Positions 1-64,000 of a DNA stretch of 64,000 nt are shown piece by piece. The notes beneath the pieces were generated by a model, which worked only from the letters and a program-made list of their open reading frames with translations, was not told the DNA's origin and ran no database searches. The DNA is from Fennellomyces sp. T-0311. Lineage: Eukaryota; Mucoromycota; Mucoromycetes; Mucorales; Lichtheimiaceae. Each line of letters opens with the position of its first letter. Positions within the stretch are counted from its first letter, which is position 1. The translations under genes and the position numbers were made by a program. The stretch is from assembly GCA_025266875.1 (NCBI GenBank), contig JALLLT010000002.1, forward strand, positions 930,001-994,000, read 5' to 3'.

Positions 1-1
1 A

Positions 2-241
2 CTTCAATCTCCGCACTCGAGATACAAGGGGAATCGAAATGTTATCGATGCGGACCGGATTGAAAGGGCAGCATATGTGGTTCCTGATTATAGGACAGAA
101 ACATCTTCACCTGGACAGTACGAGCAATATTTGCTGGTACAGGACATAGATCAAGATTGCTGGCGACGATTCGCTACCAATCTGCCCAAGAAACGTGGTC
201 GACCACCAAAAGATACTGCCAATCGTAACGATCGACAATAG
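2..241 (+). CDS. C-terminal part of an AT-hook protein, 5' end outside window
   Basis: An open frame enters from the left edge (codons starting at base 2) and stops at TAG 239-241, giving 79 residues. The tail holds the string PKKRGRPPKD, a textbook AT-hook that binds the minor groove of AT-rich DNA. Before it lies a hydrophilic stretch containing YVVPDYRTE and QDIDQDCWRRF. I do not recognise the family with certainty. The layout (a short VPD-type block, an acidic block, then a basic tail) recalls C-termini of ORFs carried by fungal DNA transposons, but that is only an impression. No downstream terminal repeat is visible. The AT-hook is secure; protein identity is unknown. Confidence 0.5.
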   Translation, partial: LQSPHSRYKGNRNVIDADRIERAAYVVPDYRTETSSPGQYEQYLLVQDIDQDCWRRFATNLPKKRGRPPKDTANRNDRQ

Positions 242-400
242 TATTTATGGATATTTAATCGTAGCATCGTAATTTTTATGTCATGATACGTATAGATTGT
301 AATACTTGGGTTACTTTTTGGAGTTTATTAGAGAAGGGAATTAAGCGTAACGTTGTGTCGGATACTATCAGATATGGGAACGGCTCTGAAATAGGAATGG

Positions 401-881
401 TTGTCCTACCAAAGGCATGAAAGGCGTTATATGGACATCCAGAGGCACCAAAGACAATGGATCCTTTGGATGGCCCTAAATGACATCGAATGGCATGCAT
501 TCCAAGCTAAAGGCACAAATGGCTCTGGGAAGGTAACTCCGATGAGAAACTTTTCCGATGGTAGCCTCGATGATGACCAAGCCAGCACCCTTAAAAGCAA
601 AGGAGAAGTAGTGGGCAAGGTGGAAATCGTTGAGGTAACCGTCTTGGCTAGAATACCTTTTCGTAATATAAATGAGATTAGTTACTATCTTCATTAGATA
701 CAAGTAAAAAAGGCACACACATGCACATAGGTGCTACCACAATTCTATTAGGTATTGTGATTGACCGGATTGTCGAAGGTTGAAATAGCTTAATATCCTT
801 GACATCGTCAGGATCAAAAGGTTGGGCTGGCCGAATCTTGACGTTTTGTGCGTAATTGGGAATATTTCTAAGAGGCGCCAT
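401..881 (-). pseudogene. Broken old yellow enzyme (OYE, YqjM-like) gene
   Basis: On the minus strand an ATG at 881 opens a typical OYE N-terminus: a lead peptide, then LFQPSTIRSITIPNRIVVAPMC. A 64-nt GT-AG intron (720-657) follows, and exon 2 resumes with YSSQDGYLNDFHLAHY and GAGLVIIEAT, the second beta strand and FMN-side loop of the barrel. Beyond EAT the frame goes wrong: the expected SP-D-SG-W block and the long QIAHAGRKA region are missing. After a gap, fragments resembling WPNDV (read as MPFDV) and GPS appear in different frames before everything ends near 278-401. The HxAHGY active-site half is absent. The N-terminus differs from the intact gene at 4018, so this is a decayed paralogue rather than a fresh copy. 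Confidence 0.75.
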
Positions 882-1728
882 AATTAACTATGCCTTGGGA
901 AAAATGTAACTACTACTCTTTTATAGTGCGTATGTAGCTCGTAATAACCGAATGATTTATTATTAATCAATACTATCAATGCGCTTGAAAGAAAGGATCC
1001 TTCAGAAGAAAATTCAATCGAAAAAGGAAAGGATACGTAATATAGTCTATACAAATATAAGTTCGTCATGGTATATCGAAAGGAAGAAACTCGGGTATCA
1101 CTATGTTCTAATACTCGATGAAGGTGGCATACGAACTTTCCTGTTATGGTATAATAGCGATTATATAACTAAAATCTGAACTGCTGCTTGGAGTACTATG
1201 AGCACGCTTGCATTATCCTCCATTGGAAGGATTACACATTAGTATTTTTACAGAGCTCAACAGACAATGCTTGCGCAGAGATGCTGGGAAAAAAAGCATT
1301 TGGATTCCAAGTCCTGTTATCCAATCGGTTATAATTTTAATTACCGTCATCAAACCTTTTTGACTTTACAACTTCTAGAAATGGGACGGATCTAGCATAT
1401 ATGTGGAGTCCCATGTCCGGGATTTAATTATTGTAATGGATTTGGAATATACGAGAATATATTTTGAGCATCAGTGTTCACATAGAGGAAAGGCACCACA
1501 TAGTACATTTGTAGTATTAAGATACTTTATATCATTAGTATGCATGACTTAAATATTTTGACAGATGGTTTTATATATTAATAATAGTAGGTGGACCAGC
1601 CAACTACTTTTTATTACATTACAGAGTGGGGTATAAGAGGATACATGTATAGGTACTAGTATGCTGATTATATATGATGATAATGATGTAAATATGGATG
1701 AAAATTTACAGTGTGTATGAAAATGCTT
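882..1728. other. Intergenic, no gene seen
   Basis: AT-rich spacer between the OYE relic and the 3' end of the first thaumatin-like gene. The open frames here are short, contain low-complexity AT-driven codons and show no recognisable motif. No tRNA-like fold or terminal repeat was found. Confidence 0.5.
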
Positions 1729-2406
1729 TTATGGACAGAATGTGACGGTATACTTGTTTGCCTTGCAGCCATAAGTGCTCTTGGCATCATCGTACGCGTA
1801 ACTGTAGGCATCGGGACAGCCTTCCTTGAACTTGTCAGCATATTCGCTGGCCTTGCATTTCTTGGGATCGTTGTAATCACCAGTGCAGCAGTATTCGTCG
1901 GTTCCAAAAGCAGCACAAGCGCTCTTGCAAGCACCCTTGTCAGCCTTCAACTTGTCGGGACACGATGGGAGAGTAGCGCAAGTAGGTGCACCACAGTCGT
2001 ATCCGTCACCAGACTTGCCTTCAGGCTTGATGCTCATGGGGATATTGAAGCCATCGACAAACGAGATATCGTAGAAATCGCTACCTTCGTATCCCTTGAA
2101 CAGGAATTCGGCAAGTGAGACAGCAGAGCCATATTGGTCGCAGTTGGATTCGCCATCGCGACAGCCCCAGAAACGACCAGCCCAGTTGGAGTCGAGCTTA
2201 AAGTCGTAGGATGAACCAGCGGAAAGGTCTTTGGATTCCTTGTCGCCACCTTGACCATTGGTCAACTTGTAGATGTGAAGGTCATTGCTGCAGCTGTTCT
2301 TGATAGTAACAGTAACGTCGCCAGATGATGTGGAATTGCCGGTAGGAGCAGCCAAGCTAACGCCAGCGAAAGCGAGGACCGAGGCAACCTTGATAATGTT
2401 CAACAT
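1729..2406 (-). CDS. Secreted thaumatin-like protein, copy A
   Basis: Intronless 225-residue protein. Residues 1-19 (MLNIIKVASVLAFAGVSLA) form a signal peptide, probably cut before APTGNSTS, where NST is an N-glycosylation site. The mature part has the thaumatin fold signatures: NSC near the N-terminus, W-GR-WGC, DFYDISFVDGFNIPM and the Cys-rich C-terminal half with YCC and a terminal FCP. I count 14 cysteines, against 16 in classical large plant thaumatin-like proteins. Known roles of the family are glucan binding or hydrolysis and antifungal or wall-related action; the role in fungi is poorly fixed. A TATA-like TATAAATA sits about 70 nt upstream on the minus strand. Copies B (5923) and C (21051) are nearly identical. 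In this copy the last 48 nt are diverged and carry Tyr instead of Phe near the C-terminus. Confidence 0.93.
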   Translation of the reverse strand: MLNIIKVASVLAFAGVSLAAPTGNSTSSGDVTVTIKNSCSNDLHIYKLTNGQGGDKESKDLSAGSSYDFKLDSNWAGRFWGCRDGESNCDQYGSAVSLAEFLFKGYEGSDFYDISFVDGFNIPMSIKPEGKSGDGYDCGAPTCATLPSCPDKLKADKGACKSACAAFGTDEYCCTGDYNDPKKCKASEYADKFKEGCPDAYSYAYDDAKSTYGCKANKYTVTFCP

Positions 2407-4017
2407 TATATTATCGATGTATAAAATTAAAGGTATAGAAGATATTATGGTTCAATGGAACTTCATTGAACTTGGTATTTATACTTTATTCGCTCGAAGT
2501 ACCTGAAAAACAGTAAGGAACGAATCCATGCACTGCAAATGTAGGAACCATGTGAATCGCTTATCCTATTCGTCACTGTAAAAGAAAAACTGGTCCCAGG
2601 ACATATTAGTTTCTTAATTTCCGTTTATGGGATTTTTTGAGTTTCTATTTAGAAGCTTTCCACAGTTGTTACCGTGATTGTCAAGAAAATAGAATTTTTC
2701 TTTTAATCGAAATTTTCGATTGAATCGGGAAAGTTTCGAGTGCACACCCCGGCGTTGGGCCTATGTAACCACCGGGATAGCCCAAATATGGTCACTAGTC
2801 CCAACGGATCTCTAGCAAGCTTGGATTGATATTATCCGATCCTGTATATCGATTGGGTGCGGGGCTTGTCAACAAAGAAATCCCTGTTTATCGAAATATG
2901 CTTATTTTTATCGAGAATGGGCTGTAGTTATAGGCTGAAAACGTACGTTTGACCATATATAGTTCTCTATTCAGCTGTCAAACACGGGTATCTTTTTTTT
3001 TTAAAAAAAAAAAAGAGCTGACGAAACAAGGGAAGATAAAACTCTAGTACCAGTAATACTATCGAAATACAGTGCTAAATAATATCATCATAATGCAGAA
3101 GAATCAGAGCTTGCCATTGAAGGTTTTTGAAGCAATCGAAGTCCAGTGGTCCGATGTGTTTCGGCTATTACACGGAATATCTTTTAGACACCCGGATCGT
3201 TAATATGGTCTGATCGCTGTATTTTGTTTTCTATCGGGCCCTGCTTGTTTAGGTCCGTATACCCCGTCTAAGATAATACGTTCATCACGTGGCCCGTTTA
3301 AGAGGACGTCAGTGATGCTTATCTCACCACGGATCATTCCAAAGAAGAAGCATGGAAAAGTTCTGTCACTGGTGTCACCTATCCATACAAAGCCAAGAAC
3401 AAAGACCACGTTCAACGGTGATCCTCAATTTGTTTCAAGGCGCTTTTATTTAGTAAAATGGGTATTAATTTCTACCGCCAGTACGTACGTACCACCTGAA
3501 ATACGCGTCTCGGAAAATTGTTTGCGAAATGCGTTATATGCTTCTGCCTAGTGATAGGTGCTAACTTAACACGTGCAATCTAAAGAGTAAACAAACTCTA
3601 TGGATACGCCAGGGACGCTTTGTACTGCGTCTATTTATAATGCTTATCTAATGATTTGTATGTAACACTAGGTATGACGACATGTTTAAGATCAAGCATT
3701 ATGCAATTATACAAGAATATATTTTTGAGCAAGCTATGTACAGTATAGCATAATGAGCTTGACTTCTAATGATTACAGATATACAATTTACTTTTCAACT
3801 TTGGACGACAGTACCATTTCAATATATACATTATTATCATGTGACTACAAGAGCTGATATTCCCAAACCCTTGCACCTTTTCAGAATTGGCGAGGGTGCC
3901 TACAATACCTGTCGAGTGTAGTTGCAAACGAAATTAACTCCGCTTGCATGGTTTAATTGATAAAACATTCAGAAAAACCCTTTTGCCACGCGTTTCTTCC
4001 CATTTGCATAACTAAAC
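2407..4017. other. Intergenic; T10A12 palindrome, no gene seen
   Basis: About 1.6 kb between the divergent thaumatin-like gene A and the intact OYE gene. Short open frames on both strands near 3200-3551 lack motifs and look like chance. At 2993-3014 a run of ten T is followed directly by twelve A. The region may hold promoters for both flanking genes, but I cannot place them except for the TATA-like element of copy A near 2478. Confidence 0.5.
2993..3014. repeat. T10A12 homopolymer inverted repeat
   Basis: Ten T residues are immediately followed by twelve A residues, a perfect self-complementary tract. It could form a hairpin or act as a nucleosome-excluding poly(dA:dT) element. No target-site duplication or coding link is visible. 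Confidence 0.8.
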
Positions 4018-5354
4018 ATGAGCGTACCTCCACAAGGTCAAAATAGCGTTTCACCTCCTGGATCCGCCATAGAGAATAATCAGAATGTACTACTTTTCAA
4101 ACCGATAACTTATCGATCTGTTACGCTTCACAACCGCATCGGCGTGTCGCCAATGTGTGAGTAGCCATGCTGACAAATCAAAGGAGCCTAGCACTTACAC
4201 GCGCATATCTAGGCATGTACAGCTGTGAAGACGGGTACCTGAATGATTTCCATCTGGTCCATCTTGGAGCCTTTGCGTTAAGGGGAGCGGGTCTTATCAT
4301 TATCGAAGCTACAGCGGTTGAACCTCAAGGTCGTATTTCGCCTGATGATTCTGGTCTTTGGGATGACGGTCACATTGCACCAGTCAAGCGCATCGCGGAT
4401 TTTATCAAATCTCAAGGAAGCGTTCCGGCTATGCAAATTGCTCATGCAGGACGCAAGGCAGATATGAGCTCATTATGGAAGGGTTACAAGATAGTTCCAG
4501 AAGAAGAAAAGGGTTGGCCAAACGATGTCCGTGGACCCTCGGAAGGCGTTCGATTCAACGACCAGCATCCTTACCCACGTGGATTGACAGTTGAACAAAT
4601 TCAAGAGCTGGTGCAAAAATTTGCAGATGCAGCTGTCCGGGCCGATAAGGCAGGCATAGAAGTTTTGGAGATCCATAGTGCTCATGGGTAAGGAAAATTT
4701 AAGATCCATCATCGCTTGTCACTTTTGCTGATTGTTTATACCTTGCATAGATATTTGTTACACAATTTCTTGTCTGGTAACTCGAACAAGAGAACCGACC
4801 AATATGGTGGCTCACTTGAAAACCGTATGCGGTTCCCACTCGAAGTCGCGAAAGCTGTACGTGCTGTATGGCCTGATCATAAACCCTTGTTTGTTCGCGT
4901 TTCGTCGACTGATTATGCGAGCGATGACCCTCTCGGAAAGGATCCCGATGGATGGGATGTGTGGCAGACGGCTGAATATGCCAAAGCATTGAAGGGGCTG
5001 GGAGTTGATCTTATCGATTGCTCAAGTGGCGGTAACTTACCCAATATCAAGTACCCTGCAGGTCCACTGTACCAAGTTAAATTTGCAGAGACCATTCGAC
5101 GTGAAGCTCAGATTCCTACCGCTTCTGTGGGCATTATCACCGAGCCTACAGATGCCGAGAAGGTTCTCCAAACAGGTCAATCTGACTTGGTATTCATCGC
5201 ACGCGAATTTTTGCGTGACAGTGCATGGGTTTTGTTGGCTGCTCAGCAATTGAATGTCAAGGTCAGATGGCCTAACCAATACGCTAAAGCTGAGCGGGCA
5301 CTGCGTGGTAGTGATGTATCTACAAATTCTGCCCCGTTTACCAGCGTTCCATAG
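4018..5354 (+). CDS. Old yellow enzyme family NADPH oxidoreductase (YqjM-like)
   Basis: Three exons: 4018-4156, 4213-4687 and 4751-5354, joined by 56- and 63-nt introns; 405 residues. The junctions restore SPMCMYSCEDGYLNDFH (T + GC gives the active-site-region Cys) and EIHSAHGYLLHNFLS. Family marks in order: the PMC-Y start of the barrel, GAGLIIIEATAV, the substrate-side AMQIAHAGRKA, the IHSAHGY pair that binds the substrate carbonyl, TDQYGGSLENR, and a C-terminal FMN phosphate-binding part with GQSDLVFIAREFL. These enzymes use FMN and NADPH to reduce activated C=C bonds of enones and nitro compounds, usually in the cytosol. The N-terminal 25 residues are a polar, Pro/Ser/Asn-rich lead. The gene lies co-directional with thaumatin-like copy B, 568 bp upstream of it, with nothing to suggest joint function. 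Confidence 0.93.
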
Positions 5355-5922
5355 ATTGATTGTAATGAATTATAAGGTGCCGTCAACATTAAATTCCAGC
5401 TGGCATATATACAGCGTTGATACTACTACATATATCAGCCGAACGATCTAGAACCTTACCCGTTTTCATCAAACCGTCTCATAGATTCAACCAATTTTGA
5501 TACGTGGTCAGCAAAGCTAGTATATACTCGACTCAATGAAACATGTGCTGCTTATTGATTTGTATATAGGTTTCAATGTGATACGTATATGACTAGAATT
5601 GAAAGGCTTCGGGCAAAAGTTTGTTATATCGGGATACGCATTTTCTATGATTCTCCGTCTCCGATTTCTGTCGATGATACAAGAAATTGCTTCAATCATA
5701 TTAAATCATCCGCGAAAAGGTACTGTTTGACCTTTGAGTCAAAGTGCACGACTTATGATACCTAGATTAAACGAATAATATACAGTATACCATCAGTTTC
5801 ACTTTCCTTGCAGCTCTAATTCGTTCGTTAAGTTGTCTCAGGTACACCCGACGATGATATAAAAAAGCTTTGGTTCAGGGGTAATTTGGATGATCATTAT
5901 CTTATATACCACTCCTCATATA
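5355..5922 (+). promoter_or_regulatory. Intergenic and promoter of thaumatin-like copy B
   Basis: No gene is seen in this spacer. A TATA-like TATAAAAAA begins near 5860, about 60 nt before the ATG at 5923. An in-frame upstream ATG at 5890 exists, but it would push the signal peptide 11 residues inward, so 5923 is preferred. Confidence 0.5.
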
Positions 5923-6600
5923 ATGTTGAACATTATCAAGGTTGCCTCGGTCCTCGCTTTCGCTGGCGTTAGCTTGGCTGCTCCTACCGGCAATTCCACA
6001 TCATCTGGCGACGTTACTGTTACTATCAAGAACAGCTGCAGCAATGACCTTCACATCTACAAGTTGACCAATGGTCAAGATGGCGACAAGGAATCCAAAG
6101 ACCTTTCTGCTGGTTCATCCTACGACTTTAAGCTCGACTCCAACTGGGCTGGTCGTTTCTGGGGCTGTCGCGATGGCGAATCCAACTGCGACCAATATGG
6201 CTCTGCTGTCTCACTTGCCGAATTCCTGTTCAAGGGATACGAAGGTAGCGATTTCTACGATATCTCGTTTGTCGATGGCTTCAATATCCCCATGAGCATC
6301 AAGCCTGAAGGCAAGTCTGGTGACGGATACGACTGTGGTGCACCTACTTGCGCTACTCTCCCATCGTGTCCCGACAAGTTGAAGGCTGACAAGGGTGCTT
6401 GCAAGAGCGCTTGTGCTGCTTTTGGAACCGACGAATACTGCTGCACTGGTGATTACAACGATCCCAAGAAATGCAAGGCCAGCAAATATGCTGACAAGTT
6501 CAAGGAAGGCTGTCCCGATGCCTACAGTTACGCGTACGATGATGCCAAGAGCACCTTTGGCTGCAAGGCCAACAAGTACACTGTTACTTTCTGCCCTTAA
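5923..6600 (+). CDS. Secreted thaumatin-like protein, copy B
   Basis: Intronless, 225 residues, same architecture as copy A: signal peptide 1-19, NST glycosylation site, thaumatin fold with 14 cysteines and terminal FCP. Relative to copy A I see three residue changes: Gly to Asp in the KLTNGQ-GDK loop, Glu to Lys in KAS-YADK, and Tyr to Phe near the C-terminus. I count only two base changes against copy A over the first 630 nt, but nine in the last 48 nt. Upstream and downstream flanks do not match the other copies beyond a few bases around the ATG. The start at 5923 is chosen because it puts the hydrophobic signal peptide at the N-terminus, as in copies A and C. Secretion to the wall or medium is expected. 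Confidence 0.93.
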   Translation: MLNIIKVASVLAFAGVSLAAPTGNSTSSGDVTVTIKNSCSNDLHIYKLTNGQDGDKESKDLSAGSSYDFKLDSNWAGRFWGCRDGESNCDQYGSAVSLAEFLFKGYEGSDFYDISFVDGFNIPMSIKPEGKSGDGYDCGAPTCATLPSCPDKLKADKGACKSACAAFGTDEYCCTGDYNDPKKCKASKYADKFKEGCPDAYSYAYDDAKSTFGCKANKYTVTFCP

Positions 6601-7184
6601 TTACACTTTATTACTATATACCTTCATATTATAATAAACTAGCAGCTGGTCTGTTAAGTACTTTCTACCGATTTTGCTTCCGCACTCCTTGCATACTCGC
6701 GAACAATTTTTCTCTAAACAGGTCTTTACGCCCAAATGGTACTACAATGTTGCCGGGTGGAAGCTCCGTGCTAATTACATTTATAGACTGTGCACACAAT
6801 TCTTTTAACACAACCAGGATCCCAAGTCAGGTACGCAAACGTTAGAGTTTCGGGCAATGTTATGGCAGACGGTTTATGACTTTTGTAGCGAACGTTGCTG
6901 ACAATTGTGTTAGTTCTCGAATCTATTAGTAAGTACTACATTGTGGATCGTGGTTTATAATGTACGACATCTAACAAAACCTCCGTAGTGATTTCGATAC
7001 GATAACAGCAGCTATGGATCGTACGTAGATCCACGATCAACTACGCCACTCAATGAACCTTTTTAGTAATGAATGCTCCTGAATAGACATTGCAAGCCTG
7101 TATGAGGCTTTTCTTCAGCGAGAGAATCCTGGAATGCGGCAAATCCAATATAGGTCAGTAACAGTAGAAAAATGATAGGGGAAC
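6601..7184. other. Intergenic, no gene seen
   Basis: AT-rich spacer. An ATAATAAAC string just after the thaumatin-like stop could serve as a polyadenylation signal. Nothing else is recognisable. Confidence 0.5.
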
Positions 7185-7403
7185 ATGGATCTAAAGGATT
7201 GTTACAGAGCCAACGATCTGCTACAGTTTATCGATAGCTACAAAGAGTTTGTAGCCCTTATCCTTGACCCGAATAATCAAATATACGTACCAAAGTCCAA
7301 GGAATGGTTAAAGTCGACATTGATTGATCACCTCAGTAACCAACAACGAGCACCTCCACAGCAACAACAGTTTCACCAACGGAATCCGAAGGGATACTTT
7401 TGA
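7185..7403 (+). CDS. Short hypothetical ORF, doubtful
   Basis: A 72-residue frame from an ATG at 7185. It reads like protein rather than noise in its first half (a run of charged and aromatic residues with KDCYRANDLLQFIDSYKEF) and ends in a Gln-rich stretch. A second open frame (7324-7656) overlaps its end in another phase, so this could be a frame-shifted remnant of a longer gene or of a mobile element. No domain is recognised, no splice sites extend it convincingly, and there is no promoter signal I trust. Confidence 0.25.
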   Translation: MDLKDCYRANDLLQFIDSYKEFVALILDPNNQIYVPKSKEWLKSTLIDHLSNQQRAPPQQQQFHQRNPKGYF

Positions 7404-7958
7404 ACGCGTGCAGGAACTCTTAATATACGTCGAAAACACACGACACTTTAGATGGAATATTAATAAAGTGAGGAGCAATTCAATTCGATTCACCAACCAT
7501 GGGTGGTGTTTGACAGGCCGTGTCCTGATGGGGCATACCGGTTATCCTGGTTTGGGTTGCCATGGGAACAATAATGTACCATCTAGTAATCACACGCTGG
7601 ATCAGTTGATAATATTCCCAGAATCAGAAGGAAGAGGGATCAGCTATATGGGTTAGCTACGAAGGTGATATCTGTTATGTGATCGGTACCCATTAAGAGG
7701 AACGTTAAACGTGCTGGATACTTATACCCTTTTCTCTTCGAGAACTATGTAGCAACTCCATGCACACACGAATTGATGTCTGAAAAGATCAAGAAATCCG
7801 AACGAATTGCTTTCGCGAGCCGCAAAAATAAGATTATCATGATAGGTAACACACATCGGAAAAGGATGGATCAGATGAACTACACAGAGTTCCCAGGTTT
7901 AAAAGATAGTCATACTTATTATACAGATATAATTATCAGATACAAGGTAATTTACACT
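7404..7958. other. Intergenic, no firm gene
   Basis: Spacer up to the 3' end of the dioxygenase gene. The open frame at 7773-8174 on the plus strand runs into the dioxygenase CDS and its latter part is that gene's shadow. Nothing else is supported. Confidence 0.4.
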
Positions 7959-9215
7959 TTACAGGAGTCTATCCTTATCCTCGGAGGTCAATCGAGTTGT
8001 TCTAGCCTTGCTCTTGTAGTCATCCCAAGGGAAGTAAGCTCCGCAAATGCGGCGATGACCGGTGAACGCACTACGGCCATGAAGGACACGCCAATTGTCG
8101 AACAGTACAACGCGACCTGGTGCCAAAGGTTCCCACAATTCATTCTCGGGCTTCTTGAGAAGGTCATTCCATAAGAACAAAGCATCATAAAATGCTTCGA
8201 GCTGAGAAGAACTCAAGTGGTTCAACGCCGATCGATCGTCATTGTTGTACCTAATTTGATAAAGCTCACCATCGGGTCCGTGGTTCAGAATTGGATTTGC
8301 TCTAGGCGTAGGTACGATCAGGACGTCCTCATCACCAGCCGAGTGAGTCGGGATCAAAGTTGAGGACAAGGTACGGTAAGCTTCGGGTGACTTTTCTTTC
8401 AACTGGCGAGCGACTTCGAATCCATCCACAAACAAGGAATCACCACCTTTTCCATTGAATTCGAGCTTGTGGAACATTTGCATACCGGCTGGTTCGCTAA
8501 AGTATGTGTTGTCCGTATGTGCGCCCAATGCCAAGGTTGTGTAGGCAGTGTCGGCATGCGCCAAATCTGCGGTGAACGACCACATGCCTTGGGAATAATG
8601 TGTCTCACGCAAGAAGCTAATGCGACGAGCAAGCGCCTCTGTTGCTTCCACAGTGGTTGGCGTACCATCAACAAAGCCAATACCATACACTTCGAGATTC
8701 TCGAGCCATTGACGAAGACCATCGTCGGATTCCATAACTGCGTCATGCTGGACAACAGGCAAAGGGTTCAACGACTCGGAAGTCCATAACTTGGGCTTCT
8801 TTCCTTGCAGCGGTTCGGATGTACGCAGGATTGGACTATACGAATGGGTATGTAACCAGTCCCACTTGTAGTGCGAACGATGTCCGTCTGGCCAGGTCAC
8901 TTCCAGTCCTTCAGGGGTACTGTCAACTGCCGTGGGTGCAATGTCACGCGGAATCGAGAATGTGTCAACAAGACGCTGACGTGTGGTGCCATGGTAGCAT
9001 TGCTCGCAATGACAATGGTCTCTGAGCCAAAAGTGGTGAAAAACAGACGTCTTGCGCGCATTCCAGTCAAGGAAGATCTGCTTGTCGTTCGCAATGCCCG
9101 CGCGTTGAGGCACGTTGCCCGAACCAGCGAGCTGCTTACGTGCGTTGGCCTTGTGAAAACGGGCAGTCGTGGTGGAAAAGGCGCGTCTACCCGTAAGGAG
9201 GAAGAGTCGGCTCAT
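7959..9215 (-). CDS. Trimethyllysine dioxygenase (carnitine biosynthesis), mitochondrial
   Basis: Intronless, 418 residues from the ATG at 9215. This start is chosen because it exposes a mitochondrial presequence (MSRLFLLTGRRAFSTTTARF). An upstream in-frame extension to 9377 has no family counterpart. Residues ~48-125 are the N-terminal Zn-binding domain with the HCHCEQCYH cluster. The double-stranded beta-helix 2-oxoglutarate/Fe(II) core carries HTD (His233 and Asp235), the distal His379 in WRVLHGR and a 2OG-binding Arg nearby in TGHRRICGAY. NWRVLHGR-FTG-R-CG-Y is characteristic of trimethyllysine dioxygenase. Gamma-butyrobetaine dioxygenase is the alternative in this two-member family. The reaction hydroxylates N6-trimethyllysine, the first step to carnitine. 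A TATA-like element lies near 9290 on the minus strand. The lack of introns contrasts with most neighbours. Confidence 0.88.
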   Translation of the reverse strand: MSRLFLLTGRRAFSTTTARFHKANARKQLAGSGNVPQRAGIANDKQIFLDWNARKTSVFHHFWLRDHCHCEQCYHGTTRQRLVDTFSIPRDIAPTAVDSTPEGLEVTWPDGHRSHYKWDWLHTHSYSPILRTSEPLQGKKPKLWTSESLNPLPVVQHDAVMESDDGLRQWLENLEVYGIGFVDGTPTTVEATEALARRISFLRETHYSQGMWSFTADLAHADTAYTTLALGAHTDNTYFSEPAGMQMFHKLEFNGKGGDSLFVDGFEVARQLKEKSPEAYRTLSSTLIPTHSAGDEDVLIVPTPRANPILNHGPDGELYQIRYNNDDRSALNHLSSSQLEAFYDALFLWNDLLKKPENELWEPLAPGRVVLFDNWRVLHGRSAFTGHRRICGAYFPWDDYKSKARTTRLTSEDKDRLL

Positions 9216-10411
9216 ATGGTAAGCAGTTGTTAGGCTTGTGAAGGCTAAAGAAGTAGAAAAAAAAGCGACCCCGCAACGAAAAATCGGGTGATATAAAGGC
9301 GCCTTGCTGGTTTTAGTCACACACTCATGGCTGAGCTTCTTCCGTCGTCCCTCCGCATTTCGATGCCAGTTACACACGGCTCAACTTCTCATTAGTTCCA
9401 CCGTGTTTTATGTTTTGCGGGGTACTCTTCAGGATACCCATCACGTAAGCACGATAAATCAAAATATTTAAACTGGTTTCTTGCATATTCTACTTCATAG
9501 CAACACTAGATCATACAGTGTTGCAATGCACTATTGTTTGACAGTTTCATCCTGCAGGAGCCTGCGAAAATGCGACTCAATTCAACGCCGTAATCGCATG
9601 CACTGGGAATGGCGCGGGGCATATGATCCCCAGCCCGAATCGTATTAAGAACGACTTGCTGTGCATGAACCACTCGTCACTACGTATAAAATCGTATTCG
9701 TCATGTACATTGATATTAAGTAGTTGCTAAGCAACCGGTTGGAATTCACATAAAAAGTGAGTGAATTCCCAGAAAAATAAGTTCCAGTCTCATTCTTTTG
9801 TGATGTAAACAAAAAAGCAGGCTAGAGTTACGGTGATGAGTATCGTATAGAAAATGCAATCACCATCAGGGTCAAACAGCAGCCAGATATGCCCGCTAAA
9901 TTAAGCGAAGTATGGATTCATGCATCATATTTTAGCCAACGGACGCGGATGCAAGACATTTTTTTTCGAATAAGATTTCGAGGCAGTGCCCTTTAATAGG
10001 TTATGACTCAAAAACCCGCGGCTTCAAGGGCGCACAACTGGATCAGTCTGGTACAATACTGGGATAAAAAGAGCCAGTCGACTTAAGGTATATGCACTTA
10101 AAGTCATATTATGTAACTTAATCGATCCACTATCAAGTTTTATTAAGAACGCAAACTGAGAGCCATGTTAACTGTATTCATCAAGCAGCCAACTACCGTA
10201 CATGGTCCCGTTCTGCGATACTGCTGTCTGCAAAGCAGAATGTAGGTGAAGCATTAAAAATTGGTCTCGACTGTTTTTTCCTTTAGGCCTGGTCGTTTCT
10301 GTTATATTCATTATACGCTGCAAACTAGGCCTGCCAAGCAAGTCACACATGATTGGTTCATTCGACTCAGTGGACAATTCGGTGCTCTGTGTTCTTTTTT
10401 TTTTGCAACTC
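9216..10411. other. Intergenic between divergent dioxygenase and SR-protein genes
   Basis: About 1.2 kb shared upstream region of two divergently transcribed genes. A TATA-like element for the dioxygenase lies near 9290 on the minus strand. A pyrimidine run directly precedes the ATG at 10412. No ORF or RNA gene is supported. Confidence 0.5.
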
Positions 10412-11832
10412 ATGTCTTATTACGGTGATCGTGATCGCGACCGTAGCCGCCGTCCCTCGCGCAGACTATATGTCGGTAAGTAGATCATGCTAATGATTGG
10501 TATGGGAACGCAGATTGACACCCGATGGTGCAGGAAATCTAAACCGTTACGTGCGTGAACGTGATGTCGAGCGTCTCTTCTCCAAACTTGGCAGAGTAAG
10601 GGACTTGGCACTGATGGTAAATACGATGCATTTCCGATATGTATCGACTGTTTTAACACGTGTGCGGTGGCGCCCTTGTAGTCCAATTTCGCATTCATTG
10701 AATACGATGTAAGTCATATCACAGCAAGAAGTTTTTTCAGCCTTTCTTGACCAAGCCGTCGTGCGGTTTTTGCATATGATTAACACGCTCTCTAGGATGA
10801 ACGGGGTTCGTTTCATTCTCTTTGTTAGATGGCGATGGTGTATTGTTTTTTTGTCTTTGGGTTGGCGGGGGCGCTTCGCTTTCGGTGTGTTGCGTGTGTA
10901 AAGCCTTGTCATGCTGCCGCTGCTTGCCCGAAGACGGGGTTGATTTGAGTTGACACGATCCGATAACACAAAAAAAACGTTTGCATGCAGACGCGGAAGA
11001 CGCTGTTAGGAATCTCCACGGTACACGTCTGGAAGGCGATCGAATCATTGTAAGCCGTTGCACCCCCTTTTTGCGCTGGTGTGCCACGGACTAACCTGTC
11101 ACTAACAGGTTGAATATGCCAAGAATAAGCCACGCGGCAGAGGCTACGACGCGCGCGGCAGAAATGACAAATTTGGCGAACGTTGCTACAATTGCGGCGA
11201 AGTTGGTATGTTGTGTACGCGCAGAGTTAGAGGTGCATATAACTGATTGCATCCACGCTAATTTAGGGCATATGTAAGTGTGCATTGTGGTGATGCTAGT
11301 ATAAGCGTGCTAATGACATGGATCCTTTGCCATCGATCGTGATAGTTCGAGAGAATGGTAAGTATTGCTATGCAGAACAAGGAGTCGAAATTAATATCGC
11401 TTATTTATTTCTCTGCCAGCTCGCTACCAAAGGGAAGGTAAAGAATGACCACCTCTTTCGTAACTTATGCATGCTAGGAATATTCTTTCACTCACGCATA
11501 CTCTAGTGGCGAACGCGCTATGAGATTCGAAGAAAACCGCTGCTTTGAATGTGGCCAACCCGGACACATGGCTCGCGAATGCCCGTACGTAGCCCATATG
11601 CAAGGGATGACTGGAATTTAATATGTACCTGAATAGTGACCGCGGCGGCAATGGCAGCAACGGCGGCGGAGGCGGCGGCGGTGGAAGTGGCAATGGTGGA
11701 AGAAGACGTTCGCGCTCGCCTCGTTCACGCAGTCCAGCACCAGCAAGACACTCCAGAAGATACTCAGGCGAACGTGAAGATCGCAGCCGTTACGGTGCTG
11801 AAGAGGATCGATTCGATGACAACTTTAGATAG
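10412..11832 (+). CDS. SR-type RNA-binding protein: RRM, two CCHC zinc knuckles, RS tail
   Basis: Eleven coding exons: 10412-10475, 10534-10616, 10682-10708, 10796-10805 (10 nt), 10991-11049, 11109-11205, 11267-11273 (7 nt), 11346-11357 (12 nt), 11420-11437 (18 nt), 11507-11584 and 11637-11832. The sum is 651 nt, 216 residues, and all introns are GT-AG. Residues 18-90 form an RRM: RNP2-like RLYVGNL, then SNFAFIEYDDERDAEDAV. Zinc knuckles follow at Cys107-Cys110-His115-Cys120 (CYNCGEVGHISREC) and Cys138-Cys141-His146-Cys151 (CFECGQPGHMAREC). A Gly-rich spacer and an RS/RD tail end the protein. The order matches plant RS2Z/RSZ and animal SRSF7-type splicing factors, which recruit the spliceosome at exons in the nucleus. 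The 10-nt exon restores the DDERDAEDAV loop, and the 7- and 12-nt exons restore the first knuckle. The longest intron (10806-10990) is a candidate for regulated splicing. Confidence 0.88.
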
Positions 11833-12581
11833 CCGCCAATTTCTGTCAAAAGACAACTTCATTGCTTCCTGTGACTTTCAGTAATAAAGTTATGTTGTTC
11901 ATCCATCACTTTGTGTACCACTGCGTTCTAGATTGCCACCGGATTTCGTGAGTTCAAAATTTTATACGCGAAACAAAATCCCAGCTCTACCCGATAAATC
12001 ACTCAGGGGGGCTTCTATCGTTATGTGACAGCTTGTCATACCGCCGTACAACAAGCTCATCCGTCACCTTGAATGCCAGTTCTCACTTGAGGGCCATTCC
12101 TAAATCCCTACATGATATGTCAATTCGCTTCCGACTCCTGACCATTTCCTCGCCATCATCTTTGCGCAGAAATTGTACGATACTAGTCAGCTATAAGGCA
12201 ATGTGTGTCATGTTCAATCAGCTGTATAATGGAGTCAATGGACAATCCGTTATCTAGTTTACGAGTTGTCAGTGTAAATCAAAACGTTATTACACATACA
12301 TTGAAGAAACGCAGGAAACTTCTAGGTATATAGAGTTGGTGTTTACAGTATATACACAGTGTAAAGGTGTTATGGCAGGGTGTTGGCTGCAGGGCTAAGT
12401 ATACAAGGAGTAGAATTTAATAACGACAATTGTTCGAGAATGCTAATATGTCAAGGTCGTCTGTAACAGAGGACAAGGAACAGTATATAAGGAAGAAGAT
12501 AAACACTGTCAATATTTTTCTTTTTTACTTAATCATTTGCATATCTGCATTTTCATTTCATCCTTCTTTTCTGCATAAAGC
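11833..12581. promoter_or_regulatory. Intergenic; promoter of the secreted repeat precursor
   Basis: No gene is seen. A TATATAAGG element at about 12483 lies roughly 95 nt before the ATG at 12582, followed by a pyrimidine-rich leader, as expected for a highly expressed secreted protein gene. An AATAAAG string at about 11883 may end the SR-protein transcript. Confidence 0.5.
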
Positions 12582-14549
12582 ATGACCCGCATCATTACTC
12601 TTTCCATGGTATGCGCCCTAGTGGCAAGCACTTTTGTAGCAGCCGCTCCTGCTGCCCCTATACATCATCCAGCCCATGTCAAGACTTCTGCACCCGCAAA
12701 GCAGGATGTCGCCGCCAGCTTGCGCCAACGTAAGAAAACTCCTACATTAGTGGAATAATATACTGAACTTTTTCTACAGTCGAGGCACAGCATGATTATT
12801 ATGGTATAACTCGCAATTCTGACATATATTGCCACATAGAACAATATTGAACATTTCTGCGATATAGATGAAATCACTAAGCGTACTGCATCCAAGCATC
12901 ATTCCAAGGTTACCAAAGCTGCCAAGGAGAGCCCAGCTGAGCGTCAACGAAAGCGTAAGTGAAAATAAATAAAGAGAATATATTACAATGTAACTGATCT
13001 ATTACTTTTTTTAGTCGAACAGCAGCACGACTATCTTGGTAATTTTGACATACATTGATCCTTTTTTGTCATCGACTAAATTTGAATACAGACGAGATCA
13101 CCAAACGTGGCGTCAGCAAAAGTCATGAAAAGGTGAAATCCGCCAAAGAAGATCCTGTTGCTGAACAGCTCAAGCGTAAGTCAACAGCACAGTTCACAAT
13201 GTAGATAAGAAAAAAAGTTGATTTATCGTTATTTTTCACAGTTGAACAACAGCACGATTATCTTGGTAAATAAGCAAATTTGATATATATCCCTTCATAG
13301 GCTTATTTTGAATATTAGACGAGATTTCGAAACGGAGCGCCACTCATCACCAGATCAAGGCGAAACCTAAACACCATGAAACTGCTGCAGAGCATCAGCG
13401 TAAACGTAAGTAATCAAAAAGCCCCTATTACCCATGCTTCTGAGGAGTTCCGACCCATTAATTTTATATCTTTTTCTAGTGGAACAGCAGCATGATTATC
13501 TTGGTAATATATTTTGACATATAGGGTAAATTTCTCGATAAACACTAATATACATATATTAGACGAGATCACGAAACGTGGTCTCCTGTCAGGCTTCCTT
13601 CATCACAAGCACAAACACCATGGTCCCAGTCACGTTACTCCAGGTGTCCCATGCGATGAAAACGGAAACCCTATTGGGCCTATCTCCGGAGGTGGTAGCC
13701 ACGGCGGAAGCTCTGGTTATGGTGGAGGTTCTGGTTACGGAGGCGGTTATGGTGGGGGCTCTGGCTATGGAGGCGGTTACGGCGGTGGCAGCAGCGGTGG
13801 CTATCATGATGGTGATCATGGAGACGAAGATCTTGACGGTAATTATTTTTTATGAATTTGATAGCAGCTCTGTAACGTTTTCTCCTATACACAGACGAAT
13901 ACACCAAGCGTGATTTCATCCCTCAACCGTACACTGGACCTCGATCTTTCACCACACCCACGTCTTTCACCGGTCCCAGATCTTTCGTCGGTCCTCTTGG
14001 TTCACAAGAAAGACTGAACATTGGATCCGTTCCGTGCAAGAGCAACATTAACTGCGATTATACTCGTTACCAGATGGTCGAACGTAAGTCCTTTGCCCTG
14101 CATTATGCATAATCTATATTGATGATGGCCCAATTATCACAGTCTTGGACGACTTTGACTTTGATGATGATGGTAAGAATATCTGCATGCGCATGTTGAG
14201 GCATGAAGTTCTCATGTATATTGTAGATTCTATCTCCTGGAATTACTTCAGAAGCCCCAACGCCCGATACCACAAGATTCGATGCCACAATCACTTGGAT
14301 GAGTACGAGTGTCATGTCAAATACTCGCGATTCTTGGATCGTAAGTTTACTTATACTTTTCATCAAATATGAAGAAAATCTAAGGGTATTATAGTTCTTG
14401 ATGACTTGGATCTCGATGACTTGTTCGATCGCGATGATGACGATGATGAGGACGTCGATGACGGTTAGTGTTACAATAACAAAATCGATCAGCTCCAACA
14501 AACTAATCGCACTTTCTCAACAGAATACACCAAACGCTCGGTCGCCTAA
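12582..14549 (+). CDS. Secreted repeat precursor with six KR (Kex2-type) sites
   Basis: Fourteen exons: 12582-12729, 12780-12803, 12868-12954, 13015-13038, 13092-13175, 13242-13265, 13319-13405, 13480-13503, 13563-13838, 13895-14083, 14143-14172, 14227-14340, 14395-14463 and 14524-14549; 401 residues. All 13 introns are phase 1. Residues 1-22 are a signal peptide ending near FVAAAP. Four 24-nt exons encode L-E-(A/Q)-Q-H-D-Y-(L/Y), and each is followed by an exon opening D-E-I-(T/S)-K-R. DEYTKR recurs twice later. KR pairs end at residues 63, 100, 136, 173, 265 and 398, giving three units of 36-37 residues, then a Gly/His/Tyr-rich unit and a Cys-containing unit. Acidic exons (LLDDFDFDDD, LLDDLDLDDLF) look like decayed repeats. 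Cleavage by a Golgi kexin and release of peptides is inferred. No known domain was recognised. Confidence 0.85.
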
Positions 14550-14660
14550 ATTCATTCATACTACATAGAAAGCTTATTTTTCATTTGCATACTATTTGCA
14601 TAAATTCAACTTGGATTCATATAATAAACTGCATACTACTTATTACACTTTTTACAAGAC

Positions 14661-15456
14661 ATGAAACAATCGATCGGGATTGATGTTCCGATTTCCTTTA
14701 TGCCGCTCAAAACGCTTTGGGTTCCTGTGCTTGCCGCCGTTCTGGTTCTTCTTTCGGCTTACTTTTACACAACTACTACAACTACACCGCATTCCATCCC
14801 AATGACTGGTACAGAATTCCAACTTATTCTTCGTGAAGGGATTACGGGTGGATTTGCCCCGCCCACCGTTAGGTAAACATGCTGAGATAAGCGTGGGTGT
14901 TTTTTCAATGGAATACTCATGCATGTTTATCAATGTAGAAAGCACATTGAAATCAAGGGTGACAGTGCGTCGGGCGCAACACTTCTCCATGCCAACCTGC
15001 AACCTGGCAGCAAAACGGACTATGTTACCCAGACAGGTGCTGTGTCCACGTAAGCATAAAAAGGAACTCCACCCCTTACTCGGAGAAAGGAACATGATAA
15101 GCAGTAACGTATCCTATTTCCAAACAGTGAGCAGATCTTCATCTTGTTGCAAACGGTAAAAGCACAGCTTCAGGAATTGCCCACCGAGGATCCGGTGGGC
15201 AGTGAGGATATCTACGGTCTGGATACTTCGATTCTGTTCTATGCAGACGGATTCCAATGGGGCAATGGTAAATAAGCTCGCTTTTTCTCCTGAGGAGAAT
15301 GAAAGGGTTTTGTTTTAACAATGGCTTTGGGCGATAGGCGGACGTGAAGGATGCGTAGGAGGCGAGTCGACGCGTCAAGCAACAGATGAACAGAAACAAA
15401 CGTTCGCAGCCCTTGTGGAGTTGATCAGTAACTTTGGTGCACAACATGCTGCTTAA
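14661..15456 (+). CDS. Hypothetical single-pass membrane protein
   Basis: Four exons: 14661-14872, 14939-15049, 15128-15267 and 15338-15456; 193 residues. One N-terminal hydrophobic helix (about residues 18-36, LWVPVLAAVLVLLSAYFY) has no clear cleavage site, so it is probably a signal anchor. A Thr run follows, then a soluble domain of about 140 residues with TGTEFQLILREGITGGFAPP, a short linker and the pattern TSILFYADGFQWGNGGREGC. I do not recognise the family. The frame is kept across three GT-AG introns, which supports a real gene. It lies 111 bp after the secreted precursor and 170 bp before the G-beta gene, all on the plus strand. Confidence 0.7.
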
Positions 15457-15626
15457 ATAAAATTGTGAGAAAGGGACTCTGTGTGGGGCAGTTACCCAGC
15501 CTCGTTTTTACTTCCAAACCGTCGAGCCTGCTTTGCACCCCCTATTCTAGCAATGACTCTACTCTTTCTCTCTCCCCTTTTTTCAATTCTTTTCTCTTCT
15601 CGCATTTCGAATCGTTTTGTTTCAAA

Positions 15627-16854
15627 ATGATGAATGGTGACAGTGAGATCGCTGGTCGGATTGCAGCCGCGCGACGAGAGGCTGAGGCGCTGAAAGAACG
15701 TATCAAGCAACGGAAAGAAGCTCTCGGCGATAGCACTTGTAAAACAAAAAAGAAGAAACCCGGTAGCGTCTTAAGTATTAACCTGTTTTTCGATAGTACA
15801 AGAAATGGCCAAGGACGTGGAGCCGTTGCCACGGATTGTTATGAAGGCACGTCGAACTTTGAAGGGTCACCTGGCAAAGATTTACTCGATGCATTGGGCA
15901 ACGGATAAGCGACATCTCGTATCAGCGTCGCAGGATGGCAAGTTGATTGTATGGGACGCTTACTCGACCAACAAAGTGCACGCCATCCCGCTGCGATCGT
16001 CGTGGGTCATGACCTGTGCCTATTCCACCTCTGGGAATTTTGTTGCGTGCGGTGGTCTGGACAACATTTGCTCCATTTACAACCTCAGAACACGCGATGG
16101 TCCCGTCCGTCCTGCTCGTGAATTGTCTGCACACACCGGTTACTTGAGCTGCTGCCGCTTCATCAACGACCGTCAGATTTTGACAGCTTCAGGCGACATG
16201 ACTTGCATGCTGTGGGATATTGATGCCGGTGTCAAGACCGAGGAGTTTGCAGATCATGCGGGTGACGTGATGAGGTTTATATATTATTGGAATTGTGTGT
16301 ATCCATGGTTACTAAAGTGTCTTTATTCATTGTTAAAAAAAGCTTATCACTTGGGCCCAATCCAAACGTCTTTGTCACCGGAGCCTGTGACACAACATCA
16401 AAAGTGTGGGACATCCGAACAAAACGCTGTGTTCAAACGTTTGTTGGGCATGAATCCGACGTCAATGCAGTGCAATTCTTCCCCAACGGTGATGCGTTTG
16501 CTACCGGTTCCGATGACGCCAGCTGTCGGTTATTTGATCTGCGTGCCGATACTGAACTATGTACTTATTCCCACGAATCCATCCTGTGTGGCATCACCTC
16601 CATCGGCTTTTCAGTCTCTGGTCGTCTTTTGTTCGGTGGTTATGATGATTACAACTGCAACGTTTGGGACACGCTGAAAGGCGAACGTGTAGGTGTGTTG
16701 TCGGCTCACGAGAACCGTGTATCATGCTTGGGAGTTGCGACGGATGGCATGGCATTGTGCACCGGCAGTTGGGACTCGACGCTAAAGGTAATTAACACAC
16801 ATTTCCGGATAGATCAACTCTCCCTAACCCTTCCGGCCATAGATTTGGGCGTAA
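15627..16854 (+). CDS. gpb1: Heterotrimeric G-protein beta subunit
   Basis: Four coding exons: 15627-15738, 15797-16274, 16343-16787 and a last exon of 12 nt including the stop (16843-16854); 348 residues, the usual size. Residues 1-45 form the N-terminal coiled coil that pairs with G-gamma ([20 protein letters not shown]). Seven WD40 blades follow, with GH/WD markers such as [42 protein letters not shown] and CNVWDT. The terminal microexon reads Ile-Trp-Ala-stop and completes STLKIWA, the canonical C-terminus of G-beta. Without it the frame would run on into an unrelated sequence. The protein works at the plasma membrane with a G-alpha in pheromone, nutrient and cAMP signalling. The MM start follows AAA. 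Confidence 0.95.
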
Positions 16855-17453
16855 TTGTCTCCACGCTGCTTTTTTGTACTTTTCTAGTTTGCCATTGTGG
16901 CGTCCGATTACATAATATATTGAAAAAGAGTACCTTTTCCTTCATTATTAGTTTCATATACGCGTTTATAAGCATATTGCTCCATTTCTTTTTCGTTCAA
17001 GAAAATAAATCCAATCTTTCTCCATTGAGGTCAGAAGGTTATTAGCAAATATTATCCTACTTATTTTACCAGCAGAAACTTTAATTCTGGCTGTGCGAGG
17101 AGAAGAAGCTGATGCAGAAATATGAAATACCTGTCTGCCACCAGTTTCTTACACGCCATCACGCGGCTCAATTATCAGTTGATTGCCAACATACAGATGA
17201 CAAACGTATTTCTTTCCATTGTTGTGAACCGGTGGTGCACCTGACTTGCGAAAAAGAGAGATTGGGGGGGGGCGTGTAAAATGCCCAGGGTACGATTCGA
17301 CGGGGGAGCTCCGCCGTGAGATGATGCTCAGTTTTTACTCTTGCATACACAAGAGTCCCCAAAGGTTCTGGAACCTATAAAGTCGGCGATAATTCCTTTG
17401 AACCCCTTCTCTCTCTTTTCTTTTACTCTTTCTTCAGTTATACTCATACAATC
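16855..17453. other. Intergenic; TATA box for the next ORF
   Basis: No gene is seen. CTATAAAG at about 17386 sits about 65 nt before the ATG at 17454 and is followed by a long CT-rich tract, a typical fungal core promoter. A run of eight G occurs at about 17264. Confidence 0.45.
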
Positions 17454-17783
17454 ATGATGCTGCTAGCCAGTCGTGCGCCATTATTCGCCACCGAAATTTA
17501 TCCACATTCCTCGCTGCGCATGAATCCTTCGACTGATGCTTTTTACCGTACCTTACATTCGATCATTGATGAAGACGACTTGACTTCTCACAGTAATAAT
17601 ACACCTCTATACGCCTTCGCTTATCAAGCCGATAATTCTCCGGTAGCGGCTAAACGTACGATCAACTCCTGCACTGACTCCTGCAACGAGGGACTAGCAA
17701 ACATTGGAGCAGTAACGCCGATCACAAGGAATTTACGTCGTCGGAGGATCCAACTATCGACCATTACTGAGGAAGAAGAATAA
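17454..17783 (+). CDS. Small hypothetical protein
   Basis: Intronless frame of 109 residues. The first 60 residues are mixed with short hydrophobic stretches, then come Cys-x3-Cys (SCTDSC), a basic cluster RRRR and an acidic end TEEEE. No signal peptide or domain is recognised. Support comes from a TATA box and pyrimidine patch upstream, an ATG with a second ATG next to it, and an AATAAA-like string just after the stop. It converges on the PRP4 kinase gene, whose stop is only 60 bp away. Confidence 0.5.
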   Translation: MMLLASRAPLFATEIYPHSSLRMNPSTDAFYRTLHSIIDEDDLTSHSNNTPLYAFAYQADNSPVAAKRTINSCTDSCNEGLANIGAVTPITRNLRRRRIQLSTITEEEE

Positions 17784-17843
17784 AATTGCTACCTATTGTT
17801 GAAATAAACTTGTTCGTATAAGCCAAGATTTATTATGATGACT

Positions 17844-20553
<2,710 letters not shown>

Positions 20554-20812
20554 TTTTTATAAAAAAAAAAACAAAAGCAGAGAAATGGATGAGAAACAAT
20601 TGCTTTTGGCCACCAAGAATAATCGGGGTGATATTGTTTTTTTCAATAAAACCTCTTTGATTTCGATAAAGAAGGGTTAAGTTTCAATGGTCAAAGGCAA
20701 GAGAGTAACGCTCCGACCTCCGCCATTAAGTGTCGCAGCATTTTCCCCAGCACTATGGTGGTAATCTATATCAAAGCCAAATATGGTATGGTAGCTGGAC
20801 ATATATTGTTTA
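20554..20812. other. Short intergenic, no gene seen
   Basis: Upstream of PRP4 on the minus strand. A purine-rich stretch is present and no gene is recognised. Confidence 0.4.
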
Positions 20813-21010
20813 TTAATAACCTGTCAAAACATGACTGTAACTATGACCATATTCTACTTTAGCACAGGCATGCTTCTTAAAGAAGCCACTGGAAGCATCC
20901 GTTGCATTTGCATTGATCGCAGCTGAGAATACAATTCCTAGAACAACAATCACCATATCCAATAGCATCACAAATAGCCCCCGAGATATTTTTGTAAGCA
21001 CCAGAACCAG
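20813..21010 (-). pseudogene. Orphan membrane-protein exon (possibly MARVEL-like)
   Basis: On the minus strand, just after thaumatin-like copy C, an open stretch begins behind an AG acceptor-like site and runs 65 codons to TAA at 20813. It reads LVLVLTKISRGLFVMLLD, then a transmembrane-like helix (MVIVVLGIVFSAAINANA), then a KKHACAKVEYGHSYSH tail. A helix followed by Cys-x-Lys and aromatic residues recalls the last third of MARVEL-type four-helix proteins, but this is a weak call. No upstream exons survive: the thaumatin-like gene sits where they should be. It is probably a gene remnant truncated when the duplicate arrived. Confidence 0.35.
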
Positions 21011-21050
21011 CTGGATGCTACTTTTATTAAATGAATGGGTATAGCGATAA

Positions 21051-21728
21051 TTAAGGGCAGAAAGTAACAGTGTACTTGTTGGCCTTGCAGCCAAAGGTGC
21101 TCTTGGCATCATCGTACGCGTAACTGTAGGCATCGGGACAGCCTTCCTTGAACTTGTCAGCATATTCGCTGGCCTTGCATTTCTTGGGATCGTTGTAATC
21201 ACCAGTGCAGCAGTATTCGTCGGTTCCAAAAGCAGCACAAGCGCTCTTGCAAGCACCCTTGTCAGCCTTCAACTTGTCGGGACACGATGGGAGAGTGGCG
21301 CAAGTAGGTGCACCACAGTCGTATCCGTCACCAGACTTGCCGTCAGGCTTGATGCTCATGGGGATATTGAAGCCATCGACAAACGAGATATCGTAGAAAT
21401 CGCTACCTTCGTACCCCTTGAACAGGAATTCGGCAAGTGAGACAGCAGAGCCATATTGGTCGCAGTTGGATTCGCCATCGCGACAGCCCCAGAAACGACC
21501 AGCCCAGTTGGAGTCGAGCTTAAAGTCGTAGGATGAACCAGCGGAAAGGTCTTTGGATTCCTTGTCGCCGCCTTGACCATTGGTCAACTTGTAGATGTGA
21601 AGGTCATTGCTGCAGCTGTTCTTGATAGTAACAGTAACGTCGCCAGATGATGTGGAATTGCCGGTAGGAGCAGCCAAGCTAACGCCAGCGAAAGCGAGGA
21701 CCGAGGCAACCTTGATAATGTTCAACAT
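21051..21728 (-). CDS. Secreted thaumatin-like protein, copy C
   Basis: Intronless, 225 residues, with the same signal peptide, NST site, 14 cysteines and FCP end as copies A and B. It differs from copy A by Glu to Asp in IKP-GKSG and Tyr to Phe near the C-terminus, plus a handful of silent changes. Its last 48 nt are identical to copy B and unlike copy A. A TATA-like TATAAAAG lies about 55 nt upstream on the minus strand. Upstream and downstream sequence is unrelated to the flanks of A and B. It is 14 kb from copy B and has the same orientation as copy A. Confidence 0.93.
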   Translation of the reverse strand: MLNIIKVASVLAFAGVSLAAPTGNSTSSGDVTVTIKNSCSNDLHIYKLTNGQGGDKESKDLSAGSSYDFKLDSNWAGRFWGCRDGESNCDQYGSAVSLAEFLFKGYEGSDFYDISFVDGFNIPMSIKPDGKSGDGYDCGAPTCATLPSCPDKLKADKGACKSACAAFGTDEYCCTGDYNDPKKCKASEYADKFKEGCPDAYSYAYDDAKSTFGCKANKYTVTFCP

Positions 21729-23341
21729 TATGGTATATATAAAGTATAATGATGAAAAAATGTTCCTGAGAATGCCTCTTTTATATTCGTTTTATCGGTG
21801 TACCTAACCGAGACTGAGAGCGAAACATGGAACGGGCAACCGAGGCTGGATTGGTGTTCTTTAGGTTTCATAACAATCAGTATCATTGCGGAACTTTTTT
21901 TGTTTCTGTTTTTCCATGGAAAGACTTACTTGCTTCTAAATGGATATATAAACGCTCTGCACACATCATCATACTCTTTTAGTTCATTAGTTACATAAAG
22001 CAATCGTTTAGAATTAAAGTAAGTTTGAGATGCTGTGGATATGGCGCACTTTGGGCCTTTGATAATCTGAAGAAAAGCGACAGGGGTCTGGATAAGCGGG
22101 CATGTTTCAGTCGTTTGAAAAAACGATAGCCAGGGACCTCATACAAAGCGGACGTACTGTATTGAGCGTCCTGGCATCGCATATACAACAGTCTCACGTT
22201 TAATGCAAACCAAAGGAGGCTCAGTCATACTGGGGCTTGAAATTAGATTAGGGCAAAGCTCGACTGTAAATAAGTGAAGGGTTATATACAAAAGTTGACA
22301 GTAATGAAGATTCAACTTATTCGGGGGAGAACTAAACGGGGGGTCTACTGTATCCAGATTTAAAGCTTACCCGAACCGCGTATATAGAACTCTCCGACTA
22401 TAATCCACTTCTCATGTCCCATATAACTGAAAAGTGAGTTAGTAAGGGCATCGTAATCCTTTGGTTTGGGGTATTTTGAATGTGCATAGGCTTTGACATT
22501 CTTAATGTCTGAGGAAGTGGCACAGATGGCCCGGAATTCTTTTGGTACTTTGGGTATTGCTGCTTCAGTTCATTTCTTCCATTTCTCATATCAATCCTTT
22601 GGGCTCTTAAGCTACTGCGCAATTGCCTACTCATCCGAATGTCCGGCATGTTACCGCAACTCCTATCTCACCTCCGTACGGTTTACATATTTGAATCCCG
22701 GTGTCCAAGTGTGTCTTGGCCTTCTTGATAGCTTTGTACGGGTCATACAACGCCTAATCGTCACCAGATTTGTATATATGAGTTTGGATTGTGGATTGGT
22801 ACGTCTGGATTGCGAGACATTGGGCGGAAATGATGGTCCAGGGTGATCGGAATACGTATGTAAAACGGCGTTCAAGACAGAGATCTATGAGTCCAGCGAG
22901 TGGTTCATATTGTTTGAGGTACCAAAGTTTGAGACCAGCCGACACCCATTGATATATTTTGAGTTTGTCAATCTTTGACCCTTTTATGCAGCGCTTTCAG
23001 CTGTGCAATGATCATTGGATTCAACATTATACTACCATAACGACAGCATAATTCAGGCACACTTTCGATCGATGGTTTAAACCCTTTTGTATCACTTAAC
23101 CACCGGGCGATCCCGTCTGTGCGCCTTTCCGTTATTTTACCCATTTATGTCGAATAAACATCGCAGGAGAACGGCGATCCAAATCTATTGCGCGGTCTTT
23201 TTATGCGGCGCATCAGGGAGGGTGTTCTGGACTAGTCTTTTCACACCTTTTCTACGCACTTGCTATTTTACTTGTTTGATATACAAAAAGAATGAAAACT
23301 AGAGAGTACAATTTAATGTAGTAGTATAGATATACAAAAAG
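21729..23341. other. Intergenic with possible decayed ORF
   Basis: About 1.6 kb without a supportable gene. On the minus strand at about 22640-22945, two neighbouring frames read like degraded coding sequence (MSAGLKLWYLKQYEPLAGLI, then ALYDPYKAIKKAKTHLDTG in another phase). I do not recognise the source. The plus-strand open frames over the same bases look like shadows. Confidence 0.35.
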
Positions 23342-24337
23342 TTACTTTGAGGAGGATTTGCTGGGAGCGGGCGAAGGCGAGCGGGAACGGCGACCGTATC
23401 TTTCCATGAGCGAAAGGCGATTGACTTTCTTATCCACAGCACGCACTTGTTCGTCATCGCTGCTTGAGGATTCGCCCGAAGCCGTGCTATTCAAACGCAT
23501 CAATCCCCCCAGTCGATTCTTCTTCGCCTTGTACTTTTTGATCTTGTCATCGGGTCGCACCACCGTAACGGGTACAGGCGAGTGTTGGAGACAGTACTTG
23601 GACACACTTCCAAGCAGCATTCCTTTAATCTCGGATAGACCACGTGTGCCCACGATCAGCAGCGATGGTTGGTACATGGAAATCTTATTCAACAGTTGAG
23701 AGTTACACGCCCATGGCTCCAAAAACTAAACAAACGTACCATGTGCTGGATTGTCTCCTGAACCTTGCCAATGACGAATTCAATAATGACGCTAATCTAT
23801 AAAAGCACAGAGTGAGCAATGTGGTAGCAGAAGGCCATATTCGTCACCGCATACCCGTTTCTCGGGCCCACTGTTGGCCATGATCTTTTCCATCACTCTG
23901 GATGCATTTTCGCGCGACTGCCTCTCTTCGTGCTGCAAAAGCGCTTGCAAGTTGGACTTTTTATCTATGGCGTCGGCATGTTAGCTCGTATATAACCAGA
24001 CTGCCGCCTCTATTTACCAGTCATATCAACCGTAACCACACGTAATACGATAATCTCGTCGCCGTCATCCATGACTTCCTAATGGTGATGTTAATCCAAG
24101 GACTCAATGGCTCGAGCGGATAAAAGTCAATTTTACGTTGGTTGCCCAGGTAAGAGCATATTCACTGTAATTGGCAAGGTCAGTTGCCACCATAAACGTA
24201 CGAGTTCTGCGTGTTCTCTTGTGACCCGGCGTTTTGCCTCGCAAAGTGAACGAGTAATTGGGAAGGTCCTTGTCGGTCATTGTGTCAAATGACACACCTC
24301 GAACATATTTCTCGGTTTTCTCTTCTACAGCTGCCAT
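23342..24337 (-). CDS. Universal stress protein (UspA) domain protein
   Basis: Five exons, high to low: 24337-24137, 24078-24018, 23964-23855, 23796-23740 and 23683-23342; 256 residues from the ATG that gives MAAVEEKTEKYV. After a basic N-terminal lead, the Usp fold starts at RTFMVATDLANYSEYALTWA, continues with GDEIIVLRVVTVD, and ends with the nucleotide-loop block PSLLIVGTRGLSEIKGMLLGSVSKYCLQHSPVPVTVV. The G-2x-G-9x-G(S/T) pattern of ATP-binding Usp proteins is present. A 65-residue C-terminal tail is basic and Ser-rich (GESSSSDDEQ, RRSRSP). The family responds to stress; the exact role here is unknown. The 5' end faces the plus-strand gene at 24635. Confidence 0.88.
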
Positions 24338-24634
24338 GGCGGTTGGTAAAAAAAAAAGAGAAGTGAGTCGAGAAAAGCAATGCAAAAACCACGATTATAA
24401 GCTCCGTCCGTGTCTGTGTGTGGCTCTCGGAAAAAACATACTCTATGCAAGGCCCCAAAAACCTTCGACTCACAGCCTGAATTGCAATCCAAATTCCTCA
24501 AACGGCTCTTTTCTCTCGCTCTTTGCGTTGGATCCTTTTTCTTCCATGCCAGAATCCCGTTTTCATCGTTGGTTTCACCTGCCACGGCAACAACCAAATA
24601 GACCAGCCGTGCGTGACATCAATTCATTAACAAA

Positions 24635-25451
24635 ATGGCTGCTGTTCCTGCAAAGCTTCTTACAGCAGGTAAAGATCCTCTTGCGTGCCATACAGGATTA
24701 TCGTCTGATAGTTGGATTCGCCGTTTCACCAGATCACTGCCTACCATTGCTTGTACACGGCCATAAAGGAAGTCAGTCATGGTAAACCCGGAAAGCATGC
24801 AAAGGATAAACGGTAGATAAAGCTCCCAACGTTGCAGTAGATCGTGGACAGGCTTCAGATTCTGAGAATATTTTTCATATTTTGCTCTGTTCAGCTATTC
24901 TGCTTTCACTCATTGGTGATCTAGTGGCCGTTACTTCTGTAGGTTCATGCCATGTGCTGCTTGGATACACTTGTAACTAATGCCCTTTATTCTAGACCAA
25001 AATGGCTATTGCAGACTCACGCCATTGGCCCGTTGGCATTTATTTTTTCGTGCTGGCATTCCTCGACCAATTGCTGAAAGCCTCGAATATGTTTTTCAAC
25101 AGCAATCAACTGCAAAAAGAATGCATGGACCGAGTGCTTGGACCGCGGGTTGGAGGAAGTATTCCCGTTGATCACTTTATCTATGGATTCTGTGATTTGA
25201 GGCGGGAAGTAACACAGATATGGGGCATATTGGGGTTTTTTGTGCAATTCCTCATGTGTGTATGTAATGCGAGAGCACAAAAAGCAACTTATAAACTCAT
25301 CAGGTTTTTTTTCTAGGCCATGTATTCGGGAACTGCTCATAGTTATGCTACACATCGAATCTCGGTATTGCAACAGCAACAGCAGGCCGAAAACCATATA
25401 CCACTGCATACCATCCCAGAAGATACCGCTCCACCATACACACGCCATTGA
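24635..25451 (+). CDS. Small multi-pass membrane protein, hypothetical
   Basis: Proposed exons: 24635-24668, 24838-24938, 24996-25259 and 25317-25451; 177 residues. The last two exons are best supported: a CTAAT branch and TTCTAG acceptor at 24995, a GTATGT donor at 25260 and a T-run acceptor at 25316, with an open frame across. Hydrophobic helices lie in NIFHILLCSAILLSLI, WPVGIYFFVLAFLDQLL and IWGILGFFVQFLMCAMYS. The C-terminus is soluble and Gln-rich. The first intron (169 nt) is longer than usual here, so the 5' part may be wrong. I do not recognise the family. A minus-strand frame also spans 25017-25448 and cannot be fully excluded. The gene converges on the cyclophilin gene with 38 bp between stops. 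Confidence 0.5.
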
Positions 25452-25489
25452 AAAGAATAAACACTTTTTTTGTTTTTATTTTTTGCAAA

Positions 25490-26912
25490 TCACCGCCTTC
25501 GTCGAGGGGAACGTGATCTAGATCGACGTCGGTCAAAATGTCTTTGTCGATCTGAGTGTCGATCGGAACGGTTGTCTCGGTAACGGTTGTCTCGGGGTCT
25601 ACGGTCACTGTCGCGATATCTACTGTCACTTTCTCGGTGTCTGTTATCACCCTCCCGCCGTCTGTCATCACCGTCCCGATGTTTCTTTCGGTCGTGTTCA
25701 AACACCAGATCATAGTCATCGCCACGGTTCCTTCCTTCGCCTTCGCGATACCGGGTTCTCTTTTCCAATTTCTCGAATCCACCCAGAGCTTCACCGTTGC
25801 CACGGAAACGAGACGCCAGCCAATCTTTATGCAACTTGGATACCGATTGAGAAAAGTCGACATGGATACGGCGATCATCGATCAACACGGATTGCATTTT
25901 GAAATAAGCCTACGGAATGAGCTATTACATCAGAAAGATAGACAACCCATGTCCCAAAGCGTTACCTCTTCGGCGTCTTCCTTGTTGTCATATTCGATAA
26001 ATGCATATGAGAGCGAATCGCCGGTTTGACGATCACGAATAATTTCGCAGCTGGAAATACGGCCGAATCGCGAGAAGATCAATTCAAGATCCTCATCTCG
26101 AGTCACTGGATTCAACTTGCATACAAACAAGACATTTTCCGGCGGCTTGACTTCGGCAAAAGGTAAATCGCCTACCATTTCCAACGTCAATGCCTGAGCC
26201 TTGGCCTCGCGCGCTAATCGTCTCCGTTCAATTTCTTCCGGATCGCCTTGCTCTTCGATATCCTCGTCTTCACCAATGCGCATGTTTTCCAGTTGTTCTT
26301 TGGTAGGCACTGGCGATTGATCAGGCACTTGAAGTCCTTCCGGATCAGAAAACGGATCATCAAGAATGACAGTGTGACGTATACGAATATCGCGGAACGG
26401 TCGACCTTGTTCATCGCAATATGCTTCGTTGATCTTTTCCAAAACGTCAAATCCTTCGGCTACTTGTCCAAATACCGTATATTTGCCATCCAAATAGTCC
26501 AGATCGTCATCAAGTGTGATGAAGAATTGACTGCCACTGACACCGCCTGATTCAATCGAAGCATCTTGTGCAACTGCCATGGAGACCGTGCCACGCGATT
26601 TGTGCTTGAGTTTGGGATTGATTTCTGCTGGAAAGTAACGTTGTCCACCTAAAATGCCGTATATCGATTCACTCTTGTCGCCTTTGCCAGTGGGATCGCC
26701 CGTTTGTGCCATAAAATCCTTTTGAACATTGTGGAAAGGCGAGAAATTGTAAAACTTGATCTTGCATAGTTTTAGAAAGTTGAGTGTCGTTTTGGGACAT
26801 TCTTCCGTATACAGATCTACCACAATGTCTCCAAGCGATGTTTCTAATAGTACAGACTAAACATATACAATCAGCATTGCGTTAATAGTGCCCTTTTTTG
26901 ACGTCTTACCAT
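25490..26912 (-). CDS. PPIL4-type cyclophilin with RRM and RS tail
   Basis: Three exons: 26912-26910 (the ATG alone), 26856-25966 and 25909-25490; 437 residues. Residues 1-165 are a cyclophilin domain ([60 protein letters not shown]). A linker of about 75 residues follows, then an RRM ([21 protein letters not shown], then SYAFIEY) and a C-terminal tail of RD/RE/RS repeats. This order is specific to the PPIL4/Cyp57-like group, nuclear prolyl isomerases tied to spliceosomes and RNA polymerase II. The usual FMAQTGD carries the catalytic strand. The first exon contributes only the start Met; the donor GTAAGA follows the ATG immediately. A start at an internal Met would delete strand 1 of the cyclophilin fold. 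Confidence 0.92.
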
Positions 26913-28811
26913 GGAAATGCGCAAGGAAAAGGGTACAGCATATTGCACGTCACACTCGAAGAGCTCTTTTGAGGTACTGGATAAGCCCTACATATGAGAT
27001 TCATGTAGAAGCGACATAGAGTGGGGTCACTTGCACCAAGTCGCTGTTACACTGAATTATGGCAGGATTCGGCAGCTCCAACAGAAGCCGGGGATCCTTA
27101 ACGTCCGCGTGATGGTCTAAAAGGTTACCTTTCAAACCTAGGCATGAAACTATTGGCAAAAGCCGTCTTTCACGATGGTATGTTCAAAAAAGCATATTGG
27201 CATGATATAAAAGCAGCTGGTGGCGCGTACGTATAAAATATAACAAGGACAAAGGAAGAGACACGCAAAAAGATTACAAATTCTCTTTCCGTTCCTTCGC
27301 GCTTGGAATCCTCTTTGTCGTCTCACGGCCCGCACAAAGTTCACCCTTTGTACAATTAGCTCTCATGACTAAACGGCCTTTATCTGGATAAGCTTTACCT
27401 TAGTCACATCCTTTATAGCAGGTTCTGTTGTAAGAGAAGAACACTTCCCGAATTAACACGGCTAATATAACGAAAAGGTGAATTAGCCTCCAAAGAATCA
27501 CGTAGAGTTGATTCAGGGTAAGAAGATTGACTTTTTACGTTCACTGTTTTGAGTTGACGGTGGAATCCGCTAGGTATCTTTGAACGCACTTACTGACTTT
27601 ATCAGCGATTAGATCACCTTAATATATAGTTGTGTTTTGTAGAGAAACTATACGGAAATCCAGTGATGGTAGTTGTTTAAAAGTACGTAGCGGCAGAGGA
27701 AAGTCCTTACCCACAAGCAATGCAGCATTTGGTCTTTAAGTGGAATCTGCAATACGTTTCTATGATGTAAGAGATTGCTTTAACTTTGTAGTATGTTTAT
27801 ACTCAATATCAGGTGCATAAGGTAACCGCTGTGTTTGTGTCTCTAGCGTTAGATGGAATCGAGAAACAGTTAAATGTAGGTCAACGCGACGAAGTACAGG
27901 CCAGTACTTCTCTGAGTGAGTACTCGAAGCGTATTGATTAGAATGTCAAATTCACTTGATTATGACACTAGCTGGAGGTCTTGATTTGGCTGTCACTCCC
28001 TTCCTTTTGCAAACATGCTCTCACATGAAATAATAGACACGGCAGCCAGGAGAAACAGACGACATACCCGAGAAGTAGTCTCTTTAAAAGCCTGCTGCTA
28101 CTAGGCTCTCGGTTAACAGCATTTAGGTAACCTTCATCAATTAATGAAGGGTAGATATACCTAATTTTTTGACATGTAGAAAGGAGTGTCGGCAAAAGTC
28201 AAATACAAGCAATCAGCAATAGAGCCAATCAAAACGCGAAGCCTGGTCGCCAAACAGACGGTGCCTATATCGGCGGTGATGTTTGAATACGGTAACATTA
28301 TGCAATAACTGGATATGGAATATCCGAGAAGGCTTACGTAGTACATATCCGACGATCGACACGGCTTGTTTCTTTCACGCATGATTGCCAAGCGCAAAAG
28401 TGAGGTATGTTAAACAGAGGGTGGACATAAAGTCCTCTCGCGACAAATGCCAGATACGGAGAAGGAGGAGGAGAGGGACGCAAAAGCTGTCGGTTGATTA
28501 TATTTCATGTAAGCAGGTACGTTGGAGCTGTATGCGCACAGTGATGTCAATTAAGCTTTTTTGGAGTGTGGCTCGTAGAAGCTGTCTGCCAAACTAAACT
28601 TTAAATAGCCCTGCTGGCAAATCAATTCCAACTCAATAACATAAGCGGCCACCCTTTCTTTCTCACACCACACACAAGGTTCTGTACATAAGTGTTTTGC
28701 AGAAACTTTACGCAACAAACCAGACACCCTCCATCATCGTTTGATCTCTCCATCGGCCAAATACACAAGGGCACTTAGCCTTATCGATCACTGCTATAAC
28801 TACAAGCCGCC
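26913..28811. other. Intergenic, about 1.9 kb, no gene seen
   Basis: Upstream of both the cyclophilin (minus) and the acidic protein (plus). No frame longer than 78 residues is open, and none has motifs. No tRNA-like fold, repeat array or terminal inverted repeat was seen. Confidence 0.5.
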
Positions 28812-29279
28812 ATGACAACGCAATCCAAGAAGCGAAGCCTAACACCTGATTCCACTGGTCCTGCACCCAAGCGAGCAAGGACAAACGATAACCTACTGAC
28901 AGAACTGACACAAGTCTTGGCCGAGATCAAGTCAACACCTTCATCGGGTGAAATCAGTGCAGAGTTACTTGAAACATTCAAGTTGCTTATGCTGCAGATC
29001 GAACGATTGTCTGCTGATGAAACCAATCAAGAGGCAGTGCAAATGAAACACGAGAGCGACCGGTGTTTGGAGTCATGGTTCGACGACCTTCTGGCTCAAT
29101 GCGAGGCAGACGGCGAACTTGACCTGGATACTCTGGAGGATCAACTTGGGGAAGAAGACGATGATGAGGATGATATGGAAGCAGCATTAAGCTTGGCTCT
29201 CGCTTTGCAGGACGAACAAGAACAAGAGCAGGAGGAGGAGGATGATGCAAAGAGTCCAGCGGTTCAAGTCATTGCTTAA
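28812..29279 (+). CDS. Acidic nuclear-type hypothetical protein
   Basis: Intronless, 155 residues, ATG in the good context CCGCCATGA. The N-terminus has basic clusters (SKKR, PKRAR) that could form a bipartite nuclear signal. The centre is helical and Leu-rich (LLTELTQVLAEI, LLETFKLLMLQIERL), a likely coiled coil. The C-terminus is strongly acidic (EEDDDEDD) and runs straight into MEAALSLALALQDEQ, which recalls a ubiquitin-interacting motif (acidic patch, then Ala and Leu/Ser spacing) without matching it exactly. It then ends in a Glu/Gln run. No family is recognised. Composition and context suggest a small chromatin or ubiquitin adaptor, which is speculation. Confidence 0.65.
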   Translation: MTTQSKKRSLTPDSTGPAPKRARTNDNLLTELTQVLAEIKSTPSSGEISAELLETFKLLMLQIERLSADETNQEAVQMKHESDRCLESWFDDLLAQCEADGELDLDTLEDQLGEEDDDEDDMEAALSLALALQDEQEQEQEEEDDAKSPAVQVIA

Positions 29280-29926
29280 GGTCCTCTCTCTCTGTTTCTC
29301 TCCTCTTTATATTTTTCTATGTGTACATATCCGTCATCCCGCACACACACACAAAAGACCGATATACAGAATATCCCCCAATCCTTCCTAGGCGCAATAA
29401 ACCACCGTAAACGACAACAGCAGCACCCTTGCAATAAGTCCATACTGTTCGCGTAACTAGCTCGAAAGGTAACATGACACGCAACGAATCGTACTGACAC
29501 ACTATTACAAAAGAAAATAAAAGGGCGACGCGTCACTGTGGGCACGGCATGTGACAAGGGAGAAGGGGGGCGGGGAGGGCGAGAATGTGTGTGTCTCTCT
29601 CTGATATGCAAGCTCAACCCGGATCCCGGATAAATGGCGGCGGTTGTTACACGCCGTACCGTGCATCATTGGTGAACATGGCTGGTAAGTCCAAACGGAA
29701 AAAAGAATAGCTATGTATAGCTCAGCCCATATTGCAGAGTGATACAGGTGGGGTCAACTCCAGACCCCAGTGGTGATACAGGCCAAAAGAGTGGATCGAT
29801 CTACTCTTACAAAATAAAATTATTAAAGAAGAAAATGTATAGCCGTAATGCATAAATGTGCTGTGATGTGTATAAAGGGGTGAGGGGGTAGGGCAAGGTA
29901 AAGAGGGGGGAGGGTTGCGATGGAAA
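29280..29926. other. Intergenic between convergent genes
   Basis: Low-complexity stretches (CT and GT runs at 29280-29350, A/G runs at 29880-29915) between the acidic protein and calcineurin B. An AAATAAA-type string at 29812 may end one transcript. No gene is seen. Confidence 0.45.
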
Positions 29927-30577
29927 CTAAAAGCTTTCAAGTGTCATTTGTTTCGCAACGTCGGTGTTTTCGACCATGATTATGAACTCGTCAAAACTGA
30001 GTTTGCCATCCATGTCCTTGTCGGCTTCCATGATGGTCTTGTCGACAATCTGCTGCAGCTGGTTGTCCTTGAGATTGTTGCCAACCATCATCTTCAGCAC
30101 CAAAAAGAGCTCGCCATTGGAGATGTAACCGTCCCGATCCATATCGTACACTTTGAAGGCAACTGAAAAAATAAAGACAATTCAGTATCCATGGATATAA
30201 CATAGCAACACACCATTTTTTACATTCAAGCTTCTCGCGCTTTTGTCCGCGTGCACTGAAGGCGCTCAGTCCTTTGATGAACTCCTGGAAATCGACGTCG
30301 CCGCCGCCGTCTTCGTCGAAGATGGCAATCATGCGAGACGCCAGAGGGTTGTTTGCAATCTGTGGGATGGACAGGAACTCGTCCTTGTCGATGGACCCCG
30401 AGTTGTCCTTGTCGAGCTTCATGAAGCGCTTGTACAGACGCTGGATTTCCTCGGCCGAAACTATGCAAGTCGATATGCAGGGTTAAGTACAACGTGGTGC
30501 ACATGACAATAAAAGGGAAAACGCTAACAGTTTGTCGTGTTGACCATATCCTCGAGATGCGATCCTGCTTGTCCCAT
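29927..30577 (-). CDS. CNB1: Calcineurin regulatory subunit B
   Basis: Three exons: 30577-30529, 30460-30224 and 30162-29927; 173 residues. MGQAGSH gives an N-terminal Gly for myristoylation. Four EF-hand loops are complete: [36 protein letters not shown] and [12 protein letters not shown]. The linker FAFKVYD between hands 2 and 3 is restored across intron 2. The subunit binds the calcineurin A helix and, with Ca2+ and calmodulin, activates the phosphatase that controls Crz1-type factors, morphology and stress responses in fungi. An 8-bp CRE palindrome lies 87 bp upstream of the ATG. The gene follows ATIC on the same strand, 179 bp apart. Confidence 0.96.
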
Positions 30578-30663
30578 GATGATCGATCGCAAAAGTGAAT
30601 GAAGAAAAGCTGAAAAAATAAAATCTCGAAAAGCTGCGCGCGCGGTCGCCTTTTTTAATGCCA

Positions 30664-30671
30664 TGACGTCA
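30664..30671. promoter_or_regulatory. CRE palindrome upstream of calcineurin B
   Basis: TGACGTCA, the full ATF/CREB bZIP site, is located in the 179-bp gap between the calcineurin B start and the ATIC stop. The position suits a promoter element of calcineurin B. Function is inferred from the motif only. Confidence 0.5.
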
Positions 30672-30756
30672 ACTTGAAAAACCCCCACACATCTTTTTCG
30701 GTACAATGGTGAAATGCTCGTTTCTTTTTTTTTTATGAATGCAATCGGGAAACAAT

Positions 30757-32818
30757 TTAATGATGGAAAAGACGCAACGAGGTGTGGACAAGCACCATAT
30801 CGTTGGCGTCGGCGGCAGCAATAACAGCAGCGTCCTGGACGGAACCAGACGCGGCGGCGACGTACTTGACGCCTGAGCGGTGGGCGCGGTAGATATTGTC
30901 TGAGAATGGGAAGAATGCGTCGGAGGACACAACAGTGTCGCTCATCTGAGCCATCCATTCCTTGCGCTCAGCCTCAGAAAGTGGCTCAGGGATAGTGTTA
31001 AAGTTGGCTTCCCAGGCAGCACGTTCTTCGCCCTCACCAATCTCGCTGATCACGTACAAATCAATGGCGTTCGACTTGTCGGCACGCTTGGTGGTCTTCT
31101 TAAAGTCGAATGCAAGCACCTTGGGGTGATGGCGCAACCACCAGTTGTCGGCCTTGTCTCCAGCAAGACGGGTGCAGTGGATACGGGACTGTTGACCGGC
31201 ACCAAGGCCAATCACCATACCATTCTTGGCGTAACACACAGAGTTGGATTGGGTGTACTTTAAGGCGATCGTGGCGACAATCAAATCGCGAAGAGCAGAC
31301 TCGGGCAGCTGAAGAAATAAACACAACCACATCAGTCATCGTGGCACGCAGCAAACAAACGATGCAACTTACGTTCTTGTTCTTGGTGACAATGTTGCTG
31401 AACAGCGAGGCGTCGATCTTGAAGCTGTTGCGCTTTTGCTCCATGTACAGACCGTACACTTGACGGACCTCCTGCTCCTCGGGTTCGTACGAGGGGTCCA
31501 TCTTCAACACCACGTACTTGCCGCCCTTCTTGGCCTTGAGCACTTCGAGAGCCTCGGGTTCGTAGTCGGGAGCAATAACACCATCAGACACTTCACGCGA
31601 AATGATCTTGGCAGTAACGAGATCGACCTTGTCGGACAGGGCAATGAAGTCACCGAATGATGACATGCGATCAGCACCACGGGCACGGGCATAGGCAGTA
31701 GCAAGGGGAGAGAGAGGCAGCTTCAGGTCATCGACCTGATAGACCTTCTTTTCAACATCCGAAAGCTCGACGCCAATGGCAGCACCAGCGGGAGAGACGT
31801 GCTTGAACGAAGCAGCGGCAGGCAAGCCGGTAGCTTCCTTCAATTCCTTGACAAGAGCCCACGAGTTCAGTGCATCCAAAAAGTTGATGTAGCCCGGCGA
31901 ACCGGAGAGGGGCGTCACGGGAAGCTTGCCTTCCTTGGTATAGATCTGGGCGGGCTTCTGGTGAGGGTTGGCACCGTAACGGAGAGGCAACATGGCAACG
32001 CCCTGGGCATACTCCTTGCGGAAGTAGTTGGAGATGGCCTCATCGTAGTCGGCGGTGTGGTTGAATGCCTTCAAGGCAAGCATGTTGCGAGTCTCCTGCT
32101 TGATCTCGCCGCCCTTCAGCTCGTCAATGACCTTGCTGTAGTCGGAGGGGTCCGAGATGATCGAGACGCGGGCGTGGTTCTTGGCGGCAGCACGGAGCAA
32201 AGTGACACCACCTTGTTTTTTTCGTTAAAAAAAACAAACAAATACACACGCAACCGCCCATGGACACTTTACCAATATCAATCTCCTCAACAGCCTGGGG
32301 AATGGTCACGTCCGGCTTGGCAACGGTTTCCTTGAAAGGATACAAGTTGCAGACGACAATGTCAATCTTTTCGATGTTTTGCTCGGCCAGATCCTTGTCG
32401 TCGCTCTCAATGTTGCGGGCCAGGATACCTTTACAAATAAAAATGTTGTCAGCCTGGCTTGCGTCAGAAGGCTGGGTGAGCATTTACCGCCATGGACAGC
32501 AGGGTGAAGGGTCTTGACACGACCACCCAACATCTCGGGAGCCTTGGTGATATCCGAAACATCACTTTTGAAATGTATGAATATCCCAAAAACTGCGTCA
32601 TGACACGCTTATTTACCCAATGGGAATGCCAGCGTTGCGGATAAGCTTGGCAGTGCCTCCAGAGCCGAGCAAACGGACGTTCTGTGCGTGCAAATCCTTT
32701 GCAAACTCGACCAAACCAGTCTTGTCGTACACCGACAGAATAGCTAACACCGCCGTTTAGTTTCTCCAAAGTCATTGCACGAGTGGAAGAAAAAAAACGA
32801 ACCGATTTTCTGGGACAT
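30757..32818 (-). CDS. ADE16: Bifunctional AICAR transformylase / IMP cyclohydrolase (ATIC)
   Basis: Six exons: 32818-32803 (16 nt), 32743-32617, 32564-32488, 32428-32273, 32211-31373 and 31308-30757; 588 residues, the family length. The short first exon gives MSQKI and joins to [18 protein letters not shown], the start of the MGS-like IMP cyclohydrolase domain, which continues with [33 protein letters not shown] and NLYPF. The transformylase half carries [26 protein letters not shown] and SDAFFPFSD, with the KH pair of the active site. The enzyme performs the last two steps of purine synthesis, using 10-formyl-THF, in the cytosol. A longer frame from 32775 (MTLEKL) lies in the first intron and is a decoy: it would shift phase at ILSVYDK. 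Confidence 0.96.
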
Positions 32819-33020
32819 TGTCAAAAAGTGTGTTGAGCTGAGAGAACGAGGTGTTTCCAACGCGACGCCGATCATGTTTCGACTCATTACTCCACAAAAA
32901 TCCGTGACTGTTGATCTTTTTTTTTTTCGCACCAGCGGATCTCGTTTTGACGCATGATTTTCAGACGGGCTGTCATGGCAATTCTATTTACATGGTATAA
33001 CACAGTTTCTTTATGTACAT

Positions 33021-33720
33021 CTAATCCATATCCACATCCTCTTCTTGCTTCTTTTGCGCTAGAATCTCCTTTTCAACCAGCCCGTCATCGTCGTACACAA
33101 GCACACCTTGCTTCCATGTGCCATACTTGAGGCCAATCTCCTTGTTGCGCTGATACTCACGCTGAATATCCTCAGCGTTTCCTTTCCAGCCTCTGTACAG
33201 CTGCAGGTTCTGCCGTCCGATCAGTCGAATGCATTTGATGCGAAGATCGTTCGTTGACTATGAGAAGCGAGGTAAACAAGTTGTGCAGAAAGACAGCGAG
33301 GGACCAAAGTTACCCATTTCGGAAGCGATTCCTTTGAAATATCACCAAAGCTACCAATACCATGCTTCTCGATGCCCTTGATAAGCAGCTCCTTTTCAAC
33401 ATCCGTCCATTTCCGAGCTTCCTCTTTGACAGCACCTTTAGGTGGGCGAAAATAGCTGCACTCACTTTTGTTAGTATATAAAAACTAGCCAGAGACCTGT
33501 ATATTCGTTACTCTTGGTTCAATGTTCCATCAGGATAAATCATGTTTTTGGTGATTTCGAATTCAGGTCGAATGCAAAATTTCAAACGCATCTTCTTGAC
33601 CCATTCTTGCTTCTCCCGTTCTTTTTCGCTAGCAGGGCTCATGGCACGACCAATATCATCTACATTCTTGGTTTCGGGCGAATCGACCACCACTTCTTCC
33701 ATGGTAACATCTTCGGTCAT
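33021..33720 (-). CDS. SANT/Myb-domain nuclear protein
   Basis: Three exons: 33720-33512, 33455-33314 and 33257-33021; 195 residues. The N-terminus is acidic with a short Ser/Pro part. The middle has KFCIRPEFEITKNMIYPDGTLNQDYFRPPKGA, then a SANT-like helix set beginning KWTDVEKELLIKGIEKHGIGSFGDIS and ending DLRIKCIRLIGRQNL. The tail contains YQRNKEIGLKYGTWKQGVLVYDDDGLVEKE, then an acidic end. SANT modules read histone tails or DNA in chromatin complexes. The exact complex is not recognisable. It is transcribed divergently from the phosphatase at 33867, with only 146 bp shared upstream DNA. Confidence 0.8.
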
Positions 33721-33866
33721 TTTAAAGAAATACAAAAAGGTGACACGAACAACGCGTCCAGAGACAACGCGCTTGTTATCGCGAAATCGGTGTGACTTTT
33801 GGTGGTACCTGAATTCGTTTCGCCCTCTCCGAATCCTGCACATACCCCGTCTCTCTTTCCAGTAAT
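33721..33866. promoter_or_regulatory. Compact bidirectional promoter
   Basis: Only 146 bp separate the start codons of the divergent SANT protein and metallophosphatase genes, so both promoters must share this stretch. No clear TATA box is visible in either direction. Confidence 0.5.
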
Positions 33867-34850
33867 ATGCTGTGGTTCGCTGCTGTGTTTGCATTACTAT
33901 GGCACCAAGTCATTGCACAGCGCATCGTTGCTATGGGTGACCTACATGGAGATCTCTCTAATACCCTTCAAATTATGAAATTCAGCAACATTATCGACGA
34001 CGATGGACACTGGGCTGGTGGTGATACCATTTTTGTTCAAACGGTAGCCTACCTTCCATGCAGAAGAAAAAACTATTCCCGTCTTAACAGCTTATGTGCA
34101 GGGCGACGTGGTGGACCGCGGTGTGGATACAATCAAGCTGTACGAGCTATTGCAACGATTACAAAAAGAAGCCCTGCTCCAAGGCGGACAGGTTGTGCGA
34201 GTACTTGGCAATCACGAAGTAATGAACATGATTGGCGACTGGCGATACGTGCATCCCGACGATATCAAGACATTTGGCGGCAAAAAGCAACGCATGCAAG
34301 CATTTTCACCCGAAGGATGGATCGGCAATGACCTCATCCAGTTGAATCTAACAGCCAAAGTCGGCTCCAACGTATTTTGTCACGGCGGTATCCATCCAAA
34401 TTTCGCCAAGGATGGTATCGATGGCATCAACGAAAAGACCAGACAAACCATTCAAGGTTACGTCGAATCACGTGGTCGGTTGGACCCTTTTGGTCTATTC
34501 GGTGGCCGCGGTCCAACATGGTATCGCGGATACGCTTTGGATGATAATATCTGTCCAACTCTGGAAATGGCATTGGAAAGCCTCAAGGTAAGGAAAATAA
34601 TAAAGTTAAGCGAATAATGACATTGATTTGATAGGCTGATCGTATGGTGATGGGACATACGGTGCAGCGTGATGGTCGGATCCATACACGATGTAATGGC
34701 AAAATCGTCTTGATTGATATTGGCATATCCAAAGTGTATGGTGGCCATTACGGTGCATTGGAAATTATGGGTGATGAACTGGTTGCAATTTATAAAGATG
34801 GACGAAAGAGACTTGTAAAGCGCCCTGCTATGGTCCACCAAGAATTATAG
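33867..34850 (+). CDS. Secreted calcineurin-like metallophosphatase (SHLP-like)
   Basis: Three exons: 33867-34043, 34102-34587 and 34635-34850; 292 residues. Residues 1-18 (MLWFAAVFALLWHQVIAQ) are a signal peptide. The PPP-type metal motifs follow in order: GDLHGD (residues ~23-28), GDVVDRG (restored across intron 1), GNHE, FCHGGIHP and GHTVQ. The spacing and the GGRGPTWYRGYA block fit the Shewanella-like phosphatases (SHLP/bacterial-like PPPs) rather than fungal PP1 or PP2A. Two metal ions are expected at the active site. Being secreted or in the secretory lumen is unusual for a PPP phosphatase but occurs in this group. The substrate is unknown. Confidence 0.85.
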
Positions 34851-35206
34851 TCTAGAATATATCTACGTAATGCATATTATACCATGACTAACATGATTTC
34901 CCACTGGTATCTCGCTATATCCAAGAATAGTATTGCTCTTCAGCGACATATACACCTCCACTCTCTCTCCTTATAAACAAATTTTGGGTGCATACTTCTT
35001 TTCAGATCCGACGCCGGTTGAGCTTGACACTTTTCTCATGCAATACTGAGCGCTGCGTTCTTTTAATATGTCGCTATTATATAGCGGTGCTCCTGACTCG
35101 ATACAGGAAAACAATATATCTTACAGACACTCAGTTACTACAGTGACTATGAAATTACATCAAATATATGTACAGTTCAAAAAACAGGGAGGAAATGGTA
35201 TCAATA
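34851..35206. other. Intergenic between convergent genes
   Basis: Convergent 3' ends of the metallophosphatase and the permease. A CTATATAG-type stretch is present and no gene is seen. Confidence 0.45.
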
Positions 35207-37314
35207 TCATCGCTGATTGTCGTGGGCGTTGGTATTCTTGTTAACTGTCTTGATATCAGCAACCGATGAATTGGTTGAGGTGTATGACACGTTTTCGTCG
35301 AGATAGGGATCGGGCTCCATGCTTTTACCAGGACCTTTAAAGTACTTCTTGGCTTGCAGTTGGTAATATCCGACAGAACCACCAATAACGACCACGAGTG
35401 GAACGCATGCATAGTTCATATTTTCTATTAAAAAAACTGATGCATAAGCTTTTTGTCAAGTGATGGGTTGCTTGCAATACATACCTGCTGTCACCGGATT
35501 TTCGGTCGGGCATAAAAAGAGTGCAGACGTGAATAAGATCCATACGCAACTGATGGAGTTGATAACGGAGGAGAAAGGTCCGAGATGGAAAGGTCCCCGT
35601 TGGAAAGTTTTCCGTGCAACGGTCAAACGAAGACAAATGGGAATAAAGTAGGCCAGCGACGATGCAATGGTATTGACAGAAACAATTGCATTGAAAGCAG
35701 TTGTGTTGACGATATACTAACCCAATGTTTTAATATGGTGTCATGACAACATATAAGCAAACGAACTTACCAAGATACCGATAACAGCAGCAAAAATGAT
35801 ATTAGCCCATACGGCGTAGATGGGTGTCTTGGTTTTGCTGTTAATTTTGCTCAAATGCGAGCTGAATGGCTATAGAGAACCAAAATATAATTAGCAAAAG
35901 CAACATAAAGCATATAATAGATTACGAACCATAGCACGATCACGTGAGAAAGCATAAACAAGACGCGAGCTGCCTAAAGTTAATGCAGAACCGCTGAAAA
36001 ACATGGCACCCATGATGATGACATTAAAAACGACGGTCCAGTTGTAACCGACACCATCCAGAAAGACCTTGGTCATTTGAGGGTTTAGATTGGTTTCAAC
36101 GATTTGGGTTTGGAAATCCTGCACACAAAAATTGACTGCAAGCATAAAGACGAATCCGAATATGCCCGCTGTTCCGATTGCATACAGGATACCACGAGGT
36201 GCATTGCGTGCAGCATCTTTGGTTTCTTCAGACATTTGAGCGGCACTATCGAATCCAGACAAGGTATATTGACTTTGGAGTAAACCGATGAGGAAAGCAT
36301 AACCATTGGAAGAAAATCCTGTATCATTTTCAAAATAGGTAAACTAAAAGGGCTGTTTAATGTATGCTTTTTTTTTGCTAAATTTGAAATACTTACCACC
36401 CATTTTCCACTAGCCTTATTGGGAGTCAAGACCAATGCGACAATAACAATAAGAAGTGTACCGATAAGATGCCAGTAAAGTGAAATTTGGTTGAAAATTC
36501 CGTTGTACTTGACGCTGACAGAGTTGATGATTCCATGAATGAATACAATCACCAAAAAGATACCATACTGCCAATAGATGCCTGCATCGTAATCAGGGTC
36601 TTTGATGCCTATCAATGATGACATGAACTGCGCAAGACCAAGATCGGCAGATGTGATCGCGACTTAAAAAGAAAGTTACTTTTCGATTGCTTCAGTGATT
36701 CGAAATCTTTCGTACCTGTCTGCATGAAAAAAAAGACAAATTAATTAGCATGATTGGATCAGATTTATAAGAAAAAACCAGTATTTACCAATCCCAACCA
36801 ATTACACCAACCGGTAAGCCAGCAAGCTAATGGAACCCATTCAGGAGGTGCTAATCGGGCAACCCAAATGTAAAGACCACCAGTTACGGGATACGCCGAG
36901 CAAATCTCAGCCAATGACAGGCCGACGCAAAAAGTAAAGATGGCAACGAGTAAAAAACCTTCAATAATGGCGATCGAGCCGCCGGACATCATCGCGTCGC
37001 CCCAAAGCTGTTGTCATAAGGTTTATGGTTAGCGCCCTATTGGTGAAGCGATATTTTTTTTTGTTTACAGGAGTGAGACCCGACAAGATGGAGCAACAGC
37101 CAAAAGCAATTGAAAAATTGGACAACGTAGACATTGACTTGCTCATTTCCTAAGCAACAAATGTTTCAGCATTAAAGTATTTCAAGACCAGGAACAATTT
37201 TACCTGCTTATAGCCAAACGAGGCCATAATCTCGTCTTCGACCGAGACATGCTTGACACCAACTTCTTCGTGATGAGACGTATGTACAGAAGTGATCTCG
37301 TCAACAGTTGTCAT
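35207..37314 (-). CDS. APC-family amino-acid / GABA-choline type permease
   Basis: Nine exons, high to low: 37314-37204, 37149-37069, 37007-36789, 36719-36716 (4 nt), 36662-36397, 36343-35930, 35869-35771, 35716-35485 and 35424-35207; 547 residues. The N-terminus is cytosolic; about 12 membrane helices follow. Family marks include the unwound first helix region FSIAFGCCSILSGLTPLWG, SLAEICSAYPVTGGLYIWVARLAPPEW, TGWCNWLGL, then TVAITSADLGLAQ, GFDSAAQMSEETKDAARNAPRGI and SRLVYAFSRD. These fit the fungal ACT subfamily (UGA4/HNM1-like), proton-coupled uptake of GABA, choline or amino acids at plasma membrane or vacuole. Substrate cannot be told. The 4-nt exon ACAG is needed to keep the frame between two introns of normal size and gives the family spacing from NWLG to GLAQ. 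Confidence 0.9.
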
Positions 37315-38195
37315 GCGATCGATGTAACTAGGAAATAAAGTAATAAAAAGGCTAATGGGTATACAAGAAAGGGAAAAAGGAAAAGTTGACAGGACGAATT
37401 TTTTTTTTCTTTCATTCAATTGATCGGCTTCTCCGATTTGTCCATATTCAGGTAAAAACAGCGACTCCGCTTGACGACCTTTTGTTATCTTTGATTACGA
37501 TAAGATACATGACTTTATGGGCAAGCGCGATGCGGATGAATGCCAACGTTGCCAAGTGTGGTTATTCATGGCAACACAAATGACAAATCTAAACATTCGC
37601 CGACAGCAGGTCCCTTTTTGGTCAATTTGAACCAGATGGGTTTGTCAGGCTCCCACGGCCCTATCCTTGCGGGGTCCACATTCACTCTCTCACACCTTCG
37701 ACCATCAATTTGTACTAAACTATATATTTGTTTGTCATACCAAAAGCTATTTTTTTCGCGACATAATCAGATAAAGCTATAGAACAAATCAGATCAAATG
37801 ATCCAGGGTTTGCCATGGTTATAAAAATGAGCACATACCCCGGCAAATGGATGATCAAGTGTTACAAGCTCTAGCCAATATGGTTATACGCGATATCAAA
37901 ACAAAGTTCCGATCGATGTTTATTGGAAATCATAATGCCGAGACATCAATGGAACAACGGGAACAGGTTGGAGGACCCTTCTGTAATTGATCGCGGACGT
38001 TCCTCCGTCACCCCTCCCCACAGTCTGTGGAGGATACTTATTCGTCATATGCAGTCATAGAAACACATTTATTCAGTGGTAAAAAAAAACTGACACGCAT
38101 AACAGTACTAATTTGCAAGTACATTTGAAGAGTAATAATGATTACATACATAGATCGAAAGAAAGAAGAGAAATGGTAAAGGATAAAAGGTAGGT
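37315..38195. other. Intergenic, no gene seen
   Basis: Upstream of the permease and downstream of the first ABC pump. There is a T run at 37400 and a small inverted repeat, ATCCTCCACAGACTG-like, near 38017. No ORF or RNA is supported. Confidence 0.45.
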
Positions 38196-41100
38196 TTAGT
38201 GGGCGGTAAGGGACTGTTGATGAACAAGAGACGCATATTCACCATCAAGTCGAAGAAGTTCCCAATGTGAACCTTGTTCAACGACACGTCCATCCTTGAC
38301 GACACAGATCAAATCAGCGTTCTGGACCGTTGACAGGCGATGAGCAATCGTAATGGTTGTGCGTCCACCTTCGCTAACAATATTATCGATAGCTTCTTGA
38401 ACAAGTTTCTCCGACTCACTATCGAGGGCAGACGTGGCTTCATCGAGTAAAAGGATCTTGGGCTTACGAATCAATGCTCGAGCGATAGCAATACGTTGCT
38501 TTTGACCACCCGATAATTGAGATCCCTTGTCGCCAACGCGTGTATTGTAACCATCTGGAAGCTCCGAAATAAACTTGTGGATATTGGCTGCCCTTGCTGC
38601 TTCCTCAACTTGTTCTTGAGTCACCGTCTGATTTTCACCAACACCGAACCGGATATTCTCCCCGATCGAAAGGTCAAACAGTACTGGCTCTTGCCCAACC
38701 AACGCTTGGTGGGATCGCAGATTTCCCAATGTATAGTTCTTGACATTATAATGATCCAGTCGGATAGTGCCTGCCGTGGGATCATACCAACGTTGAAGCA
38801 TTCCGATGACCGTGCTTTTTCCGCAACCACTTGAACCAACGAGGGCAATGGTCTGGCCGGCCTTTCCTTTAAAATTGAATCCGCCATCAAAGATAGGCTT
38901 TCCACGTGTAGGGTAACAAAACGCAATGTTATCGAATGCGATATCACCAGCAATACTTGAAGTGGCAGCTTCGATGCCTTCGAGATCAGGATCAATGTAT
39001 GATTGTCGTTCAAGTACTTCAAAAACACCGATGGCTGCCGACTTGGCTTTGACAAATGTCGTCACAAACACGCTGGAACGACCAACACCTTGCATGGAAA
39101 TCATCAATGTCAACAGACAGATAAAAAGGTCATCAAATTCCAATCGGCCTTGCTTCATAAACATGACACCAGCCGAGTAGGTGACCGCAGCGACATAGAG
39201 AACAAAGCCTTGTGACAAAGCGTAACCGATGCTTGATAAGTATGCTTTGCGTCGTGCCAGTCGATGGGGTCGTTCCAAAGTGCGTGCGTATTTTGATTCA
39301 AAGAAAGCCTGTTTTCCAAGAGCAGTAACCGTGCGAATCTCTTTGATGGCTTCCCCGGCTACTTCTCCACCTTGCTCATGTGCCTTGGCAGCTTTGTCTT
39401 GGTAGCCACGCTCGATTCTTGCTTCGTAGAAACTGGCACCCATGAGGAATGGCGACATTCCAATAACGATAAGCGATAATGCCCAATCGTGTGCAAAAGC
39501 CACTGCCAAACCTACACAAGCATTCAAATTAGCATTCGTATTAATATTACGCAACAAGACAAAAGTACGTACCACATACGGTTGTTGAAATAATCTGCAT
39601 GATATCACCAGGTACTTTGGTTACCATTTCATTCATGTTCTTGGTATCCACGGCAAGTTTCGATGTCAACGCACCGACACTGTTATCCTCGTGATCATAG
39701 TAACCGATTTCTTGCTTCATGTACGAACGAAGTAGCATTGCGCGCAATCGTGCTGTGTAGCGTGAGTCCACCAATTCAAACATCCAACTTTGAAAACCGT
39801 AGCCAAAGAACGCAATGATGGCAAAGACGAGGAAAAGGAATGCATACAAATTTGCACCTTCAAAAGGACCCGGAGAAATCTGCTCTGGTGGCAGAATCAG
39901 AACATAGATACACTTGCCAGCAGTAAATGCGAAAAGTGGATAGATCGCACCAGCAACCAATGCGGCAACGCAACCAAATGCCAAAAGATGCCATTCGCTG
40001 CGTACTTGATTTAGTATCTTGCCAATTGGAGCATCTTGCTGCTTTCGCATCTTGAGCTCATTCTTGTTTTTACGTCGCTTCAACTCGTAGGCGTCAATTG
40101 AGGATGTCGTGCTTCTGCGGGAGAGATTTGGTTCAAAGTATTCCTCGCTACTGGTCGCGTGGATGGCAGCAGCTTGGCTAGATCTCTGACGGAGTCGTAA
40201 ACTCTCCATGCGAACTAATTCTTCCGCATCGGTGGTACCATCATTGGATGAATCTTGTTGTTCAGTGGCAATTTGTTGCTTGTTGACAAGTTCGGCGTAG
40301 ACACCACCATATCGAACGAGCTCTTCATGGGTACCTTGCTCAACAAGCTCGCCTTGATGCATTACCACAATCAGATCAGCGTTACGGATTGTTGAGAGAC
40401 GATGAGCAATGACGATGGTTGTTCGACCCGCTGAAGCAGCATCTAGTGCACATTGTACAAGTCTTTCGGATTGTGTATCCAGCGCTGAAGTAGCCTAGAA
40501 AGTAAACTGTTAGAATATCGGAATCAAATATCAGTCATTAGATGAATTAGCTTACTTCATCCAACAGAAGGATAGGTGGGTTTTTGAGAATAGCCCGAGC
40601 AATAGCAATTCGCTGCTTCTGACCACCCGAGATCATACCACCATGCTCACCAACCAACGTGTCGTACCCTTTTGGTAAATTGGAAATGAACGTATGACAA
40701 TTGGCTTTCTGGCAGGCGCTAACAATCTGGTCTTGAGTCACGGGCATGTGGATACCGAGTAGCAAGTTTTGGCGGATCGTCATGTTAAAAAGCACCGGTT
40801 CTTGGGAAACAACACCGATCTGTGAACGTAACCATTGAAGATTGTAATCTCGAATATCATGATGATCCAAAAGCACTTGTCCAAAGTTTGGATCGTAAAA
40901 GCGTTGCAGGAGTTGCATACTTGTTGACTTGCCTGAGCCAGAAGGACCAACAAAAGCAACGGTCATACCAGGGTTGATTTTGAGACTGAGTTGCTTGAGA
41001 ATTGGAACATCAGGCCTTGCTGGATAACTAAACTTGATGTTGCGAAACTCGATATCGCCAACGACTTGATGAGGCTTCAATCCTTGGGTCGAATCCGTGT

Positions 41101-42297
41101 CAATGGCTGGAACCCTTGCGATAGTTTCAAAGATCGTATAGGCTGCTCCCCGGCCGGCAGACAGCGCAGCAATTTGGTCAGGCAGCTTCATCAAAGAGAT
41201 TGCACCAAGGACGACACAAAAGAAGGAGATCATAACACGGAAGCCCTTCAATGTGTCACTGATAGCAAGTGTTGAGCCGTACCAGAAGGCAAATGCAAAG
41301 ATACTGAATAACGTGAATAGAAAGGTACCAACACCAGCACCGAGAACAAGAGCGCGACGAGCACCTGCTTGACGGTTTTTGAGTAGCTTGGTTTCGTACA
41401 TACGACAGAATCGTTCTTGCAGATTGAAGGAATAGATTGTACGAATGCCGGAGAATGCCTGTTCAACTACACTGCTCGCTTCGGCATAAGAATCTTGGAC
41501 TTGCTGAGTGCTTAGAGATAGGAAGCGATCCATTAACCAGCTGACAATAGCAAGTGCTGGCAATACTGCAACAACCATAGCACCAACTCGCCTAGAAATG
41601 AAAATGATATTGATTTCTAAACACGTAATTGCGGATAACTTTTATCAACCCACCAACCAACTGCGAACGACTGAAATAAGCCCATGGCCGTGGCAGAAGC
41701 AGTTCGAACCATAGCGCCGTACTTTTCTGAAATCGCAACTTGATAATACTGTGTATCCGCATTCAAACGAGCAGTAAGCGATCCGTTCTTTTCTTGATCG
41801 AACCACTCCATATCCTGACGCAAGATAGAATGGAGGTAGAGCTGACGCACACGGCGAGTTTGGTTTTCACCCGAGATGACCCATAAGCAGTTACCGATAT
41901 AGGAGAGTATCATGACAACTGTACCAATGGCAATCAAGATGAGCGCCGAGTTCTTTGCCATATCTTCGAGCGTCGCGCCACCTTCTTCATAATCTTCCAT
42001 GGTCGAGTTTATGAATATGCCAAAAATGACAATAGACAAAGGCTGCAACAGACCGGCCAGAATGGAACAGAGCATGGCGAATCCAATCATCACCTTGTCC
42101 CAGATAGTCGAATAACGAAACATCTTCCGCATAGGAATGGCCGCTTTCTTGGATTTGATTTTCTGTTTGTCTTTTTTGCCTCTGGTACGATCCTCCATTG
42201 GAATGTCAGCATCGATGACGTTACTGGACGAGGTATCATCACTGCAAGGGCTGTATCGGCGTGTTGGACGTGACCAACTAAAAGATGATCCAGGCAT
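38196..42297 (-). CDS. Full-size ABCB multidrug-resistance transporter 1
   Basis: Four exons: 42297-41654, 41591-40556, 40494-39573 and 39511-38196; 1305 residues in the order TMD-NBD-TMD-NBD. Walker A 1 is GPSGSGKST (430-438), with the noncanonical signature ISGGQ and ILLLDE completed across intron 2 to DEATSALD. Walker A 2 is GSSGCGKST (1093-1101; Ser where Pro is usual), with LSGGQ and [12 protein letters not shown]. The linker has [16 protein letters not shown], a likely phosphosite cluster. The family exports drugs, lipids or peptides (P-glycoprotein, yeast Ste6 type) at the plasma membrane or vacuole. A TATAAAAA element lies about 50 nt upstream on the minus strand. It is the 3' partner of a head-to-tail pair with the pump at 43669. 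Confidence 0.95.
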
Positions 42298-43668
42298 ATG
42301 GTAAAAAAGAATTGATCTAATGTACGTGTCCGCCGTGCTTTGCCTTTTTATAAAGCGTCTTAGCGTTCTTTAAAACTAAAACTGGATAAAGATTAATAAA
42401 TTGCCCAGATCAGGCGGCTTGGCTTCTCGAATAATCGTACAACAACCGAATCAACATCCAGAAAGAGAACTATATGTATGTGCGACCGAATAATCACACC
42501 TTTCATATCTATTCTGCTTCCTATTATCAAAATAATACTGACATACCGGTTTGGTTATTCTTTTGGCGTTTTCATGTACGTAGTCGTGTTACCTTCGAGT
42601 TTATAGAATCGTAAACAAAGTTGCCTATATCTCGATATATTATTGCGCTTTTTTATGATAAATATATTACCAATATTAATATATGTGGTCAATAAAGAGG
42701 CTGGATAGGTGAAGCTGTAACTAATGGATTTCCAGTTTCTCGGATAACCGTAACTCAAATCTTGTGCATCATTGGATACTTGGCAGCTTGGCAGTACCTT
42801 GGCGAAAGTTCCCGACATGTGTTAGTGTTTATCATGGGTGCCACTTTGAGCATGCTGTGACGACATTATGGGATCATCAATGGCTCAAAAAGCAACTCAT
42901 TCCTGCTAATGTTGATTTGAAGTGCGCATTACGGTATCAACGCTCGAATGGTCTCTAGCCGGCAAGTATCCATACATACGTACTCTATTCTTCAGCAAGG
43001 CTCAGTGTAAAGCGATGCTGTCACCAGAATTCTCTGCTGTCCTGCGCTTTGATCTTCCACTTTCCATCGCTGCACGACTTACGTGCCTTATCCTACATTG
43101 GTTTTGTATTTACAATGTGTTTAACATCTTGTTTGACTTTATTTCAAACATCTGGTTAAGCTTTTTCGTCCTATTTCCTGATAGGCGGTGTTAAGTCAGA
43201 TTCTGTGATGCTTGATATAAATGTTGGGCGCTTTGTCTCCAAATTTGGCAATTCTTCGAAAAGGCGTCAAATTCTGTGGACAACAACAAACTGCCAACTG
43301 TTGAGAGTGAAGGTTCGAGTTTTGTGCGAGGTACATGCAATCGTTTCTGGTGAATATTACCACTTCTACTTAAAAACTGTATGTATATCGGATCTCTACA
43401 CCCGATACTGTGCTGAGTCGAATATGAGGGAAATGATGGCTATCCCAAGAAAGCGGCTTGAACGCAACACGTGCATAATTACAAAAGACGCTTTATATTT
43501 GGTCAATCGTTTGTAATGTACAATCCGTGCAGAATGTTAAGATCACATAATCTCTATGTATTATATAAAATGTAACGGGAATATAACGGGTAAAAGAAGT
43601 TTAAAGAACAATGCGTGAAGTAAGAGTACAATTGTGAGATGACAAAAAGGGAAAATGCTGAAGAAAAT
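42298..43668. other. Spacer between the two ABCB genes
   Basis: About 1.4 kb, holding the promoter of pump 1 and the 3' end of pump 2. AT-rich, with open frames up to 103 residues lacking motifs. No ABC fragments remain, so the duplication is not recent at this level. Confidence 0.45.
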
Positions 43669-46600
43669 CTAGTGAGCGTTGAGAGACTGCTGGCGCACAA
43701 GGGAAGCATATTCGCCCTCCAACTTGAGCAGCTCCCAGTGGGTGCCCTGTTCAACGACACGACCACCCTTGACCACACAAATCAAATCAGCATCCTGGAT
43801 AGTCGACAAACGATGGGCAATAGTGATGGTAGTACGGCCACCTTCGCTGATGACATTGTCGATAGCAGCCTGTACCAGCTTTTCGGATTCAGAGTCCAAA
43901 GCGGACGTGGCTTCGTCGAGCAAGAGAACCTTGGGCTTGCGAATCAACGCACGGGCAATAGCAATACGCTGCTTCTGACCACCGGACAACTGGGAACCCT
44001 TGTCACCGACACGAGTATCATAGCCATTGGGAAGATCAACAATAAAATTGTGGATGTTGGCGGCACGGCAGGCTTCTTCGACTTGTTCCTGGGTGACGGA
44101 CTTGCCCTCATCCATACCGAAGCGGATGTTCTCGCCAATGCTCATATCAAAAAGAACGGGTTCTTGACCAACCAAAGCCAAATGGGAGCGGAGGTTGCCC
44201 AAAGTGTAGTTCTTGGTGTTGTGTTCGTCGAGACGAACGGTACCGTCAATGGGATCGTACCAGCGCTGAAGCATACCAATGGTGGTCGACTTGCCACAAC
44301 CTGAAGGACCGACAAGAGCGATAGTCTGACCAGCCTTGCCTTCCAAGTTGAATTCACCATCGAAAATCGGCATATCAGGACGAGCGGGGTAACTATGGTA
44401 AAAAAGAAAAGTCAGTACTGTACTTGACACACAAAAAGCGAAACACTTACCGGAAGGTAATGTCCTCAAACGAGAGGTCACCCTTGATAGCAGAGCTGGC
44501 GGGCTCAATGCCTTCGAGTTCGGGATCAATGTGGGGCTTGCGATCGACGACTTCGAAAGAAGCGATGGCAGAGTTCTTGGCCTTGGCAAAGGTGGAAGTG
44601 AAGACAGATGCGCGACCGATACCCTGGGCGGTGATAAGGACGGCCATCATACAGATAATCATTTCATCAAATTCGAGCTTTTTAGCATCCATCAAACGAA
44701 CACCAGCGTAGAAAGCAACAGCGTTGGTGTACATGTTGATAGCCTGTTGCAGAGCATAGCCGACGGAAGACATGACAGCCTTACGCATAGCGAGCTTGTG
44801 GGGATGATCCAAAGCGCGGTCGAACTTGATCTCAAAGTGGCCTTGCTTGTTCAGTGCCTGGACAGTGCGGATTTCCTTGATGGCTTCACCAGCAACTTCA
44901 CCACTCTGTTCGTTGGCTTTGGCAGTCTTGTCTTCGAAACCACGATGGATCTTGGATTCGTATGCGGTGGCACCACCAATGAAGGGAGCCATACACAAAA
45001 CGATCAAAGTCAAAATCCAGTTGTGCACAAACGAGATCACGAGACCTGTACAAGAAGAGTTAGCTGTCGTCGTACTTTGGGCAATGTTGAGCCAACTTAC
45101 CAGTGACGGTGGTAGAGATAATCTGCGTGACATCACCCCAGACCTTGGTTACCATCTCGTTGACGTTCTTGGAGTCAATAGCCAGCTTGGAAGTCAAGGC
45201 GCCCATGCTGTGTTCATCATCATCAAAGTAGCCAACTTCTTGCTTCATGTAGGCACGGAAGATATGACCACGGAGACGTTCAGTGTAGCGTTCACCAGCG
45301 CATTCGAAGGAGATGATCTGAGCACCAAAACCGACGAAGCAGGCAATACCGAACATGACAAAGACAAACGAGTACAAGTTGGCGCCCTCCATCGGTCCGG
45401 GGTCGGTGTTACCCTCGAAGATCATCACGGTGATAACCTTGGCGAAAACCAGAGCGAAACAGGGGAAGATGGCACCCGCAATTGCAGCACCTAGACAACC
45501 AGTGGCTAAGAGGAACCATTCGGGACGCATCTGTTGAAGAATCTTGCCCATAGGAGCCTTTTGCTTCTTGCGCAACTTGCGTTGTTCCTTTTCGCGGCGG
45601 AGCTTGAGTTCGAAGGCATCGATGGACGACACGGTGCTCATGCGGACTAGATGGCCAGACTTTTGATCGTCCTTTTCATTTTGTTCGATGATTTCGTTGA
45701 TCTTGCGCTGTTGCTCGAGCAACTCTTCGTTCTCCTTGCGGAGCAATTCTTCTTCGTCAAGTTCCTGCTCTTCACCGACTTGCTTGGTAGCGATCTGCTG
45801 CTTGCGAACCAGTTCGGAGTAGACGCCGTTGAGAGCCAAAAGTTCTTCGTGGTTGCCTTGTTCGATGAGGTCACCTTTAGCCATGACAACAATCAAGTCA
45901 GCGTTGCGGATAGTGGACAGACGATGGGCAATGACAATGGTGGTACGATCAGCGGCGGCAGCATCCAAGGCGCGCTGGACAAGACGTTCAGACTGGGTAT
46001 CCAAAGCAGAGGTGGCCTATACAAATTAAAATAAGCAACCGGAACATACGCAATATAAAAAAGTACAACTTACTTCGTCCAAAAGCAGAATCGTGGGGTT
46101 CTTGAGAATGGCACGTGCAATAGCAATACGTTGCTTCTGGCCACCGGAAAGCATACCACCGTGCTCACCAACAAGGGTGTCGTAACCGTCGGGCAATTGC
46201 GAGATGAAAGTGTGGCAGTTGGCCTTCTTGCATGCCTCGATGATCTCCTCACGCGAGGCCTCGTACTCGATACCCATGAGCAAGTTCTGGCGGATGGTCA
46301 TGTTGAACAAAACGGGTTCCTGAGACACGACACCGATTTGCGAACGGAGCCACTTCAAGTTCAAGTCCTTGAGATCGTTGCCGTCAAGCGAGACGCTGCC
46401 CTCATGGGGATCGTAGAAACGTTGGATCAGCTGGACACTGGTTGACTTGCCGGATCCAGAAGGACCAACAAAAGCGACAGTCATACCGGGCTTGATCTTC
46501 AAGGTGAGCTTCTTCAAGATGGTGATGTCTGGGCGGGTGGGGTACGAGAACTTGACGTCCTTGAACTCGATCTCACCAATGACCTTCTCGGGCTTGATAC

Positions 46601-47816
46601 CATCTTCGGAATCGGGATCGATGACGGGCACACGATCAATGGTGGAGAAGACCTTGTGGGCGGCACCACATGCAGTCGAGACGGCGGAAAGGTTGGGAGG
46701 CAGCTGCATAAGAGACATGGCACCAATGATCATGGCGAAGAAGACAACCAAGACCTGAGCACCAGTCATAGTTCCCTCACGGACGAGGCGGCCACCATAC
46801 CAGAAGGACAGACCGTACGTGGCAAAGAGGACGAACAAGAAGATACCAAAACCGATACCAAGATAGATACCACGCTTCATGCCGACTTCACGAGCCTTGA
46901 CGAGCTTCTCTTCGTAGCGGCGGGCAAAGCGATCTTGCAACGAGAAAGCGTAGACAGTGCGGATACCAGCAAAGACTTGTTCGGCAATGGCACCGGCTTC
47001 GGCGTATGAGTCTTGGGTCTGCAGGGTGAACTTGGTAATGAAGTAACCAATAGCGCCACCGCAAGCAGCGAGCACCGGCATTGTGGCCAGAATGATGACA
47101 GCAAGATTCCAACCCTCGACGAAGGCAATGATGAAACCGGAGATGAATGCACCAATGGCCATGAGCATGATACCACACTTTTCAGAGATACCATCCTGAA
47201 TGAGCTGGGTGTCGGCGGCGAGACGAGTGGTGAGCGAACCTTCTTCGGACTTATCGAACCAGCCCAAATCCTGACGCAAAATGGCGTGAACATAGGACTG
47301 ACGGATACGACGCGTCTGATTTTCACCGGTGATGATCCAGAAGCTTTGGGCGACGTAGGCGGCGACTAAGGTGGCGGTACCCATGTACACGAAGATCAGG
47401 ATGATATCGTGTGTAAGGGGCAAAAGTTTGATATCCTCCATCAAGGCAGGATTGGACATAGCTGGCATCAAAGCGTCACCAAGCTCAGTCAAAAGATCAC
47501 CGAAAATAATGATAACGACAGGCTGGATGGCACCGATACCCATAGAGCAAATAGCGGCGATAGCGATCATAAGTAATTCAGTCCTGGTTGCGAAGCGGAA
47601 CAGTTTGTAGACAGGAACAGCTGGATCCTTCTTCTTCTTTTCCTTCTTCTTCTTCTTGTCATCAACTTCTTCGGGTTGTTGAATGGGAGTGTGTTCGGTG
47701 ACTCCCACAATCGATGTTTTTTCAGATTTGGTCGACAGCGCAACGTCTTCAGTTCGTTTCAATTCGATCTCCTGCACCGTCGCGGACGACCGTGTGGATG
47801 ATGTTGACCCTGGCAT
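43669..47816 (-). CDS. Full-size ABCB multidrug-resistance transporter 2
   Basis: Four exons: 47816-46074, 46016-45101, 45045-44451 and 44392-43669; 1325 residues, TMD-NBD-TMD-NBD. Walker A 1 GPSGSGKST is at 451-459, LSGGQ at 556-560, and ILLLDE at 576-581 continues to ATSALD in the next exon. Walker A 2 GPSGCGKST is at 1113-1121, with LSGGQ and [12 protein letters not shown]. The linker is a charged coiled coil ([17 protein letters not shown]) followed by [17 protein letters not shown], equivalent to the pump 1 linker. The DE/ATS and TTV-x-G introns sit at the same sites as in pump 1; the others differ. TATATAAAG on the minus strand lies about 85 nt before the ATG. Substrate is unknown. Confidence 0.95.
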
Positions 47817-50800
47817 GGTCTATAGTTGATTGAGTTGCAATCTGATAGAGAGATACGGAAATCGTAAAACAGGGCAACCGCAAAGAAGTTCGCCCTTTAT
47901 ATACCGCTTGTGACCCAGATTGCAACAACTTCGTGGAGAATACGGGCCGTGCAGCCCCGAAATTTCCGCTCCAATCGTTACGGGTACCATTTTAGCGTGT
48001 GCTCCGACTATCACGTTTCAAGCAACCGCTTCTGCGCTCCGACCACTGAATTTTCGGCGCCTCACCCGCTCGCGCAGTAGTGATCCTGCTGTTACCATGA
48101 TTTCCACAAATCGATAGAGTTTTCTTTCCTAACCGGGTCACACGGCCTCTGCGCAACCGGAAAGCCGAGTACTTCGGAAATACTGATCTACCTAGACCCA
48201 GCTTTCTGATTAAGGCTTCCGCGATTATGTTATCGATAAATCACGAGTTTTCTGATCCGTGTCTTCCATTGTTCTCAAACTCATTGTCTATGTTGCCAGG
48301 TTTCGGATCCATGGAAACCAATTTCGTCCGCACGAATTGATTCGCAAGATCACAACGCACTAGTTGTTTCATGCACGGCCCGAAGAAAGAGATAAAAAAC
48401 AAAAACTAATCACGGAACTTGCTGAGATGGAAAAGCAGCTATGCCTTGATCTGGATCTTGTTCCATTTCGTTCATCCCTGCATTCTAAATGCATCAGCCA
48501 CAAAAATAATTGGCTTCTCTGGTGTTGCTAACCACTGCTCCACATGGTATTCATTCGCTTTCACAAGCTGGGATTGACGTTTGACATGTGACCTAGACTC
48601 TTTGATTTTCTGTATCAGGAAATCTTGCGGCACTATCGAAGCACTAAGAACAAGGGGTGTCTACCCCCATTTCCACGCAACAATGATACACAGTATTATT
48701 ACAAAAACAGTACATAATGGCGTATATGACGGTTAACCACAACAAAGTCGGTCTTAGATTTGCTTTATTTGCGCGCACGCGACATCAAATAAAAAATAGC
48801 TACCATTCGTCCCGTTTCGGATTAAATATTGTAGCGGACGAATCCACCCAATCGTTTTTCGGCGGCGCCCCGTCCGATCATAAGTCTTTGGGCTTGGAAA
48901 AAGTAAGGGTCACCAGCAACTCGTATCATGCGTACTTTTTTATATAAATCCCTTCTGAAAAAATCTTAGGTGAGTGTTACATCCCGCTCCTTTATATGTG
49001 CCTGTATAACTCTTTACGCATAGATATGTGTTTGGCCGTGTCACAATTCGCACAAAGCCGGATCATATTCTCCATTGACGGAAACTGCTGTGTCAAAAGA
49101 ACAGACTGTGACACATACCTGCCGGGAGTTCAATTGATGCGCTCGAATCTTTAAGCATCTTGGATCCAACGTGAGATGGTGTGAAAGTGGAACCGTCTTG
49201 GCAAAAGTTGTACTACTTTTTTTCTTGTAATGAAATGGGGCCATACACATCCAAATAGGACAGTATACGTAAATAACTAAATATATTCTTTCGACGAATT
49301 TCTTGAATGAAATTAACTTACAACTTTTCAAAACAATGATGATTAAAATCTCTTCTATGATCTGCCTCCTCTAGATCTATTGCGGTTATCCCGCGTTTTC
49401 TTGATGATATTGTTCCGATATACATTCCGATGACGTGTTCTTCCCCGATTTTAAGGAGGCCAAATGGCAAAAAGCTAAAAACTTTTTGGACGGCGACTTT
49501 ATTACAAATTACGGAAAGGATCACCGTTGCTTTCTCGGTTATCAGTGTAGCCAGCTATTATTAGCTCATTCAACCAATTATCCGTGCACACGCAACTTTC
49601 TATTGTTTTCGACGCTCATCGTCGTAGTATAGGTACTGGCACACATGTTTAAAGCAGCTGTTAGACGTATCCTTAGAAACTTCAAATATGTGCGTTCCAA
49701 AGACAAACCTTTGCTAATCGTACTATCATCAGGAAGGCCCGGGTACAGGTCATCGTAATGGTTACTTCACCGCCAGCGTGTAACTGTTTTGGGACAACCA
49801 GCCTTATATCGAGGTACCATATCCTTGTTTGTGCATTAATGTTTGCTTTTGTGCCTGCATGGAACTTTTTCTTTCGGTGTTTCATGATGACACGATGATA
49901 TAGGTACCCATGCATAACCACGTCATTCTAAGCTTGCGATAGATATACTGACTATTCCCAAAAGCTACTCTGATACAGTCATTTTTAACTTGCTCCACAC
50001 ACAGGTATTCGCATACAAGTAGGCTGCATTCGACCGACGGTGTTAACCCTTTGTGAGACCAGCTGTATCAGCCTATCAGGAGGTTCATGCAACGTGATTT
50101 CAAGTGCATATATGGACGCTGTAAACCAATACGTAAAGGTTTTAGCATAATAAGTTAATGACATACAAATACATCATACGTCCGCGGGAATCTTGCTAGA
50201 AAGCAGATCTTTCGTTTTTATATATAGCGTCATTATATAGCACGGCTTTATATATTGACCGATATATGCGATGTATTAGAATGCAAGGGACGCGGGACAT
50301 CTGCATCGATCCCTGTGATCATATGTTTCCGTTGTCAGCTTCATATGGATAATAAGCATATGCAGGTTCTTTGTAAAATAAGTCCTTTCGTCGTACATTT
50401 ATGAAGTATACTCATGGTGCCAAGACAGCAATTGTATCACAGTGAAAAGAAAATTCTTCTTGTCAAATAAGCTGCTCTCTATTTAATGTGATGGTTACAT
50501 TTCGCATTTAATGAGGTTTAAAATATACGTACGAACAGGATTGATCTATATTTGCATGTGGTACAATTAGTGGAAAGATGGACAATTATGGTAGTAGGGA
50601 GTAGTGTATGTGACACCTTGAGATATCCGGCCCGCCGGGAAATAGAATGAGCGAACGAATGCTTTTAAAGAATGTACCCTACAGCCATGTCTAGTTTACA
50701 TGGAATTTGGAATCGATAGAAAGCTGAGTCAGGATCAGCCGGAAGAAGTTGTAAAGAGCGAGTTAAGGAGAAAGGTATTTTTCCTAGTCCAGATAAGCTT

Positions 50801-51082
50801 TGATGTGTGTATCGCTTCCTTGTGTTGTGGAACGATTCAAGTAGAAAATTAAACTATGTAGATAGGTTCCCTGGTACATGGAAAAGTATGAACTAGTAAA
50901 AGCGCGCATTTCCTTTGTAGTACTAAGCAAGATTCATTAAAAGCAAAAATTCACATTGCTGTGTGGCTGTGCTTTAGATTGTAATGTGCAGTGATTGATA
51001 TTGATTTAAACAGAGGGGTAACTTGATTTAATTTCACCGCTAGCCCGCGATGAGCTATGTTGCTGCCTACTAATTTATATAG

Positions 51083-51113
<31 letters not shown>

Positions 51114-52260
51114 GGTTCCTTGATGATGTTTATTCACTTTCTGCTCACTTTAGGAATTTAACATAGCTGAACTTTTAGGTACGTGTTTAGAAGGAACCCC
51201 TATTATCAAGATCTGGAATGCATTTCGTGAGCCTTGTCAAGCCCGCACAGCTACACAGCTCCGTTAAAGTTTCACCAAAAGATCTCTGCGTACATGGTCT
51301 CATCACGCTCCTTAAGTTATTGTCGAAATTACACCAGTGAGGTGGGCTGCTTCGTAAGGTTATCGATATATAAGCAGATACACCATCGATTTTTACACTG
51401 CGGGATAACGGCATTAGTTGCGGATGCGGTTACACGAAGTATTTGCTGTCATGTTTCCATCCCCACTCATCTTTCTGGTACAATAGACCTTCAATTGACT
51501 CGAACACTGTGCTGTGAGGATTTCTTGGACGAAATTTGCAATAGGTGTTCCAAAACTTTCTGACTATATAGCAGAACTGGTGTCTTGTTCTCATCCACCG
51601 GGTCCCTTGTCGGTACAAAGTCGTCTTCAGGTTGATCCAGCTCAGCGGTTATTAGGTTTCATACAATTTTGAAATCTCACTTAAGACTACAATTTCAGAC
51701 ACCCACCTCGCGACTGTTGTAAGTAGCTTTACTGACAGCATCTTTGTATCACCCACTACTGATGCGTACGAGATCGTTAGCGATTTGGCTCACCATTGCT
51801 TGCTTAGGCTATTGAACTCATTTACTTGGGCAAGTTGAATTTTACGACAAAGGAAGTAAAATTATGAAGAAAGAAAGCATTCACCATATGATAAAGATGA
51901 TGTTTACTATAGGTGTACTTAAATGCAGAAACCTCATTGCCTTGGCATGCTACTCAAAATTTACATTAACAGCGATGGATTATGGTACGTAGCAACATAG
52001 CTTTCATTTTCAAGTACCATTCATTTGTTAATAGAATATACTATTGCAGTAGGAAAAACACGTGACTCTGGTAGGTTTGACTTTTATGTTTATAAAACTG
52101 TTACAAAGGAAATGAAAAAATACATATACACAAAATAATGCCAAATATGAGTAAACGGAGGCATGGGTAAAAAGCGACAGGAATACAAAATAATAACTAT
52201 AAAATGCGACCAAAAAAAAGAAAACGCCCATAAAATTACAATAAACGAGTGGGAATAAGT
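47817..52260. other. Gene-poor 4.4-kb stretch
   Basis: The longest empty region of the window. AT-rich, with open frames of at most about 109 residues and no motif I can name. It holds a (TA)n run at 51087-51113. A minus-strand frame near 51430-51618 has a protein-like composition (KFWNTYCKFRPRNPHSTVFE) but no family match. No tRNA, rRNA or terminal repeats were found. The pump 2 promoter lies at its left end. Confidence 0.45.
51087..51113. repeat. (TA)n microsatellite
   Basis: Twenty-seven bases of alternating T and A in the gene-poor region, flanked by unrelated AT-rich DNA. Confidence 0.9.
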
Positions 52261-55200
52261 CTAATCTCGCTTTTCAGACACTGAAAGAGCTGCACCAGCT
52301 GAGGGAGCAGCAGCCACCATGCTAGGGATAACAATAGATGCAGTAACACTCTCCCGTCGGCCCTCGCCTTCCTTGAATGCAACAATTTCCTGCTCGACGT
52401 TCTTGTATGCGTCATTACCAGCCATGTAGATGGAAGGCACAATAGGACCCTTGTAATCACCGCCGAGATATCGTTGACGTGTTGCTGGGTTTCGGAATAA
52501 AAATGCGAACCATGTATCGGGAATCATGCGAACCACAACGCCTACTGGCAAAGCAAACAGACCGACCACAATGGCAATAGCCCATGATGGACCATTAATT
52601 TGAGTGACCTGGAATGCAACACCGGCAAAGTTGACGATGATGGCCTGGAGGATAACGCAAGTGAAGAATACAAAGATAAAGAACTTGTTGGCCCAAATGT
52701 TGTGGAATACGTTGAACTTGCGATCAATGCGTCGGCAGTTGATTTCGTTGAAGATCTGGCAGAACACAAAAGTGTTGAATACGATGGTTTGGAGCACGGT
52801 ATCCTCGGGATGGTAGTCAAGAATGCCACCGTATAAGAGGACAAACGTAACGATGATCTGGAAAATAGACTGGCCGATAATCATCTTCCACATTTGCAAA
52901 CTGATCAGCGGAGCGGATTTGGGTTGCGGTCCACGTTGTAGCAGCTCTTCGGTCGGCGGGTCCGTAGCAAGTGCCAGAGCGGCCAATGTGTCCATAATCA
53001 AATTCACCCACAACAGCTGCACAGCAGTCAACACAGACTTTTGCGTTTCACTTGCAACACCCGAAATAAACGTAAGAACAACAGCAGTGACGTTGACAGT
53101 AAGCTGGAACTCCAAGAACTTGCGGACACCATCGTTGACACAGCGGCCCCACATGATGGCCTTGACAATGCTGGCAAAGTTGTCGTCCATGAGAATAATC
53201 GCCGATGCTTCCTTGGCAACTTCAGTGCCTGCAATGCCCATAGAGAAACCAACGTCAGCCAACTTGAGTGCAGGACCGTCGTTAGTGCCATCGCCTGTTA
53301 CTGCAACGATTTCGCCGAGTTCCTTGAGTCGCTCCACTAAAATACGCTTGTCTTCGGGACTTGACCGTGCCAAAACTTGCAGGCGTGGAATGACTGCGTC
53401 CATCTCGGACGGTGACAAGTGACGGAACACTGGGCCTTCCATGACGACACCACCAGTTGTGTAGATACCGCATTGACGAGCAATACTCTTGGCTGTCATG
53501 ACGTTGTCACCGGTTACCATGCGAACGAAAACACCTGCTTGCTGACATGCGCGGACTGCATCCTTGACACCAGGTCGTAAAGGATCCTCGATACCAATGA
53601 CACCAACTAACGTCAGTCCTTGGTCTCGAACCAGATCTTCATAGGGTACGTCAGCTTCAACGCCAGCGGTAGCCGAACCGACCGGGGGCCAGTGATCGTA
53701 ATCGCGATAGGCAACACCGATTGTACGGAGACTCTGAGAGGCATATGTTTGGATAATATGATCAATGCGAGTACGGTCGGCTTCGCTGAGGGGTCGTGAC
53801 TGAACATCGTCGCCATGGTCTGAAGTGATAACACGCGAGCAGTTCTCAACCATAATCTCAGATGCGCCCTTGAAATGCACGCGATAAGTCACCTGAGACG
53901 GTTTCTCACCGGGGATCTTGATAACGGTGGCCATGGCCTTGCGATCTGAGCTGAATGGGAACACTTGTTCGACCTCGTATCGTTTGCGCAAAACATCGAA
54001 ATGTTCGCTTCCGATTTCCGATGTGAAGTTGAGCAATGCAGTTTCGGTCTTGTTGCCAACGACAGCTGGTTGTCCATTTTCATCTTTGCCCTGAAATGCC
54101 GTTGAGTTGATGGCAATGCCCTGGCTGATCAAGTTGGTGACGGGTTTGGGAAGCTTCTCTGCCACGGCAGGTACATCCGAAACGTCGGTTTGCGAGACGG
54201 AAGGATCACGTCGGAAACGGAATGACGACCCGAAAGTGCCAGCGACAACAGTCATTTTGTTTTGCGTCAAAGTGCCAGTCTTGTCTGAGCATACAGTGGT
54301 GGCATTTCCCATGGTCTCACACGATGCAAGGACGCGCACGAGGTTGTTGTCTTTGAGCATTCGCTGCGTGGCATAGGCAAGTGCTAAATTAAGGCAAAAT
54401 TAAAATTTTGTTGTCAAGTTAAGGTTTGCATGAAAACAAGCTTACCAAGGGTGACAGCCAGGGGGAGGCCCTCAGGAACAGCGACAACAATCACCGTGAC
54501 AACCAGAATTAGAATGCTCATAACATCGCTGACAATCACACTTGCTTCGCTTGGGATGCCGTGGCGGAAGCCAACAAAGTAGCGGATCAAAAGGGCAATC
54601 AGCATAAGGATAGCAGCAGCAGAGCCAAGTTTGGTGATCATGCCAGCGAGTCCGTTCAGCTTGATTTGCAGTGGCGTCATTTCGTCTTCTGTACGCAATG
54701 CCATCATCGTGCGACCGTGGTACGAGTGTTCACCAACGCCCGTAACGAGGTACGTGCATACACCTTCCAGAACAGTGGATCCAGAAAGGATGAACGGATC
54801 AGGAAGCGAGTGGTGGAGTTGTGCTTTGGGTAGCTCATGGCGGGTGGAAGCGGTACCAACGGACGAAGAGGATGCGGCACCTTTATTGGGAGAAGGGGGC
54901 GCCAAGTAGTCGGATTTGTCTTTTTCAGGACTTGCAGCTTGTTCAATGCTATAGGCTTTGCGAACACAGGCTTGCCAATCAAGTTTGCGGACTGCATCGG
55001 ATTCGCCTGTAGCGGCTGATTCGTCGCACTTGAGGTTGTGGCCTTCGATAAAGATACCATCGGTAGCAACGACATCTCCTGGTTCCAGGTGAATAATGTC
55101 GCCGACTTTGACATCGTGAACGGAGATCAGTTGGGTTTCGCCTTGCCGTGTTGCCTGAGATGAAAAGGTTTAATTAAAGTTAAACAACAATGCAGTTGGC

Positions 55201-56007
55201 TTCATTTACCTTGACTTGTCGATCCTCCTTTTTCGCGTTGAGTTTTCGGAATTGCTTGTCCTTTTGGAAATCGTTGATACTTCCAGCAAGAACGACGATA
55301 GTAATAGCGGCGATAATGACGACGCCTTCGACCCACTTGATGCCGGGAACCTTATTACCAAATTCGTCATATTCGGGGATAGCAATGGTTTCATAAATGC
55401 CGACCGCCAAGGAGATAATTGCAGCGACACCCAACAAGATCTACCAAAGTCAATCATGTGAGCCAAGCGCTGTTTGTTTACATTCAACCTGCCAAGTTTT
55501 GCTTACCAAAGTCTTGTCCCGGAACGCAAGGAGCATGAGCTGAAATATATTCTTTCCCTTTGCTTGTGGCAACACATTTGTGCCGAAGAATTGATCTCGT
55601 TTTTCAAAACTGCTTGCTGCGGCATATGAAGATGCTGCTTGGGTATCCGACTGCATGATGGAATCGAGGGTGATGCTGCTGTTGATTTCCGCATTCGGTG
55701 ACAAGCCATCGTGTATATCGGCATGGAGACCTCGTGCAACACCTTCCAGTCCGCCGTACTTAATCAGCAGATCTAAATTTTTTGGATCCATCAACGCCTC
55801 AAGTTGCGATGGAACAAACGCGAAGGGGTTGGAGGAGTCGTTGTGTGGTGTTACTAGATCTTCGCGCATGTCGACGTGGACTTCTTTAGCTGTGGACGTG
55901 ACGGGCGAGGGTGTTGCCGTGCCAACCAGAGTGGGCTCTCCGCCATGCTCGAGTGCATCGGGATGAGTTACAATCGCGGGTGGTTTGTCATTGGAATCTG
56001 TCGCCAT
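52261..56007 (-). CDS. PMC1: PMCA/PMC1-type Ca2+-transporting P-type ATPase
   Basis: Four exons: 56007-55507, 55440-55210, 55154-54446 and 54383-52261; 1187 residues. A long polar N-terminus holds a degenerate PMCA-like segment (QLEALMDPKNLDLLIKYGGLEGVARGLHADIHDGL). The A-domain has TGES and the membrane helix 4 has PEGLPLAVTLALAY. The phosphorylation motif SDKTGTLT has Asp514; the N-domain carries KGASE, the hinge TGDGTNDGPAL. M5-M10 follow. There is no long C-terminal calmodulin region, which fits vacuolar PMC1-type fungal pumps. It moves cytosolic Ca2+ into vacuole or out of the cell, lowering the signal that calcineurin reads. A 75-residue Ser/Pro insert sits inside the A-domain side (SPNKGAASSSSVG), an extra loop relative to the animal protein. 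Confidence 0.94.
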
Positions 56008-57261
56008 CTTGTTGTAACTGTTGGAGCATACAGAGGGGAGAGTGAGTAAAAGAGGGAAAGGGAAAGAGTAAGATCCCGAAAAAGGGTAGAGGCGTTTATT
56101 TTATTTTATTTCGACGGTTCCAAATGGGCTAAGGTATTTATATATGTCACATCTATCACTGGTTATGCGAACACAATGATTTTTGGGGGGTAGACGAAGG
56201 GCGCGGAGCACAAGAAGAAGTTCGAGCTAGAAAGATTGCAGCGGTAATCTAATTAACGAGGAAGATTCTGAGCATTCCCTGCGACGGGCACAAGTGAATG
56301 AACAATTGGGAGAGCCAAAAGCCGCAAACCCGAATTGGGTATTGTGCAGAAACTCTGGAAATCCTGGGTTCGAACTCTGTCAATTATCGGCTACATACAG
56401 GTAAGGGACCAAACATAAACACACGGACCTGTCGTGCTTAAAGCAAAAGTCTCTCATCACTGCCATGGTCGGCTGACGGGCACCCTTGTCCCCCGCACAA
56501 AAAATAGAACCCCCACCACCCCCAACAGCCGTTTTTCATGCATCAGCGCGTATATCTCTGTCCGTGGTTTGTGTAAGTGATCGAAAAACGGAAGGGGGGG
56601 TTGAAAATGAGACTTATATTAAACACCTTGCAAACGAAGCTAGAGAGAGCCCGCCGCCACATCTTGGAGGACGATCCATTGGTCACAAACACATGGTGGG
56701 CTCTCCGTCTGCTTCCACCGGATGTTACACGAAGCCACGATGGAAGTTACCATGGCACAGCAAAGATCCTTCTTTTTTAACAATTTTAGAACCCCACAAC
56801 ACCAAAAGCGTCCAAAAGATTCCTTTTCTGGTACCAATCTCTCTGAAAATTCCGTCATTCATCCAGTCATGTGTGGAGCTAGAGGAAGGCCCATACGTTC
56901 GAAACAGAAGAACAGAGTCGCATATAAAACACGCATCTCCCCCAAGTCAACTACCCCAAATATTTGGCTGCCTAGACAACACCAAACCTCACGGGCGTTT
57001 CGATATATCTCTTGTCGACGTAATGCTGTGGTAGAAATACGTGATCGACGTGTTTTAGGCTCCGTTGACCAAATGCAGTGGCCATGGAAATCGCGGAAAC
57101 TGTCTGGATTATATTCACTCGCTCTCTCATACGACGCTTTGAGCAGGTATTGTTGGTATGAAATGGTCGTTTCGGTTAGACAAAAAGTTTATTTCATATT
57201 GTCTCAAACGCGTGGATGGGATACATTAAGAAAATGATACTTTTTTTTAAGTGCAATTTGA
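56008..57261. other. Intergenic, no gene seen
   Basis: Promoter side of the Ca2+ ATPase (purine-rich leader 56030-56090, TATTTATATA near 56140). A tRNA-like TTCGAAC string at 56370 lacks matching stems. The plus-strand frames at 56486-57237 are open but without motifs. Confidence 0.45.
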
Positions 57262-59768
57262 CTATATATCAAAGAGTGAACGGATCTCGCGCATTGTAAG
57301 TTTGGTATTCTTGATCATGCCATCTCCTAAGGCTCCTTGGACCATCTGTGCCTATAAAAGGTATTTTATGGTCGATTAGAACAGACATTCCCGCGTGAGA
57401 AGCTTGGTCAAATTTTCTGTACCTTCTTCTGTTGAAGCTGGATAATCTTTTGTTCGATGGTCCCATCAATCACCAGTCGGACTACTCGTACAGGCAGTCT
57501 TTGCCCAATCCGATGTACCCGGTCAATCGCTTGCTCTATGAGTGTACCACGTTGTAACTCCCGCAAACAAAAAGCTTCTGTGGAGAAAAATCGTTACCTT
57601 CCACTGCAGGATTCCACCAGACGTCCATTAATATCACATGATTGGCTGCCGTTAGGTTCAATCTAAAAAATGTCATCAGTACGCAACCCACTGACACCTT
57701 GAATGAACATTCCATAGAACATTACCCGAGCGAGCCACATTTTAATGATATCAACATCACCGTGCATTCCGGATCGGTGCGCAAGGCATCAAGGTTACGC
57801 TCCCGAAGAAGGTTAGACATCGATCCATCATCTGATAAAGTCATCAGTTAACAATGCACAGCGTCAATAAGATCTACGCATTCACTAGCTTACATCGGCA
57901 ATACTTAAATCCAGATCGTTGCAACTGCTCTTCCATCAAATCAAGCATAGACGTGAACTGTGAGAAAATGATCGTTTTCTCACGCGGATACTGTCGGCGC
58001 GTTTCATCTAAGAGTTCTAGCACCTTGTTGATCTTGCTGCTTGTCATGAGGCTGTTGTCTTGTAGCGCGTGTTGCTCGATTTGACTTGTACATGCTAAAC
58101 AGTAAGACGAGGAAGATAGTGATGAAGATGATGAAACTCCGGCCTTGGCGATAGATCTAAATGGTTGGCCATTAGCATATTTGATCGCACTTCCATTGGT
58201 TTGAGGACTTACTTTCCGCATAATTCGCACGTCGTGCTGGATGCTGACAGGGAGCTTTTGTCAAATACAGACTGACCAACCTGTCCAACCCCTTGCCACC
58301 CCAAGTCAGCTGCCATCTTGGCCATGATTGCTCGTTGTGCTGCAGCCTCGTTTGCTTCTCGAGCTTCTTTGCGCCCATTACTACTGCTATTGGCCATTCC
58401 AGTTGCCAGTTCAAGTGCATCAGCATCACTCCCCATGGCCTTGAGTACCAGTTGCGGGTGATCACATGCCTGCCGCAGACGCAGAAGCATGCATAGCATG
58501 TTGAGATAGTTCCGTTCACCTTTGCCCGCGCGAAACAGCTTCTCGACCGTGCTCTTAGTTTTCATATTTAAAAAGTCATACAGAGTACGTTCACTTGAGC
58601 TGAACGTCAACACAACGTCACGTTTGTTGCGTGACGGCAGCTGCAATGAAAGTTCGGTGGACACCTTTTCGCTTGCTTTTTCCGTGTCATCTTGTGTGCC
58701 CATAGTAGTGGTTGCAGGTGAAGTAGTGCTACTGGCTGGTACGCTACTAACTTGAACTTCATCAGCCGTTCCTGTATCCGCAGATTTGAGAATCTGTTTC
58801 GTTCGACGAAGCATTACTGCCATCAAGACCACCTTGAGTCGTTCTAGGGCCAGCTGGCCTTGACCTGCTTGGATAGGCACAGATATTGTTTTCTTGAAGG
58901 CTTGATAGTCACAAAGAGGCTGGATTCGCAGGAAACGCAAGAGACTGTACAACTCGTCCACATGATTCTGCATGGGTGTTCCAGTGAGGCACCATCGCTT
59001 TTGCGCAGCGAGTTCAGAGCACGATAGTGCTGAACGGGTATTCCTGTTCTTGATCTGCTGAGCTTCATCTATAAATTTGTTGGGTAAACATGTTAGTAAA
59101 TACCTTCTAAATTATTTTCCATGGAAACGCTTACCCAAGACAACGCGGTACCATTCTATTTGGAAAAGCGGGCCAAATCCAGGCTTCATAGAACCGTCGC
59201 TGTCCTGCTTTCGACTGTTGGGGGACCCTGGCGTGCTGCTGGATGGACTCGTACCATCTTCCGACGGACTAGGTGTTTGTGTATCCATTGACTCGTCTTC
59301 ATTAATATTGCGCCGACGACCTCGCTTTGTTGTGTTTGGCATATCGGATGCAACCACTTGGTACGTCGTTACGACAACATCATACTGGTAAAAGATGGCT
59401 GGATCTATCACATACAATAAGAGGTAAGTATATTAACCCCCCATTTGGAAGATTCTAAGCAAGTGTCACCTTTTGATCGGCTGGCTCCGTGGTACACCAA
59501 AACCGACATCCTGCCCTTCTCGGTTTTCGTTCGAATCTCATTCGCCCATTGTTGGATGAGTGCAAGTGGAGTAACAATCAATGTAGGTCGCTTAGCAGCT
59601 TCCTCCATTGTTGAGGAGACCAGTGCGATCGTTTGAATCGTTTTACCCAACCCCATCTAAACAAAGTAGTTAAGTGTTATTCCAAGCCTACAATGAACCG
59701 TGAATAGCTTACATCCTAATAAAAAGAACGCATATTAGTCTTCACACATTCCATAAATAACACTTCTT

Positions 59769-59805
<37 letters not shown>

Positions 59806-61361
59806 ACATCTGCAAGAATTCCACCACAGCTAGTTTCATTTGCTTCTCGGCCAATCATCCATTCCACACCTCGTGACTGATGCGGCATTAGTCTTACTGT
59901 AAGCCCTTCCACTTGCGCGCCATCGATCTGCATCTCATCATCTTCATCCTCTTTGTCTTGAACATCGTTGTCGTCGTCATCACTGAGCACAATTTGATTA
60001 TCGCTGGTTCCTGATTCTTCGAGACGACGTCGTTTCCGTTTCTTGCTGGGTGAGCTATCGTTGGGGATGCTGTCCAGCAGCTGAGCAATATCGCGGCGCG
60101 TCTGCTCCATGGCAGACTGATCAGAGCCCAAACTCGAAGGGCGCCCTGGACGGCCGACGGACCACATTGTTGGACGAGCATTGACTACCTCCTGCTGCAG
60201 ATGCGAGTGCGGATTTTTGTAGCGACATCCAGAGTTAAAGAAAGGAGGCTCCTTCAGAGTCGCGTGGTAGCTGGAAAAGGTTCTGGCAACGAAGTCGACG
60301 TGCAGCGGTTTGCAGTAGATGATGATATAGAGTGGCGTGCGAGCATGGTTAACTTTACCCCGGGGAATGACTGCATCCCACCAAATTAAGCGATGATCGA
60401 CCAACGGGCCCAAGATTTTGGTATCCTCGAAAGGTACCCAACCATACTATTCAAGGAAATTCAGCCTGACACGAATTCGCTCCAAATATAAAAGTTATAC
60501 ATACGAATTTTTCTGGCATCCCTCGTGATTTGACAGTGAAGGCTATTTAAAACGAGTTTGTTTGTCATGTTTGTGTTTCTTCCGTGCGTATGCTGAATAC
60601 ACGACTTACAGTAGTTGGATTCGCGCACTCCTTGATACTCCAAACGGATTGGCTCGAACTGTTCATCTTTGACCAGATCCAGCGTCCGGGCGGTGACAAT
60701 ATCGGTTTTGATCATGCCCACACATACATTCTTGTTGGTCATTTCCTCGTCCACAATCAAATCGTCGTCGTCGTCCCGCTGTTGAAGTGGCGGTGCAGGC
60801 CGCGGCGGTAAAGGTGGCAATGGCTGGTGATAATCTGCGGCGGTGTGCGTGGATCGCGAGGGTGTGATTGCAGGAGGTGCAGGATAGGGTTGCATCGGCG
60901 GAAGTTCGTGTTCAGACGCAGTGCGCAGGGATGCCTGAGACTGAGATCGAACAAGTGGACGAGGATGTTTATAGCTGTGAAACTGCGGGTGCGGAAGGAC
61001 AAACTGATGTCTCTATATAGAAAAGTATCAATACAACAAGGTTCATTCTGAGTGTGTTGCCAAGTGAGCAAGAAAAGTTTACAATATTTCTGTCATCATT
61101 ATGGGGCAATCGAGCCGGCATTGAAAGTGGTGGGCGCGCGTAGCTACCGATGACAGGTAGCATGGCATCGTGAAAATGTGCAATGCGACGACGTTTTGAT
61201 GACTCGGCGCTGTCCGGATGACCCGACAACTGGAAGTGGCTGTCAGGTGCTATCGTCAAGCCATTGTGCTTTGGCAAGGTGGAAAAGTTGTCCTGGCTGG
61301 TCTTCGTGTAGCCAGCCTGGGGCTCGAACAGGTTAGGAACGCTATCTCTACTGGAATTCAT
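57262..61361 (-). CDS. SNF2-family DNA translocase, ULS1/RAD5-like
   Basis: Thirteen exons, high to low: 61361-61083, 61012-60610, 60542-60505, 60446-59808, 59715-59713 (3 nt), 59656-59470, 59404-59135, 59068-58213, 58156-57894, 57831-57726, 57662-57598, 57535-57423 and 57351-57262; 1103 residues. A disordered N-terminus is followed by a HIRAN-like block (CVGMIKTDIVTARTL, then YGWVPFEDTKILGPL). Two acidic hydrophobic strings resemble SUMO-interacting motifs (DDLIVDEE, QIVLSDDDD). The helicase core has ILADDMGLGKT (454-460 for DMGLGKT), VVLDEAQQIKN (607-610), LTGTPMQN, KTIIFSQFTSM, YDGSM and IDRVHRIGQ. A C-x2-C pair (CELCGK) and a second CLAC form a reduced zinc module inside the core where RAD5/ULS1 proteins have a RING. 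Nuclear, likely in replication stress or SUMO-chromatin turnover. Confidence 0.9.
59772..59802. repeat. (TA)n microsatellite inside a SNF2 intron
   Basis: Thirty-one bases of alternating A and T within the 92-nt intron (59807-59716) just upstream of the 3-nt exon. Its length makes this intron larger than its neighbours. Confidence 0.9.
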
Positions 61362-62577
61362 ATCGTGGGCGCGGGCGTCTTATGCATAATACGGAAAAAA
61401 GGGCGCGGAAAGTTGAATACACACACGGACAGTTGTGATATAAACCAAAGGAGAACGGGGAGACGTAGGCGGCAAGACGCAAATGAATACTCTATAAAAA
61501 CACCACCATAAAAGCGAAAGGAGCGGGCGGAGGGGAGGGAGAGGGAGTGAAGGAAGAACGACATCGAATGAAGGAAGGTCATCACATGACTCACTAAGCA
61601 CATGATGCGTCGTTTGTTGTCATGTGGCTTCCTTGCTCGCAAAGTAGAAAAAAAATTGAACCAATTACGAATATCTCAATGGCTATTTAGATCGCCGAAT
61701 ACAATACCGTCTTAGCTCTGGAACCGGCCACGCTACACTGTTGCGTGCGGTGAGAATGTTATGGGCGATTGTGGTAAGTAGTAGACATTGATTATTTTGC
61801 TCGGCTCGTATATGGGTCTCATGCCCAGCCCGCCCTCTTGCAACTCCTCCCTCCCCCGTCTTATCGTTTGGCTGATTTGTGCCACCGCAGCAGAGATGCA
61901 TCATGATCCACTCTTATATTTGATACCATCCTACCGAAACTGTGACTAATGGAACCATACCAGACTACACATGCAATTCATTATCTCCTGCGCAAGACAA
62001 CAGAAAGTAAAACACGGAAGGGCTTTTTTTACGCCAAGCATATAGCAGCCAATAATGATATTTCTCAGCTGCCACAACGTCATATGATCACTGATGAGCA
62101 GGCGCCGCCTATCAAAGCTATGATGGTTTATCTGATAGAACGCTCATTTTAAAAATGTTATGTGGTGCTGAGTGAGGCGCGAGGTGCGAAGCGCGCGTGG
62201 GTTGTGTGTGTATTACAATGTTAAATAGTCTTAGATACCTGTGTGTCAAAGTCGTGTAATCCGCATATAGCTTTCACCGAAATGTTTGAATCTTGTTCTC
62301 GAATTGTGTTAGCAATTGCATAATGTCCTAGCACAACATAACATCCACCAACCCCAACAACCCAGAACATACAGAGTTTGGTCAAAAGACCTATTGTTTT
62401 CCAAACATGACAAGTTCTGGGGTCTCCTCGCTTCCCATATACGGAAGACAATTTACTACAAGTACTATACACAATCACCATCATTTATGTCAGACATGGT
62501 CTGACAAGGATCATAAACCGGTTATAGAAGTGTGTCATATATTTCGATGTAGGGTTGGAGATGTACAAAGTTCACTA
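61362..62577. other. Intergenic, no gene seen
   Basis: Upstream of the SNF2 gene and downstream of the LRR gene. CT-rich stretch at 61500-61560 reading on the minus strand is a likely SNF2 leader. Plus-strand frames (for example 61949-62152) lack motifs. Confidence 0.45.
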
Positions 62578-63965
62578 TCATGGGCAGCTTATGTGGAACT
62601 GGTTCTTACTAGTCATCTTCATTGAATATCGAAGCTCGTCTCTGCAATACGTAATTAGAGCACTGTGGTGTTCAACATGGCAAGAATCCAGACGGATATA
62701 ATGCAGGCAATTGACTTTGGTCTTGAGAAACGCCTTTAATCCCGCATCGCTCACTTTGCCACAACACACCAACACCAATTTTGTCAGTTCCTTCCGTTCA
62801 GCCAGCTTACTGAGAAAGGATTTTGAGCCCAACTTTAGATTCGTCAACTCCAAGTGCTGTATATGCGGACCCAGCTCATCCACAAACTTCGCTATCCCGA
62901 CGTCTGTCGTAGGTCGCTTATTTCTTCTAAGTGGGTCGCCCATACCTAGCTTCAAAATTCGCAGATTCTTGTTTAACGCCGCAGCAGAGAGTAAATCGTC
63001 CTTCAACACATCAAAACCTGAGACACACAATCGTTCCAAGGATGCTGTTGTGAATGCAATAACCTCCAATAGATTGCTGAGACTAGCAGTAGTGGATCGA
63101 AGACGAAGTTTTGGGTTCAGTACGAGTTCAAAGTTGCGCAAGTTTTTCAACGTACTGAATGTCGTCAGCACTTGATGGTTCTCCAAAAGCCTCGCATCGA
63201 GTTCGTGTAATGTGAGGTCGCACAGTAGATGGCACTGGGATAGAAAAGAGCTTATACTTTCACATTGCCATGGTAAATTGCGCGTAAATAACTGTCGCAG
63301 TCGTGTTGTTTGTATTCCTTTAAGTTGGTCCCACGTGATGTCAGCTATGTCGAGAAGGTCATAGTTGTCAATATGAAGCGCATGGAGCGTTTGTTGGTGT
63401 CGTCTTATGATCGGGATGATTTCATTGGGTCCGTGACCAAGAGCGACGCTGGAGAAAAAGGTTCGAAGCTGGCAACGGTTGCTTGGTGAGAATTCGTTTG
63501 TTGTCGGTTGCCAGTGATACGGAGAGTCGTCCTGATCAGGCCAGTAACACTTTAATTGCTCCAGCTGTGGGCATATTTTGAACAGATGATGGAAGTCAAT
63601 CACGTCGATGTTATGATTGAGGAGACCAGGCCATTGAAGCCATAAGTGCAGGCTTTGCAAATTGGGACACAGACTTAGGAATCGTATTAACGGGCGCAAT
63701 CGAACGTCGAGACGAAGAGTTCGGATATTTGACTGTTGCATCTGCGCAGCACAAGCCATGTGATCTCCTTCATAGGACCCCGCCATAATTCGGAGGCTTT
63801 TGCTGTAAGTGCAGGAGAAATCAGACAACTGTGGATATGCTAATACGATGTCGGCAATACACACTTCGCATTCGAGCTTGTGAAAGTGAAGCGTGGAGGC
63901 ACCTATGCGGCGCAATAGACCAATCAATTGCTGGGACTTGGGCAGCGTAGTGGTTTTGTTGAACT
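62578..63965 (-). CDS. LRR protein, probably F-box type, 5' end outside window
   Basis: Last exon of a longer gene. An acceptor TTTGCAG ends at 63966 and the exon opens with two bases of a split codon, then EFNKTTTLPKSQQL. The frame has no ATG near its start, so earlier exons lie beyond the right edge. About 460 residues contain irregular leucine-rich repeats of the RNI/F-box type: NIRTLRLDVRLRPLIRFL, PNLQSLHLWLQ, PQLEQLKCYW, ASLERLCVSGFDVLKDD, KNLRILKLGMGD, HIQHLELTNLKL and ELTKLVLVCCGKVSDAGLKAF. Such proteins usually carry an N-terminal F-box and select substrates for SCF ubiquitin ligases; here the F-box is not in view. The C-terminus ends RYSMKMTSKNQFHISCP. Confidence 0.8.
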
Positions 63966-64000
63966 CTGCAAATGGAACAAATAATTAATTATCGCGCGTA

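Follow-up and report, generated by a model that had tools for sequence, protein, structure and literature searches.

On the forward strand of the 64-kb window, the whole stretch of DNA analysed here, GT-AG splicing of positions 12582..14549 yields a predicted gene of 14 exons in one open frame. The frame runs from an ATG at 12582 to a TAA at 14547–14549 and encodes 401 residues. A TATA-like element, TATATAAGG (12484..12492, +), assigned by consensus only, lies 98 nt upstream of the ATG, and a poly(A)-signal-like AATAAA (14623..14628, +) lies 74 nt past the stop. The gene directly upstream (~10250–11832, +) has an RRM match just above cut-off (E 0.0003) and an Arg/Ser-rich C terminus, and its predicted product looks like an SR-type splicing factor. 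Downstream, another gene starts near 14661, where two ORFs have no Pfam match, and a G-protein beta subunit is found at 15775–17042 (+). Three thaumatin-family genes (1732–2451, −; 5863–6597, +; 21054–21791, −) sit within ~11 kb on each side. The best named matches of a trimethyllysine dioxygenase ORF at 7962–9380 (−) are 84% identical (Dichotomocladium elegans) and 83% identical (Lichtheimia ornata), both species belonging to the Lichtheimiaceae, Mucorales; the host is accordingly a member of the Mucorales and, judging from this one gene, probably of the Lichtheimiaceae. At the far end of the window, a 468-aa open stretch (62581–63984, −) has no Pfam match at E 0.01. Rfam returned no features in the window at the gathering threshold.

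From its N terminus, the protein consists of a signal-peptide-like start, four motif-ending units, a Gly/Tyr-rich unit, an acidic unit with four cysteines and a final SVA before the stop. All exons lie on the forward strand. Exon 1 (12582..12729) encodes the signal-peptide-like N terminus and the His-rich start of unit 1, and closes within the first half of that unit on the final C of a split Leu codon; mini-exon 2 and DEITKR follow. The four mini-exons are 24 nt each, one reading LEAQHDYY (exon 2, 12780..12803) and three LEQQHDYL (exons 4, 13015..13038; 6, 13242..13265; and 8, 13480..13503). An intron divides their Leu codon as C|TN, and a trailing G begins the Asp of the following exon. The core exons behind them open with DEITKR (exon 3, 12868..12954), DEITKR (exon 5, 13092..13175), DEISKR (exon 7, 13319..13405) and DEITKR (exon 9, 13563..13838), and continue into the His/Lys-rich start of unit 2, the starts of units 3 and 4, and the Gly/Tyr-rich unit 5, respectively. 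Core exon 10 (13895..14083) adjoins exon 9 directly, with no mini-exon between them, and encodes DEYTKR and then the Pro/Phe-rich start of unit 6 with two Cys.

The remainder of unit 6 is built from two further acidic exons and the exon between them. Exons 11 (14143..14172, 30 nt, LLDDFDFDDD) and 13 (14395..14463, 69 nt, LLDDLDLDDLFDRDDDDDEDVDD) repeat the C|TN ... G|A frame seen in the four mini-exons, and from frame and position we infer that they are homologous to them. Exon 12 (14227..14340) begins DSISWNYF and carries two Cys; its junction with exon 11 reads DSISWN, with KR absent after the mini-exon. Exon 14 (14524..14549) supplies (D)EYTKR-SVA-stop. With this frame present in exons 11 and 13 as well, the cassette plan spans most of the gene, which we read as one plan, duplicated and diverged. 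Exons 2–13 measure 24, 87, 24, 84, 24, 87, 24, 276, 189, 30, 114 and 69 nt, every one divisible by 3, and the 13 introns (50–74 nt) are all GT-AG and all in phase 1. Re-derivation by GT-AG splicing bears out the coordinates, motif, unit sizes and KR count of the initial annotation. All 13 introns that it placed in phase 1 are so in the spliced model, the four 24-nt exons L-E-(A/Q)-Q-H-D-Y-(L/Y) followed by D-E-I-T/S-K-R were each located, and the two longer units ending in DEYTKR are the Gly/Tyr-rich and the acidic 4-Cys unit. Its three near-equal units of 36–37 residues do have KR on both sides, but four units in all carry the terminal motif, unit 1 included.

Cutting after KR beyond residue 22 gives fragments of 41, 37, 36, 37, 92, 133 and 3 aa. 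Residues 23–401 contain six KR, where shuffles average 1.36 and reach six or more in 22 of 20,000 trials. All six stand in one consensus (DEITKR three times, DEISKR once, DEYTKR twice) with varied codon usage. The last DEYTKR lies 3 codons upstream of the stop, a position that fits processing better than a folded domain. Within residues 23–205 the best internal 14-mer match is 14/14, and the best of 60 shuffles is 9/14. The corresponding 14-codon block, pooled over the six pairs of its four copies, gives pN 0.07 and pS 0.83; the block is short and two single pairs exceed a pS of 1, which makes these rates rough. Variable sites fall at third positions in 11 of 16 cases among the four copies, 7 of 8 among copies 2–4 and 4 of 4 among mini-exons 4, 6 and 8. 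Since the copy differences are mostly silent, the motif and its KR look selected. This substitution pattern, together with introns whose similarity is near shuffle level, indicates that the mini-exons are almost certainly coding and that the KR motif has been kept by selection, now or until recently. The first 22–23 residues of the units, which form linkers, are poorly conserved (18–55% pairwise), and the highest conservation adjoins KR.

The introns fall into two classes. Those of the C class (1, 3, 5, 7, 10 and 12) follow an exon-final C, with the next Leu codon split C|TN, and have a GTAAG donor in 6/6 cases; those of the G class (2, 4, 6, 8, 9, 11 and 13) come after an exon ending in G, with D or E as the next residue, and lack the +5 G in 5/7. 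In eight of nine pairwise intron comparisons the similarity is close to shuffle level (z <2), and one pair reaches z 3.3; introns 2 and 6 are the sole pair of the nine to exceed all 40 shuffles. Identity is 58% for introns 2 and 6 and 58% for 4 and 8, and among introns 2, 4, 6 and 8 four of the six pairs lie at 56–64% and one at 70%. Intron 11 (14173–14226, 54 nt) contains no in-frame stop, and its retention would add 18 residues with the frame intact. The pyrimidine tract was dropped as a mini-exon mark: its values of 0.73–0.87 before mini-exons 2, 4, 6 and 8 overlap those of core-exon acceptors (0.47–0.80), and exons 11 and 13 are low (0.60 and 0.47).

A TGACATA-type word, ATTYTGACATAYA, is common to introns 2, 4 and 8, and intron 6 has a weaker version of it; all four of these introns follow a 24-nt mini-exon. 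The copies, all on the forward strand, read ATTCTGACATATA in intron 2 (12816..12828, from intron position 13), ATTTTGACATACA in intron 4 (13042..13054, from position 4), AATTTGATATATAT in intron 6 (13277..13290, from position 12) and ATTTTGACATATA in intron 8 (13511..13523, from position 8). Three of the five forward TGACATA in the 64-kb window fall in this gene's introns. None of 200 shuffle sets of introns 2, 4, 6 and 8 reaches the observed score (27 versus a shuffle maximum of 26 at length 10; 33 versus 32 at length 14), for a word that was spotted before testing, with a margin of one point and a best length-14 set that omits the intron-4 copy. Introns 1, 3, 5 and 7 have no comparable shared word, 190 and 157 of 200 shuffles reaching their scores. 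A genome-wide pattern for the word behind GGTA, whose minimum gap excludes the intron-4 copy, has four matches, two of them in this gene, and its reversed control none. At another genome locus (L058) the same word is placed branch-site-like just before a 3′ splice site, and its CTGAC/TTGAC core resembles what we take to be the branch-site consensus. The intronic word may thus be a duplication relic, a branch site or a regulatory element.

The hydrophobic start of the protein (mean hydropathy 1.77 over residues 1–19 and 1.90 over 7–25), with an A-x-A end identified by eye, supports the signal peptide proposed in the initial annotation. Hydropathy is at most 0.21 in all windows from residue 25 onward, leaving the chain free of membrane segments beyond the predicted signal peptide. 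The kexin-precursor layout proposed with it also stands, as far as the definitions used in two surveys of such precursors are applicable. Umemura 2020 (PMC7329392) asks for three or more tandem repeats, each 8–100 aa long, between KR, KK, RK or RR, and in our own re-count units 2–4 supply three of 36–37 aa (pairwise identities 25/36, 23/37 and 17/36). Le Marquer 2019 (PMC6339444) asks for at least 4 fragments after a KR/RR cut and repeats that occupy at least 15% of the protein; here there are seven fragments, and the repeats make up 27% (3 × 36 of 401).

A profile search of the genome places the kexin-type P-domain (PF01483) above cut-off at two loci, L052 and L053, and a 375-aa open stretch at L052 matches the solved kexin structure 1ot5 at E 1.9e-130. 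By eye, both loci show a subtilase stretch before the P-domain and a membrane-anchor-like stretch after it. After KR trimming, the predicted products would measure 39 (depending on signal cleavage), 35, 34, 35, 90, 131 and 3 residues. DPPIV_N-family matches occur at two genome places. The post-KR dipeptides are TA, GV, SA, GL, DF and SV, and general STE13 trimming is unlikely because just two of the six (TA and SA) are X-Ala or X-Pro. UstYa/DUF3328, whose genes would be expected beside a ustiloxin-type RiPP (dikaritin) precursor, has no match in the genome, nor in any of the 14 control genomes of that search. A Pfam scan of 33 ORFs in the window, three small ones and 30 out of a list of 108, showed no UstYa either.

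Protein searches covered 5.8 billion proteins and required shared exact 5-residue words, so that distant relatives can escape. The first search, probably swamped by Gly-rich words, found no homologue at E ≤ 0.01 among 7,999 top word-sharing candidates; with the Gly/Tyr stretch and part of the Asp-rich stretches masked as X, none appeared at E ≤ 1 among 4,478 candidates. The neighbouring trimethyllysine dioxygenase ORF, used as a control query, matched 1,206 of the 8,000 scored proteins at E ≤ 1e-20. Its recovery of Dichotomocladium elegans and Lichtheimia ornata indicates that the searched set covers fungal proteins. We found no Pfam family above cut-off for the 401-aa protein, its two weak matches (E 0.017 and 0.054) falling in families that we take to be helix-rich. 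A relationship of the 4-Cys part to a solved structure was rejected (best E 0.07). As the initial annotation had suggested, no named family with this motif emerged from protein, Pfam or literature searches for the motif letters. The gene is therefore an orphan among predicted proteins at word-search sensitivity, a status limited to predicted proteins because genes with 24-nt exons may be mis-annotated in relatives.

No paralogue emerged from searches of the organism's own 45.6-Mb assembly. The full protein has at least 9 matches there at E ≤ 1, eight being this gene and one a Gly-rich stretch at E 0.29. A mini-exon pattern has at least 12 matches, this gene's four copies with 0 mismatches and the other eight all with 3 (reversed control, 5). 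A core-exon pattern has at least 42, five of them in this gene (reversed control, 26). No cassette was seen in the 25 of 37 non-self core-exon matches inspected in context, 7 of which belong to a single near-identical repeat that reads DEFTKS, without KR. An 18-base word of a dispersed repeat makes up 12 of the 42 core-exon matches. The near-identical copies of this repeat (L022, L025, L028, L038, L045, L048 and L049) read DEFTKSKCNSNNLFS in one frame, and it is probably a mobile element.

The gene anatomy, the repeats, the codon-level conservation of the motif and the kexin genes are present in the DNA itself, and they are best explained by a cassette-duplicated, secreted and Kex2-processed repeat precursor (KEP), a reading that we consider probable. 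Processing by Kex2 is suggested by the signal-peptide-like start, the six DE(I/Y)(T/S)KR, the kexin-like genes and the agreement with the KEP surveys. The precursor's splicing, secretion, cleavage, trimming and role are all predicted from sequence. The signal peptide would direct the chain into the ER, kexin in the Golgi would cut after each D-E-[IY]-[TS]-K-R, and a carboxypeptidase would remove KR. Exported products would then comprise four related peptides of 34 to ~40 residues ending HDY(L/Y)DEI(T/S), a Gly/Tyr-rich 90-mer and an acidic 4-Cys 131-mer. The N-terminal part would have expanded by duplication of a two-exon cassette of a 24-nt mini-exon and a core exon. The products may act extracellularly in association with wall or matrix, as the smut repellents do; we consider it unlikely that they are mating pheromones. 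This wall or matrix role is a tentative assignment by analogy, based on the Rep1 precedent and on the length and Gly/Tyr-rich composition of the products. Against the KEP reading, the word-based searches found no homologues showing persistence of KR between species, and KR is absent at the exon 11/12 junction.

Because conservation peaks beside KR and is low in the linkers, the motif may serve as a tag for processing or sorting and not as the active peptide. In this variant of the KEP model, LEQQHDYLDEITKR would be the tag, with the variable His/Lys-rich stretches and the Gly/Tyr and 4-Cys units as its cargo. A nearly invariant tag beside such divergent linkers, and the sharing of DE(I/Y)TKR by quite different kinds of cargo, would be expected of it; LEQQHDYL is missing before the KR closing units 5 and 6, however, and so is not required at every site, and we regard this variant as rather unlikely. 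A little less likely still is an uncut secreted repeat protein in which the LEQQHDYLDEITKR repeats form helical or adhesive wall modules and KR is incidental. Charged, Lys/Glu/Gln-rich units, the sub-threshold Pfam matches to presumably helix-rich families and a helical moment of 0.50 for the 14-mer LEQQHDYLDEITKR, a value taken without shuffle comparison, are consistent with such modules. Yet the same context surrounds every KR, including those of the unrelated Gly/Tyr and acidic units and the one near the stop, and an amphipathic helix over the 18 residues AERQRKLEQQHDYLDEIT was rejected, 2,349 of 5,000 shuffles reaching its value. Finally, the mini-exons could be chance matches within longer introns, or the gene a pseudogene. 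The failure of word-based protein searches to find homologues would fit such an error in the gene model, but all four mini-exon copies are flanked by AG and GT, three of them differ only silently, and eight of nine intron pairs are near shuffle level; we judge it highly improbable.

Regulated splicing would be an attractive, though unsupported, extension of the KEP reading: mini-exons or two-exon cassettes would be skipped or kept, altering the peptide set. Exons 2–13 are symmetrical, and simulated skips of mini-exons, core exons and groups kept frame and stop in 11 of 11 cases. The donor contrast between the G and C classes and the word shared by introns behind mini-exons also fit this idea. 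The symmetry claimed in the initial annotation as permitting skipping or duplication is thus real, but the 13 phase-1 introns cannot be counted as independent of one another, since they could go back to no more than two initial events. Cassette duplication accounts for most of the uniformity of phase, which therefore argues only weakly for selected skipping, and we dropped it as independent evidence. The intronic word was seen before testing, with its one-point margin and its intron-4 copy outside the best 14-mer set, and is possibly a relic or branch site, given the 58% identity of introns 2/6 and 4/8 and its placement at L058. Regulated cassette splicing is accordingly doubtful in our view. 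More doubtful again is the specific proposal that splicing of phase-1 cassettes chooses the KEP peptide set with the TGACATA-type word as control element, which would make the gene a fungal counterpart of mosaic neuropeptide-precursor genes. If it held, K-LEQQHDYL-DEITKR would become K-HEITKR whenever a mini-exon was skipped, the cut site being retained, and leaving out a mini-plus-core pair would cost the set exactly one peptide. Retention was also simulated: introns 3 and 7 lead to ...QRKRK-stop and intron 5 to LKRKSTAQFTM-stop, the extra KR arising where the donor C|GT, preceded by a Lys codon, is read as Arg. With intron 3 or 7 retained, the protein would thus stop at K-R-K (KRKSTAQFTM for intron 5), gaining a new KR and losing the LEQQHDYLDEIT tail. 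Were the cassettes differentially spliced, one gene could vary the fungus's secreted peptides.

The KEP class is known, and the exon-cassette build is the unusual part of this gene. It shares with KEPs a signal peptide and at least 3 similar units between KR that make up more than 15% of the protein, and differs in carrying its units on duplicated phase-1 exon pairs with a 24-nt mini-exon. It forms a compact record of repeat-precursor growth by whole-cassette duplication, the frame unbroken. Larger units are also described for Mucoromycota KEPs in the text of one survey (PMC6339444). Neither 'exon' nor 'intron' appears in the main texts of PMC6339444 and PMC7329392, and in that of PMC9769878 'exon' is absent and 'intron' occurs once, for cDNA cloning. 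An exon-cassette KEP was not found in these three main texts or by the literature searches. As both surveys, by their main texts, start from predicted proteins, precursors divided among 24-nt exons may be wrongly annotated and so escape them.

The Rep1 repellents of Ustilago maydis likewise derive several peptides from one precursor, a likeness of layout, and the main text of PMC9769878 describes these peptides as forming amyloid-like fibrils. Ascomycete alpha-pheromone precursors are also secreted with KR-bounded repeats, but their STE13 XA/XP after every KR is found here at two of six sites. The Candidalysin precursor of Candida albicans, Ece1, with units of about 30–35 residues, is again comparable in layout, and nothing in this gene suggests a lytic peptide. 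According to the text of PMC6339444, that precursor repeats non-identical Kex-cut peptides of which only one has the known function, and Mucoromycotina pheromones are apocarotenoids. SP7-like effectors of Rhizophagus are secreted, hydrophilic tandem repeats from within the Mucoromycota; the main text on them describes a conserved intron before the first repeat and contains no occurrence of 'Kex' (PMC11333574). For exon size, the nearest likeness is the Xlr2 microexon of Trichoderma, a very small exon in a filamentous fungus, a group for which, per the abstract, functional microexons had not previously been described (PMC11121469). There the microexon acts as a transcription-factor switch, whereas here the small exon is part of a repeat cassette in a secreted precursor.
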